From: a virus
Reading direction: 5' to 3' (one strand)
Virus record (IMG/VR): IMGVR_UViG_3300042475_005194
Span: 1 to 26,666 of that record
Length of the DNA stretch: 26,666 bases
The translations under genes and the position numbers were made by a program. Below, one piece after another: positions 1 to 26,666 of this stretch. The notes beneath the pieces are model-generated. The model was not told the origin of the DNA. It did not search any database and was given only the letters and a program-made list of their open reading frames with translations. The first letter of the stretch is position 1, and every line of letters begins with the position of its first letter.

Positions 1-52
1 CTAGCGTCCCCAAGCCTAATTTCGCGAAATCGGCACCAAAAGTTTCTGACAC

Positions 53-61
53 TTTGACACC
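53..61 (+). promoter_or_regulatory. TTTGACACC leader box
   Basis: TTTGACACC begins exactly 20 nt before the ATG at 73. The leader has only a weak purine stretch (AGAGA). This is one of seven such boxes at near-constant spacing in the window; its role is unknown. Confidence 0.5.
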
Positions 62-72
62 ACACAGAGATC

Positions 73-357
73 ATGACAGCCGCCCATAAATCTCCGCGGG
101 CTCAAGTGTCCGACCGAAGCGAGCTGCTACGCATTGCTGCGTCCATGCTGCACAACCGAAATTTCCCGTCTGTCTATCCCGAGGACCATCCCAAGCGGAC
201 GCCGCGCCGCATAATCGAAGCCGCCAAAAAATCGCAAGACCAACTCCGGGATTGGGCCGTGGAACTGGCAGCCATTGCCCGAAGGATGGACGCACAGACT
301 CCTTCGCCGAGCGTCTCAAGCTCAGCGGCTGCGCTGGGCGGGAAAGGACAACCGTGA
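73..357 (+). CDS. small hypothetical protein
   Basis: A 94-residue basic protein that I do not recognise. It has a mixed, probably helical N-terminal half with a PKRTPRRIIEAAKK segment and a low-complexity C-terminus (VSSSAAALGGKG). The ATG follows a TTTGACACC box at 20 nt. The stop overlaps the GTG of the next gene (GTGA), so the two are probably co-translated. The DNA encoding its C-terminus recurs at the end of the next gene, which shows that the boundary segment was duplicated. No signal peptide or membrane segment is visible. It lies upstream of the packaging genes, so a late-early or regulatory phage role is possible but unsupported. Confidence 0.6.
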   Translation: MTAAHKSPRAQVSDRSELLRIAASMLHNRNFPSVYPEDHPKRTPRRIIEAAKKSQDQLRDWAVELAAIARRMDAQTPSPSVSSSAAALGGKGQP

Positions 358-562
358 GCGCGGAAACTACCCCAGCCCAGGGCAGTCCGCTGGAGCGCAT
401 GGATAGGCCGCTGAGAGAAACCGTGAAGCGAATGAACTGCCCGAGTGTGATGCGCGAACACCTGTGGAGCATCGAGCGTGAAGGCATGATCGAATGCCTG
501 TGGTGCTTTGAGCGGCGTCGCTCGGAGGATAGAGAGCGGCCTAACGTCTCAAGCTCAGCGGC
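312..562 (+). repeat. duplicated gene-boundary segment
   Basis: An identical 18-bp stretch lies at 312-329 and 545-562, followed in both by diverged GC-rich sequence and a GGAAAGGA ribosome site before the next start codon. The genes that follow (354 and 586) both encode the conserved Cys/His motif. The arrangement fits an old tandem duplication of a gene plus its upstream boundary. Confidence 0.7.
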
Positions 563-596
563 GACGCCGGGCGGAAAGGATGCCGATGTCCGCTGA
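354..596 (+). CDS. small Cys/His protein, copy 1
   Basis: An 80-residue protein started from GTG at 354, chosen because GGAAAGGA sits just upstream and because the start overlaps the previous stop. The core is RMNCPSVMREHLWSI, then about 8 residues, then ECLWCFERRR. The C-x5-H plus C-x2-C pattern could bind one zinc ion, which is inference. The next gene carries a close copy of the core (MDCPTVMREHFWSI, ECLWCFERRR), so the two are tandem paralogues. The C-terminus (VSSSAATPGGK) resembles that of the preceding gene because of the duplicated DNA. Function unknown; a small DNA- or protein-binding phage factor is plausible. Confidence 0.6.
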   Translation: MSAETTPAQGSPLERMDRPLRETVKRMNCPSVMREHLWSIEREGMIECLWCFERRRSEDRERPNVSSSAATPGGKDADVR

Positions 597-1008
597 CCTC
601 CCAAGCCCGGAGTCGTCCGCTGGGCAGCGCCTCATTCCCGCCGACGAACAAACCGGGAGCCCTGAGCCCGTGGAGTCGCCAAGCGCCACCGAAGCCAGAG
701 CAGACGGCTCGGGAGACAGCTTGAAGCGCATGGATTGCCCGACTGTGATGCGCGAACACTTTTGGAGCATCCCTAACAATGGGTGGGTCGAGTGCCTTTG
801 GTGCTTTGAAAGGCGTCGCACGGACGGTGGAAAGCCGTCTGCCGGCGCTAGGAAGCCAGAACGGCGCGCTGACCAACGGAGGAGGGGCTCAATGAAAGAC
901 GAGCAAGCCCCTTTTGGTCCAGCAAGTGGTTCGCCGCGCACACGCTCGGCTGAGAACCGCCCCTCCGTAGTTGGGCAGCGCGCCGTTCGCCGCGCGGCGA
1001 ACAGATGA
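586..1008 (+). CDS. small Cys/His protein, copy 2, with extended C-terminus
   Basis: A 140-residue protein with the start at 586 preferred over 580, because GGAAAGGA lies 6-13 nt upstream of 586. An acidic, disordered N-terminal region is followed by the same C-x5-H ... C-x2-C core as in the preceding gene. The C-terminal tail is longer and rich in Arg and Pro. Inside the tail, ATG 892 is in frame and preceded by GGAGGAGGGG at ideal spacing, so a 38-residue product may also be made, or two genes may have fused. The last codons run through an 18-bp perfect palindrome. Function unknown. Confidence 0.55.
   Translation: MSADLPSPESSAGQRLIPADEQTGSPEPVESPSATEARADGSGDSLKRMDCPTVMREHFWSIPNNGWVECLWCFERRRTDGGKPSAGARKPERRADQRRRGSMKDEQAPFGPASGSPRTRSAENRPSVVGQRAVRRAANR
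985..1002. repeat. 18-bp perfect palindrome before the terminase genes
   Basis: GTTCGCCGCGCGGCGAAC is its own reverse complement. It lies in the last codons of the preceding gene and 32 bp before the small terminase start, a usual place for a packaging site (lambda cos lies next to Nu1). It could also act as a hairpin (7-bp stem, 4-nt loop), but no T run follows. Role unproven. Confidence 0.5.
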
Positions 1009-1033
1009 TTGATCGGAAAAATTTCGTCATAAC

Positions 1034-1816
1034 ATGACCGCCGAACTTCCACTCCCGCCCGGCCCCGCCACGCCGGCTTCACCCGTGCCCCCCGCCGCCG
1101 AGGCTACCGCCGAACAGATTGCCCGCTGGGAATCCCTCTACGACACGAAGCGGCGGCAGCTCTTTCGTTACCTCGCCACGGGCCGCGAGAAAGGCCGGCC
1201 GTGCCCGATGGATCATCCCGCACAAATGCCCGGCTGGTGGGCCGCGTGCATGAAGCAGCGAGTGCCCACGAAGATCCTCACCGCCGCACAGCACGCCGCC
1301 GCCCAGACCGGCACGCCCGCGAGCGAAGCGCCCGCGCCCGAGCCACCGCCACCCGCGCCCGCCGGCGAGCTGGCGCTCACCGAGGCCAGCTACGATTTCC
1401 CCGCCCAGGTCGAGCGCCTGCGCGGCGAGCAGCGCCGCATTCAGAGCCAGCTCGACAAAGCGCGCGCCGGAGCGGTCGTGGATGGCGTCCTCGTCGTGAA
1501 TCAAACCGACTGCGAAAGCCTCCTGCGCCAGTCGCTCTCCCTCACCGCCGAGCTGCGCAAAGCCGAGAACGATCTCACCTCCTGGCTCGTCACCCGCGGC
1601 GGGCTGTCCGACACGGCGACGGTCCGCAGCGAAAACGCCCGCATCGCCGGTGCGATCTACGGAGCCGTGCGCCGCCTCGTCCGCAGCGTCCGGCCCCTGC
1701 TCACCGGCAAAAGCGACGCCGAGCAGGACCGGCTCTGGGACGCTAAAACGCTCGAATGCTTTTCCGCGCTCAAGGCCGCGAAGTTCACCGTCCAGATCCC
1801 CGCGGAAACCCCATGA
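1034..1816 (+). CDS. putative terminase small subunit
   Basis: A 260-residue protein directly before, and overlapping by ATGA, the GpA-type large terminase. This is the position of the DNA-recognising small subunit in lambda-like phages. An Ala/Pro-rich linker (about 1-25) precedes a compact helical segment with RRQLFRYLATGREKGRP and MPGWWAACMKQRVPTKIL, which I read as a possible winged-helix DNA-binding part. A second Ala/Pro-rich linker (about 90-115) leads to a heptad-rich coiled coil (about 120-190) that could mediate oligomerisation or contact with the large subunit. The assignment rests on position and architecture rather than a decisive motif. The leader has neither a Shine-Dalgarno sequence nor a TTTGACACC box. 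Confidence 0.65.
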   Translation: MTAELPLPPGPATPASPVPPAAEATAEQIARWESLYDTKRRQLFRYLATGREKGRPCPMDHPAQMPGWWAACMKQRVPTKILTAAQHAAAQTGTPASEAPAPEPPPPAPAGELALTEASYDFPAQVERLRGEQRRIQSQLDKARAGAVVDGVLVVNQTDCESLLRQSLSLTAELRKAENDLTSWLVTRGGLSDTATVRSENARIAGAIYGAVRRLVRSVRPLLTGKSDAEQDRLWDAKTLECFSALKAAKFTVQIPAETP

Positions 1817-3831
1817 GCGCCGTCGCCGAACTCCGCGAGTTCATCACCTCCACCTGGGCCGATGGCATCCGCGATCGAGCCGTGCAAAACGTCTGGGAAT
1901 TCGCCCGCGACAACATCGTCTTCACGCCGAAGATGGGCAACATCACCGGGCCTTACGACCCCGACCTCACGCCCTACACGAAGCTGTTCCAGGAGGCCAT
2001 CACCAGCGACTTCCGCAACATCCCCGAGGAGGATTGGTGGCTGCGCGGCCTCGCCGATAAAGGCCAGCGGTGCGACGAGGCCTTCGTCGTTAAAAGCTCC
2101 CAATCCGGCCTCACGCAAGGCGCGCTCAACGGCACCATCTACCTCCCCCTCCACGCCCCGGGCCGCCTGCTCTACGTCCTCGACAGCGTCCCGAAAGCCA
2201 AGAAGGTGGCGCTCACCCGCGTCATCCCTTTCCTCCGCGAGCTGTGCGGTGCCGTCATCGCCGACGAGGCCGATCTCAATGCGACCTTCATCGAGCTGAT
2301 GGACATGATCATGGAATTCGGAGGATCCTACTCGTCCGGTCTCTTCTCGGAAAAGCCGCTCAAATACGCCTTCGCCGACGATGTTGAATACATGGTCAGC
2401 CAGGGCGGCGCCGCCGGCATGCTCGATGGCGTCCACGTCATCGATCACCTCCGCTCCCGCTTCACCACCGCCGACGAATCCTTCCTCGGCGTCTTCTCCA
2501 AGCCCAACCTCGAAAGCTCCGAATTCATTGCAAACGCCCTCGCCGGCTCGCAGCATCGCTACTACGTCCGCTGCCCCCACTGCGGCACGCGGCAGATCCT
2601 CGAACCGGAGAATCTGAACTACGACCACAAAGGCTGCAAAGACCTCGCCGGCCGCTACGATCTCGACGCCGTCGAAGCCCTCACCACCTACCGCTGCGCC
2701 AGCGCCGCGCATTGCGAGATCGAGGAAAAGTGGAAGCACTCCATGAATCTCGCCGGCACATGGCTGCCCAAGTCCCGCGAGGCCCGCATCCGCGACGAAG
2801 ATCCTGCCCTCGTCCCGCGCCGGCTCTCCATGCAGATCAGCGATCTCTACTCCCCTTTCCCGAAGGTGAAGTGGGGCATGCTCGCCCGCATGAAGATCGC
2901 CGCGGAAAACAACCCCGCCGCCCTGAAGCATCTCACCACAAACCATTTTGCCCGCCCCTGGCGCGAGTCCGCTATCAGCCTTCGCGCCGACAACATCCGC
3001 GCGATCTGCGCCGGCGCGCTGAATCCGCTCACCGGCAAATGGTGGCCCGACGACTGCGACCACGAGGGCAAGCTCAAAGTGCCGGCCTACCGCCGCGGCG
3101 AGTGCCCCTTCCGCCCCGTCGCCGTCACCGCCACGTCCGACGTGCAGGGCGACAAGTTCAAATGGATCATCTGCGGATGGCAGATCGACGGCACCTGCGC
3201 CGTCATCGAATACGGAGCCTCCCTCGGCACCTTCGATCTCTACGAAAAAATGATCGACCCCCGCGCCCACGATGGCTCCCCGCTGCTCTCCCTCATCGAT
3301 CCCGACCGCCCGCTCATCGCCGAGCATGGCCTCGTCGATTCCGGCGCGTTCACCTCGGCGATTTATGACTTCTGCATTCGCACCGGCTGGGCCTGGTATC
3401 CGTCGAAAGGCACCGGCGGCATCGAACTCAACGGCCAGATGGTCGCCGGCCGCCCCGACTTTTACGAAGGCACGCCGATCCTCCGCTACCACTACCACGA
3501 TCACGCCCTCAAGACCCTGCTCTACAACGGCAAGATCGCCAAAGCGCACGACAGCAAGTGGCCGCAGCCCCGCCTGTACCTCCCCCACGATCTCACAGAC
3601 GACTTCATCCTCGAACTGCTCTCTGAATCCCTCCAGCCGAAGCGCACTTCCGGCCGGGCCGTGCGCATGGAATGGATCCACAACTCGCGCATCGGCCCGA
3701 ATGACTGGGGCGACGCGCTCAAAATGCAGTTCGCCCTCTGGCAAATCGTCGGCCCCCAATACCAAGGCGCCGCCGGACTCAACGTCCGCCACTACGAGCT
3801 AAAGCCCGCCCCATTGCCAATGAACGCATAA
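1813..3831 (+). CDS. terminase large subunit (GpA-type ATPase/nuclease)
   Basis: A 672-residue packaging motor protein. ATG 1813 is chosen because it overlaps the preceding stop (ATGA) and because upstream in-frame sequence lies inside that gene. The N-terminal ATPase shows a variant Walker A at about 94-101 (KSSQSGLT) and a Walker B-like FADDVE. A CPHCGTR motif in the middle suggests a zinc-binding insert seen in GpA proteins. The C-terminal nuclease keeps acidic positions in SDVQGDKFKWIICGW, LVDSGAFTSAIYDF and NDWGDALK. It translocates DNA into the prohead and cuts the concatemer. The lambda gpA relationship predicts cohesive ends, but the cut site is not identified. Confidence 0.93.
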   Translation: MSAVAELREFITSTWADGIRDRAVQNVWEFARDNIVFTPKMGNITGPYDPDLTPYTKLFQEAITSDFRNIPEEDWWLRGLADKGQRCDEAFVVKSSQSGLTQGALNGTIYLPLHAPGRLLYVLDSVPKAKKVALTRVIPFLRELCGAVIADEADLNATFIELMDMIMEFGGSYSSGLFSEKPLKYAFADDVEYMVSQGGAAGMLDGVHVIDHLRSRFTTADESFLGVFSKPNLESSEFIANALAGSQHRYYVRCPHCGTRQILEPENLNYDHKGCKDLAGRYDLDAVEALTTYRCASAAHCEIEEKWKHSMNLAGTWLPKSREARIRDEDPALVPRRLSMQISDLYSPFPKVKWGMLARMKIAAENNPAALKHLTTNHFARPWRESAISLRADNIRAICAGALNPLTGKWWPDDCDHEGKLKVPAYRRGECPFRPVAVTATSDVQGDKFKWIICGWQIDGTCAVIEYGASLGTFDLYEKMIDPRAHDGSPLLSLIDPDRPLIAEHGLVDSGAFTSAIYDFCIRTGWAWYPSKGTGGIELNGQMVAGRPDFYEGTPILRYHYHDHALKTLLYNGKIAKAHDSKWPQPRLYLPHDLTDDFILELLSESLQPKRTSGRAVRMEWIHNSRIGPNDWGDALKMQFALWQIVGPQYQGAAGLNVRHYELKPAPLPMNA

Positions 3832-3835
3832 GATC

Positions 3836-4030
3836 ATGGACACGCCCAGCTCGACTTCCGGTTTTCATGCAGCGCTTTGCATCACCTGCGGCGAGGAGTA
3901 TCCCGGCTCGTGGACTGGCGAATGCGATGACTGCGAGCAATCAACGGCGGCGCTGTGGCTCAACTTTGCCACCGCCGAGAAACGTGAAAGGCGCAGTGAG
4001 CCGAGCAGATTCGCCCCCCAAAATAAATGA
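3836..4030 (+). CDS. small zinc-ribbon-like protein
   Basis: A 64-residue protein starting 4 nt after the terminase stop. It has two C-x2-C pairs (CITCGEEYPG and CDDC) spaced like a small zinc ribbon, followed by a basic, charged C-terminus. It may bind nucleic acid or protein. It marks the end of the terminase transcription unit, because a promoter follows immediately. Function unknown. Confidence 0.6.
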   Translation: MDTPSSTSGFHAALCITCGEEYPGSWTGECDDCEQSTAALWLNFATAEKRERRSEPSRFAPQNK

Positions 4031-4039
4031 AAAACTGTA

Positions 4040-4070
4040 TTGACATTAAAGCGAGTCGCCCCCATATTGT
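4040..4070 (+). promoter_or_regulatory. sigma70-type promoter of the inserted cassette
   Basis: A consensus TTGACA at 4040-4045 is followed after 17-19 bp by CATATTGT (-10 candidates CATATT or TATTGT). The stretch is much more AT-rich than its surroundings. Two small hairpins follow in the leader (GTCC..GGAC near 4077 and ACCGGG..CCCGGT near 4093). The promoter drives the gene at 4131. Confidence 0.65.
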
Positions 4071-4130
4071 TCTCGTCCAACAAGGACAACCGACCGGGCG
4101 GAACCCGGTATCTCAAAGAAGAAAATCAAA

Positions 4131-4433
4131 ATGAACATCACCGAACAAAACCTCGCCGCCGCTCTCAAAAGCCTCAAGAAAGAGCACAAAACCAACTGGC
4201 TCGCGTTCAATGCCAAAATCGACGCGATCCTGAAAGCGATGGAAAAGCGGAGGGGCTGCACATGGAGCAGCACGGAAGACATTACGGAGCACGTCGCCAA
4301 CGAAGATTTTGCAGCGGCTGGCTTCACTCCAGCGGAAACCGAAGCACTGACCTTCGTCCTGACCGAGGACTGCATGGGGCAGGCGGTCACCAACACGGAA
4401 ATGATCGAACGCTGGTTCTGCTACTGTGCCTGA
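4131..4433 (+). CDS. hypothetical cassette protein
   Basis: A 100-residue protein that I do not recognise. The N-terminal third is a Lys/Ala-rich helix (SLKKEHKTNWLAFNAKIDAILKAMEK). The rest is acidic, with a Cys near the middle and the C-terminal sequence WFCYCA. No signal peptide is seen. It has its own promoter, a weak AAGAAG ribosome site and lower GC than the packaging genes around it, and a terminator follows the next gene. This pattern is typical of a moron, a gene added to a phage and expressed independently, sometimes from the prophage. The downstream RHH-like gene overlaps it by 8 bp. A role in lysogeny or superinfection defence is only a guess. Confidence 0.65.
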   Translation: MNITEQNLAAALKSLKKEHKTNWLAFNAKIDAILKAMEKRRGCTWSSTEDITEHVANEDFAAAGFTPAETEALTFVLTEDCMGQAVTNTEMIERWFCYCA

Positions 4434-4620
4434 GCCCGAACAATCCCGCCGGGGCCGCCCGCCGCTGCCAGACAGCGAGCGGGCGGATTCCCAAATCCAG
4501 CTCCGCGTCACGCGGAAGCGAAAAGCCGCCTACGTGCGGGCCGCAAGCCGGAAAAAGCAGACTCTTGCGGCGTGGGCTTTTGACGCTCTCGACCGGGAAT
4601 CCGGCTTCGTCTCGGAGTAG
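4426..4620 (+). CDS. ribbon-helix-helix-like small protein
   Basis: A 64-residue basic protein starting at GTG 4426 inside the end of the preceding gene. A flexible RRGRPPLPDSER arm precedes IQLRVTRKRKAAYVRAASR, which reads as a beta strand plus first helix, and LAAWAFDALDRES as the second helix. This is the usual shape of Arc/CopG/MobC-type DNA-binding proteins and antitoxins. It may repress the promoter at 4040. The upstream 100-residue protein could be its partner, but no toxin motif is recognisable. Confidence 0.55.
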   Translation: MPEPEQSRRGRPPLPDSERADSQIQLRVTRKRKAAYVRAASRKKQTLAAWAFDALDRESGFVSE

Positions 4621-4836
4621 CTTGGGCCGCACGGCGGCGGGGGCCAGGCGGGGTGTTGTGAGCGCGTTCGAGCAGAGCGGCGCTAATTCGGGAAACATCG
4701 TAATGAGCACCGCCCGGTTGAATAACAGCCCCGCTTCTTTTGACACCACATCGCGAAGCAGTGCCCTCCCCGAGTTCTACCATACCATAGGGAGTCGAGC
4801 GGAGATGCCCGCGAGACCATAGACTCCCGCGACACG
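4621..4836 (+). other. non-coding or weakly coding end of the cassette
   Basis: No convincing gene is seen. One open frame, GTG 4658 (or ATG 4703) to 4822, would give 54 (or 39) residues with no family resemblance. An eighth TTTGACACC lies at 4738-4746, with a GTG 23 nt downstream that opens only 9 codons. An inverted repeat GGGAGTC/GACTCCC spans about 4790-4828. Confidence 0.4.
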
Positions 4837-4860
4837 AGACCGGCCGCATCTGGCCGGTCT
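4837..4860 (+). terminator. intrinsic terminator-like hairpin closing the cassette
   Basis: AGACCGGCC and GGCCGGTCT form a perfect 9-bp stem around a 6-nt loop, followed by TTACCCTTT. The T run is short. It isolates the cassette from the next structural gene, whose TTTGACACC box starts 6 nt later. Confidence 0.65.
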
Positions 4861-4865
4861 TACCC

Positions 4866-4874
4866 TTTGACACC
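4866..4874 (+). promoter_or_regulatory. TTTGACACC leader box
   Basis: The box starts 21 nt before the ATG at 4887, in a leader with no Shine-Dalgarno sequence. No upstream gene ends here, so the TGA within the motif is not a used stop codon. Confidence 0.55.
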
Positions 4875-4886
4875 CCACCCGCGGCA

Positions 4887-5186
4887 ATGGATGCCGCCAT
4901 TCTCCTCCGCACCGCCGACCGCAACCTCCGCCGCAAGTTCGCGGCGGACATCCCGGGGCTGATCACCTTTGCCGACGGCCTCGCCACCGCGAGCAAAGCC
5001 AGCGCCGTCACCATCACCAGCTCGAACTTCGAGGGCGGCGGCAGTTCCGGCAACGTCACCATGCCCCAGGAGATCTGGCTCGCCGCCGCCGAGGAACTGC
5101 TCGCCGATCCCACTTTCAACCCGGACGCGGTCGGACGCCGAGCCCCGCGCCTCATCATGCCCGACTACTCCTGCGCACAGGTATGA
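4887..5186 (+). CDS. small head protein in gpW position
   Basis: A 99-residue protein between large terminase and portal, the slot of the head-tail joining protein gpW in lambda. It is helical at both ends with a Ser/Gly-rich centre (SSNFEGGGSSGN) and contains PQEIWLAAAEELL. No diagnostic motif is seen, so the function is inferred from position only. Its start follows a TTTGACACC box and its stop overlaps the portal ATG (ATGA). Confidence 0.6.
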   Translation: MDAAILLRTADRNLRRKFAADIPGLITFADGLATASKASAVTITSSNFEGGGSSGNVTMPQEIWLAAAEELLADPTFNPDAVGRRAPRLIMPDYSCAQV

Positions 5187-6712
5187 GCCGCCCGAAAAAG
5201 CGCAAAGTCGCCGCACCGAAAGCGGGCCAGCCTCTCGCGGCCAGCGGCGGCGGCGGGACATGGGGCAGCTTTTACGAGGCCACGGGCTACTCGACCTCGC
5301 GCGCCTACAAGCCCTTCTTCGCGACCGACAGCAAGCACACCCTCACCTCCTTCAACCGCCTGCGCGCCATGTCGCTCGCGCGCTGGGCCTACGTCAACAT
5401 TCCCGTGCTCAAGGCCGGCGTCGATCTCATGGCCCGCCTCACCGTGGGCACCGGCTTCGAGCCGCGCACACCCGGCCCGCTCGGAAAGCTCTACGACTCC
5501 TACTACCTCGCCCGCGCTCGCGCCATCGGCTTTATGGCGGGAGAAAGCATGGATGAGCTGCTCCTCCACGACTGCCGCGCCGTGGATGTCGATGGCGATC
5601 TCGGCTACGTCATGACCGAGGACGAAACCGGCGCGGCCAAGCTCCAGGTCATCGAAGGCCACCGCATCACCACGGGCGACACCACCGACGAGCGGTGCGT
5701 CGATGGCATATGGGTGGATGCCTTCGGGCGCAAGGCCGGATACAACGTCGCCCTCCCCGGTGGCAAAACCGTCCGCCTCGCCCCGCGCGATTTCCTCTAC
5801 CTGGCCGAGCGTAACCGCCCCGACGAGCTGCGCTCGATGACCAACTTCGTTCACGCGCTCGCCCCGCTGCAGGACCTTTACGAAATCCTCGGCTTCGCCA
5901 TGACTTCGGCGAAAAAGAACACCGAGATCGCCGCGATCATCGAAACGCAAACGCCCAACGATCTGCCGCTCGGTGCCCCGCGCGGCATGACCGTCCGCAG
6001 CGCCGTCGCCGCCAGTGGCGACCAACCCGCTGCGCCAGCCGTGCAAGTCACCTACGAGCAGGTCACCGGCGGCGGTGGCAAGATCCCCATCCTCCGCCCC
6101 GGCGAGACATTCAAGAGCTTCGCCCACGCCCAACCCTCCCCGACCATCGCCCAGTGGAGCGACTTTCACTTGCGCGGCATCTTCGCCGGCTACGGCCTGC
6201 CCTTCGAGATCGTCCTCAAGCCCGAGCTGCTCGGCGGTGCCGCCTACCGCGGCGTGCTCGCCATCCTCCGCCAGCGCCTGCAGCAGCGCCGCAACAACCT
6301 GGTGTTCCCCAAGCTCACCCGCAGCCGGTTCTGGATTCTTTCCCGAGGCATCAAACGCGGCGAAATCCCCTACGACCCGGCGCTCTTCCGCGTGGAGTGG
6401 CAGCCGAAGTTTGTGGACATCACCGTGGATGCCGGACGGGAATCCCGCGAGCGCCGCGCCAACGTCCTCGGCGGGCTCGACACCTTCACCAGCTACGACG
6501 CCGAGAACGGCAACGACTACCTCGGCACCACCCTCCCCGCCCGCGAGGCCGAGATGGCTGCGCAGTGCGAAGCAGCCAAGCGCCTCGCCGAGAAATATCC
6601 GGGACTCGGATTCTCCGCCGCCCTCGCCCGCATCGCCCTTCTCACCCAAGGCGCGAGCGAAGGCAACCTCGCCGCGGCTGCACCGGTGCAGCCGAATCCT
6701 TCTGACGCATGA
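5183..6712 (+). CDS. portal protein (lambda gpB-like)
   Basis: A 509-residue protein forming the ring at the capsid vertex through which DNA enters and leaves. Signs of the lambda-type portal family are a basic N-terminus, the early RLRAMSLARWAYVNIPVLKAGVD segment, VIEGHRI followed by a CVDGIWVDAFGRKAGYNV strand region, and a long helical stretch (FAGYGLPFEIVLKPELLGGAAYRGVL...RQRLQQRR). It lies between the gpW-position gene and the S49 protease as in lambda, with ATGA overlaps on both sides. The C-terminus is Ala/Pro-rich. Confidence 0.9.
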   Translation: MSRPKKRKVAAPKAGQPLAASGGGGTWGSFYEATGYSTSRAYKPFFATDSKHTLTSFNRLRAMSLARWAYVNIPVLKAGVDLMARLTVGTGFEPRTPGPLGKLYDSYYLARARAIGFMAGESMDELLLHDCRAVDVDGDLGYVMTEDETGAAKLQVIEGHRITTGDTTDERCVDGIWVDAFGRKAGYNVALPGGKTVRLAPRDFLYLAERNRPDELRSMTNFVHALAPLQDLYEILGFAMTSAKKNTEIAAIIETQTPNDLPLGAPRGMTVRSAVAASGDQPAAPAVQVTYEQVTGGGGKIPILRPGETFKSFAHAQPSPTIAQWSDFHLRGIFAGYGLPFEIVLKPELLGGAAYRGVLAILRQRLQQRRNNLVFPKLTRSRFWILSRGIKRGEIPYDPALFRVEWQPKFVDITVDAGRESRERRANVLGGLDTFTSYDAENGNDYLGTTLPAREAEMAAQCEAAKRLAEKYPGLGFSAALARIALLTQGASEGNLAAAAPVQPNPSDA

Positions 6713-7530
6713 AAACCTTCGCCCTCACCTCGCCCATCGCCCTCATCCGCCCGCCGCACTTCGCCGCCGCCGCCGCCAGCGCCGCCGCCCTGCTGAATAA
6801 CCCGCGCTTTGCCGCCCGCGCCGACGACGACGAGGACGAGATGTGGTGGGAGGTATCGGACCTTTACGGCGCGCCCCTGCCCAAGCCGGAGACCGTGGGA
6901 AAGACCGCCATCATCCCGATCAAAGGCGTCATCACCTCCGGCCTGCATCCCATCTATCGCGTCATCGGGTTCGCCGATACCGAGCAGATTGCCGGATGGG
7001 TCCGCGCCGCCGCCGACGATCCCGCGATCGAGGAGATACTGCTCCGCATCGACTCGCCCGGCGGGATGGTCACAGGCACGCCCGAACTGGCCGCCGCCGT
7101 CGCCGCAGCCGACAAAATCAAACCCGTCGCCGCGCACACCTCCGGCATGATGGATTCCGCCGCCTACTGGATCGCCTCGCAGGCCCGCGCCCTCTGCTGC
7201 ACCCCGAGCGCCGATGTCGGCTGCATCGGCGTGTATCAGGTCTGCTACGACGAGACCGCCCTCATCGAGGGCTTTGGGGTAAAAGCCACGATTTTCAAGT
7301 CGGGCGACCTCAAGGCCGCCGGACATCCGCACATCCCCATGAGCGAAGCCCAGGCCGCGCACCTCCAGGCGGAGATCGACGCCATCGGCGTGCAATTCCG
7401 TGCCGCCGCCACCGCGCGCCGCCCCATCGCTGAGGACTCCATGCGAGGCCAGTCCTTCCTCGGCACCGAGGCCCTGGCGCGCGGGCTGGTGGACGATGTC
7501 TGCACCATCGAGGGCCTGCTTTCCGTTTGA
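6709..7530 (+). CDS. head maturation protease, S49 (SppA/gpC-like)
   Basis: A 273-residue serine protease of the ClpP/SppA fold that processes the prohead. After an Ala-rich N-terminus and an acidic stretch (DDDEDE) come IIPIKGVI, the oxyanion-region ILLRIDSPGG, the nucleophile segment HTSGMMDSAAYW (Ser about 150) and ATIFKSGDLKAAG with the expected catalytic lysine region (about 197-202). Phage S49 proteins are often fused to, or overlap, a scaffold. Here the probable scaffold is the separate next gene. The start overlaps the portal stop; the TGA of its own stop lies inside the next TTTGACAACC box. Confidence 0.92.
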   Translation: MKTFALTSPIALIRPPHFAAAAASAAALLNNPRFAARADDDEDEMWWEVSDLYGAPLPKPETVGKTAIIPIKGVITSGLHPIYRVIGFADTEQIAGWVRAAADDPAIEEILLRIDSPGGMVTGTPELAAAVAAADKIKPVAAHTSGMMDSAAYWIASQARALCCTPSADVGCIGVYQVCYDETALIEGFGVKATIFKSGDLKAAGHPHIPMSEAQAAHLQAEIDAIGVQFRAAATARRPIAEDSMRGQSFLGTEALARGLVDDVCTIEGLLSV

Positions 7531-7535
7531 CAACC
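7526..7535 (+). promoter_or_regulatory. TTTGACAACC leader box
   Basis: The box begins 23 nt before the ATG at 7549. Its TGA is the stop of the protease gene. No Shine-Dalgarno sequence is present in the leader. Confidence 0.5.
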
Positions 7536-7548
7536 CGCCAAAGACAAC

Positions 7549-8079
7549 ATGGGCCTTTTTTCCTCCTCCGCCACTCTTGAGCAGCGCGTCGCGCAGCTTG
7601 AGTCCGACCTCGCCGCCTCCGCCGCGCAGGTCTCCACCCTCACCGACGACCTCGCCACCGCCACCCAGCGCGCCCTTACCGCCGAGTCCGCGCTCGCCGA
7701 ATCCCAGACCGGCCTCGACAACGCTCGCGGACTGCTCGCCACCCGCGACGCTGCCGTCTCCGTTCTCGCCAGCGCCGCCACCGTCCTCGGCTTCGGTCTC
7801 AGATCCACCGAACTCGACGCCCTCACCCCGGAAACCGCGCCCGCCGCCTTCGCCGCCGCGCTCGAAGCCCGCGCCGGAGCCCGCGCCGTGGAGCTGGCCG
7901 CCAGCCAGGGCGTCCCCGCCATCCCCACCGAGCCCTCCGGCACCGTCGCCGATTCCGACGAGGCCATCTACGACCGCTTCGCCGCCGCCGACTCCGCCGA
8001 GGCCACGCGCATGTTTCAGGACGCCACCCTCGGCCCCGTCATCCGCCGCGAATCCGCCCGCCGCCACGCCGCCGCGTAA
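7549..8079 (+). CDS. coiled-coil protein, scaffold candidate
   Basis: A 176-residue protein whose first 70 residues are a clear coiled coil (LEQRVAQLESDLAASAAQVSTL, LTDDLATATQRALTAESALAESQ), followed by Ala-rich helices and an acidic C-terminal part with a final basic tail (RRESARRHAAA). Its place between head protease and major capsid protein and its helical, Ala/Glu-rich make-up suit a capsid scaffold, or a replacement for the gpD-position gene. No signature motif is visible. Translation probably starts from the TTTGACAACC leader. Confidence 0.65.
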   Translation: MGLFSSSATLEQRVAQLESDLAASAAQVSTLTDDLATATQRALTAESALAESQTGLDNARGLLATRDAAVSVLASAATVLGFGLRSTELDALTPETAPAAFAAALEARAGARAVELAASQGVPAIPTEPSGTVADSDEAIYDRFAAADSAEATRMFQDATLGPVIRRESARRHAAA

Positions 8080-8096
8080 CCCCTCTCTCTCGCCCG

Positions 8097-8120
8097 CAAC
8101 CAACCAACCAACCAACAACC
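8097..8120 (+). promoter_or_regulatory. CAAC-repeat leader of the capsid gene
   Basis: Five uninterrupted CAAC units (8097-8116) plus AACC lie 9 nt before the capsid ATG. No Shine-Dalgarno sequence is present. Such unstructured C/A-rich leaders are plausible S1-dependent translation enhancers; a similar leader precedes the gene at 20009. Confidence 0.5.
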
Positions 8121-8129
8121 TAAGACTTT

Positions 8130-9032
8130 ATGGCTACCATCAACTTCGACGACAAGATTTTCTCCCGGGAAATTCTCAACCAGGTCACCAAGCGCCTCGC
8201 GCCTCTCCGCGCGTTCGCCCGTGATTTCAGCATGGAGGCAAAAAACGTCGGCGACGCCGTCTCCGTCCCGCTCATCGGGGCCGCCACCGCCACGACCTTC
8301 AGCCAGTCCGACAACTCGGGCAACCCCTACGAGCAGTCCGGCGGCAACGTCTCCGCGATCACCGTTTCTCTGAGTGAGAACCACATCGTGCCCGTGGACA
8401 TCACCGATCTCCAGGCGATCAACCAATCCCCGGCCCGCGCCGAGGTCTTCGCCGTGCAGGCCGGCTCCGCGCTCTTCAACCGCGTCTTCGGTCGCATCAC
8501 CTCGCTGGTCACTTCGGTGAACTTCGGCGCGATCGTCACCACCCTCGCCACCGCGAGCTGGACGCTCACCACCCTCCGCGCCCTCAAGCTCGTGCTCGAA
8601 CAGCGCGACGCCGGCGTGGACCGCCGCTCGCTCTTCATCCCCGTGGAGATCGAGGACACCGCACTGCTCGGTAACACGGCATTCAACGCCGCGATCAACT
8701 ACGGCGGAGCCGAGGCCATCCGCGAGGGCCGCGTGCCGCGCGCCATCGGATTCGATGTCTATGCGCTCAACCAGATCCCGACCAACGGCATCTCGCTGAC
8801 CGCCTGGGCGCAGACGCCCGACGCCATCGCCGTGGCCATGCGCCTCAAGCGCCCGCAGGACCTCTCCATGCTCGCCGCCTACGAGGAACTGAGCGATCCC
8901 GGCACCGGTTTCGCCTTCACCTACCGCCGGCATTACAACCCCGGCTCGGGCAAGCATCACATCAACATGGAAGTGCTCTTCGGCATGACCCAGGCGATCA
9001 CCCTCAACCTGGCCCTCGCGACCAAGCCGTAA
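8130..9032 (+). CDS. major capsid protein
   Basis: A 300-residue protein in the major capsid position after protease and scaffold, ending at a strong hairpin. Its size and features suit an HK97-fold coat protein: an N-terminal FSREILNQVTKRLAPLRAFARDF helix, VGDAVSVPLIG, VSLSENHIVPVDITDLQAI, and a C-terminal domain with AIAVAMRLKRPQDLSMLAAYEE and a beta-rich end. No cleavage site can be named. The CAAC-repeat leader is consistent with a need for high expression. Confidence 0.85.
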   Translation: MATINFDDKIFSREILNQVTKRLAPLRAFARDFSMEAKNVGDAVSVPLIGAATATTFSQSDNSGNPYEQSGGNVSAITVSLSENHIVPVDITDLQAINQSPARAEVFAVQAGSALFNRVFGRITSLVTSVNFGAIVTTLATASWTLTTLRALKLVLEQRDAGVDRRSLFIPVEIEDTALLGNTAFNAAINYGGAEAIREGRVPRAIGFDVYALNQIPTNGISLTAWAQTPDAIAVAMRLKRPQDLSMLAAYEELSDPGTGFAFTYRRHYNPGSGKHHINMEVLFGMTQAITLNLALATKP

Positions 9033-9047
9033 CTCCACCTTCAACGT

Positions 9048-9075
9048 CCGCTGCGCAAGGCTAGCTGCGCGGCGG
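9048..9075 (+). terminator. hairpin after the capsid gene
   Basis: CCGCTGCGCA and TGCGCGGCGG pair over 10 positions with one mismatch, around an 8-nt loop, 16 bp after the capsid stop. No T run follows. It may protect the capsid mRNA or weaken read-through. Confidence 0.45.
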
Positions 9076-9118
9076 CGGAGTTTCTCCGGGGCCTCCCAGT
9101 GGCCTCAAAAGAAAACCC

Positions 9119-9150
9119 GAAAGCCCGACCGCTAGCCCGGTCGGGCTTTC
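9119..9150 (+). terminator. intrinsic terminator or attenuator before the glycosyltransferase gene
   Basis: GAAAGCCCGACC and GGTCGGGCTTTC form a perfect 12-bp stem with an 8-nt loop, followed by CTTTTG. The ATG of the next gene begins 12 nt after the stem, so the hairpin occupies its ribosome-binding region and may limit expression. Confidence 0.75.
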
Positions 9151-9161
9151 CTTTTGCACCC

Positions 9162-11441
9162 ATGAATCCACAGAAAATCTCCCTCGCCATCATCACCGGC
9201 AACATCGGCGCGCCGATGATGAACCGCTTCCTCGATCACTTCTGGCAGGTCGCCGACGAGATCATCGTCGTCCGCGCCATCGGCAATGAGCCCCCGGATG
9301 CCAGCCTTGAAATCGCATTCGATCGTGGATGCGTCACCGCGGAATATCACAATCGCATTAAGACAATCGTGGCTGAATCAGGGCAGCACCATATTTGCGG
9401 CGATAGCCCCTCCAACTGGCCGCACGTCGATGACTTCGCCGCCGCCCGCAATCAGGCATGGGACCTCGCCACCGGCGACTGGATCATGTGGGCCGACACC
9501 GACGACATCATCACCCCGGAGGCCGCAGCCGCCATCCGCGCCGCGATCGAGGAAAAGGGCGAGCGCTTCGACATGTTGCAGACGCCCTACTGCGTACCAG
9601 ATGCCGGCCTGCTCGACAACCCGCGCGAGCGCGTGGTGCGCCGCGGCATCGCCCGCTGGGCGCAGCCCGTCCACGAATGCCTCGAACCCATCGACCCCGC
9701 TGCGAAGTGGCGCACCGCCACCTGCGCCGAGGGCCGCATCGTCCACGATCCCGGCCCGCGCCCGCCCGCCGCGCGCAACGGACGCAACCTCCGCATCCTC
9801 GAAAGCCTCCCGCCCGACCAGCTCACCACGTCCCTGCGCTACCATCTCTTTGCCGAGCTTTTCGCGATGGGGCGCAAAGCCGAGGGCGCGCTCGCCGCCG
9901 AGCAGTTCCTCCTGCTGAAAGACGCCGGCCCCGTCGAGCGCTTCGAGTGCGCGCTCTCGCTTTCCATGGTCGCCGAAGATCCCGCCGACAAGGCGCAGTG
10001 GCTACAGCTTGCCTTTCACGAGTGCCCCCACCGCCGCGAGCCCCTCGTGCTGCTTTCCAATCTCGCCCTCAACGCCGACGATCCCACCCGAGCCGAAGCC
10101 TACCTCCGCGCAGCCTCCGCCCTCCCGCTCCCGCAGCCCGCCCCGTGGAATCTCCGCCGCAAGATGTGGGGCTGGCAGTTCGTTCAAGAGCAGGCCCGCG
10201 TGCTGCGCACCCAGGGGAATTTCCCCAAAGCCGAAGCGCTCGAAACCAATCACTTCCGCCGGCACGGTGCCCGCATCTCCCTTCTCCACGCCACCCGCGG
10301 ACGCGCGCAGCAGGCCATCGAAACCCGCGCCCTCTGGCTTGAGCGCGCCGCCGATCCCGACGCCATCGAGCACATCTTCGGCCTCGATCCCGACGACCCG
10401 GAAGGCCCCGCCCTCGGCGGCTTCCGCCACATCATTCAGGACTCCCACGACGGCGGCCCCTGCGGTGCATGGAACATCGCCGCGACCGTCGCCGCCGGCG
10501 AAGTCTTCGTCCAGGTCTCCGACGACATGATCCCGCCGCAAGGCTGGGACCGCGCCATCCTCGCCGCCCTCGGCGACACCACCGTCCCCGCCGTCCTCCG
10601 CGTCTCCGACGGCCACCGCACCGACGGCCTCATCGTCCTCGCCATCGTCACCCGCGCCTGGTGGCGGCAGGAAGGTCACCTTTTCCACCCGGCCTTTTTC
10701 AGCATGTTCAGCGACAACTGGCTCACCGAGCGCGCCAAAAAAGCGGGCACGATCCTCGAAGCTCCGCACCTTATCTTCGAGCACCGGCACCCCGCTTTCA
10801 CCGGCGAGGCCTGGCACCCCACCACCGCAGCGAGCAACAGCCTCCTCCACTACGCGACCGGGGCGAAGATCCTCGCCCAGCTCCGCGCTGGCCGGGAGGC
10901 ATTCACCTGGCGCGACATCCCCGGCTGCGTCCTCGACCCTTCGCCCGCAAAGGTCCACGCTCGCATCATCGGCCAGTTGGAAGCGCCCGTCTGCGTCGAG
11001 GTCGGCGTCGCCAATGGCCGCGGGCTCGCCTGTATGGCAACGCTGGCCGAGTTCCGCGGGGGCCGCGCCGTTGGAATCGACACCTTTTTGGGGACTCCCG
11101 GTGAGTCCGAGGGCTACCCACCGGACATGATGGCTCGGAGCTTTGAAAACATCGCCCGCTGTTCCATCGACCATATCACCGGTCTGCGCTGCGCTTCCAG
11201 CCTCGAAGCTGTCCAGGATATTCCGGACGCCGCTTACGACTACGTCTTTCTCGACGCCGCCCACGACTACGAGAGCATCCGCGCCGACATTGCCGCATGG
11301 TGGCCCAAGATCAACCCCGGCGGATGGCTTGCCGGCCACGACTACACCGACGCCGAGAGCGTTCGCCGAGCCGTCGATGAAGCCTTCCCCCACGCCGAAA
11401 AGCTCGGCACCTGCTGGCTCGTCCAGAAGCCCCTCGCATGA
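9162..11441 (+). CDS. fusion of two glycosyltransferase-like domains and a methyltransferase
   Basis: A 759-residue multidomain protein. Residues about 1-200 are a GT2-type domain with DDFAAARNQAWDLATGDWI and an acidic WADTDD metal/nucleotide site (112-115). About 215-365 are helical repeats resembling TPRs. About 370-590 resemble a second GT-A domain (ISLLHATRGR at 372, GAWNIAATVAAGEVFVQVSDD near 452). About 605-759 form a class I SAM methyltransferase (VEVGVANGRG glycine motif, GIDTF, YVFLDAAHDYESI, LAGHDYT). ATG 9162 is the first start after the terminator. It sits between capsid and connector genes, next to another GT2 gene. Modification of a virion protein or of host surface glycans is inferred; the substrate is unknown. 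GC is locally lower near 9300-9410, hinting at mosaic origin. Confidence 0.85.
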   Translation: MNPQKISLAIITGNIGAPMMNRFLDHFWQVADEIIVVRAIGNEPPDASLEIAFDRGCVTAEYHNRIKTIVAESGQHHICGDSPSNWPHVDDFAAARNQAWDLATGDWIMWADTDDIITPEAAAAIRAAIEEKGERFDMLQTPYCVPDAGLLDNPRERVVRRGIARWAQPVHECLEPIDPAAKWRTATCAEGRIVHDPGPRPPAARNGRNLRILESLPPDQLTTSLRYHLFAELFAMGRKAEGALAAEQFLLLKDAGPVERFECALSLSMVAEDPADKAQWLQLAFHECPHRREPLVLLSNLALNADDPTRAEAYLRAASALPLPQPAPWNLRRKMWGWQFVQEQARVLRTQGNFPKAEALETNHFRRHGARISLLHATRGRAQQAIETRALWLERAADPDAIEHIFGLDPDDPEGPALGGFRHIIQDSHDGGPCGAWNIAATVAAGEVFVQVSDDMIPPQGWDRAILAALGDTTVPAVLRVSDGHRTDGLIVLAIVTRAWWRQEGHLFHPAFFSMFSDNWLTERAKKAGTILEAPHLIFEHRHPAFTGEAWHPTTAASNSLLHYATGAKILAQLRAGREAFTWRDIPGCVLDPSPAKVHARIIGQLEAPVCVEVGVANGRGLACMATLAEFRGGRAVGIDTFLGTPGESEGYPPDMMARSFENIARCSIDHITGLRCASSLEAVQDIPDAAYDYVFLDAAHDYESIRADIAAWWPKINPGGWLAGHDYTDAESVRRAVDEAFPHAEKLGTCWLVQKPLA

Positions 11442-11563
11442 CCACTTTGCCCGCGGCACTCACCGCCCAGCCCCTGCCTCCGTCGTGGAATGCGGAACCC
11501 GGGGTCAACCGCCACCGCACTTCCGCGGCCGGTGCGGGCAATTCCTTTCCCATCCATCCATGA
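11438..11563 (+). CDS. tiny coupled ORF between glycosyltransferase genes
   Basis: A 41-residue frame rich in Pro, Ala and Thr, with no recognised motif. It is reported because its ATG overlaps the previous stop (ATGA) and its own stop overlaps the next ATG in the same way, matching the coupling used throughout the phage. It could serve mainly to carry ribosomes to the downstream GT2 gene. It may also be chance in GC-rich DNA. Confidence 0.4.
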   Translation: MTTLPAALTAQPLPPSWNAEPGVNRHRTSAAGAGNSFPIHP

Positions 11564-12123
11564 ATCCGCTCCTCTCCATCCTCATCCCATCCATCCCCGC
11601 CCGGCTCGATCAGCTCGGCGTCCTCTTCAACCGCCTTGGCCGCGATCCGTGCGTCGAGGTGCTGGCCTTCGCGGACAACCGCGCCCGCCCGGTCGGGGCA
11701 AAGCGGCAGGGCCTGCTCGACATCGCGCGCGGGGACTACGTCGCCTTCGTCGATGACGACGACTGGACCAGCGAGGACTATCTCGCCGAGCTGCTGCCCC
11801 GCTGCGCCAGCGGGCCGGACGTGGTCACCTTCGAGCAGATCGCCGTCATCAATGGCGTGGAGGGACGGATCATCTTCGACGCCGCCTGCCGCGTGGATGA
11901 GCCATGGCAGGCCGGAGGCACCGCCCGCCGTCGCCCCTGGCACGTCTGCGCGTGGCGCCGCGCTCTCGCGCAGCAGGGCATCTTCACCGAGGTCAACTAC
12001 GGAGAGGACCGCGCGTGGGTGGATCAGGTCGCGCCGCTCGCCCGCACCCACCTGCACATCCCCAAGGTGCTCCACCACTACCGCCACGACGCCGCGCTCA
12101 CCGCCGCGCCGGCCCCGCTTTGA
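11560..12123 (+). CDS. glycosyltransferase family 2-like protein
   Basis: A 187-residue GT-A-type protein. It opens with LLSILIPSIPARLDQL, the usual first strand and helix, and has GDYVAFVDDDDW (65-68), the acidic metal and nucleotide-sugar site. This is followed by SEDYLAELLP and a late GEDRAWVDQVAPLA segment resembling the GEDxxW catalytic region of the family. It is short for GT2 and has no membrane segment, so it is probably soluble. ATG 11560 overlaps the preceding mini-ORF. It probably works with the upstream fusion protein in the same modification; donor and acceptor are unknown. Confidence 0.82.
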   Translation: MNPLLSILIPSIPARLDQLGVLFNRLGRDPCVEVLAFADNRARPVGAKRQGLLDIARGDYVAFVDDDDWTSEDYLAELLPRCASGPDVVTFEQIAVINGVEGRIIFDAACRVDEPWQAGGTARRRPWHVCAWRRALAQQGIFTEVNYGEDRAWVDQVAPLARTHLHIPKVLHHYRHDAALTAAPAPL

Positions 12124-12236
12124 CATGCGCGGACCCTTGGGCGAGCCGGAGCATCATCCGTCGCTTGGGGCGCAAGCCCGTAGGTCAGCCAGCCACCCAC
12201 GCCCTCCGCTTTTTCATGGGGGTAACATAGGCGCGG

Positions 12237-12266
12237 CGCCGGGGTTTTTGGGAACTTTCCCCGGCG
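12237..12266 (+). terminator. hairpin closing the glycosyltransferase cassette
   Basis: CGCCGGGG and CCCCGGCG form an 8-bp stem around a 14-nt loop. No T run follows directly. It lies 11 nt before the TTTGACACC box of the next structural gene, like the hairpin at 4837 before the box at 4866. Confidence 0.5.
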
Positions 12267-12276
12267 TCGCTGCCCC

Positions 12277-12285
12277 TTTGACACC
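12277..12285 (+). promoter_or_regulatory. TTTGACACC leader box
   Basis: The box starts 20 nt before the ATG at 12297 and is not at a gene end. No Shine-Dalgarno sequence is present. Confidence 0.55.
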
Positions 12286-12296
12286 CCAGCCCTGAC

Positions 12297-12497
12297 ATGA
12301 CCGCCGCCACGCTGCCCCTCACCGTCCTGTTCGGGCTGGCGGAAAGCGCCGAAGCCCACGCCCGCGCCCTCCGGCAGGCCATCCACATCGCGCAGGAGGC
12401 CTGCCCCCACGCCGAGACCGATCCCGTCCACCCCGCCGACGCCGAAGACGCCCCGCGCCGCTGCTGCCGGGCCTGCCGCAAGGTCCTACCAGCATGA
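12297..12497 (+). CDS. small Cys-rich protein in the connector region
   Basis: A 66-residue protein with an N-terminal helix (LFGLAESAEAHARALRQAIHIAQEA) and a C-terminal cluster CPHAE ... RRCCRACRKVLPA that could bind zinc. It occupies the slot of lambda FI between capsid and head-closure genes, but has no visible homology to it. It overlaps the next gene by ATGA. Confidence 0.6.
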   Translation: MTAATLPLTVLFGLAESAEAHARALRQAIHIAQEACPHAETDPVHPADAEDAPRRCCRACRKVLPA

Positions 12498-12832
12498 GCC
12501 AGTCCGCCACCCTTCTCGCCCGTGGCCAGGCATTCCTGGCCACCGAGTTTCCCGCCACGATCAAGATCGGCGCGCAGAGCTACGCCGCCGCCACCAGCGG
12601 CATGCGCAGCGGCATGGAGCTGTCCGAGTTCGGCGCGGTCGCCCAGCGCACCATCGCTTTCTGGCTCCCCGCCTCCGCCTTCACGGATGCCGGACAGCCC
12701 GCACCCGCCGCCGGTGCCGCCGTGGAATGCACCGCCCCGGCCGCCCTCGCCGGCAGCTACACCCTCGACGCCCCGGTCATCGATCCCACCGGCACCACCC
12801 TCACCCTGCGCTGCACCGCGCCCGCCCAATGA
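12494..12832 (+). CDS. head-tail joining protein candidate (gpFII position)
   Basis: A 112-residue protein with an N-terminal amphipathic stretch and a mostly beta-type remainder (TIAFWLPASAF, SYTLDAPVIDPTGTTLTLRC). Size, beta content and position between the capsid and tail-terminator-type genes fit the small head-completion proteins of lambda-like phages. No motif proves it. It is coupled on both sides by ATGA overlaps. Confidence 0.6.
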   Translation: MSQSATLLARGQAFLATEFPATIKIGAQSYAAATSGMRSGMELSEFGAVAQRTIAFWLPASAFTDAGQPAPAAGAAVECTAPAALAGSYTLDAPVIDPTGTTLTLRCTAPAQ

Positions 12833-13269
12833 GCGACCGCCCGCAAGACCGCCTGCTCGCCGAGGCCTTCCGCCTCATCCTCGCCCGCGAGCTTCCCGCC
12901 GGCACGAATCTCCGCACCCTGCACGAAGACACGCCCGAGGACGGTGCCCCGCGCCCGCTCCCGATGATCGGCATCGCCGCCAGCCGCTCCGGGGAAGACT
13001 ACGCGCTCACCGACTCCACCCGAAAGCCCAGCGACCTCATGGAGATCCGCTTCGAGTGCCGCCTGGATGCCGACCAGCCCGGCAGCGCGCAGGCCGCCGA
13101 AACCCTCGCCGGGCAGGTCAGGACCGCCATCGCCACCGCCACCGCCGGGGATTTCACCGGATGGGACGTGGTGGACAACTTCGAGTGGACGGGCAACGAG
13201 CGCAGCTTCGACCAAGGCGCGCGGGTCGTCACCCTCCTCGCCACCTGCTTCGTTCTCCGCACGGTTTGA
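12829..13269 (+). CDS. tail terminator/completion protein candidate
   Basis: A 146-residue protein started at ATG 12829, overlapping the previous stop. A helical N-terminus (DRLLAEAFRLILARELP) is followed by alternating strands (MIGIAASRSG, LMEIRFECRLDAD), a helix (AQAAETLAGQVRTAIA) and a final strand (RVVTLLATCFVL). This alpha/beta pattern and the place just before the tail tube resemble tail terminators such as lambda gpU. Inference from architecture and order. Its stop lies in the next TTTGACAACC box. Confidence 0.62.
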   Translation: MSDRPQDRLLAEAFRLILARELPAGTNLRTLHEDTPEDGAPRPLPMIGIAASRSGEDYALTDSTRKPSDLMEIRFECRLDADQPGSAQAAETLAGQVRTAIATATAGDFTGWDVVDNFEWTGNERSFDQGARVVTLLATCFVLRTV

Positions 13270-13274
13270 CAACC
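13265..13274 (+). promoter_or_regulatory. TTTGACAACC leader box
   Basis: The box begins 20 nt before the ATG at 13285. Its TGA is the stop of the previous gene. No Shine-Dalgarno sequence is present. Confidence 0.52.
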
Positions 13275-13284
13275 GCTCTCCATC

Positions 13285-13452
13285 ATGCCCGCCGAATCTC
13301 CCGCACCGCATCCCGAACTCGCCGGCCTCGCCGCGCGCAAAGCCCAGCTCGAAGCCAAGCTCAAAGCGACCGGCCTCAGCGCTGAGTCCAAGGCCCGCAC
13401 TGAGCTTTTCCTTTCGCAGGTCACCGCCCGCATCGCCGAACTTTCCAAGTAA
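13285..13452 (+). CDS. short coiled-coil protein
   Basis: A 55-residue protein made mainly of one helix (ELAGLAARKAQLEAKLKATG, then SKARTELFLSQVTARIAELSK). It is preceded by a TTTGACAACC box at 20 nt, which supports the start. It lies just before the tail tube gene. It may be a small tail-assembly factor; nothing more can be said. Confidence 0.6.
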   Translation: MPAESPAPHPELAGLAARKAQLEAKLKATGLSAESKARTELFLSQVTARIAELSK

Positions 13453-13470
13453 CCCTTTTCACCACACACC

Positions 13471-13845
13471 ATGGGAGCCACACTCAAAAACGTCAGCGGA
13501 GCGCAACTCAACATCGAAGCCGCGGAAACCGGCGTTGAAGTCCAGAGTTTCGAGGTCACCTACAAGCCTGAATACAAAGTCCCTTTCACGGACCGCAACG
13601 GCCAGACCACGGGCTTCGGCGTTCCGGACAAGATGAGTCTGGAGATCAGCATCGAGGCCAACGTCAAGGGCAGCACCGGCCTGATGGCGGCCACCAACGT
13701 CACCGCGCTGACCTTGGGGAATGACGTGAACACTTTCCAGGCCACCCCGGGCGGCATCTACATGGATGAGGTCACCGAGAAGCAGAAGCCCCGCGAGTGG
13801 CGCGCGATCTCCATGAAGCTCAGCTCGAATCCCGAGTGCGCCTGA
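13471..13845 (+). CDS. major tail tube protein candidate
   Basis: A 124-residue, mainly beta protein (LNIEAAETGVEVQSFEVTYKP, FTDRNGQTTGFGVPDKMSLE, EWRAISMKLSSNPEC), in the expected position between terminator and assembly-chaperone genes and followed by a long hairpin. The length is on the small side for tail tube proteins but within range. The leader is A/C-rich with no Shine-Dalgarno sequence. The assignment rests on position and beta pattern. Confidence 0.65.
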   Translation: MGATLKNVSGAQLNIEAAETGVEVQSFEVTYKPEYKVPFTDRNGQTTGFGVPDKMSLEISIEANVKGSTGLMAATNVTALTLGNDVNTFQATPGGIYMDEVTEKQKPREWRAISMKLSSNPECA

Positions 13846-13852
13846 TCGGAGA

Positions 13853-13930
13853 TTGAGAGTTGAAAGTTGAGAGTTGAGTGATCGGAAATCCTCTTTCTCT
13901 CAACACTCAACCCTCAACACTCAACTTTCA
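13853..13930. repeat. GAGTTGA repeats forming a long inverted repeat
   Basis: Heptamer-like GAGTTGA/AAGTTGA units (13853-13880) face CTCAACA/CTCAACC units (13898-13930). Arms 13861-13880 and 13911-13930 pair at 18 of 20 positions around a 30-nt loop. It lies directly after the tail tube gene and may act as a transcript end or stabiliser, or be a dispersed host-type repeat. Confidence 0.7.
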
Positions 13931-13970
13931 CCACCCACCGGAGCGGGAACCGGAGAAACCGCCACAGACC

Positions 13971-14477
13971 ATGCAGGACATCAACAAAGCCATTCATTTT
14001 GAGACCCCGAACTGCGCGCAGGCTTTCGCCCTCGCCCTCGCCGGTTTCCCGCTCATCGGCCTCCGCAATGAGTATTCCCCCGAGCAGCTTGCCAAGCTCG
14101 ACTGCACCGCCCGCGAGGCATGGCAGAAAGGCCAGCCTGGAGCAGTCACCTACACCTTTGCCCGTACCGAGGAGCTGACCGCCGCGATCGCGGCATGGGA
14201 TGAGGAGTGCGCCATCCTCCGCGCCAATGGCGAGCCATCGGACGTGCCGGTCAGCCAGCTCGACGTGGTCCGCATCGCCGCCTGCGTCCTCGCCCAGCGC
14301 AGCCGCTGGGCCGCCATGTGGCAGCAGGTCACGCCCTCGATCATCGTCCGCCACGCCGGCGAGCCCACCGACCGCACCCTGCCCGACGGCCGCACCGCCA
14401 CCACCTTCCCCGGCTTCACCCGCATCAGCATCAATGCGGACCCCGCCGACCTCGCCCTGCTCAACAAGCACCGCTGA
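13971..14477 (+). CDS. hypothetical tail protein
   Basis: A 168-residue protein between the tail tube and chaperone genes. The visible pattern is an N-terminal QAFALALAGFPLIGLRNEYSP segment, a helical middle (EELTAAIAAWDEECAILRA, VVRIAACVLAQRSRWAAMWQ) and a C-terminal beta-rich end. I do not recognise the family. ATG 13971 is chosen because upstream in-frame codons are repeat DNA. A chaperone or tail-assembly role is inferred from neighbours only. Confidence 0.6.
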   Translation: MQDINKAIHFETPNCAQAFALALAGFPLIGLRNEYSPEQLAKLDCTAREAWQKGQPGAVTYTFARTEELTAAIAAWDEECAILRANGEPSDVPVSQLDVVRIAACVLAQRSRWAAMWQQVTPSIIVRHAGEPTDRTLPDGRTATTFPGFTRISINADPADLALLNKHR

Positions 14478-14479
14478 TC

Positions 14480-15019
14480 ATGGACCCCACCGACTTCCTC
14501 GCCGCCGAGCCCGCCACCGCCGCCTTTGTGGGCAGCGACGCGCACACCCTCTTCGGCCATCCGCTCGCACCCTTCAGCATCCGCCGCCAGATCGCCGCCC
14601 AGGCCCTCGGCAACCGCCTGCTCTGCGGTCGTGCGCGCATGGAGCCGCCGCAGCCATGCCCGCGCTGCGCCGGGCGGATTGATCCCCAGTGCCCCTCCTG
14701 CGCCGGCACCGGAGAGCGCCACGGCACCTACGACGGCCAGTTTGCCGATGTCATCGGACTGCTCCACCTCTGCGCCGCGCCCGATGCCGAATCCCTCCGC
14801 GCCGTGCGCGATCCCGTCGCCGTGTTCGATGCCGCCTTCGCCTGGGCCGAGCGCGAGTGCATCACCCTCGGCTCGCCGCGCTACATCGAGGCCTGCACCG
14901 TTTTCTTCGCCATCCTCAGCGATCTCCAGCGCGCGCAATTCACTGTGGATGGGGCCGAGGCTGACGAGGGCAAAAAAAAAGCCCCGGCTACTGCCACCTC
15001 GCCGAATACGTCGCCATGA
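14480..15019 (+). CDS. tail assembly chaperone, zero-frame product (G-like)
   Basis: A 179-residue protein directly before the tape-measure region. An N-terminal FSIRRQIAAQALGNRLLCG helix is followed by a zinc knuckle (CPRCAG, then CPSCAGTGERHG, as in DnaJ-type zinc fingers) and helices with FAWAERECI and FAILSDLQRAQF. It ends in a Lys-rich tail coded partly by a run of nine A. At this run the ribosome may slip to the -1 frame, joining it to the frame that ends at 15198, as in lambda G/GT. The zero-frame stop overlaps ATG 15016. The zinc knuckle is unusual for this type of protein. Confidence 0.72.
   Translation: MDPTDFLAAEPATAAFVGSDAHTLFGHPLAPFSIRRQIAAQALGNRLLCGRARMEPPQPCPRCAGRIDPQCPSCAGTGERHGTYDGQFADVIGLLHLCAAPDAESLRAVRDPVAVFDAAFAWAERECITLGSPRYIEACTVFFAILSDLQRAQFTVDGAEADEGKKKAPATATSPNTSP
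14972..14980 (+). promoter_or_regulatory. probable -1 frameshift site (A9)
   Basis: Nine A follow GGC in zero-frame phase AAA AAA AAA G, giving an A AAA AAA slippery heptamer at 14974-14980. The -1 frame is open from here to 15198. Transcriptional slippage on the same run is an alternative. No strong stem is obvious just downstream. Confidence 0.65.
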
Positions 15020-15198
15020 TCGCCGCCGTCACCCATCACGACGCCGCCTTCATCCTGTGGCGCATGCCGCTCGCCCAGGGCCTGCAATACCAGGCCGTGT
15101 GGCTCGACATGGATGCCGCCGCCAAAGGCCGCCCCGAGCGCACAGCGCCCGCCCACCGCACCGACCGCAGCGTCTCCTTTGCCCGTCTCGCCGGATGA
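15016..15198 (+). CDS. tail assembly chaperone, -1 frame extension (T-like)
   Basis: The frame encodes MIAAVTHHDAAFILWRMPLA, QGLQYQAVWLDMDA and a Pro/Arg-rich tail. The WRMPLAQGLQY type of sequence is common in C-terminal parts of tail chaperones. The -1 frame is open upstream to the A9 run and adds SPGYCHLAEYVA before this Met, so a G-T fusion of about 239 residues is likely. ATG 15016 also overlaps the zero-frame stop (ATGA), so separate coupled translation cannot be excluded. Confidence 0.7.
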   Translation: MIAAVTHHDAAFILWRMPLAQGLQYQAVWLDMDAAAKGRPERTAPAHRTDRSVSFARLAG

Positions 15199-15884
15199 AA
15201 GCCACCCTCGACATGCGGAAGCTGAACAGCGCCATCGCCCACCTGCAACAGCGCAAGCGGCGCGGCGGCACTCCGCCGCCGCTCGACGGGCTGCTGAAGG
15301 AGGCCGCCAAGGGCTTCGTGCGCAACATCATCGCCATCACTCCCCCCGCGGGGCATGGAACCACGGGGACAGCGGCCAAAAAGGTCGGCGAAACGGCCGT
15401 GGTCGCGGACGTCCTGAAAATCGCCCACCCTGTGACCGTGGTCGGCAGATCGCGAAAAGGGATGCCCACGGAAGCGGACATCCTCGCCGCGCACGCCCGC
15501 AGCCGCTCCGGGGCTCGGGGCCGCGTCAACCCGCGAAACTCCCCGGGACTTTGGGCCGCGCATGCCATCGTCTTCCGCGTCATCACGAAGCTCCAGAAGA
15601 ACGTCGGATGGCTGGCCGCCGGTTGGAATTCCGCCGCCGCGAAACTCGGCGTCACCGTGCCGCTGTGGATTCGCCGCCATGGAACGTCGCGCGGCGCCGC
15701 CGTGATCAGCACGGGCGCCCGTGGTGGGATCCGGATCGTCCTGTCGAACGCGGTCGGTTTTGTCGGCAACGTCGCCGACTATGTCCGCCGCGTGCAGTTC
15801 GCCGTGGACTGGCAGGCGTCCAAGATGTCCCGCAACGCGGCCCACGCCCTCTCCGCCGAGCTGAAGCAGGCAGGATTCAAATGA
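15195..15884 (+). CDS. minor tail protein, function unknown
   Basis: A 229-residue basic protein. The N-terminus is helical (MRKLNSAIAHLQQRKRRGG, LLKEAAKGFVRNIIAITPP). Later comes a Gly/Arg-rich segment, then WLAAGWNSAAAKLG and a C-terminal strand plus helix (RIVLSNAVGFVGNVADYVRR). The VRNIIAITPPA-type start resembles small tail-completion proteins (HK97 gp10/lambda Z type), but those usually precede the tube gene. It overlaps both the chaperone -1 frame and the tape measure by ATGA. Confidence 0.6.
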   Translation: MKATLDMRKLNSAIAHLQQRKRRGGTPPPLDGLLKEAAKGFVRNIIAITPPAGHGTTGTAAKKVGETAVVADVLKIAHPVTVVGRSRKGMPTEADILAAHARSRSGARGRVNPRNSPGLWAAHAIVFRVITKLQKNVGWLAAGWNSAAAKLGVTVPLWIRRHGTSRGAAVISTGARGGIRIVLSNAVGFVGNVADYVRRVQFAVDWQASKMSRNAAHALSAELKQAGFK

Positions 15885-17314
15885 GCACCGCCCGCGCCAC
15901 TGCGATTTTCGACGGCGACGATGCCGGCCTGCAACGCACGCTCGGCCGCATCAACAAATCCCTCGGCGGAATGCAGCAGAGCTTCGCCACCGCGGCCACC
16001 TCGCTTGGCGGACTCATCGGCGGCGGCGCACTGCTCGCGGGCGCGCGCAACCTCGGCGACTTCGCCAGCGAGATCCGCGATCTCAGCGATACCACCGGCC
16101 TCTCGACGGAGATGTTCCAGCGTTACAGCTTCGCCGTGAGCCAGAGCGGTGGCAGCCAGGAGCTTTTCGTCAAAGGCATAATCGCCATCCAGCAGGCCCA
16201 GCAAAGCGCCCTCACCGGCAATGAAAAGGCCATCGCCTCCTTCGCCGCCCTCGGCATCACGCTGGCGGATCTCCGCCGCCTCTCGCCCGATCAGATCTTC
16301 CTCGCTTTCGCCGATGCCATGAAAAGCAGCGGCGGCAGTGCCGAATCCTTCGCCGCCATCGCCGAGCTGGTCGGCGTAAAGGTGGCCACAAAGCTCGTGC
16401 CCTCGCTCAAGATGGGCAGCGACGGCTTTGTCGAGCTGGGTAAGTCCGCCAGCGTCGCCAGCGAAGACGCCATCGCCGGCGCGGAGGCTGCGCAGGATGC
16501 ATGGGACAGTTTTCTGCGTTCCGTAAAAGTCGCAGGGCTGCAAGCCTTCGATGCCATCGCGGACATCGGCGGCCAGCAGACACTTGATCGGCAGGCCAAG
16601 GCTTCGACCGCGATGTTTGCGAAAGTGCGCGCCGCGTCCGACGCGCTCGCGCCCCAAATGGGTCCTTTCATGAAAGACTTCCAGCCCGGCGTGGTGGAGG
16701 GATTCGAGCAGTTTGGCCCGACCCGCGCAGACTTGGGGATCCGCGTCGAACCGACCGCCGAGGAAAAAGCCGTCGCAGACGCCCGTGAAAAGGCGGCCCG
16801 CGACATCTACGAGATCGAGCAGAAGATCGCGCGCCTGAAGCTCGAAAGCTCGCGGGACCAGATGAGTCAGACTGAGCTGATCGCCAGCCTTGAAGCCGAG
16901 CGCGCAGGGCTCCAGCGAGGGGCCGCGAGTCTCGCCGGGTCCGTGGACTCCAACCTTCGCGTAATGGCCGCCGAGATGCGGATGCAGGCGGAGGAAGTGG
17001 GCCGCCGTGCTGCCGGTGTGCGCGCCCGCTTCATGGCCGGGGAATCCACCGGCGAGCAGTTCGGCCCCACGCTCGCCGAGCTGACCGGCAGCCGCTCGAC
17101 TTCCGCCGCCGCCAGCTCCGGCGCGGTCAGCAAAGGCGGCGCCGGCGCGGGGCTCTGGTCTTCCGGCGGACTCGTCTCCGGCGGCGCGGCCTACCTCGCC
17201 AGCGCCCGCGGCATGGGCCTGGGGCGGCCCTCCAGCGTCACCACCCGCGGCGGCCCGCAGGAGCGCATGGCGGCCGATATGCGCGAGCTGCTCACCCTCT
17301 GGAAACGCGGCTGA
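15881..17314 (+). CDS. tail tape measure protein
   Basis: A 477-residue protein with a predicted Ala/Gly-rich hydrophobic stretch near the N-terminus (SLGGLIGGGALLAGARNLG) and helical sequence throughout (SEIRDLSDTTGLSTEMFQRY is typical of tape measures). A coiled coil follows at about 290-370 (EKAARDIYEIEQKIARLKLE, LIASLEAERAGLQRG). The C-terminus is Gly/Ser-rich. It directly follows the chaperone genes, as expected. At roughly 0.15 nm per residue it predicts a short tail of about 70 nm. ATG 15881 overlaps the previous stop. Confidence 0.85.
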   Translation: MSTARATAIFDGDDAGLQRTLGRINKSLGGMQQSFATAATSLGGLIGGGALLAGARNLGDFASEIRDLSDTTGLSTEMFQRYSFAVSQSGGSQELFVKGIIAIQQAQQSALTGNEKAIASFAALGITLADLRRLSPDQIFLAFADAMKSSGGSAESFAAIAELVGVKVATKLVPSLKMGSDGFVELGKSASVASEDAIAGAEAAQDAWDSFLRSVKVAGLQAFDAIADIGGQQTLDRQAKASTAMFAKVRAASDALAPQMGPFMKDFQPGVVEGFEQFGPTRADLGIRVEPTAEEKAVADAREKAARDIYEIEQKIARLKLESSRDQMSQTELIASLEAERAGLQRGAASLAGSVDSNLRVMAAEMRMQAEEVGRRAAGVRARFMAGESTGEQFGPTLAELTGSRSTSAAASSGAVSKGGAGAGLWSSGGLVSGGAAYLASARGMGLGRPSSVTTRGGPQERMAADMRELLTLWKRG

Positions 17315-17317
17315 CCC

Positions 17318-18001
17318 ATGAGTGCATCCCTCGTCTCTAACTGCAACTGGCGCTTCATCACCGGCCGCCGCTCAGGCCGGGCCAAAGGTCTCCCCGCCCG
17401 CACGCACACATGGGAAGGCCGCTTCGATCAGCTCGACGCCTTCCTCGCCCTTTACCCCGTGGGCGCGCCGCACGAGGGAGGCTACATCATCGACCGCGAC
17501 ATCCGCGACCTCGTGCCCAAGAGCGAGGTCGATCTCATCCTCGCCCTCCCGCCGGACTTCGAGGCCTTCAAAGTGCGGCCTGGCACGTCGAATAAAGTCT
17601 ATTCGAAAACAGGCACCGTGGACGACTCGGGGCACACGCTTTTCACCACCACACCCTACCCGACCTCCATCGAAGCCACGCGCACGCTCTCCGCCCGCGT
17701 CCACGCCAGCACTTACCTCTACTTCTGCGCCAGCCTGCCCGCCACTTCGCGATTTTCCACCGAAGTGACCGGCCAAAACCCGCGCAAGCTGTCCGATGAA
17801 ATTGTAGTAACCGGTCGCTTTGCAGACGGTGGAGAAACCGTCATTACCTACCGCAGTTACGCCAGTGCCCCGGCCAACGTCCAGGCAGCCATCGACCTCG
17901 ACATTCGCGACAGCGTGGAAGGGTTTGATGCCAATGAGATCGAAGGCACTCCGTGGTTTGAATGCAGCGATCAAGTCGTCCGCGGGTACGAGGAAGCCTG
18001 A
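17318..18001 (+). CDS. distal tail protein candidate
   Basis: A 227-residue protein starting 3 nt after the tape measure, the usual place of a distal tail or hub protein. Visible segments include RAKGLPARTHTWEGRFDQLDAF, LILALPPDFEAFKVRPG and strands such as YLYFCASLPATSRF. No named domain is recognised. The sequence around 17590-17960 is less GC-rich than the tape measure gene, suggesting mosaic exchange. Confidence 0.6.
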   Translation: MSASLVSNCNWRFITGRRSGRAKGLPARTHTWEGRFDQLDAFLALYPVGAPHEGGYIIDRDIRDLVPKSEVDLILALPPDFEAFKVRPGTSNKVYSKTGTVDDSGHTLFTTTPYPTSIEATRTLSARVHASTYLYFCASLPATSRFSTEVTGQNPRKLSDEIVVTGRFADGGETVITYRSYASAPANVQAAIDLDIRDSVEGFDANEIEGTPWFECSDQVVRGYEEA

Positions 18002-18003
18002 GC

Positions 18004-18426
18004 ATGAAGCCGCTCCCCGAGATCCCGCCCGGCCCCGAGGCATGGAAACGCTTTGCAGCCGGGGTGCTCGCCGCCCTCCGCGCCCGCACCCCGCTCCGCA
18101 GCCCCACCGCCGAGATCGACGAAAAAAACGATGGCTTTTTCGTTGTTCCCAAAATCCCCGCAGCCCGCCGCCTCGTCTCCCCGCTGTTCTTCGTCACCGC
18201 CAATATCACCGTTTCCCCGCTCGGCTACGCCACCATCACCATCCCAGCCCCGGGCGTCGCCGACCACACCCCCATCGCCATCGAAACCGGCTCAGCCACC
18301 CCCAGCCAGGTCATCTTCACTCAGCAATACGTCTCCGGGGAAAACATCATTGTCCGCGTCTATAACCCCAACACCGTCACCACCTACACTCTGGCCGATC
18401 GCATCTCCGCCCGCGCCCTCCTTTGA
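18004..18426 (+). CDS. small tail protein, function unknown
   Basis: A 140-residue protein with an N-terminal helix (GPEAWKRFAAGVLAALRART), then a beta-rich body (FFVTANITVSPLGYATITIP, SQVIFTQQYVSGENIIVRVY) ending in a short helix. It may be a baseplate or fibre adaptor. The start is 2 nt after the previous stop. Its TGA stop lies within the next TTTGACACC box. Confidence 0.6.
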   Translation: MKPLPEIPPGPEAWKRFAAGVLAALRARTPLRSPTAEIDEKNDGFFVVPKIPAARRLVSPLFFVTANITVSPLGYATITIPAPGVADHTPIAIETGSATPSQVIFTQQYVSGENIIVRVYNPNTVTTYTLADRISARALL

Positions 18427-18430
18427 CACC
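18422..18430 (+). promoter_or_regulatory. TTTGACACC leader box
   Basis: The box begins 20 nt before the GTG at 18442 and contains the stop codon of the previous gene. The leader is otherwise C-rich, without a Shine-Dalgarno sequence. The fixed spacing supports GTG 18442 as the start. Confidence 0.55.
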
Positions 18431-18441
18431 CTTTCCCCCGC

Positions 18442-19983
18442 GTGAAGCACCACCTCAACCGCCAGCGCCAGCGCAACGTCATCGGCCTGAATAACCCCGC
18501 CGACGTGACCCTCCGCGAGGTCAAGCGCGGAGACAACTCCACCTTCGAGGTGATCGTCTGCGACGACTTCGGCGTCGCGGTCGAGCTGGATGCCACCCTC
18601 ACCCTCACCGACTTCCGCTTCACGGCCAAAGTGGTGGGCGCGCTCGGTGCGGAAAGCGCCATCGTCAGCGCCACGAGCTACACCAAGACCGGCACGGGCA
18701 GCGCCACCGTCTATACACTCGCCCCGGCATTCACCGGCACCGCCCTCGGCGATCTCTTCCCCACCGGCGGCACCCAGCGCACGCCCGCCGATGCCACCGC
18801 CCGGCTCGCCCTCACCGGCCTGCTCGTCAACGCCGTGGTGCGCCAGGTGGACTCGGGCGAATACTGGATGCTCACCAATGCCGCCGCGCCCTCCAGCGCC
18901 GCGAGCTGGACGCTGGAGGAGGCCCGCGAGAACTACGTGGACCTCGCCGGTGAGTTCGAATACGTCCTCGATGGCAAGCAATTCAGCTACCCCACCTTCA
19001 CCCTCCGCGTGTGGGACGATGTGAGCAAAGGCAACGAGACCACCTCCGGCGCGTTGCCCGTGTCCAACGCCTTCGTGGGACTCGCCCTCACCGCCTTCAC
19101 CGGCGGCGGCAGCACGGCTCTCGACGGCCTCGACATCACCGGCTTCCCCGTGGGCTCGATCGTGCAGATGGTCGCGAGCAGCGAGGGCGCGCTGAGCTCC
19201 TGGCAGCTCACCGCCCCGGCTGCGATCACCGCCAATACCGTCGCCAACCCCACCGTCGTCACCAGCGCCGCGCACGGACTCCCGGCGGGCACCACGGACA
19301 TCGTCATTGGCGGCAGCAACAGCACACCCACGATCGACGGCGCGCGCACCGCCACCTACATCGGCGCGAACACCTTCTCCGTGCCGGTCAACGTCACCGT
19401 CGCCGGCACCAGCGGCTACTGGGGCCCCGCCGAAAACGCCGCCGCCGGAATCGTCCGCCCGGACACCAACTACCTCGGACGCTACTGGACCCGCATCTCG
19501 CCGACCAGCGGCCGCGCATCCCTGTCCGGCAACGTCACGCGCACCAGCGACGCCACGCTGACAAACACCGGACTTTCCGCACTCGATGTGCCAGTGGTGG
19601 CGGGCGAGCGGTATCGGATCGAATACACCGTGCAGTGGAGCATCGCCGGGGTGACCAGCGGCGCGCAGTTCGGCCTCGAATACCCGGCTCACACAGCCGC
19701 CGCATGTCAGATTGAAGGACTGGTGTTTGAAGGTGGCGCGCCCCTAGCCTATGACACCTTAACAGGAGCCGCGTTTGCGGATGCCTACAACAACAGCGGA
19801 AGCGGCGCGCCGTTGGTCCAAGTAACAACGTCTGCCGCCGACGATTTCGGCAACGTCACATTGGTCTTCGACATCATTCCATCGGCATCCGGCACGGTGA
19901 AGCTGCTCGCCGGGCAGTACGCTTCTTCTGGCAACGTGCTGACCATCTACCGCATGACCTCCGTGAACTGGGTGAAATTCTAG
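18442..19983 (+). CDS. tail fibre or receptor-binding protein candidate
   Basis: A 513-residue, Thr/Ala/Gly-rich, beta-type protein started at GTG. Residues about 1-190 suggest an N-terminal tail-attachment domain (DVTLREVKRGDNSTFEVIVC). The middle contains ANPTVVTSAAHGLPAGTTDI and TATYIGANTFSVPVNVTVAG, a pattern common in phage fibre and appendage proteins. The C-terminal 100 residues resemble a jelly-roll-like carbohydrate-binding shape (YRIEYTVQWSIAGVTSG, FGNVTLVFDIIPSASGTVKL). DNA for that end is clearly lower in GC (about 57% at 19741-19800, against 73% at 19081-19140), fitting exchange of a host-range domain. No lambda J homologue is seen. Confidence 0.65.
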   Translation: MKHHLNRQRQRNVIGLNNPADVTLREVKRGDNSTFEVIVCDDFGVAVELDATLTLTDFRFTAKVVGALGAESAIVSATSYTKTGTGSATVYTLAPAFTGTALGDLFPTGGTQRTPADATARLALTGLLVNAVVRQVDSGEYWMLTNAAAPSSAASWTLEEARENYVDLAGEFEYVLDGKQFSYPTFTLRVWDDVSKGNETTSGALPVSNAFVGLALTAFTGGGSTALDGLDITGFPVGSIVQMVASSEGALSSWQLTAPAAITANTVANPTVVTSAAHGLPAGTTDIVIGGSNSTPTIDGARTATYIGANTFSVPVNVTVAGTSGYWGPAENAAAGIVRPDTNYLGRYWTRISPTSGRASLSGNVTRTSDATLTNTGLSALDVPVVAGERYRIEYTVQWSIAGVTSGAQFGLEYPAHTAAACQIEGLVFEGGAPLAYDTLTGAAFADAYNNSGSGAPLVQVTTSAADDFGNVTLVFDIIPSASGTVKLLAGQYASSGNVLTIYRMTSVNWVKF

Positions 19984-19990
19984 CAGTAAA

Positions 19991-20007
19991 AACCAACCAA
20001 CCAACAC
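19991..20007 (+). promoter_or_regulatory. AACC-repeat leader
   Basis: Three AACC units then AACACC precede the ATG at 20009 with no Shine-Dalgarno sequence. The leader resembles that of the capsid gene. Confidence 0.45.
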
Positions 20008-20008
20008 C

Positions 20009-20338
20009 ATGAGCATCATCGAATACATCATCGTCCCTCAACCCACCCCGGCAAACCTCGCCGCCGCCATCACGTCCAAAGCCACCGGCCTCGCGGCCCA
20101 GGGTCGCGCGGCATTCCCGGTCGCAAACCTCAAAGACTCGTCGCTTTTTGGAGAATCCGAGCCCGGCAACGCGGCTATCGCGGTCGTTCAGGACGAAGTG
20201 CCAAACCTCCTCGGGCTGCTGGATTACGCGCTGGGCAGCTCCGCGCCCGAAGTGAACGCAGCTATCGCCGCGCAGATTCACGCGCTGGAGGCGTTGAACG
20301 CAGCTATCGCCGCGCAGATTCACGCGCTGGAGGCGTGA
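20009..20338 (+). CDS. small protein with duplicated heptad repeat
   Basis: A 109-residue protein of unknown function. The N-terminal part (MSIIEYIIVPQPTPANLAAAI, LKDSSLFGESEPGNAAIAV) is followed by a C-terminal coiled coil made of two identical 14-residue units (NAAIAAQIHALEAL). These are coded by a perfect 42-bp tandem duplication. It lies between the fibre and lysis genes and could be a fibre-tip or chaperone protein. The stop overlaps the next GTG. Confidence 0.65.
   Translation: MSIIEYIIVPQPTPANLAAAITSKATGLAAQGRAAFPVANLKDSSLFGESEPGNAAIAVVQDEVPNLLGLLDYALGSSAPEVNAAIAAQIHALEALNAAIAAQIHALEA
20253..20336 (+). repeat. 42-bp perfect tandem duplication
   Basis: The units 20253-20294 and 20295-20336 are identical over 42 bp and keep the reading frame, each coding two heptads. 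Identity including silent positions points to a very recent duplication. The second copy runs into the stop and next start. Confidence 0.92.
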
Positions 20339-20718
20339 TTCTCGCGCAGATCGACACCGTCCTCTCCGCGGTGGACAAAGCCTCCGCCTCCTCGGACCGC
20401 TGGCTTTTCCTCCTCGCCCTCGCCATCATCATCCTCGGCGGCGTGGCCGTCATCCGCTACCTCGTGGCCTCGCTGGAGCGGAAGGACGCCACGCACGCCG
20501 CGGCGTGGGCCACCCAGAGCGCCGAGCACGCCAAGGAAAGGCTGGAATGGAAAATCTCGCTGGAGGAGGCCAAGAGCGGATTCCTCAACGCCCTCAAAGA
20601 GCAGCGCGATGAGTTTCGCGCCGAGCTTTCGCTTGAACGCGCCGCGACCTCCAAGATGGCGCAGACCGTGGAAAGCCTCGCCCGCCAGCTCGCAGGCTGC
20701 TCGTCCGCCGCCGGATAG
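20335..20718 (+). CDS. inner-membrane coiled-coil protein, i-spanin candidate
   Basis: A 127-residue protein from GTG 20335, overlapping the previous stop. It has one membrane segment at about 23-44 (WLFLLALAIIILGGVAVIRYLV) and then a long charged coiled coil (ERLEWKISLEEAKSGFLNAL, KEQRDEFRAELSLERAATSK). The topology matches inner-membrane spanins or membrane-anchored lysis accessories. Its location next to the holin and endolysin and the presence of a small lipoprotein at 21868 support a two-component spanin pair. Inference from topology, not homology. Confidence 0.6.
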   Translation: MILAQIDTVLSAVDKASASSDRWLFLLALAIIILGGVAVIRYLVASLERKDATHAAAWATQSAEHAKERLEWKISLEEAKSGFLNALKEQRDEFRAELSLERAATSKMAQTVESLARQLAGCSSAAG

Positions 20719-20720
20719 CC

Positions 20721-20729
20721 TTTGACACC
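20721..20729 (+). promoter_or_regulatory. TTTGACACC leader box
   Basis: The box begins 20 nt before the ATG at 20741. The previous gene ends with a separate TAG just upstream, so the TGA in the box is not a used stop. Confidence 0.55.
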
Positions 20730-20740
20730 CCGCCAACGGC

Positions 20741-21163
20741 ATGACCAACTGGCGCACCTCCCTCACGGCCTTTCTCGCGGCCATCACCTCCGCCCTCACC
20801 CTCGCCGCCGCCTTGCCCGCACAGCTTGGCGATCTTTCCACGATCATCCCCGAGGAGTGGAAGCCGCTCATCATCAAGATCGGCATCGTCTCAACCATCC
20901 TGCTCAGGGTCATCAACGGTCTCGTCGCCAAGGATCGCGTCGTCTCCGGCAACGGTACCTTCGCCGCCCCGACCATCGTCAATGACGGCTCCGGGAAGAA
21001 CGTCTTCCCGCTCATCCTCGCGTGCGGCCTCGCCCTCGGCACCACCGCCTGCTCGTCCCTCGACCGCTACGAGCGCAGCTACGGCCTCCAGTATGAGGAC
21101 GCCAGCGGACGCCACATCGGCGGCACCGTCCGCCTCGCCCCGCGCGCCGGCCTCGCCAAGTAA
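20741..21163 (+). CDS. holin candidate with lipobox-like third segment
   Basis: A 140-residue membrane protein in the lysis cluster. It has hydrophobic segments at about 8-26 (TAFLAAITSALTLAAALPA) and 41-56 (LIIKIGIVSTILLRVI), as in class II holins, and a third at about 88-103 (VFPLILACGLALGTTAC). The third ends in ACSS, resembling a lipoprotein cleavage site, and is followed by a polar tail. The protein therefore looks like a holin fused in frame to a lipoprotein-like domain. No internal ATG starts the third segment. Confidence 0.62.
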   Translation: MTNWRTSLTAFLAAITSALTLAAALPAQLGDLSTIIPEEWKPLIIKIGIVSTILLRVINGLVAKDRVVSGNGTFAAPTIVNDGSGKNVFPLILACGLALGTTACSSLDRYERSYGLQYEDASGRHIGGTVRLAPRAGLAK

Positions 21164-21177
21164 CTCCGCCGCCGCCG

Positions 21178-21255
21178 ATGAACACCCTCCTCCTTTTCGC
21201 CCTCGGCCTGCTCGGCATCGCCACCCTCGCCGCCGCGTGGGTGCGAAAAGGCTGA
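21178..21255 (+). CDS. 25-residue membrane peptide
   Basis: ATG 21178 opens a 25-residue frame of one hydrophobic helix (LLLFALGLLGIATLAAAWV) ending in RKG. It starts 14 nt after the holin candidate stop and ends 1 nt before the endolysin ATG. It could be a holin-like or antiholin peptide. Its fit between two lysis genes supports it, but the size leaves doubt. Confidence 0.5.
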   Translation: MNTLLLFALGLLGIATLAAAWVRKG

Positions 21256-21256
21256 C

Positions 21257-21871
21257 ATGGAGATCGCCAACCAATGGCTCGCCGGCGTGCCGCGCCGCGA
21301 GATCCCCGGCGGGCTCCCGATGAGCATCCGCCGCTGCCTCGTCATCCACTTCACCGCCGGGGCCACGGGTGCTTCGAGCATCGCCTTCTGGAAAACGGCC
21401 GCGGCCAAGGGAGCATGCGCGCACCTCGTCATCGAGCGCGATGGCACCGTCATCCAGTGCCGCCGATTCGACCGCACCTGCGGGCACGCCGGGGTCTCCC
21501 GCTGGCGCGACCCAAAAACCGGCACGCTCCACACCGGCGCGAACAGCTTCTCCATCGGCATCGAGCTGGCCAATGCCGGCAGCGACGACGGCGCGATCTC
21601 CTGGGCACGCAAGCAAGCCGGTTTCCGCAGCATCCACGCCCGCCACCCGAACGGCGGCCCCGTGCAGGAATGGGAAGCCTACCCCGCCGCGCAGATCGCC
21701 GCCTGCACCGCCGTGGCCAAAGTCCTCGTCGCCTGCTACCAGCTCGACGACATCACCGGCCACGACTGCATCGCCCCCGAGCGCAAGGACGATCCGGGCC
21801 CCGCCTTCCCCATGGCCGATCTCCGCGCCGCCTGCGGCTTCACCGGCCTCCCCGCCGTCCATCGCAAGTGA
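21257..21871 (+). CDS. endolysin, N-acetylmuramoyl-L-alanine amidase (amidase_2)
   Basis: A 204-residue zinc amidase of the T7-lysozyme/PGRP fold that cleaves the lactyl-peptide bond of peptidoglycan. It shows CLVIHFTAG with the first zinc ligand (His 31), SIGIELANAG, GHDCIAPERKDDPGPAF with His 169, and KDDPG supplying the catalytic Lys and last ligand (Asp 179). No signal peptide is present, so release probably depends on the holin. The start is 1 nt after the 25-residue peptide. The stop overlaps the lipoprotein GTG. Confidence 0.92.
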   Translation: MEIANQWLAGVPRREIPGGLPMSIRRCLVIHFTAGATGASSIAFWKTAAAKGACAHLVIERDGTVIQCRRFDRTCGHAGVSRWRDPKTGTLHTGANSFSIGIELANAGSDDGAISWARKQAGFRSIHARHPNGGPVQEWEAYPAAQIAACTAVAKVLVACYQLDDITGHDCIAPERKDDPGPAFPMADLRAACGFTGLPAVHRK

Positions 21872-21990
21872 GGCTCTGGCACTTCATCCTCCTGAACGCC
21901 CTCGCCGCCCTGCTCATCGCCGGCTGCGCCGCGCGGCCCGTACGCACCTGGCAGGCCGACGAGACCTGGACCCACCTAGGCCACCCCTAG
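21868..21990 (+). CDS. small lipoprotein, o-spanin candidate
   Basis: A 40-residue protein from GTG 21868 overlapping the endolysin stop (GTGA). A hydrophobic signal (ILLNALAALLIAGC) ends in a good lipobox, LIAGC, followed by 21 mature residues. Small outer-membrane lipoproteins next to endolysin genes are typical o-spanins. The mature part is short but within the range of compact o-spanins. Its partner would be the coiled-coil protein at 20335. The 3' end touches the convergent gene at 21987. Confidence 0.6.
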   Translation: MRLWHFILLNALAALLIAGCAARPVRTWQADETWTHLGHP

Positions 21991-22211
21991 CGCACCGGCT
22001 TTCCCGCCGACTTCGCCGCATGGCAGACCACGCAAGTGCCGCCCCAGCGCCGCGGCGAGCAGTAGGCGCAATGCTCGCACGTCTTGCATCCAACCGAGGG
22101 CCGGTCGCCGCCCTGGCACTTCCCCACCACCCTCTTCACCCAGGGATCCTTGCCCGGCTCTGCGGCCGCCGCGGAAAGCGCCAGCGCGAGCAGCAGCGCG
22201 AGCGGTTTCAT
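21987..22211 (-). CDS. exported Cys-rich small protein
   Basis: A 74-residue protein on the minus strand. The start at 22211 is chosen because GGAGG lies 6 nt upstream and because it overlaps the preceding stop (ATGA). A signal peptide (MKPLALLLALALSAAAA) is followed by about 57 residues with seven Cys, in the pattern CKTCEHCAYC and CVVCHA. CVVCH fits a c-type haem motif, but the closely spaced Cys pairs fit a metal site equally well. With the gene upstream it forms an exported pair antisense to the late genes, perhaps a lysogenic-conversion unit. Function unknown. Confidence 0.62.
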   Translation of the reverse strand: MKPLALLLALALSAAAAEPGKDPWVKRVVGKCQGGDRPSVGCKTCEHCAYCSPRRWGGTCVVCHAAKSAGKPVR

Positions 22212-22660
22212 TTCACCTCCGCCGCGTAGCCGTCGAGCATCCGGTCGCCAAACGCGGTCGGGCAGTTCACCGCCGCACCTTTGCGCGCCACGATCTCCAC
22301 AGGCATCCCCACCTTCAGATCCACGCCCGTCAGCCACACCAGCCCGTTGTCGCCCGGGATCGCCGTTTTCACGAGCAGCCCCGTCGCAGTGCGCTGCTGC
22401 ACCGTGCCCCGCAGGATCACCGTGCCCGCCCGGGGCCCCGGCGCAGGCGTCGCCGGGGGCAGGTATCCAGGGGGATGGCGCGTGACGACAGAAGCCGGGC
22501 GCCCCAGCCCCGTGGCAGGTCGCTCCAGAGAGGTCGCGCCCGGCTTTGAAAGAGGGTGCGGCGTGGCTGGTGGCGGCGCGGCCGGCACCGGGAGCAGTTC
22601 AGGGTTTTGCGCACTCGCGGAGAAAACCAGCGCGCTCAGGAGGATGAGGATCGTCTTCAT
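22208..22660 (-). CDS. exported Pro-rich protein
   Basis: A 150-residue protein. Start 22660 is preferred over an in-frame Met 7 codons upstream because it gives a clean signal peptide (MKTILILLSALVFSASA). A Pro-rich linker follows (about 20-70), then a compact beta-type domain (GTVILRGTVQQRTATGLLVK, GLVWLTGVDLKVGMPVEIVA), possibly OB-like. The start overlaps the end of the -1 frame extension of the RHH gene (ATGA), and its stop overlaps the next gene. Function unknown. Confidence 0.62.
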   Translation of the reverse strand: MKTILILLSALVFSASAQNPELLPVPAAPPPATPHPLSKPGATSLERPATGLGRPASVVTRHPPGYLPPATPAPGPRAGTVILRGTVQQRTATGLLVKTAIPGDNGLVWLTGVDLKVGMPVEIVARKGAAVNCPTAFGDRMLDGYAAEVK

Positions 22661-22799
22661 GACGGTCGCCAGTAGCACCATCGCCGCGAGCCGTCACGCG
22701 AAATCACCGCGACGGCCCACCCGCAGGGGCGGTCGGGATCGGTGGTGAGGAAATGAGCGAGGCGTTGAAACGCGGCGGCTAGCAGCGCTTCTTCAACGG
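22657..22799 (-). CDS. -1 frame extension of the RHH gene
   Basis: From the slippery site at 22800-22806 the -1 frame is open for 47 codons: AVEEALLAAAFQRLAHFLTT, then DPDRPCGWAVAVISRDGSRR and WCYWRPS. It stops at 22657, overlapping the next ATG as ATGA. It has no ATG, GTG or TTG of its own near its 5' end (a CTG with GAAGAAG upstream exists). Frameshifted, the RHH protein would be 151 rather than 110 residues. A homopolymer sequencing error or mutation is the main alternative. Confidence 0.5.
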
Positions 22800-23111
22800 C
22801 TTTTTTGACTGGGCCTCGCTAGCCCGCGCCTCCTCAGCAACGCGCAGCACGCTTAGGCGCTCCGTGGCGCACTCATCGGCAGTCGTGTGTTTCACCGCGC
22901 CGCCCAGCGCCGGGCGGCTCCGATTCCGCTTCGCATCGAGCATCACCACCATATCGGGAACCGTGCGCAGGGATTCGTCTTCGATCATGTCGAGCACCGC
23001 GACCACGCACTGCTCCGCAAACGCATTCGGACTCCAGTTGAGCGCCGACGCATGGGGCTTCAACCGGTCGCCGACGGCGCTGGCAATCCGCAGGTTGAGG
23101 TAGGTGGACAT
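22779..23111 (-). CDS. ribbon-helix-helix regulator
   Basis: A 110-residue protein with start 23111 chosen because the sequence before it lies in the AT-rich control region. The N-terminus MSTYLNLRIASAVGDRLKPH reads as the DNA-contacting strand and first helix of an Arc/CopG-type RHH fold, and SPNAFAEQCVVAVLDMIEDE as the second helix. A charged helical C-terminus (VAEEARASEAQSKK) runs to a slippery A AAA AAG. It is divergent from another RHH gene across a palindrome and so is likely a lysogeny or accessory-operon repressor. It leads the minus-strand exported genes. Confidence 0.65.
   Translation of the reverse strand: MSTYLNLRIASAVGDRLKPHASALNWSPNAFAEQCVVAVLDMIEDESLRTVPDMVVMLDAKRNRSRPALGGAVKHTTADECATERLSVLRVAEEARASEAQSKKPLKKRC
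22800..22806 (-). promoter_or_regulatory. A AAA AAG slippery site
   Basis: On the minus strand the zero frame reads TCA AAA AAG, the dnaX-type heptamer in correct phase. A GAGG sequence lies about 7 nt upstream and a CGTTGAA/TTCAACG stem can form just downstream, though closer than usual. It leads into the 47-codon -1 frame. Confidence 0.5.
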
Positions 23112-23197
23112 TGTGACGCAAACAACATCGCACAGACTTTTTTTAAGAAAACACAAAAAACCATTGGACATTGACGCGACATGACGCATTATGCGTC
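23112..23197. promoter_or_regulatory. divergent promoter/operator region
   Basis: An AT-rich 86-bp gap between two divergent RHH genes. ATGACGCAT-T-ATGCGTCAT (23181-23199) is a perfect 19-bp palindrome abutting the right gene start. Further TGACGC half-sites lie near 23114 and 23171. A rightward promoter may be TTGGAC (23164) with CATTAT (23187), spacing 17, so the palindrome would cover its -10. A leftward promoter is likely in the T/A-rich part but not clear. Confidence 0.7.
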
Positions 23198-23410
23198 ATG
23201 CACACGAAAAGAAGACCATCTGCTCCGCCGCAGAAATGCGAGATGCAGCCCTTGCCGGCTGCGACGGGGCGAAACAAGACGGTGGCGATTGACGAGGAGC
23301 TGCACGCGAGGCTGAAGGTCATCGCTGCGCAGGAGGGGAAGATGTTGCAGGCCCTCGTCGAATCGTTTCTCGAAAACACAGTCAAAGCCCGGGAGGAGGC
23401 CGGAGCATGA
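23198..23410 (+). CDS. ribbon-helix-helix regulator of the small-gene operon
   Basis: A 70-residue protein. ATG 23198 is favoured over TTG 23171, which would place the operator in the gene. After a basic arm (MHTKRRPSAPPQK), TVAIDEELHARLKVIAA and KMLQALVESFLENTVK give the strand-helix-helix pattern of RHH repressors and antitoxins. It begins inside the 19-bp palindrome, suggesting autoregulation. Its stop overlaps the next ATG. Confidence 0.65.
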   Translation: MHTKRRPSAPPQKCEMQPLPAATGRNKTVAIDEELHARLKVIAAQEGKMLQALVESFLENTVKAREEAGA

Positions 23411-23676
23411 GAACCCTGCCCATCGCCCTCCCGGTTTTGAAGCATCAGCTTGCCCCGGAGGAAGAGACGTTTGTCATCGCTACCTGTCAGCACTACGAGA
23501 GCGATTGGGATGCCGCCCAGTCCGGCTGGTATGTCGAGGCAAACATTCAGCATCGCCCGACGCAGGAACCCCTCGCGAAACTGCAAGCCGGACCCTTTGC
23601 CACTCGTGCGCAGGCGCTCGGCGAGCTCGCGAAGCTGCTGACCAAGATCACGACTGCGGAGGCGAAAAGAGCATGA
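23407..23676 (+). CDS. hypothetical small phage protein
   Basis: An 89-residue protein overlapping both neighbours by ATGA. The middle (FVIATCQHYESDWDAAQSGW, YVEANIQHRP) looks strand-rich and the C-terminus is helical (RAQALGELAKLLTKITT). Family not recognised. It belongs to the six-gene operon that starts at 23198. Confidence 0.6.
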   Translation: MRTLPIALPVLKHQLAPEEETFVIATCQHYESDWDAAQSGWYVEANIQHRPTQEPLAKLQAGPFATRAQALGELAKLLTKITTAEAKRA

Positions 23677-23912
23677 CCACCTCCATGGAACGCACCGTTA
23701 AGGCCGTGGCCATGCAGGCCGACGAGACGGCTTTGGCTCTCACCTTCATGCTTCGTCGGCTCGCCGAAGCCAATGACTGCGAGGCGCTGCCGCCGGATTT
23801 CCTCGAACACCAGGAGGATCTAAAAAGCGCACGCGGCACCATCGACCGCGTCTCCGCCGCCCTCCGCGCCGCCCTGCCCGCGGCGCCGCTTTTCCAACCC
23901 AAAGCCCCATGA
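23673..23912 (+). CDS. hypothetical small helical protein
   Basis: A 79-residue, mostly helical protein (ALALTFMLRRLAEANDCEAL, DLKSARGTIDRVSAALRAAL) without membrane segments. ATG 23673 overlaps the previous stop. Function unknown. Confidence 0.58.
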   Translation: MTTSMERTVKAVAMQADETALALTFMLRRLAEANDCEALPPDFLEHQEDLKSARGTIDRVSAALRAALPAAPLFQPKAP

Positions 23913-24100
23913 CACCCATGCTCAGATACATCCCCAAGACCGAATGGCAGCTCGCGAGAGAGCGCGAAAAGCGCGACTTCCGCCGAGCGAAAAAGCTGAC
24001 CCTTGTCGCCCTGGTGTGCCTTGGGTTTCTCGCCTACACCTGCGCGACATCCCCCGAGGTGGCCGACTTCGCAGCCTTTCTGGCGGAGGTATGCAAGTGA
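23909..24100 (+). CDS. small membrane protein
   Basis: A 63-residue protein with a charged N-terminal helix (QLAREREKRDFRRAKK), one membrane segment (LTLVALVCLGFLAYTC) and a short acidic tail, likely N-in. It overlaps both neighbours. It could be a superinfection-exclusion type protein, but nothing shows that directly. Confidence 0.6.
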   Translation: MTPMLRYIPKTEWQLAREREKRDFRRAKKLTLVALVCLGFLAYTCATSPEVADFAAFLAEVCK

Positions 24101-24318
24101 GAGATCGCGAGCACACCGAAACAGTCTCGCTCGCCGGGCATTTCCGGGGGACCAGCGGCTTTAGCGACGTCGCCCTCGCCCTGCGCGCGTGGGAGCAGCG
24201 CCGCGGCTACCGCGACGAAAGCGGCCTGCTCCTGTCCAGGCATTCATGGAATTCCCAAGCCTCCGCCCAGGTCGCGGAGATCGCGCAGAAGAACCGCCAG
24301 CGGAGGGCACGCGCATGA
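24097..24318 (+). CDS. hypothetical small protein
   Basis: A 73-residue protein. GTG 24097 is preferred to in-frame ATG 24091 because GGAGG (24085-24089) lies 7 nt before the GTG but only 1 nt before the ATG. The sequence has DVALALRAWEQRRGYRDESG and a basic C-terminus. Family unknown. Confidence 0.55.
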   Translation: MRDREHTETVSLAGHFRGTSGFSDVALALRAWEQRRGYRDESGLLLSRHSWNSQASAQVAEIAQKNRQRRARA

Positions 24319-24614
24319 AGGACCTTGACACGCTCGTCAACGGCAAGCAGCTCGCCGCCCTGCTCGGGCGCCACGAGACATGGGTGATCGCCATGAAAAA
24401 GGCCGGCTACGTTTTCCAATATCCCGCTTTGAAAAAGACGACCCTCCGACACGCGCTCAAGGCTTTGTCGCGCGCCCCTTCTTTCGTCGCCGACTACTAC
24501 CAGCGGAAGGGCTGGGAGACGGACCCACGCTGCACAGCGTGTTTAGCAGATCGTCCGCGTCCGAAGAATTCAACCGCCGGTAAATCCGATTCACCAGCTC
24601 CGTATGCCCGATAA
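24315..24614 (+). CDS. HTH protein, excisionase candidate
   Basis: A 99-residue protein. NGKQLAALLGRHETWVIAMK and KAGYVFQYPALKKTTLRHAL form a MerR/AlpA-like helix-turn-helix followed by a wing, the usual shape of phage excisionases and small recombination directionality factors. The C-terminus is disordered. Its last 158 bp overlap, in opposite direction, the end of the integrase gene. Context next to the integrase supports a role in excision; a transcriptional role is also possible. Confidence 0.6.
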   Translation: MKDLDTLVNGKQLAALLGRHETWVIAMKKAGYVFQYPALKKTTLRHALKALSRAPSFVADYYQRKGWETDPRCTACLADRPRPKNSTAGKSDSPAPYAR

Positions 24615-25536
24615 ACGCACACACCTTTGCCGTCGAGTGCCCGGCCCGCAGCAGCCGCGTCACGACCGTCACGCGTGCGCAGTGCGCGGAGTAGGGCAGA
24701 CCCAGCTTGGCAAAGAAATTGCACCAAGCCGCGCCCGCGCTCGGGGCCGGCTCGATGAGGGTCGCGCGCTTTTCCAGCCGTGCCCGCTCGATGAGCGGCA
24801 GCAGCTCGGGATGGAGCGCCGCGGTGTGCAGCTTCCCGCCCTTCAACCGAAAGGTGATCTTCCGCCGCTCCGTGTCGATGCGATCGAGCGGGACCAGCGT
24901 CTCAGTCAGCCGGCACCCCTGGCGCATGAGGACGAGGAACTGCTCGCCCATCCACCGGGGCTCCCGCTCCAGGGCCGCGAGGATTTTCACCTCATCCCCG
25001 GCTGTGATCTCCGCCTTTTCCTTTGGCGGGCGTTTCCGCAGCTCCACCTCCCGGCATGGATTCCCCGGTGCGAAGCCGCGCCGCACCGCCTCCGCCATCA
25101 GCACCCGGAAAAAGACGAAGCGCAACACCGCCGTATTGTGGCCCACGGCCCGCAGCGTCTCGCCACTGACGCGCCAGGGCACAAAGCCCTCCGCGTCCGC
25201 GTAAGTGACCATCCGCGGCGTCCGCAGCCCGCGCTCGCGGAAGTAGGCCATCAGATCCATGAGCCCGTATTTTGCGCTCAGCACACTCCCCTTTGCCCCG
25301 GCGTAGCGCCGCGCAAAGTAATCCGCCGCCCACGCCTCCCATCGCTCCGGCTCGGCCACGGCCGGCGCGGCCATTTCCCGCTGAGTGTGCTCGGCCTCGA
25401 TGCGCTTGGCCTTTCGACGGCCATCGACTGCCCGCTGATCGATCCCCGTGGATTGCCGCCGCACGAGCCCGGTCGCCGGATCGCGAAACTTCACCCACCA
25501 GAATCGGCTTTTTTTGCGGAGATAGACGCTCGCCAT
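24457..25536 (-). CDS. tyrosine recombinase (phage integrase)
   Basis: A 359-residue site-specific recombinase. Start 25536 is taken because MASVYLRKKSRFWWVKFRDP is the usual N-terminal arm-binding beginning. A SAM-like core-binding domain spans about 60-165 and the catalytic domain about 180-335. Catalytic residues are all visible: Arg 209 (RQGCRLTE), Lys 235 (LKGGK), His 285 and Arg 288 (HCAR), His 311 (FIGH) and Tyr 319 (RIYRRL). A basic tail follows. It should integrate and, with the HTH protein, excise the phage. Confidence 0.93.
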   Translation of the reverse strand: MASVYLRKKSRFWWVKFRDPATGLVRRQSTGIDQRAVDGRRKAKRIEAEHTQREMAAPAVAEPERWEAWAADYFARRYAGAKGSVLSAKYGLMDLMAYFRERGLRTPRMVTYADAEGFVPWRVSGETLRAVGHNTAVLRFVFFRVLMAEAVRRGFAPGNPCREVELRKRPPKEKAEITAGDEVKILAALEREPRWMGEQFLVLMRQGCRLTETLVPLDRIDTERRKITFRLKGGKLHTAALHPELLPLIERARLEKRATLIEPAPSAGAAWCNFFAKLGLPYSAHCARVTVVTRLLRAGHSTAKVCAFIGHTELVNRIYRRLNSSDADDLLNTLCSVGPSPSPSAGSSRRRKKGRATKP

Positions 25537-25547
25537 GCCGTCTGCAA

Positions 25548-25708
25548 TGTGCCCGCCTGTGCCCAAAGTCAACAACTCAACCCAACCCCACCCAAACCCG
25601 CGCCAGCGTTCCCGCATCGCCTTTATCTTATGAGATTCCTACCGTTACAACCAGTATTACGCGGCGTAAGAGGTAGGCGGGCCGGTGTGCCCTGTGGTGT
25701 GCCCAAAG
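25548..25708. other. candidate attP/integrase-binding region
   Basis: TGTGCCC-N3-TGTGCCCAAAG (25548-25568) and TGTGCCC-N5-TGTGCCCAAAG (25686-25708) are paired direct repeats about 138 bp apart. Between them lie the palindrome TTACGC-G-GCGTAA (25657-25669), nested within CCTACC/GGTAGG (25638-25677). Repeats flanking a dyad upstream of an integrase fit arm- and core-type sites, though the exact core is unknown. Confidence 0.5.
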
Positions 25709-26008
25709 GAGGGGTGGAATGAGTGCCGCGCGGGGGGCTGGCCTGAGTCCTCGAATGAGGCGGGCGAGAAATAGGGAGTGGTCTTGTGCCGCGGTGTCTT
25801 TGGTGACGGCGGCGGAGAGGCATAGGGACCAGGCGAGGAGGGCTCTTCCAAAGGATCGGAAGCACTGGCTGGCCGGGATGAGGGCGCTGGCCTTAGACGC
25901 GCGGCGGTGGCCTATGTGGCGCAACCGTCAGGTGGAACTGCCGCTGGGGGATTGGATGCCGATGCCCGAACCGCCGAGCGAAAAAGGAGGGGTGGAATGA
26001 GTGCCGCG
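25705..26008 (+). repeat. 26-bp repeat carrying ribosome site and start codon
   Basis: AAAGGAGGGGTGGAATGAGTGCCGCG occurs at 25705-25730 and again at 25983-26008, each time supplying the Shine-Dalgarno sequence, ATG and first codons of a gene. A diverged third copy lies at about 26196-26218. Adjacent protein ends share WMPMPEPPSEKGGVE. Confidence 0.85.
25719..26000 (+). CDS. hypothetical protein with DUF551-like C-terminus
   Basis: A 93-residue protein with a strong GGAGGGG ribosome site. The N-terminal 65 residues are Arg/Ala-rich and helical (LVTAAERHRDQARRALPKDR, KHWLAGMRALALDARRW) and not recognised. The last residues (DWMPMPEPPSEKGGVE) match the end of the next protein almost exactly, so the gene looks like a recombination product that captured a DUF551-type end. 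It overlaps the next ATG. Confidence 0.6.
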   Translation: MSAARGAGLSPRMRRARNREWSCAAVSLVTAAERHRDQARRALPKDRKHWLAGMRALALDARRWPMWRNRQVELPLGDWMPMPEPPSEKGGVE

Positions 26009-26212
26009 GGGGGCGATGGATGGACGCGCTGCGCGGATGCGCTGCCCGACTCCGATCTGACGGTGATGATTCACCACCCGGAAGAGGACGAGCCGGTGTG
26101 GGTGGGCTATCACGACGGTAAGAGGTGGCGCACCGCCGAAGGGGTGCGCGTGGCGGTCACGCATTGGATGCCCATGCCGGAGCCGCCGAGCGAAAAAGGA
26201 GGTGTGGAGTGA
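25997..26212 (+). CDS. DUF551-like phage protein
   Basis: A 71-residue protein matching the pattern of the DUF551 family common in phages: GWTRCADALPDSDLTVMIHH near the start, VWVGYHDGKRWRTAEG in the middle and VTHWMPMPEPP at the end. The molecular function of the family is not established to my knowledge. It starts from the repeated GGAGGGG site and its stop overlaps the next GTG. Confidence 0.75.
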   Translation: MSAAGGDGWTRCADALPDSDLTVMIHHPEEDEPVWVGYHDGKRWRTAEGVRVAVTHWMPMPEPPSEKGGVE

Positions 26213-26658
26213 TCGCGCGCTTCGAGGAACTGATGGGGACGGCGCGGGTGCTGGAGGTGCCGGCGTCGGAGAGTTGGCTGGCTGAGGTCCCGGCCCGTGC
26301 TTTGGAACTCTGGGCGATCGCGCACGAGCGGGCGGATGCGGAGAGGGCGCTGCGCCAGGTGGTGTGGCGGTGGCTTGGCGGGGTCAATGGCGCGCCGGTG
26401 AGCAGGGAGCGAGCGCGGGAAAAGTTTGCAGAGCTTCGGGAGAGCGTGGCGCAGAAGGCCGGATGGATGCCCCAACCGGATGGATTAAAGACGCTGCAAG
26501 GGCTGGCGTGGTGTCTGGGCCGTGATGATGCGTGGGAATCCAGGGGGCCTTTTCGTGGCGACCGATACGAGGAGCGCTACCGGCCTTTTTATGGCGCAGG
26601 ATACTCGGCGCAAAAGGCTGCCATGAAGAAAGCCGGATGCGGGGAGGCCAGAGCATGA
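26209..26658 (+). CDS. hypothetical phage protein
   Basis: A 149-residue protein from GTG 26209, with GGAGG upstream and a GTGA overlap. It is largely helical (LELWAIAHERADAERALRQV, SRERAREKFAELRESVAQKA) with a tyrosine-rich C-terminal part (DRYEERYRPFYGAGYSAQKA). Family not recognised. It belongs to the rightward operon beginning at 25719. Confidence 0.6.
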   Translation: MIARFEELMGTARVLEVPASESWLAEVPARALELWAIAHERADAERALRQVVWRWLGGVNGAPVSRERAREKFAELRESVAQKAGWMPQPDGLKTLQGLAWCLGRDDAWESRGPFRGDRYEERYRPFYGAGYSAQKAAMKKAGCGEARA

Positions 26659-26666
26659 GATTGCGT
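26655..26666 (+). CDS. start of next gene, cut by window edge
   Basis: ATGA at 26655 overlaps the previous stop in the usual manner, and only four codons (MRLR) are present. Nothing can be said about its product. Confidence 0.4.

Follow-up and report, generated by a model that had tools for sequence, protein, structure and literature searches.

A candidate programmed −1 frameshift extending a small regulator-like protein of an uncultured phage

The phage locus and its slippery heptamer

The window analyzed here, the whole 26,666-nucleotide stretch of record IMGVR_UViG_3300042475_005194, is a linear virus record of 26.7 kb whose genes include a terminase, portal, protease, major head, tape measure, endolysin, and integrase. 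As relatives of the endolysin sit in Verrucomicrobiota genomes, the host of the phage is probably a member of the Verrucomicrobiota. On the minus strand, an ORF of 110 amino acids extends from an ATG at 23111 to a TAG at 22781–22779 and encodes a small ribbon–helix–helix-like (RHH-like) protein, below called the short form. It is followed on the same strand by a gene of 150 amino acids (22660–22208) with a signal-peptide-like start and no good Shine–Dalgarno (SD) sequence, and then by a Cys-rich, secreted-type ORF of 74 amino acids (22211–21987), the third gene of the operon. On the plus strand, a second RHH-like gene (23171–23410) shares a divergent intergenic region with the gene of the short form.

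The initial annotation had drawn attention to a phased A AAA AAG heptamer within the 110-amino-acid ORF, and this reading stands. The heptamer lies at 22806–22800, seven codons before the stop, where the zero frame reads TCA AAA AAG, and it thus has the exact X XXY YYZ phase of the slippery motifs of bacterial −1 programmed ribosomal frameshifting. Codon usage predicts 0.14 in-phase NNA-AAA-AAG sites for the approximately 7,200 codons of the window genes, among which this A AAA AAG is the only one. Measured in Escherichia coli together with stimulators, A_AAA_AAG ranks with the most efficient motifs (PMC4066793).

The same annotation had labeled the product an RHH regulator, a name that we retain with caution. 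None of the curated RHH profiles matched the short form above its cut-off: the Pfam HicB profile stayed below the threshold (E = 0.05, 13.9 bits against a cut-off of 21), and comparison with PHROGs and NCBIfam gave no RHH profile match. In favor of the label, residues 6–70 of the short form resemble a family of small proteins in Verrucomicrobiota (E = 1.4e-6 for locus L031, and others). This RHH-like family comprises proteins of 85–130 amino acids (loci L031–L035, L037, L041–L045, and L065–L067), and the Pfam cut-off was reached by none of its scanned members. A single-sequence model of the short form, of low confidence, consists of helices at residues 2–24 and 28–45 and contains no strand, where a dimeric RHH regulator of the Arc/MetJ/HicB type would have a strand at the N-terminus ahead of two helices. 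In the divergent intergenic region, a perfect inverted repeat with 10-bp arms, CATGACGCAT-T-ATGCGTCATG, occurs at 23180–23200, and a further TGACGCA half-site is found at 23114–23120; together they likely represent an operator. The arrangement is as would be expected for a dimeric regulator, and the product of the second RHH-like gene could equally use it.

Signal elements and the −1 frame

We scored the surroundings of the heptamer by rules that Sharma et al. 2014 had established empirically (PMC4066793). An SD-like GAGG at 22817–22814 is placed 8 nt upstream of the heptamer, a spacing that agrees with the published rule for bacterial −1 signals (PMC4066793). Downstream, a 25-nt hairpin, GAAGCGC...GCGTTTC (22791–22767), starts 8 nt after the heptamer and has an energy of −10.8 kcal/mol. 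The corresponding rule asks for at least 7.6 kcal/mol and a start 4–10 nt past the motif (PMC4066793), a range that includes this hairpin, but some hairpin of that kind is found at 63% of random positions. Per nucleotide, its energy of −0.43 kcal/mol is close to the mean of 0.452 among IS3 family members (PMC4066793), and taken alone, the energy is ordinary for this GC-rich genome (z of −1.2 to −1.8). The combination is less common: across 1,500 random in-phase positions of the genome, such an SD element was present at 15.7%, a hairpin as good at 14.6%, and both at 2.3%. An alternative 7-bp helix, CGTTGAA/TTCAACG, begins 1 nt past the heptamer. Neither the GAGG nor the hairpin had been part of the initial annotation.

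Re-reading from G22800 opens a −1 frame of 47 codons (22800–22660), AVEEALLAAAFQRLAHFLTTDPDRPCGWAVAVISRDGSRRWCYWRPS, which includes the peptide LAHFLTTDPDRPCGWAVAVISR and with the shift would give a long form of 151 amino acids. As the initial annotation had stated, the frame closes in an ATGA that it shares with the next gene (22660–22657), its TGA occupying 22659–22657 and the ATG of the 150-amino-acid gene starting at 22660. The overlap also has the claimed counterparts elsewhere, ATGA being the common junction type in this genome and the next junction, between the 150-amino-acid gene and the 74-amino-acid ORF, another instance of it. A good ribosome-binding site is missing before the 150-amino-acid gene, as it is before many others in this phage, and for this reason its absence was given no weight as evidence. 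As neither ATG, GTG, nor TTG occurs near the beginning of the −1 frame, translation of the tail as an independent gene from a common start codon is not possible, and this alternative was rejected.

The openness of the frame is less telling than it may appear. The tail remained open in 39% of shuffles, and since an open frame in that phase necessarily stops at the ATGA, an open frame and the overlap together have a probability of ~0.13 at random; on their own, the two are only suggestive of frameshifting. They are also what one might see if the arrangement were fortuitous, the protein ending at the zero-frame stop, the −1 ORF having arisen by chance in GC-rich DNA, where open frames are common (P open 0.39), and the heptamer being two lysine codons in a Lys-rich C-terminus. 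The composition of the tail speaks against this. Its codon score exceeds that of shuffles (P = 0.019) and lies far above that of stop-free out-of-frame segments; it resembles the scores of small neighbor genes but falls at the 3rd percentile of this phage's structural genes, and the synonymous-only score is only marginal (P = 0.08). Modeled alone and with no alignment used, the tail is predicted to form a helix at residues 3–26 and a beta-hairpin with a mean pLDDT of 78; a Foldseek search with this model gave no significant match. A fortuitous origin would need the codon bias, the protein-like predicted fold, and the GAGG with a well-placed hairpin all to be coincidental. Even considering that distant relatives of the protein stop at this point with no tail and that homologues of the tail were not found in the collections searched, we regard such an origin as unlikely.

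A second copy of the locus and more distant relatives

We found one other copy of the locus, on contig 3300042294_004657 of IMG/VR set 3300042294 (L003/L005). It shows no difference over positions 22001–23700 of the window, being 100% identical over 1.7 kb with the heptamer included, and the wider contigs differ by ~0.4%. The copy bears on the rival explanation named in the initial annotation, an indel in the A run, which could be either artificial or real. Homopolymers are error-prone, and an assembly or sequencing error might have changed the A count; six A is, however, a short run for an Illumina error, and the separately assembled contig has the same six A in an otherwise identical stretch. 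The identical copy thus speaks against such an error, which we consider extremely improbable, and carries no information on selection.

A real deletion in the phage lineage is a different matter. An ancestor with seven A and a continuous ORF of 151 amino acids might have lost one of them, making the tail a recent fossil that is perhaps partly rescued by slippage. Reasoned from the sequence, a change from A7 to A6 would itself yield the heptamer in phase and keep both the coding bias and the ATGA overlap. On the other hand, such a deletion leaves the GAGG and the hairpin unexplained, the short form matches its distant relatives in length, and no A7 version was found in two protein scans of IMG/VR with 12 peptide patterns able to find it. 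Agreement between the two contigs weakens only the sequencing-error half of the indel explanation, and we hold the genomic deletion to be decidedly unlikely.

A diverged homologue with the tail was sought and not found in phages, plasmids, viral contigs, GTDB genomes, and PDB sequences. Viral contigs were scanned at the protein level with the short form, the long form, the neighbor gene, and the family profile, and these scans, together with those of GTDB genomes, returned only the one near-identical contig; phage and plasmid searches for the gene gave no match; and searches with the tail only and with the RWCYWRP DNA pattern gave chance matches only. None of the endolysin-related phages (L006–L014, L024, and L025) has the gene, a match in L013 being rejected as noise as it lies antisense to a portal-like gene. 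The TerL relatives (L015–L023) belong to the same phage population and, except for the contig already found, their contigs end before the site. The distant relatives in Verrucomicrobiota end near the zero-frame stop and have no tail, and because of this the short form looks complete in itself and the tail like an addition. Some members of this family contain an in-phase A AAA AAA near their 3′ end; the −1 frames that follow the in-phase A-runs of L035, L041, and L042 are all either unrelated or short.

Repeated sequences were also observed elsewhere in the window. A 246-bp stretch at 25737–25982 is missing from contig 3300042294_004657; it sits between ORFs with the common ending WMPMPEPPSEKGGVE, and it looks as if a repeated unit had been gained or lost. 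An exact 42-bp tandem duplication at 20253–20336, in the 3′ end of the ORF at 20009–20338, gives a repeated LNAAIAAQIHALEA peptide. The element CCTTTGACACC recurs on the plus strand, exactly at 4864, 12275, 18420, and 20719 and with one mismatch at 51, 4737, and 19748. These seven sites compare with 0.29 expected, and several of them end ~12 nt ahead of gene starts; the element is perhaps a phage promoter or a translation-start element.

Proposed frameshifting and known systems

The initial annotation had proposed that a long and a short regulator are made from one gene. We find this the best explanation, and the evidence for it is now stronger, as the GAGG, the spaced hairpin, the coding bias of the tail, and the identical second contig all speak in its favor; against it stands the absence of a diverged homologue of the tail from our searches. 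We consider it reasonably probable that the protein gains its tail of a helix and a beta-hairpin by programmed −1 frameshifting and that ribosomes are thereby brought to the start codon of the next gene. Most ribosomes would stay in the zero frame and stop at the TAG (22781–22779), giving an RHH-type protein of 110 amino acids, the probable repressor of its own divergent promoter region. Others, a minority, would pause at A AAA AAG, where the hairpin lies ahead and the GAGG behind would pair with the ribosome, and slip back by one base; these would add the 47-amino-acid tail, an extended helix and a beta-hairpin, and produce the form of 151 amino acids. As they would finish exactly at the ATGA, the slipped ribosomes could restart on the next gene, and the slip rate may also set the output of the downstream secreted-type protein. 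More tentatively, and with some doubt on our part, a dnaX-like −1 shift might give two repressor forms together with ATGA delivery to the secreted-protein gene, such that one slip ratio would set both the repressor form and the coupled operon output.

Whereas dnaX, insertion sequences, and phage structural genes provide well-known cases of programmed −1 shifting, such cases are, to our knowledge, rare among phage regulators. The signal found here is of the dnaX type in having an in-phase A AAA AAG, an SD-like element upstream, and a hairpin downstream. The SD spacing is 8 nt, in comparison with about 10 nt in E. coli dnaX, and the outcome differs, as the shift gives a shorter product in dnaX and a longer one here, where the signal sits in the gene of a small regulator-like phage protein. 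Among phage regulatory genes, −1 frameshifting of Lactobacillus phage A2 cro has been seen in E. coli, where it gives a product 12 amino acids shorter than the standard one that is apparently irrelevant in the phage's own host (PMC5009743); the predicted product of our gene would instead be 41 amino acids longer. Another regulator, FseA (msi172/msi171) from a Mesorhizobium ICE, is made by frameshifting close to the point where a small mobile-element ORF ends, but it needs a +1 shift and belongs to another protein family (PMC5009743). Our literature search for ribbon–helix–helix combined with frameshifting and slippery found none. With A2 cro, frameshifted phage regulators are already known, and the novelty of the case is therefore moderate. 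A clear case from an uncultured Verrucomicrobiota phage, and in one of its regulators, would nevertheless show recoding in the service of control and not of structure, and the small size of the element allows it to be tested directly.

The tail assembly chaperone genes G/GT offer a further comparison. There too, as proposed for our gene, ribosomes that slip by −1 shortly before a short ORF ends extend the product at its C-terminus; the gene concerned is structural and lies upstream of the one for the tape measure, whereas the gene studied here is of regulator type and divergently transcribed. The window also contains a site resembling G/GT, which lends the proposed frameshifting further support; it lies at 14480–15235, where an A9G run (14972–14981) includes an in-phase A AAA AAA (14974) with a GAGG 14 nt upstream. 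The two ORFs joined by this site had no Pfam or PHROG match. They lie just upstream of the tape measure, with the −1 frame passing an ATGA into the next ORF (SPGYCHLAEYVAMIAAVTHHDAAFILWRMPLAQGLQYQAVWLD...), and the pair likely represents the tail assembly chaperone G/GT of this phage.

Follow-up and report, generated by a model that had tools for sequence, protein, structure and literature searches.

Genes and sites in the divergent region

Two short genes that are read away from each other, with a common control gap between them, lie at 22779–23410 in the window, by which we mean the whole stretch of DNA analyzed (a viral contig, 26,666 bases long). The features on which the analysis rests are the following.

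21257–21871, + strand: endolysin gene (Amidase_2, Pfam E 2e-24), used as bait for related phages
22779–23111, − strand: gene encoding the larger of the two divergent proteins, of 110 amino acids, the proposed CI-like lysogeny repressor (coding GC, weak RHH matches, position as in relatives)
23112–23197: common control gap, 86 bp, 41% GC in a record of 66% GC
23114–23119, + strand: TGACGC half-site adjoining the start of the − gene (clustering p = 5e-5)
23165–23192, + strand: promoter-like site of the + gene, TGGACA-16-CATTAT, with TGGACA at 23165 and the −10 within the palindrome
23172–23177, + strand: TGACGC half-site that precedes the left half-site of the palindrome by 10 bp (clustering p = 5e-5)
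23180–23200, no strand: candidate operator, the palindrome CATGACGCAT-T-ATGCGTCATG (exact repeat; arm length p = 0.001)
23198–23410, + strand: gene for a small RHH protein, 70 amino acids, the proposed Cro-like partner (Pfam, PHROG, leave-out HMM)
23407–23676, 23673–23912, 23909–24100, 24094–24318, and 24315–24614, + strand: a proposed early operon of five short ORFs that overlap one another and follow the small RHH gene
24457–25617, − strand: tyrosine integrase gene (PHROG_1 integrase, E 7e-17; PF00589, E 7e-5, under the cut-off)

Terminase and portal genes were recognized in this phage along with that for the endolysin. The five ORFs at 23407–24614 gave no informative match in Pfam or PHROGs, and no toxin or antirepressor family was found among them. 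A sister record (G001, 26,935 bases) overlaps the window in a different order. Because it contains approximately 5 kb of replication genes, primase-like and others (L006:840–5860), that fall between the window's end and start and are missing from the window, the window shows only part of the genome. Relatives of the endolysin that are 55–62% identical occur in genomes labeled Chthoniobacterales, Opitutae, and Verrucomicrobiaceae, and on that basis the host is probably a bacterium of the Verrucomicrobiota.

RHH assignment of the two proteins

In codon-position GC the two genes (0.65/0.47/0.82 and 0.63/0.44/0.74) resemble other genes of the phage, those for terminase, portal, and integrase, and the − gene is clearly coding. 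The + gene is read here from the ATG at 23198, which gives a gap of 86 bp, inside the 71–90 bp found in relatives; a TTG at 23171 is an alternative start.

The sequence-only reading took both products for RHH regulators, and the two fared differently. For the 70-residue + protein the assignment is fair. Its Pfam and PHROG matches were weak (E 4e-4 to 3e-3) and spread over several RHH families, with FitA-like_RHH at E 3.7e-4 and ParG at 9.7e-4, both under the Pfam cut-offs. When 528 ORFs from the phage and two sister records were searched with a leave-out HMM, an RHH profile built without the window sequences, this protein was the top distinct locus (E 0.0056), and by sequence profile it falls in the RHH (MetJ/Arc/CopG) superfamily. 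The 110-residue − protein is no more than a candidate RHH protein on sequence: its best Pfam match was HicB (E 0.052, below the cut-off), and its N-terminus, YLNLRI...NAFAEQ, is compatible with the RHH pattern. The leave-out HMM gave no match to it among the 528 ORFs. When 158 entries were ranked with hhalign, it came out as the second distinct locus, in full register over the domain but at 5% probability. Single-sequence AlphaFold models, made without alignments, were helical or low in confidence, with no ribbon visible.

The description of the pair as Arc-type applies only if the term is taken broadly to mean the RHH fold. It does not extend to the family itself, because the Arc family of Pfam gave no match, the PHROG annotated 'Arc-like' matched only at E 0.003, no antirepressor was found, and the solved sequences nearest to the RHH profile were CopG (E 3e-5) and ORF56 (E 4e-5). 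CopG and ORF56 are plasmid-borne regulators; they resemble the window proteins in this proximity to the profile and differ in not forming a divergent phage pair.

Profile hits also included the FitA-like, ParG, RelB-like, and HicB RHH families, and the RHH antitoxins VapB26 and RelB are among the solved relatives, as might be seen if the window encoded one or two autoregulated RHH antitoxins of a toxin-antitoxin system. We regard that explanation as very improbable, since no toxin family of Pfam or PHROGs adjoins either gene, and a 97% identical phage (G002) has kept the small RHH gene though the gene behind it is different. Divergent RHH genes with common operators would, moreover, be an unusual layout for a toxin-antitoxin system.

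Palindrome, half-sites, and promoter-like site in the control gap

A palindrome noted earlier in this region, ATGACGCAT-T-ATGCGTCAT, proved to be exact at 23181–23199, with zero mismatches, and to continue for one more base in each arm, giving the 21-bp palindrome with 10-bp arms listed above. As had been claimed, it covers the start of one RHH gene, namely the ATG at 23198 of the + gene. Its arm length was evaluated with 2000 dinucleotide shuffles of the gap plus 12 bases on each side; in the whole window, three palindromes with arms of at least 9 and a spacer of at most 1 were observed and 0.55 were expected. The additional TGACGC half-sites of the sequence-only reading were found as well, with four copies within 23112–23200 (p = 5e-5, 20,000 shuffles). 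Because the whole window has 17 copies of TGACGC against an expectation of 22, what is unusual about this sequence is its clustering. The window has one palindrome plus half-sites, whereas several relatives have two spaced operators.

The promoter-like site of the + gene was the sole one found in 22600–23700, compared with 0.1 in shuffles. If the promoter is real, its transcript would begin at about the ATG at 23198. Divergent regulator genes and a predicted operator over a promoter-like site are present in the window in silico. The palindrome was also considered as an RNA hairpin or terminator, and this was rejected: it can fold as RNA (z −1.87), but the sole nearby terminator-like site lies elsewhere, at 23219–23234 on the − strand, where it is no more than expected by chance.

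Divergent pairs in related phages

Related phages were collected by way of the endolysin, and 50 endolysin-bearing records were scanned with a profile made from 12 RHH domains drawn from six of these record groups. Two RHH matches were obtained in 13 of the 50 records, a count that is for the most part not independent because those six groups supplied the profile; the two genes were always divergent, with the − gene to the left of the + gene. Three further records had a single RHH match. G035, which had not contributed to the profile, was an independent find (E 1.7e-8 and 8e-6). The start-to-start gap was 71–90 bp in 16 of 17 measured pairs, the exception being L129 (121 bp), for which the start is uncertain. 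Searches with the window RHH proteins and integrase returned two close records only, the farther relatives having come through the endolysin, and positions 22600–25700 had no nucleotide match in 50,697 phage records. In L070, which has the closest endolysin after the sister record (82%), no RHH pair was found and no integrase was matched, though one small ORF standing alone looks RHH-like by eye.

Inverted repeats with p values of 0.0005 to 0.05 by the perfect-arm test were present in eight of 12 gaps: those of the window, L014, L117, L025, L019, L148, L153, and L155. Those in the gaps of L015, L017, L108, and L129 were not significant by this test. L014 has ACAAAGTTAACTTTGT beside one RHH gene and AGTTAACTTTGATAACAAAGTTAACT beside the other. 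The repeat in L019, TGTAATGCA-C-TGCATTACA, is 19 bp long with a one-base center, the form seen in the window.

When the motifs of 18 gaps were compared with the ribbons of the corresponding proteins, they sorted into blocks by ribbon type, with a single count off-block (GTAGTC, once, in L025). The ribbon KPIPIALP accompanies ATATA-type sites in L015, L016, L018, L017, L108, and L025; GTTAAC sites are common to L014 and L117; G369 and G589, which have the same ribbon, have GTAACTG-like sites; and G659, with the ribbon VSAPLRL, has GTAGTC-n5-GACTAC. In L014/L117 and in L015/L016/L018 the rest of the gap is also similar, so that shared descent explains part of the match between motif and ribbon in those groups. 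G035 and G304 have the ribbon VSAPIRM in common and an operator identical at 21 of 21 positions, although in the 51 bp upstream of the operator they match at only 16 of 51 positions.

Replacement of the regulatory cassette

Between L014 and L015, identity is 92% as far as the middle of the left RHH gene; approximately 500 bp without any blastn match follow, after which identity is 99% over 1472 bp. The unmatched block takes in the part of the left gene that encodes the DNA-binding half, together with the gap and all of the small RHH gene. The same pattern of replacement was found between L015 and L017, and the left proteins of five phages differ in the RHH half while being nearly invariant in the C-terminal half. 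L025 has an L015-type left protein and operators, followed by a gene for 67 amino acids and then an L017-type small RHH gene; because the L015-type left protein and operators were kept together, the operator in this phage goes with the left protein. Block replacement of this kind is what an exchange of immunity specificity would look like.

Integrase association and the search for other repressors

Integrase (PF00589) was found in 10 of 13 pair-bearing records and in 8 of 36 pair-less ones (p = 0.0008), absences being soft because the records are fragments. There are thus eight integrase-bearing records without the RHH pair. G002, which begins inside the pair, was omitted from this count. Two more pair-bearing records have an integrase, L014 as judged by PHROGs and L117 as judged by DNA similarity to that of L014. 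With near copies dropped, the integrase was present in 5 of 8 pair-bearing records (p = 0.04) or in 7 of 8 (p = 0.001).

The earlier observation that no CI-like or Cro-like HTH repressor is seen nearby stands as far as it was tested: HTH_3 and S24 were unmatched in the window record and in the sister record G001, and the scan for other repressor families covered part of the window ORFs.

This result bears on a possible parallel with phage P22, whose divergent mnt and arc encode the nearest known pair. Two sources describe Mnt and Arc as short repressors that act on a single control region, with immI doing no more than modulate a lysogeny that is set by C2 (PMC7549136, PMC11016777). The window pair might likewise be a secondary module, with two RHH repressors controlling an accessory lytic function and another, unrecognized repressor holding lysogeny. 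The likeness would consist of two short putative RHH repressors with a common control region and a bearing on lysogeny, the window's − protein being a weak RHH candidate. G011 (L019) also fits this explanation: its HTH_3 gene is approximately 1.2 kb from the integrase domain and its RHH pair approximately 10 kb away, so that the RHH pair there may be secondary. We consider a module of this type unlikely for the window. In P22 the antirepressor Ant is under the control of immI, which ranks below C2, whereas the window and G001 were unmatched by HTH_3 and S24, the ORFs that follow the small RHH gene contained no antirepressor-like family, and the window yielded neither an Ant-like gene nor an HTH repressor of the C2 kind. 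Some relatives of the window phage differ further in fusing RHH to S24; in G035 the left RHH protein itself bears the S24 domain of a primary repressor.

RHH-S24 fusions at the same position

The left protein of G035 has an RHH domain followed by a Peptidase_S24 domain (E 2.5e-12). Ala91-Gly92 lies ahead of Ser121 and Lys162, a placement like that in LexA-type autoproteases. The RHH half of this fusion is 40% identical to the left protein of L015 (E 6e-12); between the small partners in G035 and L015, identity is 42% (E 2e-8). Two bacterial genomes, G304 and G360, also have an RHH-S24 gene opposite a small divergent RHH gene (S24 E 1.3e-11 and 6.9e-8), and the Ala-Gly, Ser, and Lys are invariant across the three fusions. 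The fusion gene in G360 comes after an integrase gene that begins 75 bases past a tRNA-Gly gene, and this copy is placed as in an integrated element. A fourth fusion was identified with a fusion profile in G581, opposite a small RHH ORF (E 0.0058). The G304, G360, and G581 genomes belong to sets sampled from the phylum or class that includes a Verrucomicrobiaceae genome.

A survey of genomes of the phylum gave a match in 11 of 387, and the loci were examined in five of them (G304, G369, G360, G371, and G287). A survey of the class gave a match in 24 of 384 genomes, mostly over the S24 part alone; the stretches examined were those in G581, G231, G659, G589, and G369 and second loci in G360 and G304. 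A divergent RHH partner was present in G304, G360, G581, G659, and G369, and by eye only in G287; G589 had none in the stretch examined. The left proteins of G659, G369, and G589 are shorter and without S24, and the window form is therefore not alone in that respect. The RHH-S24 protein of G035 had no tblastn match in the 50,697 phage records, and each window protein, when compared with one fusion-bearing relative, gave no alignment.

These fusions also bear on what the pair controls. Leftward of the left gene comes an ORF (22208–22681) that looks exported by eye, and the divergent pair could control only the leftward genes (21987–22681) or early gene dosage, without a role in lysogeny. The integrase association across records, the presence of RHH-S24 at the same position in relatives, and the cassette replacement all argue against this explanation, which we regard as very improbable.

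A proposed RHH lysis-lysogeny switch

We think it likely that the two genes form a lysis-lysogeny switch in a temperate phage whose host is probably in the Verrucomicrobiota, and that this switch resembles CI/Cro with RHH in place of HTH. The suggestion of a lysogeny switch, made originally from the window sequence, is well supported by the comparison, through the divergent layout in 13 of 50 records, the link with integrase, the cassette replacement, the RHH-S24 fusions, and the ribbon-matched operators. Several observations count against it. The RHH nature of the left window protein is uncertain, and that protein is without an S24 domain; neither window protein aligned with its fusion-bearing relative; the window has a single palindrome with half-sites; the inverted repeats of four relatives are not significant alone; the single-sequence models show no ribbon; the HTH_3 gene of G011 is nearer to the integrase than the RHH pair is; and eight integrase-bearing records lack the pair.

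In the proposed switch, RHH dimers would insert their ribbon into TGACGCA half-sites of the 86-bp gap. The leftward-read 110-residue protein would be the lysogeny repressor; on the palindrome it would cover the −10 of the rightward promoter and so silence the small RHH gene together with the early genes behind it. The 70-residue protein would act as a Cro-like partner at the same sites, shutting its own promoter and, at the half-site adjoining the left gene, turning off the promoter of the repressor. The roles were assigned in this way because of the S24 fusion in relatives. We infer the binding in the window, the promoter that each protein represses, and, the window having no S24 domain, the mode of induction of this phage.

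More generally, we lean toward the view that Verrucomicrobiota phages have a complete immunity system parallel to CI/Cro, with RHH on both sides and including an SOS-type RHH-S24 repressor. A cassette swap of the repressor's RHH half, the gap, and the Cro-like gene would change the immunity type, and the window would be the minimal, S24-less form.

Comparison with known systems

Its fold places the pair outside the lambda family, and its gene content places it outside P22 immI. It shares with lambda-type CI/Cro systems the divergent and unequal proteins, the palindromic site over the rightward promoter, the nearby integrase, and the replacement of cassettes, and in four relatives of the window phage also an S24 domain on the larger protein. 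It differs in that the DNA-binding domain is RHH rather than HTH; neither HTH DNA-binding domains nor an S24 autoprotease, both lambda-type features, were found in the window, and the window protein is without S24. The likeness to LexA/S24 repressors is in the S24 domain with its Ala-Gly and Ser/Lys positions in G035, G304, and G360, G581 matching the fusion profile. S24 regulators are described with an N-terminal HTH in one source (PMC13148647), whereas the N-terminus here is RHH. In SP-beta, MrpR is the master repressor. A passage of another source (PMC10516654) describes YosL as a predicted Arc-type RHH protein with a possible role in prophage control and does not present it as half of a divergent RHH pair. 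Searches of the open-access literature, as judged by titles and the beginnings of abstracts, found no RHH-S24 repressor and no divergent RHH lysogeny switch of Verrucomicrobiota phages.

If the proposed switch is real, the logic of CI/Cro would have been rebuilt on a second DNA-binding fold, and lysogeny would become recognizable in phages without a detectable CI. The natural series of matched ribbons and operators provides material on how RHH proteins read DNA.

Additional observations

Three S24 repressors in Verrucomicrobiota genomes, L183:1341–2720 (−), L184:1089–1919 (−), and L185:580–1464 (+), have an S24 part close to that of the RHH-S24 proteins, and two of the genomes also carry RHH-S24. 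By eye, the N-terminal region combines an HTH-like part with an RHH-like stretch after it, and these are perhaps three-part repressors.

Within the window, a small ORF between the terminase and portal genes (4426–4620, +) appears RHH-like by eye, and a similar ORF in L025 (3583–3801, reversed strand) adjoins the left RHH gene. Two successive ORFs at 25719–26212 (+) share the terminal peptide MPMPEPPSEKGGVE, and DUF551 is the identity of the second (E 2.4e-10); approximately 246 bp at 25737–25982 are absent from the sister record. The leftward ORFs behind the left RHH gene (21987–22681, −) appear by eye to be exported, one of them being cysteine-rich with a CVVCH motif, and are possible lysogenic-conversion genes. 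A perfect 42-bp tandem duplication lies within an ORF at 20253–20336.
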